From Trichinella spiralis (taxonomy: Eukaryota; Nematoda; Enoplea; Trichinellida; Trichinellidae): a stretch of DNA of 64,000 nt. Every line of letters starts with the position of its first letter. The first letter of the stretch is position 1. The stretch covers positions 706,473-770,472 of the forward strand of contig CM012953.1 of assembly GCA_000181795.3 (NCBI GenBank). The letters are read 5' to 3'. Positions 1 through 64,000 of the stretch are shown in pieces. The position numbers were made by a program, and so were the translations under genes. Below the pieces are notes generated by a model. The model searched no databases and had not been told where the DNA came from. It saw only the letters and a list, made by a program, of their open reading frames with translations.

Positions 1-411
1 ACTGTTGAAAAGCAAAATCTAATTTGACACAGTTGAACAAATTCTAATGAAATTTATTAAATTAGGCGCAAATATTATTTAAAAAATATAAATAAGTCAG
101 AAGTAATATAAGCTATTCAAATAATTACAATAGCGGAATTTATCATCTATGTGTATGTGCTTCTTTTATATTATTATGTTTTTTATATTATTGTAGCACA
201 GAATATTTACAAATTTCCATAGGCATAGTATCAGATGTTGCAAAAATTATTTGTAATAAACATTCAGTTTATTCATATTGCAATTCAAAAATGCGTATAA
301 TTTACTTTTCATACAAGGAAAAGTATAAAAGCATTTGCTGTTATTCATTAGTTAGAATCATTAGAATAGAATAAAGTCATAGTTAGAATCAGAAAATATT
401 TCTTATAAAAA
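1..411. other. AT-rich upstream region, no gene seen
   Basis: No convincing coding exon is visible. The last 90 bases probably hold the core promoter of the cystatin-like gene that starts at 412. Confidence 0.4.
324..330 (+). promoter_or_regulatory. Candidate TATA box of the cystatin-like gene
   Basis: A perfect TATAAAA lies 82 bases before the ATG at 412, a plausible spacing for a short 5' UTR. The region is AT-rich, so a chance match is possible. Confidence 0.35.
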
Positions 412-2747
412 ATGATCTTCAAGTTTTGCATTTTATTGGTATTTTTCTTCACCGTTAGCGAAGCTCAGGTAACTACAACTAAAATATAAATATATAAAGC
501 ATTTGTAAAAGCGTCTTATTAAACATTCTTGAAAGTTATAAACTAATTTATCATTGCATAACTGAATTTAATCATCGCTTTAAAATTATTATTGTACAAG
601 GTGAAAATGGAGGAGATGTTTCTCTTTTAATTTCTAAAAATTCGAAAAATTATATTGTAATAAATATTGGTAATACAGTTAATGAGCGGGTAAGAGATTT
701 GAAAATGAAAATGAAAATGAATATATTTTATTTAAATTTTCATTTATATTAAAATAACGTTACTTTAAATATTAAAAAACATTTAAATTTGTCGAAACAT
801 CGTATGACTTAGTGAAACATTAGCATGCGGTGTTAATTTTAACATACAGATGCTTGGTGGAGCAACTCATTGGGTCGAAGTCGATTCATTTGCAATTTAA
901 AAATGCTTCAAAAATATCATTAATGATAGTAATAGAAAGAATGAGTGGGGCTTGGTAGAATTATCGAAAAACTTCTTTAAAGGTTTACATACTGAAATTC
1001 AATTTCTTCTGTCACTGAATACAAAATTTTTTATTTTCACAAATTTTAATTTTATTACATTTTACATTTACAAAGCATAACGGTAAAGATTTAATAAACA
1101 GGAAGAGCAACCATATATAGCAGTTATTGATTCAACTGATTTGAGAGAAGAGAATCCTTTCGTATCACAAGAAGCAAAGGATGCGTTATTCAAGTGGAGC
1201 TTGAAACAATCATCTGGTGTATATAAGAAACTGATGAAATCAGAGAAAAGTTCAACAGTGGGAAAAGATACTTCCATAAGAGTTTGGTTACAAGATACAG
1301 ACTGCCCAATTTTAGAAGTAAGTTTTCAAAAGAATGAAATAATTAGCATAACTTGAAATCTATCTGCATATGATTCATTGTTTAGAAAAAACTTTCTTCA
1401 TATGCTGACATCGAAGCAAAATGCAATGGCATGAGCCAGTCCAAAGATTGCACAATTCGGTTTAAAAATCCAGACATGAAAAAAGTTTCATTAACATGCA
1501 TAACAAGAAAAGATGTGAGACCGGTAAGGATTCCAGTTCATCTTAATCATTGAAATATTAAAAGTTTCTTGATTATAGTATTGCAGAATAAAATTATTAT
1601 AAAATCATTCCATAGATTTAAAATTCTGACATCTTATTGTTTTCTGTAATAATATTTGGTGATATTTACACTTATATTAATGAACATTTATAAACCAGAA
1701 ACATTTGATGACAGCATCATTTTAATAATTCAATAATGAATTATGCTTCTTCTTACTATTCATCATCATCATTTCTTCTTATTATTCAAATAAAACCAAA
1801 GTTAGCTGAACAAATTTTATTTTACATATGTGTTAATTTCAGTTTCATTTCCTTACTTTACCAGAAACAATTTTAAGAGTTATATATGAGTTACTGAGTT
1901 AAAAAATTTTTAGATTTTTAGTAAATAGCGAATCGTGCGTTGAAATAAAAATGTTTTAAAAATAAGTAAAACAGTTAAATAAAACAGGCTATGATGAAGC
2001 AGTCTGTACCTTTAATGAGAAACTTATTAGGAGCAATAAGATTGTGAAATCTGCTTTTTTCCTTTGTTTTAAAAATGGAAATGTTTTATTTCAAATTAAT
2101 TTTAATTTATTATATTTTGCATATAAAATATAAAACTGTAAAACTTTGAATAAACAGGCACAGCAATCGGGCATACTAGTTGATGACTCAGCTGATCGGA
2201 AAAAAGAATATCCTTCTGTGGCACAACAAGCAAAGGATGCGTTATTAAAGTGGAGCTTGAAACAATCATCTGGTGTATATAAAAAGCTAATAAAATCAGA
2301 GAAAAGTTCAACAGTGGGAACAGATACTTCCATAAGAGTTTGGTTGCAAGATACGGACTGCCCAATTTTAGCAGTATGTTTCTGAAATCATAAAATAATT
2401 ATTAGAGCTTAAAATCTATCTGTATATGACTTATTTTTTAGAAAAAATTTTCTTCATATAATGATATCGAAGCACAATGCAATGGCATAGGCCAGTCGGA
2501 AGATTGCACAATTCAGTTTAAAAATCCAGACATGGCAAAAGTTACATTAACATGCATAGTGAGAAAAGACGTAAAACCGGTAAGGATTCTAATTTAAAAT
2601 GATAATTAAATCTTTGAAAGTTTTTTGATTACAGTATGAAAAAGAAAGATTACTATCAAATACACTAATTGCATAAAGAATTTAATATTTCAGGAACCTT
2701 CATTGACAGTGATGTATAAGGTTTATTTTCATTTAACTGCCATTTAA
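412..2747 (+). CDS. Secreted protein with two tandem cystatin-like modules
   Basis: Six exons in my model: 412-468, 1102-1317, 1386-1523, 2158-2373, 2442-2579 and probably 2694-2747, about 272 residues. Exon 1 encodes a hydrophobic signal peptide ending VSEAQ. Two modules of 118 residues follow. Each is made of a 216-base and a 138-base exon, all in phase 0, separated by a 68-base intron. Each module has a helix (ALFKWSLKQSSGVYKKL), the loop SSTVG, a strand of type IRVWLQDTDC, and four cysteines spaced like those of type 2 cystatins. Cystatins inhibit papain-like proteases through a QxVxG loop; here the loop is SSTVG, so inhibitory activity is doubtful. Trichinella is known to secrete a multi-cystatin-domain protein, and this may be a relative. 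The final exon is the least certain part. Confidence 0.65.
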
Positions 2748-4925
2748 TTATCTGCATAATTAAAATTTCAAAAATTAATTATTATATTTAATGAAAGCAT
2801 TTGTTTTAGGATTTAAAATAGAACTTCCTTTCTGGTACATTAGTAAAATCCCAAAATAATATTCAATTTACAGTATGATTTGAAATTAAAGTCGGCAAGA
2901 TCAAAATCATTATATAATGCTTTTATATGCTACAAATTTTAATTTCAAGGTTTGACAATAATTTAAAAAATATCACAGCATTTTTCATTGTATTTCTACA
3001 TAATATTTGATAATAATATTGCATATTATTCTGAACTGAATTCATTCATATTCTGAATTGAAATGGAAAATGAAATTGTCAGCTCTCAGAAAGAAATTGC
3101 ATGAACACACCGCAGTTAAAAGCAACATTATTGTGTGGTATTATTGAAAATTTTATATGCGAATATTAAATAGAAACAGCTAAATTAAATAAAAATAAAA
3201 GTAGAATATTTTGTCAAATATTTGCTCCTCTACTAATGCGTGAATTAATTAATTAGAATATTTCACTTTTCAATTTGTTTAAAATCACATGTGTTACTAA
3301 AGATTTCTCATTATTTGTAGATTGTACTACAGAGCAGCCAAAATTTGGATGGAACAAGTGCATATGGTGATTCAGATGATGTCTCAAAACAAAGAATATA
3401 ATTTTTAGCTTTATTTCTTAAATTAAATCTAGACATAGGACTTGCATATGAGTTTTGATTGTAAATGGTCAAAAACTGATTTTGATTATAGTCAGAAAAC
3501 AAACGTTACTTCTCAGCTGTTGAAATCACAATAAAAATGCACATATTGTAAAGCAATATTTTGGCATTTGTGAATTAATTTCACATTTTTAAGATTATTT
3601 TTTTTTATACATTTATTATTTTAATTCAGAAATAAATACCATACAGATTCAATTATTTCAACAAATGAGAAAATGAATTGTGTTCACATCATTTTTATTT
3701 ATAGTACTACAGTGCGGTAGCTATCAGATATTTATGACTGTGAAGAATGATAGACTTTCTACTCAGGTGAGAAAACAAAAACAGCTGCATGAAAATACAA
3801 TCTGTTGTTTCTTCTACACTTAGGATGTCTTCCAAAAGCTTAAGAAATGCACTTATATCAGCCGTACTATTGTATCGTTTCAATATGAAAACTCATAATG
3901 TAATTTTTAAAGAAAATGACTGATTCTTCACAGTTGCCTAGAAAACATAATGCGTGATGCAAATCCATCACAAAATGCTCTCAACGAACTCAAATGTGAA
4001 CCATTTCAAGGCGTAATGTGCAGAAATCACTAAAAATAACATTCACTTATCATGTAACGATCCAAACGCGGCCAAATTCGAATATTATAAATCGCTGCAT
4101 ATAATGAATATTCATTTCACTTTTTATTAAAATTGGAAGAAAATGCTCGTTTATCACTTGATAATGCTGCGAAGAAAATCAAATTGCATGCACATCGTTG
4201 TGAATGTTGATGAAGAGCTGTCAAAATTATCATTCAAATTTTCCTGCTGTAAAGGAAAGATTTGTAATCACTTTTATTAAATGTACATATAATTATTATT
4301 TAAAGTTGAATTTGATTTCAATGCTTGCAAATATTTCAAGGTATTTTTTTTCAGAAATTCACAATTACCACTTTTTCAAATTTGAAATTTAATTTATGCT
4401 GAAATAATAAATACTGAGATAAAAATTACTGGCTAATGAAATAAGATTTCAATCAAACATGTTCAAATCCGTGCAGCAAACATTCATAAACAGCTGCTAT
4501 TGACGACAGTTGCCATTTGTCGCATGTCAACAAGCAAGTTTAAACTTGCATGTTGTACGTTGTTTTTTGCATGCTTGTTTTGTTGAAAAAGCACGAAGCG
4601 GTAAAAATAAGCATGCACAATAATTACATGACAGTAATATTATAGATATAAAATAAAGATAACATGACGGTGACAGATAAAATGACAGACAACATACTCG
4701 TGTAACAATAACAAAGAAGTAAAAAAAATCAAACTGATTTAACAATGCGAGTACAAGTGAATTGCTATTTTTGAATATTGGTTAGTATAACAATATGAAC
4801 AAGTGTAAGTTTTACAAGAGAATAAAAATTAGTAGTAATAGCAGTAGTAGAGATGATAAATAAAATAAGTATAACATTATAATTAATATCTGCATTTGAA
4901 ATATCTCGACGACAGTGTTCGTTCG
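2748..4925. other. Intergenic; possible decayed cystatin-like exons
   Basis: No complete gene is visible. Two similar segments, near 3319-3345 and 3702-3725, each follow an AG and share a GTACTACAG core. The second opens a 20-codon reading frame ending in CAG before a GT at 3768. They could be 3' exons or remnants of further cystatin-like modules. No cysteine pattern supports this. Confidence 0.3.
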
Positions 4926-7900
4926 CTAGTTGATATTGGAGGATGCGTCAGATAATTCATTTGGACTAGGTGGCGGATTCCGTGGACTTCTGGTTAAATA
5001 TGGACGCTGCTTGTTCACTGCACAACGACGAATTACACTCGACGCCACACTACCGCTGCTTCTTGGAGAAGGCGGAGGTGGAACTGGATTACTACTTCCG
5101 CTTAACAATGGTTGACTAGCATTGGAATCGATTTCTTCTTGTTCTATTGCTAAATCCTCTGGCTCTTCTTCTTCTTCTTCTGTTATTTTCTCGTCATCAT
5201 GTTTTTCTTTTTTCTCTACAGTTGATTTTGTTGCCATTTCTGGAAACGATTCCGCAATTGCAATCGAGCCGATCATTTTCGGTTTCGCTTTACATATAGC
5301 TGCTAAATTGCTCATTTCCACCGATGCTGAATACGGTGGTGGTGGTGAATTTCCACGATAACAACTGAATGGATGAAATGGCGCCGCTTCGCCGACGGCA
5401 AACAACGATGCATTACGGTTTGCTTGAAGTAGCCATTTTCCGATTCGCTGAGCATCACTACTGCAGGTCGAAACCACTGTTCCACTGACTGGACTTGGAG
5501 GAGGATTGATCGGAGGCAATGTGATACCTATTTTTACACCACTGTCGCTATTACTGCTGCTCGATTTTCCAGTCAAATCTGGCCGACTGTGCAACGGTTC
5601 AACCGATCTACTAAGGATTGACGGTTTACCAACACCAAGACGATAACTGAAAAATGACAAAAGAAGGAAAAAATTATGCAAAAAAAAAAGAACTCATCAA
5701 TCAATAAACAAACATTCGACAATATCTGTTTAGAAATTTTGCCTGGCAAATCATACCGATATTCAACTGTGGTCGATACGGTCCTAGCACCGCTCCCTTC
5801 TGCCGTAGTTGTATTCACCAGTTCAATTTCTACTGGTTGCACATTCAATCCGTTCGGTCGACGACAAAAAGCATACATCACTAACAGAAGCACAGAAAAC
5901 ACACCAAAACCGACGACAACGACAATTATGTAAGTGACTGCATCTTTGGTAGGAAAAATTAGCTTTTTCCACTTTGAACCTGACTCTGATGCACCGCAGT
6001 ACAGTTCATCACTTCCATCTTGACACTGTTTCACTCCATCACAAAGCCATGATCTCGCAATGCACACACCAGAATGAGGTTCTAAATACAGGGGGAGGAA
6101 AGGGAAAGGAGAGACAAAAAACAAAGCTAAATTTCATCATCGTGTTCAAAAATAACAAAACATCCTTACCTGGACCAGCACAGTGAAACTGATTCGCAGG
6201 TTCACTACAGAAGCAATATTCATCAGAGCCATCTTCACAATCCGGCTGACCGTCGCAGATGTTGAGTCGATGAATACATTTGCGCTCGTTGGCGCATTCA
6301 AACTCGTCCAACTGACATCGTATGCACGTTTCACTTTCGTCACTTCCGTCCGCGCAATGAACCACTTTGTCACAATAATTACTGTGATCAATGCATTGCA
6401 ATTTATCTTTACACTGCCATTCCCACTGGCGACACTGGACGACGGGCAAACATCTGACTCCACTGCTGTCCAACGCCATGTTCTCGGGACAAGCGCACTC
6501 TGCTTCCAACGGGCGATTATCCGGTTCAACTTTCAACAAGCACAAATGACTGCAACGCTTCTGCAAGCACGGACTTCGGCCGATCACGGCCATACCTGCC
6601 GTGTCGCCGTCGACTGCCAAAACGCTGGTCAAATCACGCAAACGTTCCACAACCGTTTCCCGACCATTTCCAGAATTTTTGTTCACCATCTCAACTTTGT
6701 TCACACCTTGGTTAACGAAGTACATCGTCTGCTTGAAAATTGTCAAACTGGACGGATGATCAACGTGGTAGACCAGCGTCTTTCTGCTTCGACCCCTGCA
6801 ATCAACGCTCGATATGTACTTATAGCCCAGATCAATCCAAAAAATTCGATTTCCGTCCCCGTCAAAAGTCAAAGCTTCCGGATGAGCAATATTTTCAGAC
6901 ACGATGAAGTGACAATTCGAGCCATCCATATGACACAGAACAAGTCCTGCGGGAGGTCCGTGATTTGCAAACAGCAAATATCTAATCGAATATTATTTGT
7001 TATTTTTCTCGTGTTGCATTTTGAAAAAAAAATCTGTTTAATGCACACCTCTTCTTAGGGAACAAACTCACAGCCCGAGGTCTGTATTCAGGTGACGCTA
7101 CAATACCACCCAGCGGTCGAATATCGTTGCTGTTGAAAATTCGTGTCGCGTTCAAGGTGTTCGTATGTTCACAACTCCAAAACATCGTCTGCGAATACGG
7201 GTCGAAAGCTATATCATACGGAGGCTGTTCAGCGTCGAATCGAGACAATTTTATCTCTTCAGTCTGTATAGATTATAAAATTTGAAAAAAATAAATTTCT
7301 AAATGCTTTCATGTGATATGGACGTAAACAGAAAACAAATACACCATTACCGTTCTACCACTGTCCATTGCCCATCTGAGGGTGTTTCTGCTCATTTTGT
7401 GGTCCGAAACGGTGCTCAACCAGAATATCCGCCTGTTCAACGGATCATATTGCAACGAACGTACGCTGGTCTGTTGATTAAACGGCAAAGTCATCATCGG
7501 ATAATCGTCAATGTCGTGTCGATCTTTCACTTTCAACCGAAGAATGAAACCATTGTGGGATATCAGTAGAAACGTCTCCGGTGCTGCAGAAAGTTGATCA
7601 GTGAGATGAGTTTCAATATTAAAACACGAAATTAATTACCAACGCAAGACCGACGGTCGGCAGCAAGGGCGAAGTGAGTTGGACACGCACAACGGCAAGA
7701 TCGATCCGGTGCGGAAATGAACAAACTTTCACAGTGTCTTTTCTTTATCACGCACTGGTTCCAACCTGAAAATCCAAATCCACAATTGGACGAGTAAAAA
7801 GAAACAGAGAATCGAGATTTAAAAAAATTTGAAATGCAATGAAAAGCTCGAATCAACCTTTCTGCTTCAGCGCGTGCACGGCAACCAAGTTGATGATGAA

Positions 7901-10900
7901 ATGCAAATCCAAGTGCAAAGTTGAACGATTTTTGCCGGTTGTTTTGTCGCAAATTTCAATAGCCTGCTTTCTCCAATTTGCCCAGTACAAAAAGTCGCCG
8001 TATTCGGTCAACACGTACGGCTGTATGGACCGTTCGCGTACAATCAGCCGACGCGCACTTCCGGTCAAATCGATCGACTGGATACTGGGCATGTCCACTT
8101 CTGACCAGTAGAGTCGATCGTTGACGTAGTCGACAGTCAACGCGAATATCCGGCCCACATCTTTCAACAGTGTGATTCGATTTCGTCCGTCCAATTCGGC
8201 GCGTTCCAGCCGCGGCGGTCCCAACCATTCGGCCCAGTACAAATATCCAACAACGGGATGCACGACCAACGCCCTTGGATTAGTGCCACGCCAGACCACT
8301 ATTCGCCTAGATTTGCCGTTCAAGTCGGCCATTTCGATCATGTGATGACCCGAGTCGGACCAGTACATGTTCTCGGCTAGCCAGTCGATGGCGAACCCTT
8401 CGGGATGTTCAATACTCGAATTGATCAGAACTTCAATTCCACTCCCATTCATGTACGCTCGAGATATGATCTGTGAAATAGAAATTTTCACATACTTAAT
8501 AATGCAGTTCAGTTGGAAAATTTACTCCCGACGATCCGTATCTTCCTGTCCAAAATATTTTATTCTGACTGTAGCAATAGTCGAGTGCAATTGGTTGACT
8601 GACATTCAACAAACGAAGCCGATCCAAATTCGCTAATGTGCTGGATAGCGAAACTCGCAAAATATCGTTCTAAAAGCATCAAACGTATATATATATATTG
8701 GAAATGTAAAATATTTGTTTAATCCTACATTATCCCGTTGAGTGAACATCAAAAATGCAACTGGAACTGTGCATGTTGTGCCATCTTCACCAAGTTCCCA
8801 ACCTATGGGACAAAGACAAACTCGACCAGTAGGACGATAAAGACACAAGTGAGAACAATTTCCATTTCGAATACTGCAGTCGTTTGTAATGTCTGAAATT
8901 ACAAATCTCTTATTATTTTTCACACAGCTCTGCTCTTTTATTAATAGAACAATCTTACGGAGAACTTTTGTCGAATAAGCCGCTTTGATACCCATCAAAT
9001 CAGCCATGTTTTCATGCAAATCGGTTTGATCTTTTCCGTCAACTTTATGAGCACGGCACAATGACCGTCGCTCCCAATCACTCCAGTATACATAGTCGCC
9101 TAAACAATATTAATAATAACAAAAATAATATTCAAAATGTTCAAGTGGAAAAATTACCCAACAATGAGAAACCGTAAATGTGACCGTGGGATTGTCTAAG
9201 TGTTACACGTCTGCTCAGAGCGTCGACCATGTCGGCACTTTCAATTATACCGACCGTCGCTTCAGCCCAGTAGACACGTCCATTTTCAATGTCCAACGCA
9301 AGACCGTTCGGCCAACGCTTGGCATTGAAACTGATCCAAGTTGACCGTGAAGAACCATCCAAATAGGCACGTTCAATTTTCGGTTTTGCTTCATCCCAAT
9401 CTGACCAGAACAGCAATCTGCACAAAAAAAACAACAATTAAATATTTATTTTTTTAAAATTTATTCAATAAAAGTGTAAAGTGTACCCTCTCATAGGGTC
9501 GACAGCTATGGCTCGAGGTTGACTCAAACCTGTGGAGATCAAAATTCTTCTTGCCGTGCCATCCGAACGGGCTACTTCGATGCGATCCATTTGCGCATCA
9601 GTCCAATAAACATTCCTAGCAACCCAATCAAACGCAATACCATCGGATAAACCGAATTCGTTCATCACAATGTCGGTCTCTTCTACAATTTAAATCGATA
9701 CGTTTTTCAAAAAGCTTCGTTATTCAATGCAAAAAATAAAAATTTCATCATCACCTGAACCGTCAAGTTTTGCTCGGCGAATCATTTTCTGATCATTGTC
9801 TGACCAATAAACAAATTTCTCCACTGGATCATAGTCAACAGCTACCGCTTGTTTAATACTTTGCACGTTCAACGCGTAATCTGAATAATCCGGTGTATCT
9901 AAAGACAATATGCGAATATCCGAACGCCGAGCCACTATTAAAATTTCTTCAGGACCTGAAAATGAAAAATACACACATTTACACATGTGCATATGCAAAA
10001 TTGATTTCGAAAAAAAAAAACAAATTACCATCAAGACAAGTAATATTATCAGGAGACATTTTCACACCCGTCGGACAACCGCAGGACCAATACGGTGCTT
10101 CAGGTATCAGAAAACATAAATGACTGCAAACAGCATTATTTTCACATGGATTTTCTTCTTCTGAAAGAAAAACATATATGTAGTAAATAATAGTTTTTCA
10201 CATAATCTCAAACACTAAAGAACTCACTATTCGGCTGGGAACGTGAATCATAAATTTTCAAAGCGTACGGCTTGATCTGATGTACCCGCAATCGTTCCGG
10301 ACGTACGCAGCCTTTTATTGAACACCAAAAAATGCCAGCATCATAAATATCACTCCAAAAAACTAACGACTAAAATTTAACTTGAATAAAATCGTTTCCT
10401 CCAATAATAATATTTAGTGTGCAAATGTGAACCTCAAAAACTGCCAGTACAAATGGACGAGACAAATTTTTCACTACAACAATTAACATGGAGCCGTCGA
10501 GACGAGTGGATAAAATTCGATTGTCGTCGTTGTCAATCCAATAAATTCGTCCCTCGCCGTGGTGGACGGTCAAACTTTTTGGCAATGAATAACCCGATCT
10601 GAAAATCGTCTTACGATGACTGCCATCCAGCCACGCCCTTTCGATTGAATGTCGGTGAGCGAAATTGTGAAAAAAGATATAACTGTCGAAAAAGAAGAAA
10701 AAATTCATTTGTATTTTCAAAAATTTTATTCATAAATATTCTCATTTATTATTGTACCTGTGAATCGGATCAACTGCGATGCCGTGAACGTTGTGCAAAT
10801 TTTCAAAAATTAGCACTTTGCGATAAGCTGGCATGTGATCAACGTTGACCACTTCGATTCGATTTGTTTCCAAATCGTACCAGTAAACTTTATTCGTTAC

Positions 10901-11672
10901 CCATTCGACGGATATTGATCCAGAAGATGGGAAAACAATTCGAGCAACCACTGATAGTTCCTGTTATTTGAAAATATAAATTAAAAAAAATAAATAAACA
11001 TAAATAAATAAATATATATATATATATTATTGCACATAACAACTTCATTCATTCATTCATTAAAAATACTTTTATCTTCAAAACTATTATTATAATTGCA
11101 ATATTAACTATACAATTAAATTACTATTACTAAGAATTCTTACATATATATATAATACATATGATTCTTATACTTTACTCTCTTCATCTGAATAATTATT
11201 CCATCAACTCCATTAAATTTTGTCCTGTTGCAACTAAGAAAAACAAAAAAATTTGCTCAAAATAAACTTTTTTCTATGTCTAAACTATTTCTAAATTTTA
11301 AAAATGCACAAAAATAAAATCTTTAATAAAAAGTGTAATTTTTATTGATGATCATACTTGATGTGTTCCTCTAACATTTATTTTAACAAGCTGGTCATGA
11401 TTGTCTGTGTAAAAGACCAGATCATCTTTGATGAGCACATCCATCGCCATGCAGCTTTCCAAATGACGCACAACTGCAGTGTAATTCTTTTTATTCTCAT
11501 CGTACGATACAATACCAATTTCTTCAGTTTGATTTAAAACCATAAATTTGGGGAAATTCTCTATACAAAAAAATATGTATAAGGAAAACACACAAAAAAA
11601 TATTTTTCACATACCCGGCGAACCGATACAGTGGAGCGAGAGCAAAATTAGGAAAACATTAACAATATACAT
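4926..11672 (-). CDS. LRP5/6: LRP5/6 (Arrow)-type Wnt co-receptor
   Basis: Nineteen exons from ATG 11672 to the stop at 4926 join in phase to about 1,712 residues (human LRP6 is about 1,610). Exon ends on the minus strand include 11672-11615, 11560-11358, 10960-10758, 10682-10433, 8470-7858, 6981-6170, 6081-5757 and 5646-4926. The order is signal peptide; four YWTD beta-propellers, each followed by an EGF module (EGF1 10160-10029, EGF2 8892-8729, EGF3 7765-7640, EGF4 inside exon 17); three LDLR-A repeats with DGSDE cores; one membrane helix (residues about 1413-1440); and a 270-residue tail. The tail has three PPPSP motifs ([27 protein letters not shown]) and one PPPPY. In LRP5/6, phosphorylated PPPSPxS motifs bind and inhibit GSK3 and recruit Axin. 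This layout separates it from LRP4 and megalin. Divergent from the HIPK gene. Confidence 0.95.
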
Positions 11673-13812
11673 GGCCGAATTCTGAATATTATGGCAACTG
11701 CTTCTGTTTCAACTTCACAAACTACATGCTGCACATTACATTTCAGCTATGAAAAAAGCAAACTAAAAATATTAATAAGTAATTAAGAAAAATGTTTTAA
11801 ATTTTCAGCAACAATGTAACAAAACCAACACACGTACTCGTAACGCACGATCAACTGAACAATTAAATGGTCGAGTAATTACTAAAAATAAAACTCATGC
11901 AGGCAATTATGCAAATTAGTTGCTCCAATTAAATTTTCTTATGAATAATTCATTATCAAAGCAGCAAGATTTAGTCTTTTCTGATTTATCCCACACCTAA
12001 CCGACACGTCTCTTTTCAAAATCTTAGATAAAAGTAAAAAAATAATACATTTAATCTTGTAAAAAATTTAATAGAGCTCCAAAACTACTTTGAAAAATTT
12101 TTTAATATACAAATAAACAAAGTTGCACAACAAAATAAAAAACGAAATTTTAAAAATATTATGGGCATTAAAGTTGAACGTGTAAAATACCCCAGATAAC
12201 CCTGAAAAAATTTAAAACATTTTGCAGTACAGTATTTCAATGCTTTTAATTAAAACATTTGATTATTCAATATCATCATTCTTAAAAGGAAAAATACTTT
12301 TTTGTAACGAAAGAAAATTTTCAAAAAATGTCTATAAAAAATACACAATGCAATGTAAAAAGCAAAGTATTCATTCTGTAAAAAAAAGATGAATAATACA
12401 TTAATGTCTAATTTTAAATTTTCATAAATACTCTCATTAAAAGTCACATTTGCTCAATAATAATACAACAACAGTTATATTTGATGGTTGGGTAGCCAAA
12501 AATGCAACTTTTCAAATTCAAACTGATACTTTCAACAAAATTTAAATCTACATTTGCAATTCAATTCCAACTACCATTAAAACAGTATACTTCACCAGTA
12601 AATGGGAAACAATGGGTTGCAATAGACATGATTCACTGCCTCATTTGTGACTTCAAAATAAATATGATATAATACATATATGCAATTTAATAACAAATGA
12701 TAGCTTTGTCACATGTTAAAAAAATATAAAAACACAAATATCAGCTATTACGCAGCGTAATTCCCGAAGATTGCTTGAAGAATGTAAAAATACAAAATTT
12801 CGAAATGCAAAATTGTATTACATAATTTGACAAGAATACAGTAGGATGATTATTAAGGATATATAAAACAAATAAAGTTCTTATTTAAAATTGCTTATTA
12901 CTAAGAAAGTGATTTTTAAAATTTTGTTATAAGATCTGTTTAATTTAATTTTATTTAATAATATTATGTTTAATGTTTTCATTTTTTTATTTATATTTTT
13001 CATTCAAAAACTCGTACATCGTCAAGTTAAATTGAAGTGTCATATGAAAAAATTTTGCATTATATAATTAGTTCTGTATAGTTTGCTTGAATAATATAAG
13101 CTAAAATGAATGAGAATGTTTCTTTAGCACTGAGAATTAAATATATTAAAGAAATTACAGCAATGAGATTTAATTTCAAATAAAATAAATGCGATTTTAA
13201 TCAAATATAAAATAAGTTTAAAACTTAAACAAAAAATAGCATATGCTTTATACAACATTCATTTGAAACACACATATTTTACGACAAAATAGTTTATTTG
13301 CTAATATTTATACTTGCTTATCATGATACTGTAACAATAAATAAAGTTGTTTATGTTTCGCCGATTGTGCGGCGATTCTATGGTTGTTTTTTTTCATGTA
13401 CGAATTCTACGCATGTTAGAAGATAGATTATTGTTTTTTTCAACTAACTAATCGTTTTGCAATCGTTTGATGGTTGCAAAATGGTGGTTATGACAATGTT
13501 TTGGCATCTCCTGTCGGCTGTCTGTAATGTCATGCGTCAGCTGTTTGTTTATTTGTAAAATATTTAATGTTTTTTATTTCAGGAATAAACGGAACTCGTT
13601 ATTTCGGAGTTTTGTTGAGTTTAAGCATTGAAATTCTATTCTATAACGAATTTAACAGTGCTTGAAATTTACTGGTCATTTATTAATTTCACTTGAAAAA
13701 GAAAAGCTGGCTTACGTCGCGTGATCAACTGTTTCGTATCCAGTTAGGTAAATTCTATAGTTATTTACGGTGTTTTTTATTTTTTCTAATATTTTTTAAC
13801 GATTCTTTTTAG
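11673..13812. other. Intergenic between divergent LRP5/6 and HIPK genes
   Basis: About 2.1 kb of AT-rich DNA holding the promoters of two divergent genes. The part from about 13,360 is less AT-rich and probably lies near the HIPK transcription start. GT and AG candidates (for example CAGTTAG before GT near 13746) suggest noncoding HIPK 5' exons. No protein-coding gene is supported. Confidence 0.5.
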
Positions 13813-13902
13813 TCGTAATGCAGGAGGATTTCCTAATGTGAAATATGAAGTTGATTAAGGCGCTGACGATGCCAAGCACAACTACGCACATCTACTGTTA
13901 GA
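13813..13902 (+). other. Probable HIPK 5' UTR exon with upstream ORFs
   Basis: The stretch between TTTTTAG and GAG|GTGAGC is bounded by good splice sites and lies upstream of the HIPK coding exon. It holds at least two short upstream ORFs, MQEDFLM and a 17-codon frame starting MKLIKALTMPS, both ending inside the exon. Upstream ORFs would be expected to lower HIPK translation. The exon assignment is inferred from splice signals only. Confidence 0.4.
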
Positions 13903-14321
13903 GGTGAGCGATTATTTCCGGCTTCGAAAAGAATTTTTCTTTTATTCATTTATTAGCTTATTATTTTATACTAATGCTTGCTTCTGCACTTTTCCTCTTG
14001 TTTGCAGTGGAGTTTTGACGTCATCTCACTTCCTTACTGCTTTACTTCGATCCATTTATATAAATATAACTCTTGTCAATCTTTTTGTTGCCAAGTTTTC
14101 AATGCTTTTCAACGTTTGGAGGTCGATAAATTTTGCTGTTTATCAAGAGGCGGCCTGTTTTTAGAAAACTGGGTGGCCTTGGTTCGTTCTCATTTTTAGG
14201 CTCTATTTGTGGTTGTGCGTGTGTGTTTGTATTTTTCATAGCAAAAATATCGATTTATTTCCTATTTTTTTTAAATTAGTACTTGAATGTAGTAATTTTT
14301 ATAATTTTTGCTTTGATGTAG

Positions 14322-19965
<5,644 letters not shown>

Positions 19966-21560
19966 TTAATTTGAAGCAAATCAATGATATTTTTTGGTTG
20001 TTTTACCGGAAAGAATTTTTTCCTGTGTGCTTCATCTTTACATTTTCAACGTTCATGAATAATAATAATCCAGTACACACGTCTTGGATATATATATATA
20101 TTTATATTTCTATTTTTCCGTTGTTTGTTCGTTTTTGATTTTTTGTCCCGTTGAAAGTGTGTATATTTGAAAGCTCGACCTGTTGACAAGAAGCAGTGGG
20201 GAAAAAAGTGGTCGTCGAGCTTGAGCTTTTCATTTTACCATTAGAAGAAAGGTGACATTTTAAACATATAAGCTGATATTTTCTCCTTGCCCATTCCACA
20301 GCACACCTCTTTGCACAATTTGTCGTTTTTTTTATTTCTGCTGATTTTCATTGTCTGAATATTTTTGCTTTTTTCTCGTTCTCTCGGTGTTCTGTTGTTC
20401 TTTTTTATTTTTCAAAGCAACAGTAAGAAAAAAAACTTTTTTGTTTTTTGGTAATCTGTGTTTCTGCAACAAGAAATGGAAGTGGGAAAGAATCTGAATC
20501 AGAAGAATTTTATTACCAGAAAACTTCCATCTCTTCACATTTTGTCTCTTGCTTTCCCCTCCCTCCCCCTCCCCCCATACCCATATCACGCAACGTTTAA
20601 CCCCAATCGAATGATGTTTTATTGATGATTATCTTATTATTATTATTATCAATTTTTTGTAAAAAATGAAAGCGTATGTTGTTTTGTCGTATATATTGGT
20701 ATTTTTTTATTGTTAGAGTTGAACTCGCTTTATCCGATCCAGTGGCACATTATATTACTGATTCTGATTTGTCGTTGCCTGCCGTCTGAGCTTTCATTTG
20801 TGATTGTTTTCTATTGTTTGAATGATAACTTTTTTAACTTTTAATCATTATTATTATTATTATTGTATAATACAGTCGGTTAGTGGGTTTATGTGCATTC
20901 ATTGCGCGAAATGTTGCGTCATCACTGGTTTCTGGCGATCTCGTTGATCGATCATTTGAAATTATTATTAATAAAATAAGTATTTAAGTTGCATAGTTTG
21001 ATGTTATATTTGTGTTAATTTATTTGCATTTTACGGTGCGTAAAATGAAGAAAAATCACTAAACACAAAGGGAAAGCAAGCAAGCTTCGATGCGTTCATC
21101 AATTGTGACGATTTGCAATAAAATAAAATGAAATCCGACGTTGACATTGCCAAGTATTGTTAAGAAAAAATATAAAAATGAGCAATGAACAATGCATCGT
21201 ATTCAAATTAATAATGGAAAGAAAGTAAGCTCAATAAAATTGAATTTTATTATAAACAAAATGACAAACGTTGCTTTTGTAATTGTTTGCTGACGAGGTG
21301 ATGTGTTTATTGCCTGATTGTATAGGGCATAGTTTGTGGAATTTTATTATCTCTCGGCTTTTGGTGTTTTGCTTGCACGCAAAAGTCATGTTTTGCATTT
21401 GAAATGCGATAAATAAATTTGAAATGCAATTTTTATTGCCATTCGCTATTGTTGGAGCATTTTTAATGGGTTCAAAAAATTGTAAATTGAAACTGTTTCT
21501 CGCATCTTCTTCTTCTTCAAGTCAGCTTCTTCGAAAGAACACTCCACTTCTCCAGAAAGC
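19966..21560. other. HIPK 3' UTR and intergenic region
   Basis: About 1.6 kb without a supportable gene. It is rich in T and pyrimidine runs, including a CCCTCCCTCCCCCTCCCCCC tract near 20556-20576. AATAAA-like signals occur near 20970 and 21118 and could end the HIPK transcript. Confidence 0.5.
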
Positions 21561-22754
21561 ATGCTTTTTCAATTCGCACTGCTTCTTTATTTTTTCGATG
21601 TCGCATGTTCCGATGTGCCTGCCGAGAACTACCCAGTATGCTTTCCAGTTTTCGATTGAACTTTCATAAATATAAATTAATTTATTATTAACATTCAACA
21701 ATAATTTTCTACATGATTTGACTTATTTCTAAGATTGGGCTGAAAACTAATTATAAGAATCACATCAATAACAAGCTCTACGACTATTTGCAAATGAAGT
21801 TCAGATGGCCAAATGGTGTTGTACCGTACACTTTCGTTGACACGCACGATTGGTTAGAAACCTGTGTCAAAGATGCAATGAAAACCATAGAAAATGTATC
21901 TTGTATTCGGTATGATTTTAGCTTATTTAACGTGAAATCAATGAGAAAATTTGTTTTACTTCATTTTCAGCTTTGTACCTTACAATGCAACGGTGCACGA
22001 TTCAATTGGTTACATGTCGATTGGAACGATCCGAAAAGGGTGCAAATCGCATGTTGGTCGAGCGCCGGGCAAAGGTTCGCCATTTTTTCTGGCGCGGGGG
22101 TGTTGCAACAAGCAGGGCACCGTTCTGCATGAACTGATGCACACGTTGGGTTTCATCCACGAGCACAGCCGTCCGGACAGGAAAAGCTACATCGATATCA
22201 ACAAGAATAATGTGGCCAAGGAGCATTGGAAAAATCTTAATAGAGAACATATTTGGGTAAGAATGCCCATCACCACAATGTACGACTACGACAGTGTGAT
22301 GCACTATTCGCCGCATGCGTTCAGCAAGAACGGAGGTGTGGTCATTAAAGCGCCTAATAATCAAACGATTGGACAACGAGACCATCTCAGTATTTTGGAC
22401 GTGTATAAGGTATGGTAAAATGTTGGGCAGTTAGGGGAGATTTTCTCTTTCCTTTTTGTATTTCAGATCAACACCCTCTACAAGTGTAAATCCTACTTGC
22501 AATGCTACGACAATTTAGAATTAAACGACTGCATAGAACAAGGATTGGTGAAGAAAAAATGTGCTGATCAAGATTGGGGTTTTGCAAATTGCAAACAGAC
22601 TTGTGGTTTTTGCAGGCCGTTCCAGAAACCTTACAGGAGATATGGCGATTGCATAGATTTCTCTCCAATGTGTCCTTGGTGGGTCAAACAGGGTCTGTGC
22701 GGAAAACGTAAATTGGTCAATGAATGGTGCGAAAGATCTTGCAACCGATGTTAA
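21561..22754 (+). CDS. Secreted astacin metalloprotease with two ShK domains
   Basis: Four exons (21561-21635, 21734-21909, 21971-22409, 22467-22754) join in phase to 325 residues. I chose ATG 21561 because it opens a clean signal peptide (MLFQFALLLYFFDVACS). The protease domain starts near FRWPNGVVPYTF and has the zinc-binding HELMHTLGFIHEHSRPDR and the Met-turn with its tyrosine zinc ligand, YDYDSVMHYS. Two ShK modules close the protein, about CYDNLELNDC...CGFC and CIDFSPMC...SCNRC. The prodomain is very short and I see no aspartate-switch FxGD motif, unusual for astacins. The nematode NAS family has members with ShK tails; roles include cuticle processing, hatching and tissue invasion. Its 3' end is 80 bases from the stop of the opposing gene. 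Confidence 0.93.
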
Positions 22755-22801
22755 TACTGACAAATGAGATGAATTAGTCGAAAACAATTGTCAAAGCACA
22801 C

Positions 22802-22807
22802 TTTATT
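22802..22807 (-). other. Candidate poly(A) signal of the Reeler/EGF/ShK gene
   Basis: AATAAA on the minus strand, 28 bases past the stop codon of the gene that ends at 22835. Its position means the two convergent transcripts probably overlap or abut at their 3' ends. Confidence 0.5.
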
Positions 22808-22834
22808 ATTCACAATATTTACAAAATTGAAATT

Positions 22835-25800
22835 TCAAATAACGTAATTCTCAATTTTCGTAAAATATTTAGTAAAATAATCAAACGAACCGCCTTTTCG
22901 ATTTATTTGAACCGTTTCTTCCAAGTATGGCTTTTTCCATTTGAAATATCGAACAGCCTGAACAAAATTACCACAAAATACAGTTAGTTGCATTGAATAA
23001 AAAAGTTCTTCTTACTTTGACTGGTGTCGCTTTGGATTCTTTCAGTGTTATCAAGTATTTCAATTCTAATTTCATATTTTCTCCGTCCATTTCACCTTCT
23101 TCGATCATAGTTATACCTTGAAATAAAAATAATGAAACTTATTAATTTTTTTTTCAAATTCAAACTTACCTGTGTTTGTCGTGGAAGAAATGGAAACACC
23201 AATTGGATTGCTGGCCGGTTTTAAAGTCACAAACCCCAATGAGACATGCTGATCTCGTGGATTGGTTTTACTTGTTGTAACAGTGCTAAAATTATTATCA
23301 TATCATATCATCACTAACAATGTTGCACTGATAATTGATAAAATTCAAACTAATAATTAATATTCAGCCGTGTACCTGAAATTTAAATACGGTGTGCCGA
23401 ACATAAGAACCCGTTGATTGGCCACGGTAAGTTGTTCCTTGTAACCGTACTTTGCATTTACCATATTCAGCGGAAATGCCAAATCACGTCCATATTGCAC
23501 CTCCCATTTTCCAAGTATCCACTGGAAAGGTTCAAGCAATGGAGGCAGAGGATCTTTGGTTTTTACTGAAGCAAAAATGTCCACAAGTGAGAATAATTGA
23601 AAAATAACATCAACATTGTAACAATCAGAAATATACCGGTACTGTTGACAAATTTGCACTGACCACAAGTAACCGCACAGTTGACGTCAAAAAATGTGGT
23701 CGCCGGGCGCATAATTTCGCATTTGTTTTGTTCACCCCAATGATCACAGCTTCCGTAAATATCTTGACATGGTCCTGAAAAGGTCATTCATCTATTCATT
23801 TCATAGGTTCAGAATAAAAACTGCGATGCGGAAAAAACTGAAATACACGACAAAGCCTACGTTTTCAAAATTTGTCAAGCTTACACATTATTGATCATGA
23901 CGGATGACCTACATGATGCTGATTTATGAAATTGATAAAATCGGGATTAATGTTCTTAATTATTAATAATTATTGCAAATGTTCGTTATTTGTGCATAAT
24001 TAAATAAATTGCTGACAGTATGTTGAAATGTAAAACAAAATTACTGTGACATTTTTCTCCCATATAGCCAGGTGAACAATAGCATGTATAAGAATTGAAT
24101 TCACTTCTGCACAGAGCACCGTTGGCGCAAGGATTTGGCTTGCAATGATCAATTTCTAAATTTTTAAAATAAATCATTATTTATTTCATTTTATTGATGA
24201 TTAGATGATAATTACTTTTTTCACAAAATTTGCCCGTAAATCCTGGCAAACACTGACAACGTTTTCCTAAATGATCTGCTACGCACACGCCGCCGTTGTT
24301 ACAAGATGAGCTGAGACATTCGACTGCAATGAGCATTTCAAAATTGTAAAAAAACACCATTACTTATCGTTATTATTATTATTATTTAAAATTTCATACC
24401 GTCACAATACTGACCACTATAATCTGGATCACAATCACAAACATAACCATCTTCCTTGATAATGCATATTCCATATTTGCACTGGTGATGTTGACAGTAA
24501 TTTTTCTCTGTATTTTCAATTTAATTTCAATTTTAATTTTAATTTTATCAATGAAAATTATTCAAAAAATTACTATCACAAACTGGACCGGTCCATTCCG
24601 GCTTGCATAGACATTGAAAGCGATCAATGTTATAAGTGTTGAGGCATTTACCACCATTTTTGCAAGGATTTTGTTTGCACCAATCTTTTGCTAAAATGCA
24701 TAGCATTTAAAATATTGACGAATAATACAAATTTTGAATATATTAACATACATAAATCTAATTTTGGTCTGTCTCCATATTCAGATGATTCTGTTTCCTC
24801 GACTAATTTTTCCAATATGCTATTTGCTTTTTCATTTTCAGTAGTAAAATTCGATGCCTGAACGGTATACGGTGTAGATTTATTCAATCTTGGAAATTTT
24901 GGCAACAGCAAACCAGACTTTGGTTGCCAAAATGCCCAGTATTCTGACTTTTCTTTTATAACAGTAATTCTAAACACACATATAGATACAAGTGTAAATA
25001 TAAAAATGTAACAAACCAGTTAATTATATACTGCTAAAAATGGTCAGCTACATTTAAATGTTGCACATTCTAGTCTTATGACCTTCTTCAAAACAGATGA
25101 CTACAAAAAAATCATTTTGTTTCTTTTAAATTTAAGAACATTTTTCTACTTTTTATAATTTCACAATGTCCAGCATTTCTATAATATGTGCATTTTGGGA
25201 ACAAAAGAAGAAAGGGAAAAATATTATTTTCTTTAATATTAAAATATATTCTAAATATTTTGATACAAAGTAACATTTCCATAATTTTGAAATTTATTAT
25301 TTTTCTCAATTTCAAACTCTAGCACAGCTAAATAGACAAATATAAATATGGACCAGAAACGTATTTTTTACAAATTCAAAACCAGGAAATGTTAACCGCA
25401 ACATTCAAGTGGAATAAATTTGTTCAATAAAATTACTTTAAATTATTTTGCATTACAATAAAGCTGGGATTTATTTTAAATATTCTGATTTGAAAAAACG
25501 TGATGCCTTAAAATAAAGCATGTTCACTATTAAACAGTTGAACTATAAAGCAAATAGCTTTTTATTTTAAATTTAACTGATATTTATGTTAATTTTGACT
25601 GCCGTTCTGCTTGCTATATTTCAAGCGTGCTAATTGCACAATTCATCAGATGGCCAACTTCTGAAATTATTACGCAATCTCATTTACTGCTGTATATTGC
25701 ATATTGAAAACAACCCAAAATTTTATTTTTATTTTTCGTAATGCAATAAGTAAATAAATATTTTCATAGATCTTATAAAATGTATGGATCATTTTACATG

Positions 25801-26490
25801 GTTTTATTAAAATTTTAAGAATTCATTTCATCTTTAAATAATTTTTTGATTAGATTATATATATGGACATAAAGCATACTTACACAAATTGAATTGGTCC
25901 TTCGTTGCGCTTAGTGCGCCAGTTAGCTTCGATAATGTACTTGGGTCGGTCGTTGATATGCGTGATGGAGTTATTGCGATGGGAGGAACAATTTTGAAAT
26001 TGAATCCCATAAGCGAGCCATTTATCAGTGTTTTCAAGAAACTCACCAGCTCTCAAATGGCCAATAACTGAACCATGTTTAGTTGCCAATCTTGCTTGAA
26101 TGATAAAGCCACGAAAATGAACCGTACCGCTGAGTCGAACTAAACATGTAAAGAAGTTATGGAATTAAGAAGCCAGGAAGTGCACATTTATGCATATATA
26201 TATGTGTGTGTGTGTGTGTGCAAAATATTATCATTTTTATTTTTACTTGTGTAAATTTTGTCTCCATATTCATTGATTGCATTGCCATCCGGGTCGATGA
26301 CGGCAAAACGATACGGTGGTGTAGATTGTTGTGGCAGTCCATGGCTGATCTTACTCGGTCGCATCGTGTGTTGTGTAGAACAAGGTGCTCCATTAGGGTA
26401 AGCAGAGATGAACAATGTAAAAGTTAATCCGAGAAACAAAATTAAAACAACTTTTTTACACAAAAGGCCAATACCCAAGTTCATATCCAT
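22835..26490 (-). CDS. Secreted Reeler-EGF(4)-ShK-nitrobindin-like protein
   Basis: Twelve exons join in phase to about 609 residues: 26490-26247, 26139-25884, 24969-24752, 24690-24574, 24507-24400, 24323-24216, 24155-24045, 23774-23637, 23565-23376, 23285-23170, 23116-23016 and 22957-22835. After a signal peptide comes a Reeler-like domain (YPNGAPC, then STPPYRFAV, RGFIIQAR, ITHIN). Then come four EGF modules, one per exon, an ShK module (CQDIYGSC...CAVTCGQC), and a C-terminal beta-barrel like the heme-binding domain of THAP4/nitrobindin (LEPFQWILGKWEVQYG, LGFVTLKP, IEEGEMDG). I see no histidine in the last strands, where nitrobindins carry the heme ligand, so heme binding is doubtful. Probably extracellular matrix or secreted; function unknown. 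Each domain is known, but I do not recognise the combination. Confidence 0.85.
26195..26221 (+). repeat. (TA)n/(TG)n microsatellite in an intron
   Basis: TATATATA followed by about ten TG units, within intron 1 of the Reeler/EGF/ShK gene. Confidence 0.9.
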
Positions 26491-26511
26491 ATGAACGTTG
26501 TGAAGATGCTA

Positions 26512-26542
<31 letters not shown>

Positions 26543-28400
26543 AATTGTGGTGTTGGTAGCAGACTGAAGCAGGTACAACGGACCAGAAGACGGCCATCTG
26601 CAGGTTATCTGAAACGGGTTAGTAGGGCGCAAGAATATTTCAATGTCTTCAAAGAAAAATACACTACGCAAAGCTACTATTGTTGTTGACTGGAATTCAA
26701 CTGAGAAAAAATATTACCAATGTAAATTCTATTAAAATATGCATATACTGACATATATATACATCCATGCATTGGTACATACATACACAGATACGTAGAT
26801 ACATAGATACATAGATACATACATACATACATACATACGCACATATATATGCATACACTTTTAATATTTTCTTTTCTTAATCTTTTAACATTCGTTTTTT
26901 AATATTTTTGCTTTTGTCTATTTTGCCATGCGCATACCAAAACATGGTTGTACACTGATTGTTAAGATTTATGCGCCATTTCTTTTCCTTGCTTTTATTA
27001 AAAAATTTTCTTTGTTAACTATACAGTTTACAAACAGTGACAAATCTATGAAAAGCGGTTTTCCTCTTTGAATCATATCAGACCGCCAGCAAGGCGCCAA
27101 ATGGCAAATACGATTGACACATTCCGGTCATACACAGAGTCAAAATGACCATTCATCTTTAATAAATTGTCCATCTTTTGAAAAGTTTTAATTTCACACT
27201 CATGCACAAGCTTCTTTTCAAATTTTACATCAGTTTAAAAATATGTTATTTCACGATATGATAACTATCTGCTAACTTTATTCCATTACAATTAAACAAC
27301 TGTTTGCAAGATTAACGAGAACTAATATTTTATTCCGTGTATGGAATACAAACCTGCCAATAATTTTATTTGTGACAATGAAAAATGCTCAACTATAACC
27401 TTCTTTAAGAAATATACCATCAACAGTATATAAATTAAGTGAAAATTAAAAAGAAATTTTTTGAAGCAATTTTCATTATTTCTCAAATTAGGAAATATTT
27501 CTTACAACAAATAATTACAACACAACTCTGAATTTTGTTATAGAAAATAAAATTAGGACGTGCAAAGGACGCTTTCGTCCTGATTACGTGGAAGCTGCTC
27601 TGAATAGAAACATCTATGACGTAACCACATATTTTTCTTCGCCATGACACATTGTAAGATGCCAATAAAATGTAAAGACTTTCATCAAATAAATATCAGC
27701 ATAATAAAGAATATAACATCACAGATCATTTCAAATTAAAATTTGTCATTTTAAATTATTCCTAAAAAGGATTTTATCTAACTATCATTTGAACTCTATG
27801 AAAACTTTAAAAAAAGTAAGTTCTTATAAAGCTGCTGTAGAAAAATGTTACTTTAATATGCATTTTATAATTTAAAATGCAAACTTATTATAGGAAGTTT
27901 CCAGTATAGTTTCTTTTGTGCGCTGATCAATATTTTATATTCACACAGTTTATATATAATAATGCCAAGAATGTAAACAATAATTATATTACGCCAACAT
28001 CATCATTCATGCATTAAAAGTAGAATTTATTACATTACTGCATTTTTTAAATATAATACAAATTGTTTATTAACAAATTATTCATCAATAGCATTAGAAG
28101 AAGTTAAATGTATACTGTAATTAAAATTTTCAAATCGACTGTACTTGACTATTTGACAGTAAGAACCAGTCTAACGTGGAATATATCATATCGTTATTTT
28201 TAATTGTTTCATTATAAAAAGTTTATGTCAAATGAAACAGTGAATAACTGTCATGGAATGGCTTTATTTGCTTTGGCGAAATTTTTTTTTATTTCCCATT
28301 GAATTGTTCTACAAATTACGCCCGAGAAACCTTCACTTCTGAACATTCTTCATTTTGAATAAAACTTTTCCGTTTGCTTTCCCCATTGTTCTTCGTGGAA
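26491..28400. other. Intergenic between the divergent Reeler gene and GOSR1
   Basis: About 1.9 kb without a supportable gene. It holds a (GAT)n run near 26513-26532 close to the Reeler-gene ATG, a tetranucleotide repeat near 26776-26840, and AT-rich DNA further on. Promoters of both flanking genes should lie here. Confidence 0.5.
26776..26840 (+). repeat. (ATAC)n / GATA-type tetranucleotide repeat
   Basis: Interrupted ATAC units mixed with GATAC and TAGATAC variants. A simple microsatellite, with no spacer structure. Confidence 0.85.
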
Positions 28401-30030
28401 ATGAGCAGCGACAATTCCTTTATTGCGAGAAATTGGGAAGGTGTGTATCATCATGATTTATAGGTTATAAATGCGCTATTATAAGCATGATTAATGCAAG
28501 ATATCTGAAGTTTCTATGATTATGAATACATTGCATGTACGAAATGGATACATGACTTTATTATTTGTGAAAATATTGTAATATTTTGTTTAAATAATTT
28601 CACTGTGATGCATTACCTTTTATATTAGTATATTTTTGAATTTTATTATTCAGAGCTTCGAAGAAGAGCAAGAAGTTTGGAAAGTGATATAAATACAAAA
28701 CTGCTCAACTTTAGTAAATTGGGCTCTAGTTTAGGTGGCCCGCCGCAACTGGGTGTCATAACTGATTCAGAGTAAGTGTTCGATATCAATATTCACATAT
28801 CAAATTAATATAAATTGAATCTTAGAAGACGTGATTCGGAATATCTGTCCACTTCCCAAAATCGGTTCGAAACTCTTTCTCTGGACATCCAAACGATGTT
28901 AGACAAAGTTTGTATAACTTTGACAATTATAGGGTTTAATTTCTTTCCATCAGTTATTGGCATTTTAACATTCTATTTACATTTCTGTACATTTGTTAAG
29001 TGTTTGAAATTAATGCGATATAATTTATTTGGAGTTGCTTCCTTTTTATTTTTTAATGATAAATGTAATAAATAAATTGCACAGAACAGATTTTGCACAA
29101 AGAAAAGGGTTAAGAGAAACAATTAAACCAGATTGCATCTACAGTAAAAGAATTTCAGGTAGACATGCAAAATAAAATTAAGAAGTTTAAATATTATTTA
29201 GAAAGTATTTCTTACTATTGTCTTATAAATATGTAAAAGATATATCTTATATTGAAGTTATATTTTTATTTTTTTAGTTAAACGATATTAACGAGCAGAT
29301 GTCAGATTTGATCAGAGGCAGTGCATACGTTAAAAATCCAGCTGTATGTCACACATTGGAACGGCATCGTGACATTTTACTAGATTATAGTCATGAATTT
29401 AAACGAACTCATGCAAATATTAAAGTTTTATTAGAACGGGAAGTTTTATTCACTTCTTCGATTGGTGATGTCGGGTAAGTTGAGGCATTTGACGAAAATG
29501 AAGCGAAATTATTATTTAAATTGAAATGTTTAAGTGAATGTAAAATTAATTTGAGCAATGATGGCTTGAATAATAGAAAGAGTGATTTTTTACTCAAAGA
29601 ACATGATCATATAAAGAGGTAAAGTTTATTTTTTTTGCTTTATAATTTCAAAGCTCTTTATTTTTGACTTTTTTTGTTTTAGCTCTGATCGACTACTGGA
29701 CGATCAAATTGGGTTGTTTTACAGTTTTATTTTATATTATGTCAATGTGATTAAAGTCATGTTTAATTTAGAATTGCATTGGCGACAAAAGAATCGTTGC
29801 TTAATCAGAAGCTTGGCCTTAAAGGTGTGGCGAAGAAACTGAACACACTGACTAGTAATGAAAAACTAACGAAAAAAACTGTTTTATTGGAATGTGTTTT
29901 TTCAGAACGTTATCCCGCCGTGCATAGTGTGATGCAAAAAATTCACATGAGAAAACGCCGTGATGTTATAATTCTCGCTTCGGTCATTGTCATTTGTTTC
30001 ATTGTTATATTTTTGTATGGTATAAACTGA
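28401..30030 (+). CDS. GOSR1: Golgi SNAP receptor complex member 1 (GOS28)
   Basis: Nine exons join in phase to 261 residues: 28401-28440, 28654-28771, 28826-28907, 29132-29158, 29278-29474, 29535-29618, 29683-29712, 29772-29854 and 29906-30030. GOS28 is a Qb-SNARE of ER-Golgi and intra-Golgi transport. Diagnostic stretches are RRRARSLESDINTKLLNFSKL, the block TLERHRDILLDYSHEFKRT, LKEHDH, and the end RYPAVHSVMQKIHMRKRRD followed by a C-terminal membrane anchor. Length fits the family (about 250). Exon 4 is only 27 bases and encodes IASTVKEFQ. Convergent with the SRD5A3 gene, with 155 bases between the stops. Confidence 0.93.
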
Positions 30031-30185
30031 TTGAATAGCTAGCTAGTTTAAAAAGGAGACAAAACTGAACATGCATAATCAGAATGCCAGAAAGTACTGC
30101 AAAAAATTTTGATTTCTTATTTATAAGTTGGTTTGTTTTGGCAAGCTGTCAACAAACAACTTACAGCACTCAACATTGAAGTGCT

Positions 30186-33100
30186 TCAGATCAGGATAGG
30201 AATCAATGCGGTCCTATGTTTGGGATATTGGCTGTACTTATGCCTGTACCAATCATGGGTGATTTTGGCAGCTATGATTTGATTTGTGTAAACAAAAATG
30301 AGCACATAACACCAAACATTCCAAGTCATTCGTTGACAAAGCCACACAGACAAGTATATCAGTATTTCGAACAAGAAATGTGGACATGATACAAAGTCGA
30401 ACCATCCTCCGTGTATGATGGCATGTTCATGACTGACGATGTTACCTGAAAAAGTGCCGGTGCACGGTTAGAATGGGAAAGTTGTGAGTGAAGTTTGGAA
30501 GTATAAAAAGAAAAGGTAAAACCTAAATTGTTGCGTCTTGCTGCTGCTAATATCAAAAAGCACTGATGTTGCATGTAACTTGACCAAAGAAACAAGAACA
30601 GACCGAACATTTGAACGCTGGTCATGAATGCATACGACTGCGCGGGAACATATCCTGAAAGGGGGAAAGTATAACCATTATTATAGCGTTGAGTTATTTT
30701 TGTTATTGTTGCTTGAATTTTACGGTCGTTTGGTATGAATTTCGGTGCCTCGACTAGAACAGAAAATGGCATCAAGATGTAATAAATCAACCCGAGAAGG
30801 TAATGCCAGCAGTTCATCTTGCTATCTGAATAGACGCTAATAAAAGCGCTTTCATAGAATCTTCGAATCGCGTGAAACCAAAGCAAAATGCTGCAAAGAA
30901 GTACAGTCTGTTCGTTGAGTCTTGGCGAGATCTCTGCTATCAGAGAAATACACATACTTGAATGTAGTTTTTATTTATTAAAAGAATAAATTAAGAAATT
31001 GAATACCCATATTTAAATTATTTCCACTCCGAACAGGTTTGCGTAATAAAAGCAGCATTTCTTGAAATGATTTCGAAATCAAACCGTTCGCAATGTAACA
31101 GTGAAACACGTTGAACAATGTATAGCTTGTCGTGATCACAGCAACAATGTAGAAATGAGTGAACCATCTTAAATATGAAGAAAGTTAAAAATAATAAAGC
31201 AACTGTAGAATCAGAAAATCAAAATGTTCAACTTTTAACTGCAGAATTTTAATATTTTTTCCACATAACTAACACACTACATCATTCATCGATGAGACAA
31301 CTTGAACGACAATTTAAAAATCCAACTAAAAATTGCTCATAAATGGTTGAAAATGAAAAATAATTCATGTGTCAAAAATGATCACTGGCAGAAAAGTGAA
31401 AAAAATGAATTCTTATATTTACGTGCAGTACACTGGATGAAATTGCAGAACAGAAAATATTTATAACTAAAGAAACAGATTTTTTCAAATTAATAACATT
31501 AGTTATTTTTGTGAAGAAAAATATTTCTGAAAATTCAAAAGATTGTGTTCCGGACAAAACGGCGCCGTCCTCCTCAACGTGACGTCATGTAAGCGTGCCC
31601 AAAAAACGGTTCGGACAGGAATACTGTAGACCAACTACCCTGAAAATCATTATCGCGCCGATCTGACAACCGGGGTCTGGGGTAAAAGGGACCCCATGGT
31701 GCGTAAAACATTAGCTGGTTGTTCGGCAAACAACGGCTTCTTGCACAAACAATCTCAACGGCACGTTATCAGATCTAGGGAAGCAGCGTGGTGATAAAGT
31801 CACTCAGATAAGCCATCGACGTGGTGGGCGCAGTGGTGAACAAGCGGAAAAAACTTCACAAGTAAGGCCTGACAGAAGCTAGATCGGCGCCCAGATAGCG
31901 CGCACGTCACATCCTGCGGACCATGCGGCGACTCTGTCGTTCCATTGGTAGTTCACGCTGGACACCCGTAGGGCCGCTAACCCCCGGGCTCTATATACAG
32001 GGTCAAGGACAGCGCCACGAGTTGTTTAGCAGTTGACGAGTGTGAAATATCGAGTGAAATATTGAGCTGAGAGCAGAGAAGAGCAGACTTGTTTGCAGTT
32101 GAAGAGCTGCGTTGTTGGAATTTGGAGTGACGCAGCGAAGGAAGACGATCTTGTGTGCAGTTCGGTATCGCCCCCTGTTCGGTTTTACGTTTAGTAAACA
32201 TTGCGATTAATCGACGGAGTTTGCTTTAACGCGCTTGTTTGTGAACGCGAGTGATCGCCATTGGCTAGCCATTATAGAATTGGAAGAGAAAACATACAGT
32301 CAACTAATTCTGAACTGACAAGAAAGTTGTCAGTCCACAAAACCTGAGCATCAGTATCGACAGAGCCCTATTTGTCGGTATATTTTCTGGTCCTCTGAGC
32401 CAGATTCATCTCAGGAGAACGATCTGCGGACAGGGAAGTCAAGGATGGCGTCTGCAGCGAGACCAATATCGAAGAAGCTGGCCGCAAACAAGTATCGGCT
32501 GAGCCGACTTTTGGAGGAGTTGGACGAACTGTGCATAGATCCCGTTGACGTCAATGAGATCGAGGAGCAGATTGCCATGACTGAACCACTATACGTCGAG
32601 ACCGAAGCTCTCCAGACCGAGTGGGAGAAGACCCTGAAGGATGAAGAGATGCGGAGCGCATCCGAGGACTGGTCGAAGTGTCAAAAGCGCTTCCGACAGC
32701 TGAAAGCTCGAGCGCACGTCCTGGTTCAACAGGCGCAAAGGGAACGACTGACCGATAGCGACAGCAGCAACCCCGGCAGAGTTGCCGTGCAGGCAGAAAA
32801 TTGGAACCTGCCGGAACTGGTGCCTCCGCAGTTTTCCGGGGAAGTGATGGAATTCCCCAACTTCTGGGCTCAATTTGAAGCGATCATTCACTCGAGAAGC
32901 GACCTGGACGCCGCCACGAAGTTCGTCTATTTACTGTCGTACGTTGAAGGGAAGGCGCGGAGCGCCATTGATGGAATTCCCATCACTGCGGCAAATTACA
33001 CGCACGCGGTGGAGATTCTTAAGTCTCGATTCGACCGGCCTGAGATGTTAGTGCGTGAACACATCAAGGCACTGTGGAAAGCAACACCGTGCAGCAAGAT

Positions 33101-34374
33101 GACGAAGCAGGGCATCCATTCCTTGGTGGATGAGATCAGAAACCATCTGATATGTCTCACGGCGTTGGGCAAGGATCCTTACGCCGGCAGCTTCCCTGTG
33201 AGCGAAGCCTTGATGCCCATACTCAAGGAGAAGTTCCCTCCTGAGTTGCAGAGGGCATGGAATCTTAACGTGGATTCAAAGTCAGAAACCTACGACAACT
33301 TGAGAAAATTCCTGGATTTCGCTCAACGGGTGGCAGACACACTCGCTGAAGAAAGACTCCGAGAACCCGAGTTAAGGAGGCAAGACAGGACAACCCGTCC
33401 GAAGCGAAGCAGCAGAAGACGCACTACGTCGTCTGCGGCCGCGCTCCCACCCACTACTCGCTGTCCCTTTTGCCAAGGTGGGCATGAGGCGGCTGCCTGT
33501 GAAGAGTTCCTCACGGCAGACCTCTCCACAAGAATGACAATGGTACGTAAAAAGGGCGTCTGTTTCAATTGCTTGCAGAGCGGCCACCGGGCACAGACTT
33601 GTCGCAATAGACGACGATGTGCAGTGGTTGGGTGTGGACGGGCCCATCACGAGCTCTTGCATTGAAGGAAGCCGACCGAGCAGCTCGGTTACATGAACCA
33701 GGCAACTTGCACGGCTGCATATCCGCCAATGGAGGCACGCAAGGGGTACGCCTTCAAGCTCTGCGTGCGCGCGCATACGTTGTCAACTACCGTTTGCATC
33801 TGTAAAATCTATTTTTTTTATTTATCATTGTATAATGCACAATAAAGCGCTTGTTTGTGAACGCGAGTGATCTTCATTGGGTAGCCATTATGGCATTTGT
33901 CGGCCCGGAAGAAGAACACACAGTCCACTTCTCAACTGACAAGAGATTTGTCAGCCCACAGAACCTGAGTATCAGTATCGACACAGGCCGATTTGTCAGT
34001 ACAGATTGCAATAAATTATTCCATCACAAAGTAGCAAAAATGGTTCAGTTACAATACATGAAATTAGATAAGTGACAACTTCGTTGTAATCAAAATATAT
34101 TTCAAAATACTTTTGTTTAAATAAGAAAAGTTATATTGGAAATTATGAAAATTGGGCAGAAACAATTTCTGATTTATTACCTTTTTGGAACTTGAATTAA
34201 TTCCCACTTACTGTGGCAGCCAACAGACAATGACTTTCCGTATTTGAAACAATTGTTCAACAGTGTGCTGAATTTTGGGAATTTTATGATAATCAGGCCT
34301 GGAAAAAGAACAATTGCCGTGCAAACGAGCCAGAATGCTTCAATCCAACTAATTAACATTGAATCGTGATGCAA
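30186..34374 (-). CDS. SRD5A3: Polyprenol reductase (SRD5A3, steroid 5-alpha-reductase family)
   Basis: Five exons (34374-34181, 31167-31007, 30936-30724, 30654-30523, 30445-30186) join in phase to 319 residues; human SRD5A3 has 318. The enzyme reduces polyprenol to dolichol in the ER membrane, feeding N-glycosylation. Family landmarks are VPKRWFTHFYIV, the block LLWFHAIRRFYESAFISVYSDS, the membrane segment GLIYYILMPFSVL, the cofactor region IVSHEHAIIHGGWFDFVSCPHFLFEI, and the C-terminus YSQYPKHRTALIPILI. A second ATG (MLISWIEAF) lies six codons in and could be the real start. Intron 1 is about 3.0 kb, against under 100 bases for the others, because an LTR element sits in it in antisense. Confidence 0.92.
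31541..31545 (+). repeat. 5' target-site duplication (GATTG)
   Basis: GATTG directly precedes the TG terminus of the LTR element and is repeated at 34004-34008 directly after its CA terminus. Five-base duplications are usual for BEL/Pao and several other LTR elements. Confidence 0.75.
31546..32382 (+). repeat. 5' LTR of the BEL/Pao-type element
   Basis: Starts TGTTCC and ends near GTCGGTATA. It is clearly GC-richer than the host intron. Near its start GGAC...CGGCGCCG...GTCC can fold. A TATATA box at 31992-31997 could drive transcription into gag. Its last 150 bases match 33845-34003, the remnant 3' LTR. The end point is set by that alignment. Confidence 0.65.
31992..31997 (+). promoter_or_regulatory. 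Candidate TATA box in the 5' LTR
   Basis: TATATA in a GC-rich setting, about 450 bases before the gag ATG, a reasonable place for an LTR promoter. Confidence 0.5.
32445..33665 (+). CDS. Gag polyprotein of a BEL/Pao-type retroelement
   Basis: One open frame of 406 residues from ATG 32445. The N-terminal half is charged and helical with a LSRLLEELDELC start. The central part (LVPPQFSGEVMEFPNFWAQFEAIIH, FVYLLSYVEGKARSAIDGI) matches the DUF1759-type gag region of BEL/Pao elements. The C-terminus has CPFCQGGHEAAAC, then a CFNCLQSGHRAQTC zinc knuckle, and ends at HHELLH, where pol would normally continue. Gag packages element RNA in cytoplasmic particles. No frameshift or stop interrupts it despite the missing pol. 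Confidence 0.9.
   Translation: MASAARPISKKLAANKYRLSRLLEELDELCIDPVDVNEIEEQIAMTEPLYVETEALQTEWEKTLKDEEMRSASEDWSKCQKRFRQLKARAHVLVQQAQRERLTDSDSSNPGRVAVQAENWNLPELVPPQFSGEVMEFPNFWAQFEAIIHSRSDLDAATKFVYLLSYVEGKARSAIDGIPITAANYTHAVEILKSRFDRPEMLVREHIKALWKATPCSKMTKQGIHSLVDEIRNHLICLTALGKDPYAGSFPVSEALMPILKEKFPPELQRAWNLNVDSKSETYDNLRKFLDFAQRVADTLAEERLREPELRRQDRTTRPKRSSRRRTTSSAAALPPTTRCPFCQGGHEAAACEEFLTADLSTRMTMVRKKGVCFNCLQSGHRAQTCRNRRRCAVVGCGRAHHELLH
33841..34003 (+). repeat. Truncated 3' LTR remnant
   Basis: Begins with AATAAAGCGC (a poly(A) signal) and aligns with 32229-32382 of the 5' LTR, both containing GCGCTTGTTTGTGAACGCGA. Only the 3' part of the LTR is left. The sequence ends in GTACA just before the second GATTG. 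Confidence 0.65.
34004..34008 (+). repeat. 3' target-site duplication (GATTG)
   Basis: Matches 31541-31545 and fixes the right boundary of the element. Confidence 0.75.
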
Positions 34375-34770
34375 AGGAAGAAACTAATTCACTGAATTGA
34401 TAATTAATTGCAAAAATAACCATCTAAGAAAGCTTTTTGTAGCGATTTTCAAGAACAATTAATTTTGCTTTTTGGAAATAAAAAATTTTAATGAAAAATA
34501 AATATGATTCTGACAATTCATTTTTTGAACAATTCATATTCTACAGATTATAATAAGATACGGTATATTACAAAAATAAAAATTTAAAATCAAGTTGTAA
34601 AGTGAAATTGCAACCTGACTTTCTAATAATAAATAGTCATTTATGAGTTTATTAATATTTATTTATTATTAAATAAATTTTCTCGGTAATGTTTCTTATA
34701 ATTCGTATGTTGATAAACAGTAAAACCTGCAAGTTTTTTATTTACTGTAGATGGAAAGATTTTTTAGCCA

Positions 34771-35915
34771 ATGAAGTATTTAGATTTAATTATTTTTTTA
34801 TTATTGTTTTTTATGCGTATTACAAATGCAGCTAACAAATTTGAAAAATTTAATTTTTGTGATTTTGAATCATTCAATGAAGATGCTCTACCTGATTCGC
34901 CACTGATTCCGTGCAATTTTTTGTAAGCAACATATCAGTCGTATGTAATTGAATAATATCTGCAGTTTTTGTAGATTTTATTTTAATGACTATTTATGAA
35001 TATGGGCGTAAGGAATATTTAAAATAATGTTTTGCTTAGTTTATGACTTTTAAAATTTTCTTGTTCCACTTGGTTGCTCTTTTGTGATTTTATAACATTT
35101 TCATATACTGTTTTATTTATTTTATAATTATATCTTTTATTTAATTTTTTGAAAATCTGTTTTTCTAAAACACGTCTGATGCAATGATGCTAAAGTACAA
35201 TTATTTTTATTTGTGTTAGTTTTGGCTATAATGAAGAATTGTGTATTCTATATGTTGAAAATATTAGAATTTTTTTTCTTAAATATATGTTTTTGTAATG
35301 TATTTAATAAAGTTTTGTTTTTTATTCAGTTAATTCTAGGTTTGGTGATCTTATTGTTTTTCACATTTTTCTTTATTATCAATTTAGACCGGAAGAATTC
35401 ATCGTCTGCGATCCTCCACTTGATTTGGCTGGAAATGAAACGGCAAAAGAAATTCTCGGTTATGGATGTTTAAAAGTGAGATATTTTATTCAATTAGACA
35501 TTAATGAAATGTTCATATTCATAGTTCGGAGGAGTCAATTCTCAGGACGTAGAGTTAACAGCGTTGAAATGTCAAGCATTACCATGCATTGAATGCCAAG
35601 GTCCCAGAACTTTTCTTCGACAAGGTTTCCCTTGTTTACGGTAATGATTATTCAAATTTTTAACACGAAGAAAGAAAATAGCTCTATGTTTAATATTACA
35701 GCTACAATGGTCACTATTTTTTGAGTGCTTTGCTGTATTCTATTTTTCTGGGCTTTTTTGCAGTCGATCGATTTTATCTCGGCTATGCTGGAATAGGAGT
35801 TGGAAAATTGATGACTTTAGGTGGACTTGGAGTTTGGTGGTTGGTGGATATTGGTCTTCTAATTTCAGGTCTTTATCTTCCAGAAGATGGATCTAGTTGG
35901 ATGCCGTATTACTAA
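34771..35915 (+). CDS. TM2D2: TM2 domain-containing protein 2
   Basis: Four exons (34771-34922, 35388-35475, 35525-35640, 35702-35915) join in phase to 189 residues. ATG 34771 opens a signal peptide. The ectodomain is cysteine-rich ([36 protein letters not shown]). Two membrane helices follow, separated by the VDRFYLG turn typical of TM2 domains, ending DGSSWMPYY. The C-terminal block [19 protein letters not shown] fits TM2D2 (Drosophila amaretto) better than TM2D1 or TM2D3. Drosophila TM2D genes act in Notch signalling and phagocytosis. Divergent from SRD5A3 by about 400 bases, and only 197 bases upstream of TRAP1. Confidence 0.9.
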
Positions 35916-36112
35916 AATGCTATTTAGAAAATGGTCTCTGTAAAATAATTGAAATATCAATACTGCATGTCTGTTGTAATATCTTTTATTATTTGCAGTA
36001 AAGTATTTGATATTGCCAGTAATTTCTTTTTGTTTTCGTATGAGCGTCATATTATATTTTTATCCTGTGATAACCTGTGATTTCAAAATATTAAATGAAT
36101 TTGAAACAGAAG

Positions 36113-38767
36113 ATGTACAAAGTGCTGCGACTGTCGACAAAGCGACTTTTCCACCGAAATTATGATGTATACCAAATTCGCAGATATAGCATTATTGGTA
36201 GCGTAATTATTGCACTTTAAATTTCTTTTATTTTAAATTTCGCGATGAAATAGAAGCTGTGAATGTTTTTGATTTTTAAATGTTGCAGAAAATGAACAAT
36301 TACGAAGAAAATTAAAGAATGGGATATTCAATCAGTCGATGCACAGAATGCAAGTTAAACGTTTGCTTCAAACCACCACATCAGTGTTGGCTGTGGCTGA
36401 ATCTGAATGCAATTCACCGATTGGTATTATTATTTTTGATTTGACTGTTTTGTAAAATTTAATTTTCATTTATTATTGTGTAATGCACAATAATCTAATG
36501 ATCAGCAATCTGCTTGATGACGTTAGACTGTTGTTGTTAACATTTTCAGAAAAGCATGAATTTCGCGCGGAAACTCGAATGTTACTTGACGTGGTGGCAA
36601 ACTCTTTATATTCACACAAAGAAGTAAGCATTTTGTTTGTTTATTATTTCTTGTCCATAATTTGATGATGTTCAGGTATTTGTGCGTGAGTTGATATCGA
36701 ATGCAAGTGATGCGTTGGAAAAATTGCGGGCTTTGCAAGCGACCAATGCCACCGATATCCAAACAGTGGATGAGCTGAAANNNNNNNNNNTCATGATCGC
36801 TGCTTCAGATGTGATCAAAAAGTACAGCAACTTTGTCAGCTTCCCGATAATGATCAACGAAGTGAAGGTGAACAATATGCAAGCTTTGTGGCTTTTGGAT
36901 CCGAAAGATGTAACTGAAACGATGTACAAAGAATTTTATCGATTCATATCCCATTCATCGAATGGCGAACCAATATTTACTTTTCATTTTAGGGTAATTT
37001 TTTTGTTTTTAATAATTTTTTTCTCAACTGAAACCTCTTCTCTGTCTGTTGTGTTACAATTGCAGGTAGATGCCCCGGTGAATTTGAACGCCATCCTGTA
37101 CGTACCCGATGCAGTGCCAGATTTTTTGGACATGACCCACACCGAAGTGGGCGTGCTGTTGTACTGTCGACGAGTGCTTATTCAACAATCGGCTAAGGAT
37201 GTCATTCCCAATTGGCTGAGATTTCTGAAAGGTGTCATCGACAGTGAAGATATTCCGCTGAATCTCAGCCGAGAGCTGTTGCAGAAATCTTCCATACTGA
37301 AGTGGGTTGAAATTGGCAAAATTCCACCAACTAGTAGTGTTTTGTTCACATTTTAGCAAAATCAAATCTGTCACACTGTCGAAAGTGGTCAAATTTTTCC
37401 AAGATCAGATGAAAAAGGATGCAGAAAATTATGAAGCATTTCATTCTTATTACAGCAGCTATTTCAGAGAAGGGATTTTGAAATCTCAATCACAAATTGA
37501 AAAAGTGCATACTAATAATAATTTGTTGTTTTTTAACCTTGTACTTAATAATAATTTTTTTCAGGAGGATATTGCAAAATTGTTGCTTTTTGAATCGTCC
37601 AATCAACGTCCTGGAAAGAAAGTTTCCTTCCAAGATTACTGCAGTAGAATGCAAGAAGATCAACGGGAAATCTATTACCTCTGCATACCGAAGTGAATAC
37701 CGAATTTGATTGTTTTTTAAGTTTTAATCACTCATTTAATTTGTATTTTAGCCGCTCGCTTGCTGAAGCTTCGCCTTATTATGAAGCTGTCAAAGCTGAC
37801 AATTTGGAAATTCTGTTTTGCTACCATCCAGCCGATGAAGTGACTATGCTTTCATTGAGACAGTTCAATCGGTTCAATTTAGTGTCTGTTGAATCTGCCT
37901 TACAAAGGAACAGAGCCGAGAACGAAGTTCTTGAAACGTGTAAATTTAACATATATAAAAATGTGTGTTCGTGATGTTTGCTTTATTTAAATATTTTATA
38001 GCCGATCTATCCAAAGAAGATTTGCAGAACATGTTAGAGTGGATCCAAAAGACTTTAGGGCAAGATAAAGTCAATGAAATCAAGGTTATTTTCATTTATC
38101 AGTAATAATTTTGTTATATTTTTCTTTATTCTTAATCTTTGCCAGACTACGCAAAAGATAACCACTTATCCTTGTATGATAAGTATTCTTGAACTGGGAG
38201 CGGTGAGGAGCTTTTTGAGAGCAAACGTGATGGAGAAAATGACCGATGATCAACGACTTCGTTTATTGAAGCCAACACTAGAAGTGAATCCAAAGTAAAT
38301 TTAATACTATTAAAATTTAAAAAAAAGAAATTATTTTTCTATCTGAAATATCGATTATTTTTTCTTCTATCAAAGCTGCTTGTTTGATTAGATAATTTCC
38401 AATTTGATATGATTAGAAATATTGATTGCAATGGCTATTTGATGAGAATTGAATGATAATTTTTCCGTTGCTTTTAAGCCACCCGGTGATCGTTAAATTG
38501 GCAAAACTGCGTTTCAAGGATGAATCACTGGCAACTGCCATTTTGGAACAGGTGAGAATGTTAAATGAACAATCAGTAGTAATATACCATTATCTCGAAC
38601 GGATATTTTTATTCAACAAAGCTGTTTGTACAATAATGGTTTGCTCGTGTTTATTCCAGATATATGAAAATGCATTGATAGCCGCTGGTCTTGTCGATAA
38701 TGTTCAGTCTGTTGTCGGGAAGGTGAACAAATTGATCAGTGAAGTGACGCAGAAATTGCAAACGTAA
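36113..38767 (+). CDS. TRAP1: Mitochondrial HSP90 chaperone TRAP1 (incomplete assembly)
   Basis: Twelve exons: 36113-36197, 36289-36423, 36550-36623, 36676-36993 (with the gap), 37066-37301, 37357-37504, 37565-37692, 37752-37939, 38002-38084, 38146-38295, 38479-38561 and 38660-38767. Exon 1 encodes a basic, hydroxylated presequence (MYKVLRLSTKRLFHRN) fit for mitochondrial import. Landmarks are FVRELISNASDALEKLR, YSNFVSFPI, LWLLDPKDV, DSEDIPLNLSRELLQ, YYLCIP, SPYYEA and the end IYENALIAAGLVD. TRAP1 is an ATP-dependent chaperone of the matrix. The 10-N run removes roughly 100-150 residues of the ATP-binding domain, including the expected DxGxGM and the glycine-rich lid. This is an assembly loss, not evidence of a degenerate protein. 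Confidence 0.93.
36781..36790. other. Unsized assembly gap in the TRAP1 ATPase domain
   Basis: Ten Ns lie between codons for TVDELK and MIAASDVIKKYSN. In HSP90 proteins these positions are well over 100 residues apart, so several hundred bases are missing. Confidence 0.9.
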
Positions 38768-41519
38768 TTTTGCGCTGTGCATTTCCAACAAACCATCTTC
38801 AGTGTGATCTATTTTGCATAGTATTATTATTATTGAAATTTAGTAAAAAAATTTTCCCCAATCAATCAGTTATGGAAAAAAATTTACTTTTCTGTTTTTA
38901 TTGGAAATAAATTTGTTTTCCGAAATTGATAATTTCTCAATACTCTTACTTGCACATTACAAAACTTAATTGACTACAGTAATGACAGTTAGGGTGATAG
39001 TTATGGTTTGTGTATTGGTACATACTGTACGTGATTGAAATATAATTGTCGAAATAGGTTGACTAGTTAGTTGCAGCGTAGAAGAAAATCAAAATGGAAA
39101 TTGATTTATCATTCATTCTATTCATAATAATTAAATTATAAACATTATTTTAAAAAAAAACATAAAATATAGAAATAAAAAAGGAAATTTGCTTTTCCAT
39201 TCGATGCGGAAATTTCAGTGAGTAAATGGATGAAAAGTTCCGGTTTAATGGTATATTTATTTATTTTTATCGATTTCGACTTGTCTAGTTATTGCTTCGA
39301 ATGACAAGCGAATCGCAGTGCGCAGCAGCTCGATGTTCTTCAGTAGATGGATTTTGCTTGTCAAATGAATTACATTGATTTTCACTGACCGCCAGCCCAA
39401 GGCAGCAGCATTTTCCCTTTGGTCAATAAGAAACCGATTTTGCTTTGCAATCTTCGTCAGCACACAATTGAGCAAACGGCAGTTTTGAAAAATTCGATAA
39501 ACCGACTGCTTGGTGAATTTAAAGCAAATAAAAATAAAATTAGCAGCAGCAAACTGACTTTTCACAAGTGGAAAAAAATAAAATAAAATTTTCGTTTGTC
39601 TGCAAAGGAAAACAATAATTCCATTTATCCATATTTTTATATTGATGAATAATTTTTTTTTCTCTCCATATCAATGCAGCACCGGTAAAGCTGTTTGATG
39701 TGCACGAAAGCGCACAATCGGCGATAATTATTTGAAAAAAAATATTAAAAATTAGTCGCGTGATGCAGCTGTACGTAAACAAATTAATTGCGGAAAATTT
39801 TCCACAGTCAGTTGTTGATTGTGTGACACAAATTCGGTCCAGTTTTGCATGTTATTGTCCAAAGAAGCATCAAATTCATAAAAGCACATTCGGTGAATCC
39901 GTTTCCTGCAGTTCACCAACCAAGCCACCAGGCTCGTTCAATGCAAATTTCATTATAGCACATTTTCAACCAGTTCACATATATCCGGTGGGAGAAAAAC
40001 ATATTCAAAAATTGATAATCACAACAACTGCACGTGGATGATCAGCATCTGGCACAATTTCGCCGGTGAAACTGGTACAGCTAAGAGCAAATTGTTGTCA
40101 TCCATCATATGTATACTTTTCGCAAAAATACTCGAACAAGCAAACAAACAAACAAATAAATAAATTGAAAAAAATTAAAACGCCAACAACGTGCGCGTTT
40201 TGGCTCTCAAAGTAGAAATTATTAACAAAAGCGCATGGCAACAGAATTTCAGCAAAACTTGCCAATTGAAAAAATTTTTCCCGTTCCCTCCTCCTCTTCT
40301 GTGAACAAATCTGCCAGTCCGGTTCAAAGTTAGAAAATACGAGAATGTGGGCGGCAGAATTTGAAAAATGAAGCACAAACCCCTCCCCCCTCTTCTTACC
40401 GTACTCAATCAAATCAACAATACCATACTATTTTCAGACTACACTACCAAAGCTTGTTGTTGTAATTGAAATGCAATAGCAAGTATTAATTATCTATCAA
40501 TTTGGTGCAAATGACAATTTTTATCGTTCAAAAACAACATGATCATTCGAATCTGGTGAAATGTTTCTCAAAAATATGATAATGAAGGGAATTTGTTGTA
40601 ATGTTGAAATTTGTGAAAACATCAAAATAAAAAGGAAACGCGATCGATTGCGACGCGTTAGCAAAAGGTGAATGAATTGATAATCCAACACGGTGGAAAA
40701 TGCGAAAAATTTCATCGGTCAACGAACGGAAACAACATCAAATACCAACAATATAAATATATATGTATATGTATGTGCGACCGACAGACCCGCGAACAAA
40801 TTTTTACAGGGCTTATTAATCGAACATCAGCTTGGTTTTTTTAATCAAAAACACAAAAATTTTTTTAATTCAAGTCAAAATCAATTATCATTCAAAAAAG
40901 AAAACAATTTGAATCAACATTCAATATCACAGACTGTCGTCAGTGTTACAAGGACGGCAAAAATACTCACAACACATTTGACAGCTTTTTGGACGATCAC
41001 AACGCACAACAAGCACTGTTGTTTATCGATAAATTTTCAATTTCCTTGTGCAGCTTTAGCGAGTAAAGAAGATGCGTGCATGTTGGGAAAAAAGTTTGAA
41101 TGGAAATGATCATTTTTATGTAGTCTGCCGTATGAAATTATTAAATCGCTCATTGTTAAAACACATTTATGACAAAGAGAAATAAATCACTGCACAAGCA
41201 CCATACAGAAAGAATTTCGTTCGTTTCACAATTCATAAATAATTAAATTTCAAAAGAAACATAAACTAATTTTCGACAGAATTTAAAGTGAGCAAATTAA
41301 AATTAAAATTATGAAAGAAAAAAACACTTCCAAATGATCAATTTGACAAAACTACATAACAATGGAAAATGAAACAAACACAGTTGAAGATTGTAAACAA
41401 AGACGGCTACAACACTATGACTTCATTTTGTCACCAATAAAGCGACATAATTGATCGACGGAAAAGAAGGAATTTTAAACAAACATGATAATTCTAGCAT
41501 TGTAAGCTGGTGAAAAAGC
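38768..41519. other. Intergenic region, no gene supported
   Basis: About 2.75 kb between TRAP1 and the V-ATPase subunit c stop. Open frames of about 100 codons exist on both strands (such as 39257-39565 minus and 39760-40041 plus), but none shows a recognisable domain, a good start or splice continuity. AATAAA at 38905-38910 may end the TRAP1 transcript. Confidence 0.5.
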
Positions 41520-42123
41520 TCACTTTGTTCCAAGAATCAGTGCCACAATTAAACCATACAAACCGAGTACTTCGGCGAAAATTAGTATCAAAATCATGCC
41601 AACAAACAGGCGTGGCTGTTGAGCTGTACCGCGCACGCCTGCGTCGCCGACAATACCAATAGCGTAGCCAGCCGCTAGACCGCTGAGTCCCACGGCCAAG
41701 CCTGCGCCAAGACTGCAAAATCCTCTGAAAAATATATATATACAGATTGGATGAAATTTGAATTCAAAAAATTATTCACTTGAACAAACTATAATCCGGG
41801 GCAGGATTCAAACTCTGCGCTATAATAACAGAAACTACCAAACCATAAATACCAATTATACCAGCCATAACCACAGGAATTATACATTTCATTATTAGCT
41901 CTGGCCGCATAACTGCCATCGCAGATATGCCAGTACCTGACTTGGCAGTTCCATAAGCTGCACCGAGAGCTTAAAACCAAAAAAACCGTGAAATTAGCTG
42001 AATTTTAAAAAAATATCACAAAATACCAGTAAATATCATTGCTGCCGATGCGCCGAGAACTCCGAAGAAAGGACTGTAAACGGGGCTTAGTTCGAGCTTA
42101 GTATATTCCTCTGGTGTGGCCAT
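41520..42123 (-). CDS. ATP6V0C: V-type ATPase 16-kDa proteolipid subunit c
   Basis: Three exons (42123-42027, 41969-41780, 41724-41520) join in phase to 163 residues, close to the family length (about 155-165). The protein starts [21 protein letters not shown] and has four membrane helices. The first contains [20 protein letters not shown]. The last carries the proton-carrying glutamate in [19 protein letters not shown]. The c ring rotates in the V0 sector to pump protons into lysosomes, vacuoles and secretory vesicles. It is subunit c and not c'', because there are four and not five helices. Divergent from NDUFB4 across 2.2 kb. Confidence 0.96.
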
Positions 42124-44300
42124 CGTAAGGTGAATAAAGCGTATTTAAACTGCACACGAAAACACGCAGCAAAAAAAAGTTTCCAACTTCAAAAAAATCT
42201 AAACAGTCAACAGTCTAAACAGATCCAGTCCACTTGATAATTACAGTAAGAAAAAAGTAGGTAACAACAAACGTTAATGCAAAAATTGGTCAACAAATTT
42301 TTCCATAAAAATCATGAGCTTTGTTTAAGTTGAAGTAATATAAAAAGTAAATCATTATTTTAAATCTAAAAATAAATAATTATTTATTGTTATTTTCTTT
42401 ATTAATTTTATTCCATAGCTTTTGTTCTTGATTTTTCCTACAGACCGAATAAATCCTTTTCGACAGAACATAAAATATTTTAAAAATAGAAATGATAGTA
42501 AATTTCAAATTAGATAAATCTACTTTTACGTCACATAATATTTTTACCCAAAGTTGGGACTTATATAACTCCATGTTACTGATTAAATTTTGCTTCAAAA
42601 ATTTAATTCTAAAGTCTGTAACTGTCTAACAGTAATACATTCGTTAATACAGTCGTTAATAAGTTAATTTTTAGTAGTAACTTTATGATAAAGTCACAAT
42701 ATGAAGCAAATAATATAAAACAAAATGCAGAAATACTTTACAAACATTACGACTGTTCATGAAATTCTTTACAAAACATTTTCCTTTTCATAATGCTATT
42801 TGTTAGCGACAAAACCGTTGTCACCTGCGAGCTAGTGAACAGTAATTTTTATTCAGCGGCTGGTGAAATCAACAATGATCACCTAACCGCAATCTGACTC
42901 ACGGTAGCTTCTGAACGTGATACAAAGCAGATCAAACCAATAAAAGCAAACTTTATTGAACAAAGGTGCACGCTTAGGAACAAATAGAAACGTGAAAGAA
43001 TAAGTCACAATACAAAAAATGAAAACAAACGTAATAAACAGAACGTTAATCACTGGCACGATTGCCCAGATCGCACACTCCCTTGCCAACTCAGCCACCA
43101 CTCCCTCAACCTACACTTAACCACTGTGATCTGCATTCAGGTACAAAACCACTAGGTTCGCCACCGAATAATTTCCAACACTATTGTTAAGAAATCTTTT
43201 GTTCAAACTTGAAGATCCCTTTTGTAGGTGGACTGTATGTTTTTATTTATACGATCCAAAACAATGAACGTTGTTTGATTCAGTTTAATTCAATTTCAAT
43301 CAGTTGAATCAAGAACGGGGAATAATACAATAGCTGAATAGCAGTTGGAAACGTTTGCAAAGCTAACTTTCTTGCTTCTCTTCCCTCCTCACTTTTATTT
43401 ATACATGTTGGTTGACCTCATTCCGCGTTTGATGGCTCAAATTTCCGAGGAAAAATCCAATTAAAATGGATTGTTTGTGCAACCGTTTAATCTGTACGAT
43501 TGGAACAGCCGCGCTGTCAGTAACATTTCAGTTTTGACAAGTCAGTAACGTATCCCCGAAGTTGTGACAGTTATACAGCATGGACGCTGACCCTTTGACT
43601 GTTTTATTGCCATTCCATTGTCCACCGTCAAGAAAAACAAGGGTGTCAGCTTACATTGCGTCACCATTGTTTGGTTGCAGTAAACAATATTTTGATCGTA
43701 GGGAGTTTAAAAATTGATGAGCAAGTATAGAGAAAAGATTTCTCAGCAGTAATGCTTAACTTAAAATGTGTTTGCTGAACTGTAGCAAAGGAAATAAAAC
43801 CAAATTTATTTGATTTACTTGAATTTAGTAAATTTTTCAATCAAGATCATTTATAATTTTATAAATTCAAAACTACATCAGATAAAAGCAGATTATTTGA
43901 ACCTTGAAACAAACCACAGAAAAGCAGTTGTAATTCTTTCAAACCATAGTTATGTTTTTTTTGCTTAGCCTCTTTTCAGATTGGATTGTTTCAATTATTT
44001 TTATTCAATAACCTTTTCCGCATTCACCATTAGTTTGAGTCAGTGAAAAGTGTTTGATGCTTACAATTAAAGCAGTTCTGGTTCATAAAAAAATGATTTT
44101 AAAACGCTCAAAACAGTATATAAAACAGTAGTTACTTTTAATTTTTTTACACATTTAAACATGTTTTAATATAATTTTAATGGTACTTAATTTTCAATAA
44201 AGTAATCTTTTACTGTTGAATTTTTTGATAAGAATACTAAATTTTTAAATCGAGTTAATTTAATTGCTGCTGTTGATAAATTTACATGAATTAATTTTAG
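42124..44300. other. Intergenic between divergent V-ATPase c and NDUFB4 genes
   Basis: About 2.2 kb, mostly AT-rich, with a less AT-rich stretch near 43,400-43,680. It should contain both promoters. No gene is supported; the 72-codon minus frame at 42883-43101 is hydrophobic but has no context. Confidence 0.5.
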
Positions 44301-45213
44301 ATGAGCTTGGCTAGAGTTTCAAATGTTAGAGCGTTTTGCTCAAAACCGCCAGCGCTTGTCAACAGTTTATGGCAAGATCCAATTTACGGCTATTTCGAGA
44401 CCCATGGAAAAATGGAATTCAAGCCGGGTGAAGAATACGGTTTAACTGAAGAACAGAAAAAGGCTGTTATGGAAAGATACAAGCGAAAGACTATGCTGAA
44501 ACAACAATATCTAGCTATGGAATACGACCCCGATCGATTTCGTTATATCCACGGTGTTATTGTTAGTTATTTGCAGTTATTTGTTTGTTATTTTTTTTAT
44601 TTCCATAATTATTGTTTCAAGGTTGATCCTGCAATGTTTCGTTGGTATGCAGCAGATATGATGAATGCTGAACGCTTTTATTGGACACCAAAAACTATAT
44701 TTTTAACCATGGGTGTAGTAGCATTGTTGGCTTATTCTTTTTGCCGAATCACCAATGTAATGACGGTAAGTTGTTTTATAAAAATTTTTAAAACTTACAT
44801 TGTGTACAGTATGTATTTTGTATTATTATATTATGTGTAGTAAAATGTAATTCAAAGAAGTTTATAAAAATCTTGCATAATTTTTTCTGCTTGCTAAACG
44901 TGTAGAAGTGAAATACGTAAGAACAGTGCGCTTTGTTTGTTTGTTAAAAATTATTTTCAGAGCTTTTACATTTTCTTCTTTTGCCTATTAAAAGAATGTT
45001 TTCTGTTTAAGAAACTAAACTGATTTTAGAATTATATTAATTGATTTAGAATGATCTTTCCTCATGTTTAAGAAATATTTTGTAATTACTTTTTTTTAAT
45101 TTTAGAATAGTTACGAAGATCGCTGTCGCGATGGAGATATTCTTTGGTGGGATCGAAATATTCGTATGCCAACTTTGGGAGGAACCAGACGAGTGCTCTA
45201 TTGCAATGCGTAA
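44301..45213 (+). CDS. NDUFB4: NADH dehydrogenase 1 beta subcomplex subunit 4 (NDUFB4/NUO-6)
   Basis: Three exons (44301-44561, 44622-44765, 45106-45213), all in phase 0, encode 170 residues. NDUFB4 is an accessory subunit of mitochondrial complex I in the inner-membrane arm. Family features are YGLTEEQKKAVMERYKRKTMLKQQYL, the DPAMFRWYAADMMNAE segment, and one membrane helix (FLTMGVVALLAYSFC) after a TPK motif. The C-terminus (DRCRDGDILWWDRNIRM) is longer than in mammals. The ATG directly follows TTTTAG, so the mRNA may receive its 5' end by trans- or cis-splicing right at the start codon. Confidence 0.85.
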
Positions 45214-45440
45214 ACGTGCAGCAACTGTGCAGTTCGAAATAGCTGTATTATCAAGGTTAATTAACTACTATATTTTTGCGTTGCAATTTTGATGAACATC
45301 AAATTTCCTCATGAACATTTTCAGTTTTTTTAAAGTATTAAATTAGTTTTAATTAATATTTTCGAAAAGTTTATACGGAAAATAGAAAAACCACAAGCAA
45401 AAATGTATTCAAGCCAATGCTGAGAAACCGAAAAAACAAA

Positions 45441-46771
45441 TTAAGCCAGTTCTTGTTGCAGTGCAATCAGAAATTTGAAAATAACAGATAATCTCGCCTG
45501 CTCGAATGTTTTACCAGAACCAACGAGCACCATCGATGGATGACTCTTTATTTGCATGAAAAGAACCACGTTTTCTGAAATTATCAAAGAAAAAGTTGAC
45601 TTAACCTAATACAAATTAAATCATTGTCTTACTGTCATTGTCGAGCATCTCGCTCATGGCGTAGTCCAAATCTAATTCATTGCTAATGGCTGAAAACAGA
45701 CCCAAATGTATATCAGCTGGAATTTGGTGAATCAGATCCATATTTTTGAACGTCTCCAAAGAGAAATTTGAATCATACTGGACGCCATATTCACCAATAA
45801 TACTCTTGACTGCCAAACTTCGTATTTCGAAAGCTTTTCTGAGTTGCACGTTCTGAAATTGGAATTTAAATTCCACTTTACATGACATTACTCGAAACAT
45901 TTTACCAGCATTGGATCCTCGTCTTTTTCAATCAACAGATGCGCGTTTAATTCGTCTTCCGGAGTATTGTAAAGAAAATCAAGCATCAAATGAGCTGCAT
46001 TCTGTTTGGCCAATTTTTTACTTCGACCGGATCCTGCAAAATGAAAAGAGATTAAATCAATCAATCTGCTCGTGTGAAAACTGAAAATACACTACCCAAA
46101 ATTTGCATACCTGTTTTTTTATATTCTCCCAATTCAACTGAAACAAAAAATGTTTGATCATGCTGTGCACCGCACATTCCTTCTTCTGTAAAGACTGGTT
46201 TCAAATAATGTTTTTGAATACAGAACTCTTGCAGTACATTCACGTAGACAGTGTTGCTCTTTCCACTGCCATCGCCGTTCACACCACCTTGTTCGTCATC
46301 TTTGTAAGCAGCCAGCCGTAAACTGATTATTGTTTATTAAATTATTTACAATAATTTATATGAACATTTGAAATATTTCAAAAAGATACAAAAATGGGAA
46401 ACTCACAGAAATTGTTTAGCTTCTGCAGGTGTTTGCCCTGAAATGCCCCAATTACGATGATTCCCTTGTTCAACGATCATCATCAGCCAATTTAAAGCAG
46501 CATTCTGTTTGGCTAATTTCTTGCTTTTCCCTCTACCAGTGGATACAACACTGTCGATGCATAGCCGATAAACAAACAATGAATCAACACCCTGATAATG
46601 CAAATAAAATAATACAATGAAAATATTTTTTAAAAAAATATCACCAACACTTACCTGCCCTTGTGAAGTAAGCAGCTCGTACATAGGTGTTAGTCCTTTT
46701 TTCCCACAAATCTCATGCAACAAACTCAATGGTGATTTTACCCCTTTGTTGCACCCTTCGGCGGTTGTCAT
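45441..46771 (-). CDS. dsRNA-binding protein of the TRBP/PACT/Loquacious type
   Basis: Six exons (46771-46655, 46591-46407, 46322-46111, 46033-45906, 45852-45633, 45574-45441) join in phase to 292 residues (PACT 313, TRBP 366). Domain 1 starts SPLSLLHEICGKKGLTPMYELL and ends GRGKSKKLAKQNAALNWL. Domain 2 starts NVLQEFCIQKHYLKPVF and ends GSGRSKKLAKQNAAHLML. Both carry the basic KKLAKQNAA motif that contacts dsRNA. The C-terminal third (FSLETFKNMDLIHQIP...KTFEQARLSVIFKFL) looks like a third, non-canonical domain, which in TRBP and PACT binds Dicer. It therefore probably helps Dicer in small-RNA processing. Its ATG lies 165 bases after the BOP1 stop and 16 bases after a CTGCTTTCAG splice acceptor. 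Confidence 0.85.
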
Positions 46772-46935
46772 ACTGACTTTCAAACCACTGAAAGCAGCTT
46801 AAAAATGCTTAAAACATTACATCAGTGAAAAATAGCAATAAAGTAACATCGAACGTATAGGAACGTTTTGTAAAATAACAAGTGCAGTGATGGAAATATC
46901 TTTTTTTCACTAAGATAAAAAAACAACAACAGAAT

Positions 46936-48879
46936 TCACGTGAACAAACAGATAACCCCGTCGGCACCGCTGGTGAACAACCAGGGCTGAGTAGGGTGGA
47001 AGGTGCAGTCGAGTATGGAACCAACTGTTTCCACTTTTCTGTGACTTCGCAGTATTTTCAATGGAACAATCAACGGCATTTTGTCGTAATCGTTATAGAC
47101 GGTGCAGTGGAAAATTTTGGCGGTGGCGTCGTCGGATACGCTGGCGAACAATGGATACCGGCCATGACAGGCGACCGCTCGCACACCACTGTCATGGTAG
47201 CGGAACACTTTGCACGGCTTGATCGTATTGTCCATGTCGTACCAGTTCAACCGACCGTCCATGCCGCCAATCACTGCATCATCGCCTTTGGGATGTATTG
47301 CCATGGCGGATATGCAGGATACGGAAGTGGTTATCTTTTTTGTCAAAATCTGCTTCACCAAATTGAAAACACGCAAATAACGAGAACTGGCAACGTACAA
47401 TTGCGGCCTGGTCGGATGGAACAATATTCGTCTAGGCTGTCCTTTTGTTCTTGCAAATGGAATTTGTGTTTTCAACGTTCCCAAATGGTGGACAAGAATG
47501 GTGCTGCTTCCAGAGCCGGGTGCCATAGTGGCCAGATAGTCGCCGGAGACGTGCCAAATCACTTGAGATATCGATTTGCTATGATTTGCCACCGCTAACA
47601 AAAAACAATCCTGCTCGTCAGAGGGCCGCTGCCAGTCGGTATCTTTGGAAAAATTTTTCCAAAGATTATCCACAAATATATCCGTGTCGTCCAGTTTCTG
47701 TTTGTTGCCCACGCCGGAGCTGATGAGCAACAGTCGCTTACCAGAAGCCACAGCCAACAGTGCAAACTTACCTCCGGGATACCAGACAATTCCATGCACT
47801 GGTTCTGCACACTTTTTCACTAGCAAACAACGGCCCGTAGACACTTCCCAAATACGAACAGTACAATCATCCCCTCCGGATGCCAAATACCGTCCACCAG
47901 CTTCCACGTCCACGGCTCTCACTGGTCCTTGATGACCAGTGTAAACTATGGAAACTTCTGTAGGGAAAGGTCTCAAATCGCTTGGTTTGGGCAATTGTGG
48001 TAACAGATCATTAGGATCGACATTCAGACGCATCTTCTTCTTCCTCGGCGCCCGGTACAAATCTAAGCATCGCCTATACCGATCTTTCAAGTACTTATCG
48101 TAAGCAGGCACCAATCTCAAACTGGAATATTTTTTCGGTATAAAATCCAACCGCCTATCGTATTCATCTTGTTCTTCCCACTCTTTGCGCTCTTTTTCCG
48201 TAAACAAATACTCAGCTGGAGGATTGTACGATTCTGCGTGGTCAGGCAGTTTCATTTTCGGTGCAGGCAAATGCATTTTCAATCTCCACTGCTGGGTTCT
48301 GGACAACGGCTTCGGCGTTTCGTCTTCCCACAAATCGTAAAACACTGGCTTGGATGCTTTTTTCCCCATTTTACTCTTCAACCTTCTCCGTGCTTTTATT
48401 GATTTAACAAGGAGACGCACTTTTTGTTCTTCAAGTTTCGAAGGGATAAAATTGCGCTTGGCCAGCGAAGTGTTGCATACCGGCATTGTCGCAGTTTCGC
48501 CAGTAAAAAAGTCAACATACCGTGGATAAGGATCATAATCCGAATTTGGATACCGTGCTTTCTGTATATTCTGTATTACATCTATAGCATCATCGCCAAG
48601 AACTACTTTTCCGCCCGTCTGCGGATCAATAACTGTACGCCAATAATTCGGATCTTCCATCTGGGCCAAAAACTCATCAATATCATCTTCTTTCTTACTT
48701 ATTTTCGGTATTCGAAGACCATCTAAACTATATCCAATGTGATCATATGCGTCGTACCAATGAAGAGGCACATTGCCAATAGTGTTGCGAATATCTTCCT
48801 CATCACTAGAATCAGAATAGTCGACAGTTGGATTTGCTTCAGTCTCGACATCAGGCACGGATTCACTCGTTTCTTTCAT
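46936..48879 (-). CDS. BOP1: Ribosome biogenesis protein BOP1/ERB1
   Basis: A single uninterrupted frame of 647 residues. BOP1/Erb1 is part of the nucleolar PeBoW complex with Pescadillo and WDR12, needed for 27S/32S pre-rRNA processing and 60S assembly. After an acidic N-terminus (DYSDSSDEED) comes the BOP1NT domain (residues about 38-305), with VPLHWYDAYDHIGYSLDGLRI and VDFFTGETATMPVCNTSLAKRNF. A WD40 propeller follows, beginning VYTGHQGPVRAVD and ending FTSGADGVICLFT. It is slightly shorter than human BOP1 (746). It is the only long gene here without introns. The dsRNA-binding gene lies just downstream on the same strand. Confidence 0.97.
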   Translation of the reverse strand: MKETSESVPDVETEANPTVDYSDSSDEEDIRNTIGNVPLHWYDAYDHIGYSLDGLRIPKISKKEDDIDEFLAQMEDPNYWRTVIDPQTGGKVVLGDDAIDVIQNIQKARYPNSDYDPYPRYVDFFTGETATMPVCNTSLAKRNFIPSKLEEQKVRLLVKSIKARRRLKSKMGKKASKPVFYDLWEDETPKPLSRTQQWRLKMHLPAPKMKLPDHAESYNPPAEYLFTEKERKEWEEQDEYDRRLDFIPKKYSSLRLVPAYDKYLKDRYRRCLDLYRAPRKKKMRLNVDPNDLLPQLPKPSDLRPFPTEVSIVYTGHQGPVRAVDVEAGGRYLASGGDDCTVRIWEVSTGRCLLVKKCAEPVHGIVWYPGGKFALLAVASGKRLLLISSGVGNKQKLDDTDIFVDNLWKNFSKDTDWQRPSDEQDCFLLAVANHSKSISQVIWHVSGDYLATMAPGSGSSTILVHHLGTLKTQIPFARTKGQPRRILFHPTRPQLYVASSRYLRVFNLVKQILTKKITTSVSCISAMAIHPKGDDAVIGGMDGRLNWYDMDNTIKPCKVFRYHDSGVRAVACHGRYPLFASVSDDATAKIFHCTVYNDYDKMPLIVPLKILRSHRKVETVGSILDCTFHPTQPWLFTSGADGVICLFT

Positions 48880-49818
48880 CTTAATAATACAATGAAAACA
48901 TTATATTCTTAACAATACAATAAGAAAAGATTTAATTCACATGATACAACTAACAATTAATATAATCTGCATGCTAAAAAATTTCAATAGTTTCAAAGCA
49001 TATCACATAATTTCGAATATGCAATTATAATTCAAAATCTTTCTCCAAACTTGCAAAAAAAATTAAAGTAAAATATTTACATTTATCAAAAGTTTGAATA
49101 CAGTGTCCAGCAGTAGAATAACATGTTGCAACTTCTTTTCATGCTTTCTACAATTCTAACAACAATCTGTGTAAACAACATTCGATGATACAAAAAAAGT
49201 CGATGGTAAAATCTGGTTCAAAAATGTATTAATATAGAAATGTTAACAAAAGTGCACCATAAACAGAAGACAGAAACAGAATATAACCATTTATGCAACG
49301 AAATAACGCACTATTTATAATTCAGAGCGTTCATTTTAAAAATCATGTCACTGCATTTATTAGTTCAATATTAAAATTAATTTACATACATTGCTCTAGC
49401 TAAATCGCCTGGAAGCCTAGATGAATACAGTACTTCAATACATGAAAACTCAATAACCTTCTAATTTTTATTAAAAATACCATAAACTTTTAAGCTAAAT
49501 AAATTACCAACAACGAAACAGTTTTGTATATGAACTACATATTGCTACAGTACTTAGAAGAAATGCATGTTTATGTTTATTTTACGATTACGTTAAAAAA
49601 TTTTTTTCACTTAAAATAAAATTTAAAAATAAAAATATACCTATAAAATTATTTGAAATACAAAATATACAAATGTTTTTCATTTCGTTTATGTAATATT
49701 ATCGTATGAATTAAAACCTGCAATACAATTGTTACGGTTTCTTCTTTCGCGAAAGTTTATTCTGCCACTTTTTTTCTGAATTTAATTTCAGTTTTAAACT
49801 CCTTCGTAATTATTTTAA
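48880..49818. other. Intergenic between divergent BOP1 and the hnRNP U-like gene
   Basis: About 940 bases of AT-rich DNA with the promoters of two divergent nuclear-protein genes. No exon or structured element is seen. Confidence 0.5.
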
Positions 49819-52706
49819 ATGAAATTATCAAATGAAAATTCCGAATGCAAAACTACAGAAGAAGAAAAAAAGGACGATGATAGTTCGTGTGATACCGACG
49901 AAGTAACCGATGCAGAGATTGAATGCTCGAGCAGTGATAGCGACTCCGATAATGACAGTACATCAAAGTTAGAGTCGTGTAATGGTGAAGAAAAATTAGA
50001 CGAAGATGCACAGCGAAGATTTATTGAAGAATTGATTTTAATTAACGCAAATTTGAAAAATAATCACGAATCAGGTAATCTATAATATAGTTATAGATAA
50101 TTTTGATACACAGGGAAAGCTAAATATTTTAATATGCATCAACAATTCCATTTTAGATGATTCGGAAACATCTGAAACGACTGCAGTTAACAAAAATTCG
50201 TGGAAAGATGATGAAAAACGGCTACATTATTTGAAGGAAAACAGTTTAGGGTAGGTTTATATGTGCACTGTTGTTTTATTTGGCATTACTGTCAGCGTTG
50301 TTTTGGAAAATTTTATCAGAATTGAATATCTGTCTATTGAAAAGTTTCATTGTAATGTATTTTTGCTTTCTTAAGCCCATTGTCGTTATTACGCTATAAT
50401 CTAATTTATTGATTATTTTTATTTTAGTGACGATGATGAAGTTACGGCTGAATTTGCAAATGAGTTTGATTTGGAAAACTGTGATGAAACTCAGGTGTTT
50501 ATTGATCCAAGTAAGAATTTTTTATTTTAATATTTCTTTGATAAATTGCTTGATGATGATAAACTTTGGACGGAAGGTTATTTCAAGTAGCCGAATTTAT
50601 GAAGGTTGAACAGATATCTGAATTCAATAATTTGTTTTGTAATACTGCAAGATTTTATGGTGGCAGTGGTTATATTTTTATTCTTTTCAGATAATCGTGA
50701 TTTAAACATGAAAGTTATGGCCAAAGAACCATTTATTGTTTTACCTTATAATGAGGAAGGATTTGTTCATATGTTAGCTAGCGGGCGTGCAACCTACGGT
50801 GTCTACTATGGATGCGTTGCTTTTGAAGTTCAGGTATATTTTTTGGACAAAATTCTTGTAAAATTTTTTTTATTTTTTTAACAAAGCATGAAAACAGTAT
50901 TAAATGAATTTTACTTTGAATAGATTTTGGAAAATGTCGATCTAAGTGGTAATGAATACAGAGAGGAAGAGAATGCATATGAGCTTCGTTTGGGTTGGAC
51001 TGTGGACACATCAGAAATGCGCCTGGGTGAAACTACTTATAGTTATGCTTATTGTTCGAATGGTAAATTGGCAACAGAGAAGTATTTTGAAAATTGGGGA
51101 TGCAAATATTCACCAACTGATGTGATCACATGTTTGGTGAATTTCTCTGAAGGCACTGTTTCATTCTGTTTAAACGGTAAACTAATCGGGATAGCATTTC
51201 GCTTTCCTGTTCAAACTTTCTCACAGAGACGACCGTTGTTTCCTGCGTTTACTACAAAAAATGTGAAATTTCACATTAATTTTGGCCAACAAGTAAGTAC
51301 TGAACTTCTTTTGAGGTTTCACTTATCTGAAAGATGTGAATACATTTAGCCTGAACCTTGGTTTCCGCTTCCAGAAGAATATGTGTTTATAAATGATGTA
51401 CCGTACGGAAATCGTATCCGGGGTCCTCTGCCAATGAAATCAAAAGAAGAATGCGTGGTAAATGTTTCATATTATACTTTTATTTTATCAGCATTTTGAT
51501 ATCAGTAATTCATGTCTAAGGTTGTAATGATGATTGGTCTTCCTGGATGTGGGAAATCTCAATGGGTGCGCGATTATTTGTCTGGCCATCCGGAAGAACG
51601 ATGGTGGCTGCTGAGTCCCAGTCATGCATTAGAGCAGATGAGCGTACTTATATAGAAAACTGCTTTTATTTTGCTTTTTATTTTCTGATTAATTATTAGT
51701 ATTCTTTTATTTAGATTCAAGGCACTGCCCGTTTCAAATTTCATCAAGGTCGTTGGGATATTGTGATGGGTACTGCGGCCAAATGTTACAGGAAGCTTTT
51801 ACAGATGGCGTGCAAGAAGAAGCGAAATTATATCATTGATGCGGTATCAAAAAATACATTAAGTATCATTTAAACTTTTCATTGGATTGGTTTTCAGACG
51901 AACGTGTTTTCGGTTGCTCGTAAGCGAAAATTGGCAGCTTTTCGTGATTTTCAAAGAAAAGCGATCGTTATTGTGCCGTCCGAAGAAGAATATGCCAGGC
52001 GTCTGATGCATCAGTCCAAGAATGGCACCACTCAAGTTCCTGCAGATGCTTTATTAGAAATGAAAGGTTTTGTTATATGAAATTTCATCGTGTATTAATT
52101 AATCTCAGTGTTGTTGTATATGCAGCCGGTTTTTCGCTTCCAACTATGAGAGATGGTCAGTTTACGGATATTGAATTTGTTGAACTGCAAGTAAAAGATG
52201 CGGAACGTATTGTTGCCAGGTATAATCAAGAGGGAAGGGCGCTCCGACCTCCGGAGAAACGGAGACGTGGCGGTGGCGTCGACTGTCAACAAGATGTTAA
52301 TTTTTTTGTTGAAGCAAAGCATACAGCTGACAGTTATTTACAGGAAGGTTTGTAAGAGTGATTTACTAATATATAAATGAAGATTTCATTTTACATCAGT
52401 TGAAGTGGATTGCTTTAAATGTTTAATTTTTTGTAGAAACAGTGCTACATACAAACAGATATTTTTCTAACCACCAGTATTCGTCGAATGATGTTAATAA
52501 CGTGGTGAGTAGCGAAAGCTTTTGTTTGAAAATTTTTACACGCCATTTCTGTAATTTAGTCTTTGGGAAAGTCGTGGAATTCAGCGCCCTTGAGCAGTGT
52601 AGCGAACATTCAGTATGATGTAGAATTTTTTTATTTTATTTTTTCATTTTTAATATTTTTTTTGATCAACAGGCAATCCAGTTGGAATCGACCAGCAAAG
52701 AAATGA
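49819..52706 (+). CDS. Heterogeneous nuclear ribonucleoprotein U-like protein
   Basis: Thirteen exons, from 49819-50074 to 52673-52706, join in phase to 616 residues. An acidic N-terminus (EIECSSSDSDSDND) leads into a SPRY domain (exons 50691-50833 and 50924-51292: ATYGVYYGCVAFEVQILENVD, RLGWTV, VSFCLNGKLIGIAF). A P-loop kinase-like domain follows, with Walker A GLPGCGKSQW, NYIIDATNVF and the VIVPSEEEYARRL segment. The C-terminus is basic and Gln/Asn-rich. The SPRY plus P-loop pair defines the hnRNP U/UL1/UL2 family, which acts in RNA processing and DNA-damage responses. I see no N-terminal SAP DNA-binding motif and no RGG box beyond RRRGGG. Confidence 0.9.
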
Positions 52707-53601
52707 ACACTTTTATGATGTGAAGGAAATTTGTGAATTTGATGATTGTTTTATTTTATTTTGTTTAGTATATTATTGAATAAAATTAGATTGTCCTGAA
52801 TAATAGATATTTTCGAAATTCTTGCTGACGAAGAAATCGGAAATAATTTGTACTGTTCAACATAAGTGATGTAAATTCCAATTGTGCAAATGAAAGATCA
52901 AATCCCTAGATAAGTAGTTTGCTATGATATTGATTTAAGTCAGATATTTATAGTTCAAACAGTTAATTTTATAAAATTTGACTTTTTAAAATTGCTTTGC
53001 ACTGATTTTTATAAATTATATAGTGATGCAAAATTTATTTCGTGTTGTATTTCAATTCATTCCTAATTTTCAATAAATTACAGAATACAGTTCCAATTTT
53101 TTGTATTTATTTCTTGTATTCTGTGTATTATGATATTCTTCATTTCTTAATTTTTGTTTATTTACTTTAATTCTAAATTTGGGTACGTATATTTTTCATT
53201 ATTGACCTTATAGGTTTTTTTAAGTTACGCCATTAATTGATCTTTTTTCAGAATAATCGAATGTAATATTATAATATGGAATTTTGAATTTTGATTGAAT
53301 ATTTTGAATATTTTTTTATTGCTATTAACGTTATTTTAAACATGAGGTTTTTTAAACAGTTACAAAAAACTTTCTACTTTACAGAAAAGTTATCTTTTTC
53401 AACTTTGGTTGTTCTTATCGTTATTTTTTCTGCTGATTTCTGTGCCGTGAAAATCTATATTATTGTTTTTATTGCTAATGTGCCTTTTTACATTTTTATG
53501 CACACACAAGAATGTATACAGTGCAAGTTGTTTTTAGATTGACTGTTATTTTATAAGAGATATCTAAGTAGGGAGAATTTTTATAAGGCGGAAGTGGAAA
53601 A
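52707..53601. other. 3' UTR and intergenic region, no gene supported
   Basis: About 900 AT-rich bases. AATAAA sites near 52779 and 53073 could end the hnRNP U-like transcript. An 83-codon hydrophobic frame at 53291-53542 is probably chance in T-rich DNA. Confidence 0.5.
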
Positions 53602-54992
<1,391 letters not shown>

Positions 54993-56007
54993 TTTGCTTA
55001 TTCTGCCAGTTCTGTTATTTGTTCGTTCGTTATTAAAGCAGTCATGTTTCAAACTGATGATATACTTTTATTCAGATTAATGCATCAACTTTTTCAGGTT
55101 TTTCGTTTAGTTAATCAGTTGTTGAAATCAGATGATAGAAATATGATTTAAAATTTTCCATATAAGATCGTACAATTCGGTTATTGTGCGTTACATTACA
55201 TACGCAAGTGTAAATACGTAAATAACAAAACAGATGTTTAATTATGCGTATGAAAATTACGAAAAGTACTTTAAGCAGAAAAAACCAAAATATGCTGGAT
55301 CGAAAATAAATTTATTTAAAAAATCAAAACTTATAAGCTTTTTCTGATACTTTTAAAAGTCGAATGAAACATTATAACTGAGCAGTTTAAAATTTAAAAG
55401 AACCTGAACATATTTTAATAAGTCCCCTCAATGGCTTCAAATACATACATAAATATAAATATAAAAAAATAAAAGAATGAATGTAATGTTTACACTTTAT
55501 GTTTATCGTAATTTCAAACGGAAATTAATATATTTATTATTCAAGTAATTTTAGTTTTCTCGCTTTCTCCAAAAACTGCATATGTAAAAAAATAAAAATA
55601 TTGGTATGATGTTTTGAATTATATTTTTATGGTAATTTCAAAGTTAAATTCACATACTTATTATTTAGTTAATTTATTTTATTTGTTTAAGCAAAGACTA
55701 CGTCATAACAAGTAAAATATACTTAATTGTTTTTTTCATACTGTAACATAAACTGTAGTTGAGCTTTCAAATGACGACCATTTATTGACCTTATTTTAAA
55801 GGTATTTGCTTTTGTTATTTATCTGCATGCTTTAAGTTAAAGTTATTTTAGAATAGCAGGAGTTTTGTGATGCACACTTTAACTAGCTCTGGCGGTAGTA
55901 TAGAACATAATAATCGTTTAATATAACGAGGTATGATGAAAGATGTTTACTTTGAATTTTATAAGAATATTGTTTACATAAATTTTATAGATATATTGAA
56001 AAAAATC
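54993..56007. other. Intergenic region and RNF185 5' UTR
   Basis: About 1 kb of AT-rich DNA. A GAG|GTATGA donor at 55929-55930 and an ATAG acceptor at 55990 suggest a short 5' UTR intron of RNF185. Nothing else is supported. Confidence 0.45.
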
Positions 56008-56800
56008 ATGGAAAGTCAAGGATTAGAACAAAGCGGTGGCACGAATGCCGCTAGCAGTAATTGCGGCCGTGATGATAACGATGAAAATAATGAAGGAAGA
56101 ACTAATAAGTCATCATCAGCTGAAGAAAGTGCAGCTAATTCGGCATTTGAATGCAACATATGTCTTGAAACTGCACGTGAAGCGGTTATCAGTATGTGTG
56201 GTCATCTGTTCTGGTGAGGTTGCAATGTTTTTCATGTGATAAGTTGTGTTGTTCGAATTTCATTTTTCGCATCAAGCTGGTCTTGTTTACACCAGTGGTT
56301 CGAAACACGCCCTGCCAATCCAATTTGTCCTGTCTGCAAGTCGTCCATAAGCAAAGAAAAAGTTATTCCTCTTTATGGAAGAGGCGGCTCTGGTTGCGAC
56401 CCTCGTGAAAAAGTTCCACCACGCCCCGCTGGACAGCGTTCTGAATCATTTAGAACTGTAGACTGTTGTTTTAATGACTCATGACGTCAACAATGTGCAG
56501 TATGTTTTTGTAGGGGTTTCCGGGTTTTAATTTTGGTGGAGAGCACGCTGGCGGATTTCAGTTATCATTGGGCATTGGCGCGTTTCCGTTTACGTTTTTA
56601 ACATCTACATTTAACTTGGGCGATGTGCGTCATCCTCATAATGGTAAGCAACATTTTTTTCAAAATGGAATTTGTTAAATTTTTCTCTTTTGTTTTCAGG
56701 AAATACAAACAATGCCATTCCACGCGAAGAGGAACAGTTTTTATCTCGCATGCTGTTTTGGATGGCTCTGTTATTTCTTTTCTGGCTAATTATAGCTTGA
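56008..56800 (+). CDS. RNF185: RING E3 ligase RNF185/RNF5 (RMA1-type)
   Basis: Four exons (56008-56213, 56277-56457, 56514-56643, 56700-56800) join in phase to 205 residues. Near residue 50 a C3HC4 RING starts at [30 protein letters not shown] and ends at [11 protein letters not shown]. Then come [22 protein letters not shown], a Gly/Phe-rich linker ending [10 protein letters not shown], and a C-terminal anchor ([20 protein letters not shown]). RNF5 and RNF185 are ER- and mitochondria-anchored E3 ligases in ERAD and selective autophagy. The linker GAFPF and the IPLYGRG block favour RNF185. I chose ATG 56008 because it gives the usual acidic Ser-rich start; an upstream in-frame start at 55933 would add an unusual segment. 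Confidence 0.95.
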
Positions 56801-59701
56801 TGCTTGTTAATCTGTAATTAACGAATGTTACATTCTTACAACGTGTTGTGGTATTCTCCAATACAGGAAACAGCTATTGAATTCTGTAACATCGCTGGCC
56901 TGTTTTTCTTTATTCTTTGCACGAACTGTTTGTTTTGTTGTCTGAAGCGATGCGCATCAGTTCAAATTTGATTGATAATTGTGTTCATCGAAATTTACGC
57001 TTTCCATGCAGCGAAAACAAATTCAAGTGTATCAGTTCTATTCTATTCAATTTCATTCTTTATTTAGATAACATTTTCAGTGAAAGCATTTTTTTCTCAT
57101 AATAAATAATTTTCTCATTGTTTCATCGATAGCAAGAATGTTGTTTTATTGATTTATATATATACATTATTACTAGGCTGTTGTTATTTCATTTATGAAG
57201 GTGACACTTCGTAGAATGTTGATGAAATTGTTTACTCGAAAATGATAAACTTAAGCATAGTAAGAATTTTAATACTTTTGATTTTTAATCATACTGTAAT
57301 TATGTATGTTTAAAAATTCCATGTTGTCGAAACAAATTTTCTTTGAAATCGTACACTTTTGCGCGTTAAATGTTTTACTTTTTATGCGTTGAATAAAAAA
57401 TGGTTTCTTATAGTATGTTGTTTGCGAGATCGTTTAAATATACGACCACTTGTTGTTTGTTCATGCTTAAATTGAATGAAATTTGAAGTGAAATTAAAAA
57501 TTCGGGAAAATAGTGTGCAATTTTAAAAATATTTCATCATTTATTTGAAAGCGGTGACAGATGAAGAAGGAAGAAGAATGTTTTTCATTATTTAAGCTTT
57601 ACAAGAAGTAATTTTATGGATGTACATATAAGAAAAACTTGTAATTTGATGCTCGATTTGAATAAACAGTGAAAATCAGGTTGATTTCATTGCCAGAACC
57701 CGTGCTTGTTTAATGTGAAGACATGTGTTATCGATGAAATTTTCATATCTGCTTAATTATCACGCTTGTTGTTGTTTTTAGTGTGAATATTTTTGGAACG
57801 CTTGGTGTCAGAACATTTAAATGTTCGAAAAACAATATCAAAAATCGGAAAAATGAATTAATGTTAACAGTGTGACGCAATGGATGTTGTATGGTTGGAA
57901 AAAATTTTTACAGTAAATTGAAAAGGCTTTTGAAGAAAATTTATTATTGTCGAGAAAATTTTACAAGCTATAAAAAGTATAATCACTCTTTTTCAGCTTA
58001 CTGTTAATTGTTTTCATAATGACGTAACTTTATTGTTGACGATTTCAATTTCCTGAAGAACGTTTTCACATTTTAAGCAGATGATTTTTTAGTAGTTGTG
58101 AATTTTAATACGGACAATTTATAGGAGAATTGACAGCAGATATTATTGTTTAATTTCATGTTTAAATTCGAAAATGTTCATATTTTTTCATATGCATTAT
58201 TCTGTTGCCTGATACTATGGCAAATCAAATTTATCAAATAACTTTGATTGTGAATTTCCAATCACGTAGTAATGTTTTATTATATTATAAAATAAATTGC
58301 AATAAATGATAAATTTAATTTTAAAAATTACATTATTTTTGTAATTCCAGTATGCGTGGCGTTTATATCATTAATATTTTTTTCCATTCCAGTGAAAAAT
58401 ACAAACATAGACTGATGAATGCATGTTAATACTGTTTCAAATATTCAGTTCATAAAGATATATTTATTTATTTATCGGTTTTTGTCTACTTGATATTTGT
58501 CTGCATTATGTTCTCTTTTTTCTTTTATGATAAAGAATTTAGAAAATTATTCCATTTTAGATTAAAAAACAACTACGGTTCTTATGAATGAAATCAAAAG
58601 AAATGAAAAAAAGTTCAATTCAAATTAAAAAAAGCTTTGTTTGGGTTTATAGCAGTCATATATTAAATATTTCTCAGTATTCATATATTTAAATGTCAAT
58701 GCATAAATTAAATATTGCTGAAAGGTACTGAATGAATAAAAAATTAAAAAGTATTTACTCAGCAGCTGTAAATATTCTACTTACAATCAGATTTCAATCA
58801 GCTTGTTGCAGATGTGCAGACATTAAAAAGCTTTGACGTAGTGCTACGCAGTTAAACCGATTCATAAATAATCAACATCAGACAGTTCTTAAATTGTCCA
58901 CAAAATTAATAATGCATCACTGATGACGTCATTGCATACAGTTGATTGAGTTGCCCAAAAATATGTCAAATTCAAACCACAAATATATAATATTAAAATT
59001 AAAAAAAAGGAGAAAAAATTGGTCTGTTTTCAAAAATTAAATCAAATTAAAAAATTATTTTGAATTCTGCTAAATTACTTTTTCCTTGAATCAGCTGATT
59101 GATTCGTACGTACAATTAATAAATTATAATATGAATAAATCGTAAATATTTTTTGCAAGAATTTAACAATTTTAAATTATTTTCAGCATAATATGATATT
59201 CTACACTTTCCAGTGATGTCACCGATCAAGTGGTACTTTGTTTATCCAGAAAATTCCCATCTAATAAATTTCGTCAGCAACAAATTTAACATAAAAACTT
59301 TAGCGAATTAGATACTTAAAAATAAACAAACAGAAATATATTGAATTCTGTTCAAGAATTAGTTTTATTGGTAATTTAAAAAATTCATTTATTTGAGAAT
59401 GTAACCTGCGTATCATTTTACTGTAATTTGTTTGTCATAAGTGTGCCATTAGTTGTTCATTTATGCTCATGTGCTTTGTCGATCTTCGATAGTTTAGCTT
59501 TTTTAACGTGTATGATGTGTTTAAACTTTTTAAAGTTATCTTGAATTTCAATTCTAATTTTTGTGATTTATGAATTGTTTTTTAGGGAATATTATTAACG
59601 AGTTAGTTTATTAACGAGAAGCAGCACGTCAGTTAGCGAATCTGCTTATTTTATTTGTTGACGCGGTAGGTGTTCGCATTGCTAGTGATAACCTTTTGCA
59701 G
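56801..59701. other. Long AT-rich intergenic region
   Basis: About 2.9 kb without a supportable exon. It probably holds the RNF185 3' UTR and the promoter and 5' exons of the VWC-domain gene. A signal-peptide exon for that gene would be expected here, but I could not identify one. Confidence 0.45.
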
Positions 59702-62655
59702 CGTTTTGAAACAGAATATTTCAGTGATAAGCAGAAATCAGTTGAAAATATGGTTATGAGCAATGAACGAAATGAAACGCAAGTAGGAAACAGTATGGAA
59801 TCGGACTCTCATGGCTGCTTTGATTTTATCGAACAAAAAATAGTTCCATTTGGTGAATATTACATGACTGATAATTGTCTGTTTTGCATGTGCAACAAAA
59901 CGGAGCGATTTTGCAAACAAGTATTTTCTTGTTCTTTATTTTACCTATTAGTTTTAATATTTGTTTATTTTGATGAATCATGGTAATTCTTTATTTTATT
60001 TAATAGCTTTAACAAATGTTTAATTTTGGTGAACCATGGTAATGGAATTTTGTTAAAATAACTTTTATTTGATACAGCTATATTTAGCCTTTTTCTTAAG
60101 CTGCAGTGTAAAATTGACTTTTGCAAATGTCAAATGTAAATTTACATTCAAATTGTGAATTTTATTTGCTTGAACGATGCAGTGAGTATTTTGCAAAATT
60201 CGTCAAAATGTTAATTTGCTTTCTGGTTGAACATTAGAATTTGTTATTGCGTGCAGCACTGATTTTATGTTCACATAATCTTTATTGAAAATTAATTTAT
60301 GTTAATAGTATATAGATACTAATTTTTTAGTTGAATTCTTTTTCTTTGAAAACTACATTGCACATCAAATACGAAATTGCTTTTTCATAATTAAGCGAAA
60401 ATGTTTGTGTTGGTGCGATGAAATATGCTTCCGCTGTAAAACTTGCAATGTTCAGTAGTTTAAAAATTTGTGTTTTCTATCAGTATTTTCCCGTGTTTCA
60501 TACATTTATCTTGTATCACCGCAGTTTCCTCGCTTGATTTATGACCTGGCAGTCTATTTCATAGATATTTTCCAAGAATTTTAATTTTTTTTTAGCATTT
60601 TCAACGTCTTTTGAAACTTTTTTTTTAATTAAAATATTTTAATAGAAATTGAATAGCAAAGTGGTAAATTATGTTACTTTTTGCGAGTGTGAAATGACTT
60701 TTTTCAGTACAATGAACTGTTTAGTGTTGGACGAACTTTTAGCATCATAATTTTCCATTGTGAGAATCTTCATGAAAATTTTCAAATTATTTGAATATGA
60801 CAATCAGCGCCCAATTCTATTTCGTAATTTGTGCAGCTTTTGTCAAACATTTGTTGCCAATAATATGATGAATACAAATAATTTATACAAAAGAGATTTC
60901 TATTTTAAGAAAAATTAATTTTCCCATGCATCTATATATATTTTTTTTTCTTTCAAACATTTCAGTTGAATATTGATTTCAATTGCAGTTGGTGGAATTT
61001 TTTTTATAAATTCATTTTTCTTGAAAATTACCAACTTTAAACGGTTTTAAAAATTTGAAAACAAATATTTCGTTTTCGCTGCTAATTTGATAGATGATTT
61101 CTTTTGCTGCTTGTTGAAGCTGTTGTTTACTCAGTAGCAGTTGGTGGGAAATGAATTCGTTGATAATAAAATGCTATTTTTGAATTGAATAAAAAGATAA
61201 CATGAAATAATAGCATTAGTAGTAGTAGAAACGTTTTTTCTTTTAAATTTTATATTACAGATTGGATGTAGTCCAATCAAATGTGACGGAATTGTGCACA
61301 AAGATCCGAGAAATTGTTGTGATGTGTGCACGCCATCAGTTATTTTAGGTAACACGAGATTTTCGACTGTTTGTTTGTTTATTTTATTATATTTTTTCCA
61401 GGAACTCCTGTTGAACATGCCAGTGCGTCGTTGAAACTCGGTGGCATGACCATAACTTTTCTCATAATAGTGTCGACGGTATTTTTCATGCTGCATCGTC
61501 TACGCAGGAAACGTCTCCTGATCACTGTCAGGCGTAAGCTATGCTTATCTGTTTGTTTGTTTTTTTTTGCACTTGTGAAGAAGATATTTGCAAATTTTTT
61601 TTTAAAATTAACTTGCTTGCCGTGAACAAATTTCCCATGATTTTTGAACGGCAAGGTGAAAAGTAGTTTCTTTGTGTTTCGGTCAATTTCACCTTTTCCA
61701 CTTTTTTTTCACTCGACAAATCGAACAATCAGTACAGTTTGCAGTCATTAACCTTTGCATTGCAAGTATATTTTGAAGGCCTATTTTGAATTCCAACTGA
61801 AGCGGATAATTTTTTCCTATTGCAAAATGATGCTTTCAGTTCGGTGCAATTAGTTGGATGGGTTTTTTTAACATTATTGATCGATTGTTGTTATTGTTGT
61901 TTTTTTTGATTTAATTTGAAATTATATTATTATTAATAATGAGAAAACAATTTCCCATTTGAGGATGTCATTCTGGGGATGGAAATTTTCAGCCGTTTCG
62001 TGAATCGTTCGATCGTTCTTGTGTTGCTTGTCCTAATCCTCCTCCTCCTCCTCCTCGTCGATCGCCGAGAACCGTTTTCGACCGTCGCCCCAACGCGGCA
62101 AGAGCAGTGAATTACAATGATCCACCGCCGCCGTACTCTGCCACGGTCGCCCAGCCGCCGCCCCTGTTGACTGCTTCAGCCATCGCCCGGATGCCGCATT
62201 ATTTCAACGGTCCGCCGCCACCCTACCCGTGCTCGAGTGGGCGTCAACAGCCCGCGGCGGAGCCGTCTGTGGTGCACTTGCACCGGTGCCCCGCCCACCG
62301 GAACAACGGCGCCGGACGTCGAAGCTTGCCCGAACTATTCTCCCCAACTCAGTGGTCCAATTCCAGAAAGCCCAGTGATGAGGAAGTTGGGGGCGTTGGT
62401 GAATTGCAAGCTGCATCCAACTGCTGTAGCAGCAACAGCAACGCGTCGGCACTGCACAATATCAGGGACGATGCGTCGTCAATAGCAAGTACGGGAACAA
62501 CAACAACAACATCATCCGACTGCAGCAATAGCACTTCTAGTAGTGGTGGCAATGGATCATCGACCAGTTGTTGTTCAACTGAATGCGAGTGTCAGCATTA
62601 TTTGAAAGATGACCACTCGTCTGTTCCGAATTCTACTCAAGTTAATCTCCATTAG
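59702..62655 (+). CDS. VWC-domain single-pass membrane protein with PPPPY tail (5' end uncertain)
   Basis: Exons 59702-59920, 61261-61348, 61402-61533 and 61964-62655 join in phase. The ectodomain has a VWC-like cysteine pattern (CFDFIEQK, NCLFCMCNKTERFCKQIGCSPIKC, CCDVC). A membrane helix follows (MTITFLIIVSTVFFMLH) with a basic stop-transfer RLRRKR. The cytoplasmic tail of about 240 residues is Pro-rich, then Ser/Asn/Cys-rich, with two PPPPY motifs (DPPPPYSA, GPPPPYPC), which bind WW domains of NEDD4-type ubiquitin ligases. The first usable ATG (59750) gives no signal peptide, so an upstream exon is probably missing. DGCR2/IDD-like proteins combine VWC and one membrane pass and are the nearest idea, but I do not recognise the family for sure. 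The 61964 acceptor was chosen because it keeps the frame. Confidence 0.6.
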
Positions 62656-63184
62656 CAAAGCAGAGATATATTATTCATCGAATTAATTAATTAATTATTT
62701 ATTTATTTTTAATACTTTTTAAAATCAGAACGAAAACAGTAATCTCAAACAGTTGGGCATTTTCAATTTACCCACTGAAGACGCGAAAAAAATTATACGT
62801 ATATATATAATAATATTAGGTGGTTTTCTTTTTTCTTGTTATTTATTTGTTTATCGTTGCTGCTCGACATGCAGAGAGGTAAATTGTTTCCATGCAGTTG
62901 TTTTTTGTTTCATTCACATCCTGTTGTTGAAATGTGGCAATGCAGTGAGATATTTTTTTAAAATAAAATTTCATTCTCTATTCTAATCAACCGCTTGTTG
63001 TGGTGGTAACAAGTGTTGTTGTTGTTGTTGATGATTATCCCTGTTGTTGTTGTTGTTCTTGATGCTTGTTGTTTTTATTGGTTTAATTACCAACGTTGAT
63101 AAAACAGCAGTGTACTTGTTTGTTTGTTTATACTCGTTGTTGTTTATAGTTGTTATTGTTTGCTTGTTTATTTATTTCTTGGAG
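62656..63184. other. Intergenic; (TTG)n-rich stretch
   Basis: About 530 bases. The part 63010-63160 is a run of GTTGTTGTT and TTGTTTG repeats just before the acyl-CoA synthetase ATG. No gene is supported. Confidence 0.5.
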
Positions 63185-64000
63185 ATGAGCGGTGGTAGTT
63201 GGAACAGTGAACAGCAAAGTTTGGCCGAAGCGTTGGAAGTGAACTGCGTTGCCCATGCCGACCGTGAGGCGATGGTATTCGTCGAAGAAGGAAAACGGTG
63301 GACGTTCGGCCAACTCAGTCAGGCGGTCTGCAAGCTGGCTAAGGGATTTTTGAGCGTCGGCTTGAAGCCGTCCGACCGGATACTGCTTGTCGGCTTCAAC
63401 TGCAGCGACCTGGCGGTGTCGGTGTTCGCCGCCTCCAGAGCGGGTCTGGTGTTCACTCTGGCCAGCCCGATGCTTCTCAAAGACTACCTCTCGTTGCGTG
63501 AGCTGATCAACACGGTATGCGGTGGTCGTGTTCTGCTTTGGTTTGTTCATTTGCTTTTTCTGTCCAATTCAGATTCAATGCAAAGCTGTGGTGTTTTACA
63601 TGACCGAAAAGTCGGAAAAGTATTTCTCCAATTTAGCTCAACTGATACCCAAGCTGTTGTCCAGTTCGGATGAAGGTGGCGGTTGCCTCTCGTCGCCATC
63701 TTTGACGCACGTTTTTGTCGCCGGACCGGGGCAGACCAACTTCAAGTTGGCTTTTTGTTTGTTTGTTTGTTTGTTTGTTTATTTTGCTCATCTACTCTCA
63801 GGGCAGCTTATTCGTTGTCAGAAGTGTGGAATTCAGTGAACGAAGTTGTTGAAGTCCAGTGCAAGCCAGGAGCCGACGACTTGGCTGCAATTTTGCTCAC
63901 TTCAGTATGATTCAACATTATATATGTTTTTACAAAGGAGAATGTGAGAAGGAAAAATGATTGTCCACTGATTTGGTTTGTTTGTTTTAGAATGGTTCAT
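63185..64000 (+). CDS. Acyl-CoA synthetase (AMP-binding, ACSF2-like), 5' part only
   Basis: Exons 63185-63514, 63573-63745, 63802-63904 and 63991 onward join in phase; the gene runs off the window. The frame SLAEALEVNCVAHADREAMVF, RWTFGQLSQAVCKLAKGF, GLKPSDRILLVGFNCSDLAVSVFAASRAG and IQCKAVVFYMTEKSEKYFSNL matches the N-terminal lobe of AMP-binding acyl-CoA synthetases. ACSF2-type medium-chain enzymes fit best. The last visible residues, LLTSNGS, are the start of the ATP/AMP P-loop motif. The enzyme would activate a fatty acid to acyl-AMP and then acyl-CoA. The open frame extends upstream of ATG 63185 into repeat-rich DNA encoding a hydrophobic stretch; a start there would add a membrane segment but looks less likely. 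Confidence 0.8.
63755..63780 (+). repeat. (GTTT)n microsatellite in an intron
   Basis: Six to seven GTTT units inside the intron between the exons ending at 63745 and starting at 63802. Confidence 0.9.

Follow-up and report, generated by a model that had tools for sequence, protein, structure and literature searches.

LRP4 carries a block of eight LDLR-A repeats at its N-terminus. The ectodomain of LRP1 and LRP2 (megalin) is very large and holds many clusters of LDLR-A repeats, and their tail has NPxY. In LRP5, LRP6 and Arrow, four YWTD-propeller/EGF pairs precede three LDLR-A repeats, after which come a single membrane helix and a tail bearing several PPPSP motifs. In vertebrates a pocket on propeller 1 is used by NXI-type inhibitors. 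C. elegans, which has several divergent beta-catenins, long stood for nematode Wnt signalling. One study reportedly treats Wnt in the host's nurse cell of Trichinella.

As given in the available sections of PMC8711157, both tardigrades and C. elegans have lost arrow/Lrp5/6, and it is suggested there that Wnt1, 6, 7, 8 and 10, which tardigrades also lack, may be the Wnts that needed Arrow; the word Trichinella does not occur in the main text of that paper, to the extent available. A preliminary description of the locus reported here had said that C. elegans has no clear LRP5/6 orthologue, and this absence is in print. In the accessible part of PMC3890508, 'Wnt receptor pathway' terms were over-represented in clusters common to Romanomermis, T. 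spiralis and Tribolium that have no C. elegans orthologues, and BAR-1 was not found in the two clade I worms, Romanomermis and T. spiralis. According to a 2019 paper, data of this kind were unavailable for other nematodes (PMC6647475, available part). The accessible text of PMC6425005 reports a T. spiralis dickkopf and that Dickkopf was not found in C. elegans. Among the literature matches listed, judged by title and the start of the abstract, no paper dealt with a nematode LRP5/6.

The window, a stretch of 64,000 nucleotides of Trichinella spiralis DNA, contains a gene on the minus strand running from 11672 to 4926. The model has 19 exons and encodes 1712 residues with no internal stops, and all 18 introns are GT-AG. 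Pfam found Ldl_recept_b (2.6e-76) in 12 stretches of the protein, FXa/EGF in four and Ldl_recept_a in three. The order is four YWTD-propeller/EGF pairs, three LDLR-A repeats and one membrane helix, which is the LRP5/6 order. Coordinates, strand and domain order all agree with the preliminary description. The features are as follows.

4926..11672, minus strand: LRP5/6 gene, 19 exons, 1712-residue protein, stop codon at 4926-4928 (introns and Pfam)
11619..11672, minus strand: putative signal peptide, residues 1-18 (N-terminus hydrophobic by reading)
10229..11618, minus strand: propeller 1, residues 19-285, spanning introns (gene model; AlphaFold model of the P0001 counterpart)
10571..10585, minus strand: LPKSL, residues 188-192, against WPNGL in other LRP5/6; part of the asparagine pocket lost here (alignment)
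9954..10152, minus strand: EGF-like 1 (Pfam)
8960..9953, minus strand: propeller 2, with the highest conservation of the four, 49% to koala LRP6 (alignment)
8768..8881, minus strand: EGF-like 2 (Pfam)
7859..8767, minus strand: propeller 3, with E708, W767, R792, D811 and W850 retained in LRP6 numbering (alignment)
7641..7763, minus strand: EGF-like 3 (Pfam)
6576..7581, minus strand: propeller 4, the most diverged, 27% to koala LRP6 (alignment)
6447..6575, minus strand: EGF-like 4 (Pfam)
5996..6437, minus strand: three LDLR class A repeats at 6437-6324, 6320-6213 and 6209-5996, the last spanning an intron (Pfam, three stretches)
5867..5941, minus strand: membrane helix, residues 1412-1436 (mean hydropathy 2.81 over 21 residues)
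5484..5504, minus strand: PPPSPVS, in the place of motif A (motif count)
5328..5345, minus strand: PPPPYS, a degenerate motif, its letter inferred from the order (by reading)
5058..5078, minus strand: PPPSPRS inside VPPPPSPRS, in the place of motif C (motif count)
4962..4976, minus strand: PPPSP inside a 10-residue stretch, in the place of motif E (motif count)

The gene is not unknown, a database entry from Trichinella sp. T9 already being named LRP6. This entry, P0001 ('Low-density lipoprotein receptor-related protein 6 [Trichinella sp. T9]', a cluster of 26 members), is 97% identical to the window protein, and P0002, the hypothetical protein M514_00586 of Trichuris suis, is 56% identical. 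The remaining relatives, among the best 120 of 903, are at 29-38% identity, koala LRP6 being at 34%, and full-length LRP6, LRP5 and Arrow proteins predominate in these 120. With the Trichuris protein as guide and a small splice-site bonus, spliced alignment reproduced 14 of the 18 introns to the nucleotide, and three more had one end off by 3-9 nt; it misplaced the first intron and put one extra intron into the low-complexity tail. An in-frame 66-nt intron of the 1712-residue model corresponds to 22 additional residues in P0001, and the Trichuris protein is without these residues. PF00058 matches five other loci of the genome, none of which looked like a second LRP5/6.

The tail of 276 residues contains PPP[ST]P three times, at residues 1521, 1663 and 1697 (PPPSPVS, PPPSPRS and PPPSPNE), two of them in the full PPP[ST]Px[ST] form. 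Three such motifs were reached in none of 2000 shuffles of the tail. Each of the 14 LRP5/6 tails examined has 3-4 PPP[ST]P and none of nine LRP4 tails has any. The x[ST] residue missing from the last motif is missing likewise in all eight named protostome LRP5/6 examined. Between the first two PPPSP motifs stands PPPPYS, by reading at about the place where relatives carry a further motif.

The divergence of the protein is uneven. Identity to koala LRP6 is 31, 49, 40 and 27% in propellers 1 to 4, each below the lowest value found in 108 other LRP5/6 (45, 51, 48 and 34%). Residue numbers of the propeller-1 pocket and of the Dickkopf contacts are those of the LRP6-peptide and LRP6-Dickkopf structures; a PDB search for alignments over these interfaces listed LRP2 and LRP4 only. 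The pocket residues W183, N185, R141 and E73 are unchanged in all 109 of the other LRP5/6 rows (109 of 109), and 108 of these rows have W242. To obtain the 109, a set of 128 proteins was filtered for two or more PPP[ST]P within the final 300 residues, which set 17 aside, and P0001 and P0002 were taken out; over half of the 109 are vertebrates by name. At W183, N185, R141, E73 and W242 the window protein, P0001 and P0002 have L, K, H or L, D and I, respectively. In a smaller, slower alignment two of ten pocket positions match in the window protein and one in the Trichuris protein, against 6-10 in eight other LRP5/6 and seven in each of three LRP4. Judged by these residues, propeller 1 of the Trichinella and Trichuris proteins has lost the asparagine (NXI) pocket, and none of the window protein, P0001 and P0002 has it. 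W183, N185, R141 and W242 are retained in all six LRP4 rows; the pocket is thus ancestral and was lost in the worms, and for this reason it is not treated as defining LRP5/6.

Propeller 1 is nevertheless not decaying, and its fold and constraint persist. It is 56% identical between Trichinella and Trichuris, like the LDLR-A repeats (56%) and the tail (57%) and above propeller 4 (51%); propellers 2 and 3 are at 69 and 73%. The propeller is formed in an AlphaFold model of the P0001 counterpart, computed from four sequences (mean pLDDT 73, residues 268-327 below 50), and the six best PDB matches of the model are all LRP6 propeller 1, with a TM-score on the query of 0.75-0.76 and an rmsd of 6-7. 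At positions 708, 792 and 811 of propeller 3 the window protein has the LRP5/6 residues. Of the 15 Dickkopf-contact positions of propeller 3, six are equal to koala LRP6, a count that is 5-9 for other protostomes and 4-5 for LRP4; a special retention of these contacts was considered and found weak. With the propeller-1 pocket lost, NXI-type ligands are predicted not to bind propeller 1, and ligand and inhibitor contact is probably on propellers 2 and 3. In the earlier claim of a 'canonical co-receptor' the word canonical has to be qualified, since the pocket is gone.

The same genome has other parts of the Wnt pathway. The Wnt model PF00110 matches seven loci. Five of these sit with human Wnt4, Wnt5, Wnt16, Wnt2 and Wnt11, with starred support for Wnt5, 16 and 2 only, in a tree with human references and no WntA reference. 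Of the other two, both long branches, L022 sits weakly with Wnt10 on the Wnt1/3/6/9/10 side and L023 with Wnt8. Going by this tree, the set likely comprises Wnt2, 4, 5, 11 and 16, with no clear Wnt1, 6 or 7. Frizzled matches were found at four loci, which may include Smoothened, and DIX matches at two; about 1.2 kb from one DIX match, on the same strand, is an Axin_b-cat_bind match of 29.5 bits (cut-off 23). A protein query found two beta-catenin genes, near-copies of each other, both with IIDSGIHSAG, which contains the DSGIHS degron, and with a C-terminal WYDTDL. Two PF00514 loci were rejected as beta-catenin, being read as importin-alpha-like and p120-like. A TCF-type HMG box shows 70 and 58% identity over its two exons and comes with what by reading is a C-clamp-like stretch; the beta-catenin-binding region of TCF was not found in 9.5 kb, and a PF08347 search, run without a positive control, was empty. 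A Dickkopf lies near C1:6.63 Mb, with Dickkopf_N at 1.6e-11. Its second cysteine-rich region scores 23.6 bits with the DKK1/2/4 Pfam model (cut-off 27) and matches PDB DKK1 at 8.1e-9. One NYV remains in the worm Dickkopf, against the idea that the NXI motif was dropped.

The gene is most likely the LRP5/6 (Arrow) orthologue of Trichinella, a cell-surface Wnt co-receptor working as the family does elsewhere, with a probability of about 0.87. Orthology, domain order, tail motifs and partner genes come from the genome itself; the binding and phosphorylation steps are all carried over from the known family and would run as follows. Wnt would bridge LRP5/6 to Frizzled, and CK1 and GSK3 would phosphorylate the PPPSPxS motifs of the tail. 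The phosphorylated tail would recruit Axin, keeping GSK3 off beta-catenin. Beta-catenin would then escape the degradation driven by its DSGIHS degron and act with TCF. Dickkopf would block the receptor at propeller 3.

A protein that is LRP5/6 by descent could also have shifted from beta-catenin signalling to another function, for example uptake or adhesion, after the remodelling of propeller 1. The lost pocket and the poor conservation of all four propellers fit such a shift, as does the stem branch of the worms, which is the longest among the LRP5/6 rows of both the tree without an outgroup and the careful tree described below. But the tail motifs are kept in both Trichinella and Trichuris, with one 18-residue stretch of the tail identical between them, the tail by reading has no NPxY uptake signal, and the Axin motif, the beta-catenin degron and Dickkopf are all in the genome, which makes a shifted function unlikely.

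Descent from LRP4 or from a megalin/LRP1-type receptor, with an LRP6-like layout acquired by convergence, was weighed by trees. In the careful tree (propellers 2-3 and EGF 1-3, 647 columns, 23 rows) the worms group with LRP5/6 at 100/97 and stand beside arthropod LRP5/6 at 99/99. AU tests on quick trees with an outgroup rejected the worms with LRP4 (p 0.0052), with their own paralogue B (p 0.0016) and with LRP4 and paralogue A together (p 0.00038). On the tree without an outgroup the worms with LRP4 gave p 0.18, no rejection, there being one and the same split for a basal LRP5/6 position and a grouping with LRP4. The outgroup is one long row, the worm's own paralogue built with an LRP4 guide, and the guide may favour LRP4-like propellers. 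This paralogue row B has 4.83 changes per column in the careful tree, and the worm stem branch has 1.4-2.2 across trees, a length that speaks for this rival. From the 34 rows, nine were left out for the tree without an outgroup and 12 for the outgroup trees, the AU tests and the careful tree.

Three proteins first assigned to LRP5/6, P0125, P0126 and P0127, were set aside, the tail motif being present in none of them. P0125 and P0126 had joined together beside LRP4 in the first 34-row tree, where all three were long rows. P0127 has the database name LRP6-like [Ptychodera flava].

Alignment scores within the genome point the same way as the outgroup trees. Patella LRP6 scores higher on this gene (1318) than at two paralogous loci (918 and 920), and Saccoglossus LRP4 scores lower on it (841) than at those loci (1299 and 1204). 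The loci that match LRP4 better than the window gene are at C3:10.98 Mb and C3:2.18 Mb. The top whole-chain PDB scores went to LRP2, a protein with more propellers to match, but the Trichinella protein has neither the very large ectodomain with many LDLR-A clusters nor the NPxY tail of LRP1/LRP2, and neither the tree position nor the N-terminal LDLR-A block of LRP4. Its three LDLR-A repeats are sited ahead of the helix, its tail carries PPPSP, and none of the six LRP4 shares its residues at positions 708, 792 and 811 of propeller 3. An LRP4 or megalin origin is thus very improbable. It had been named in advance as what would overturn the assignment; it was rejected with the outgroup, and its LRP4 form was left at p 0.18 without one. 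As the preliminary description had claimed from the layout and the PPPSP tail, the LRP5/6 identity is supported, with architecture, tail motifs, alignment scores and outgroup trees in agreement.

Trichinella lives in mammalian muscle, where host DNA contamination is a usual worry, but a contaminant or host-derived sequence is next to impossible here, as the gene lies 0.7 Mb inside the 20-Mb contig C1. The assembly has 53.1 Mb in 14 contigs, of which three or more measure 15-20 Mb. Identity of the protein is 97% with a Trichinella protein and 56% with one from Trichuris, but 34% with koala LRP6. Orthologues in two genera argue against chance as well, and the suspicion of a non-nematode scaffold was not borne out.

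Both genera belong to Dorylaimia, Trichinellida, so the host is a clade I nematode, on which the earlier inference had been made conditional. Other nematodes were looked for by protein searches. With the helix and tail as query, the Trichinella and Trichuris clusters were the only matches among 7977 candidates scored. From 1007 candidates the propeller-1 query gave 14 proteins, of which five were unnamed and none bore the name of a further nematode; of the unnamed, P0124, P0125 and P0126 were read in part. Only Trichinella and Trichuris were thus identified, by searches that depend on shared exact words and whose empty result is no proof of absence.

A true LRP5/6 in a clade I nematode makes the absence in C. 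elegans secondary, and that absence looks like a later loss. Presence in early nematodes followed by loss had been proposed for this gene; the presence follows from the tree, and the loss in C. elegans is in the available text of PMC8711157. It is possible, though rather less than an even bet, that LRP5/6 gave up the propeller-1 pocket in the Trichinellida line, perhaps as early as the nematode stem, and came to be organised around propellers 2 and 3, with Dickkopf, Axin and degron-bearing beta-catenin kept. If true, the half-way receptor would mean that canonical Wnt reception was weakened before the C. elegans line dropped LRP5/6 and Dickkopf. An LRP5/6 alongside a Wnt set without clear Wnt1, 6 and 7 would also argue against the Arrow-dependence proposal (PMC8711157, as available), an argument qualified by the two unassigned Wnts, of which L022 leans weakly to the Wnt1/3/6/9/10 side.

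The Trichinella parts, from LRP5/6 to degron-bearing beta-catenin, show that the state of C. elegans is derived. Trichinella makes a direct test of canonical Wnt signalling possible in a nematode, and it offers a natural experiment, an LRP5/6 whose propeller-1 pocket was removed by evolution. As far as the literature and database searches show, the tested orthology, the co-occurrence with pathway parts and the lost propeller-1 pocket are new.

Compared with known systems, the protein is closest to P0001 and P0002, orthologues with the same loss of the propeller-1 pocket, and it differs from the Trichuris protein, whose tail has no counterpart of its E-rich stretch. The Dickkopf of Trichinella spiralis is the likely inhibitor of this LRP5/6, which is not mentioned in the available part of its description (PMC6425005). 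LRP4 likewise has four YWTD-EGF pairs and one membrane helix, but its tail has no PPPSP (0 of 9), unlike that of the Trichinella protein. With LRP5, LRP6 and Arrow the protein shares the domain order, the three LDLR-A repeats, three PPPSP motifs in the tail, the tree position and E708, W767, R792, D811 and W850 of propeller 3. It differs from them in one degenerate tail motif and in the pocket, where positions 28, 52, 73, 141, 183, 185, 202 and 242 are all altered and E115 is retained, the residue at 28 and 73 depending on which of two alignments is taken and the change itself being agreed by both. The protein belongs to a receptor family that is already known and represents a lineage-specific variant within it.

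Outside the window, components of the Wnt pathway and relatives of the LRP5/6 gene lie on two contigs of the same assembly, C1 (which contains the window) and C3:

C1, about 6.6315-6.6337 Mb, minus strand: dickkopf gene (L032), encoding the two cysteine-rich regions and, putatively, a signal peptide
C3, 1.038 Mb, minus strand: beta-catenin gene (L035), carrying a DSGIHS degron
C1, 14.044 Mb, plus strand: beta-catenin gene (L036), carrying a DSGIHS degron
C3, 10.98 Mb (L012, L013) and 2.18 Mb (L014, L015): paralogues resembling LRP4 and LRP1/2, modelled only roughly

A T. spiralis dickkopf has previously appeared in print (PMC6425005). The two beta-catenin genes are near-identical and probably represent a recent duplication.

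The window also holds several open reading frames, and one protease motif, whose assignments come from reading the translations. On the plus strand, 14322..15425 appears to contain the start of a HIPK/DYRK-like protein-kinase domain, 21945..22418 a zinc metalloprotease motif, HELMHTLGFIHEHSRPDR, that looks astacin-like, 32319..33665 (448 residues) CCHC knuckles suggestive of a retrotransposon gag, and 61963..62655 PPPPY motifs in a seemingly proline-rich frame. On the minus strand, 46936..48900 (654 residues) resembles the ribosome-biogenesis factor BOP1. Runs of X interrupt the translations at about 16.6-16.8 kb and inside 36661..37356, the latter in a putatively HSP90-like frame.

The present LRP5/6 model includes a 66-nt intron (window 8893..8958, minus strand) that is in-frame and stop-free. 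At this place LRP6 of Trichinella sp. T9, as modelled in the database, is longer by 22 residues; these are absent from the Trichuris protein.
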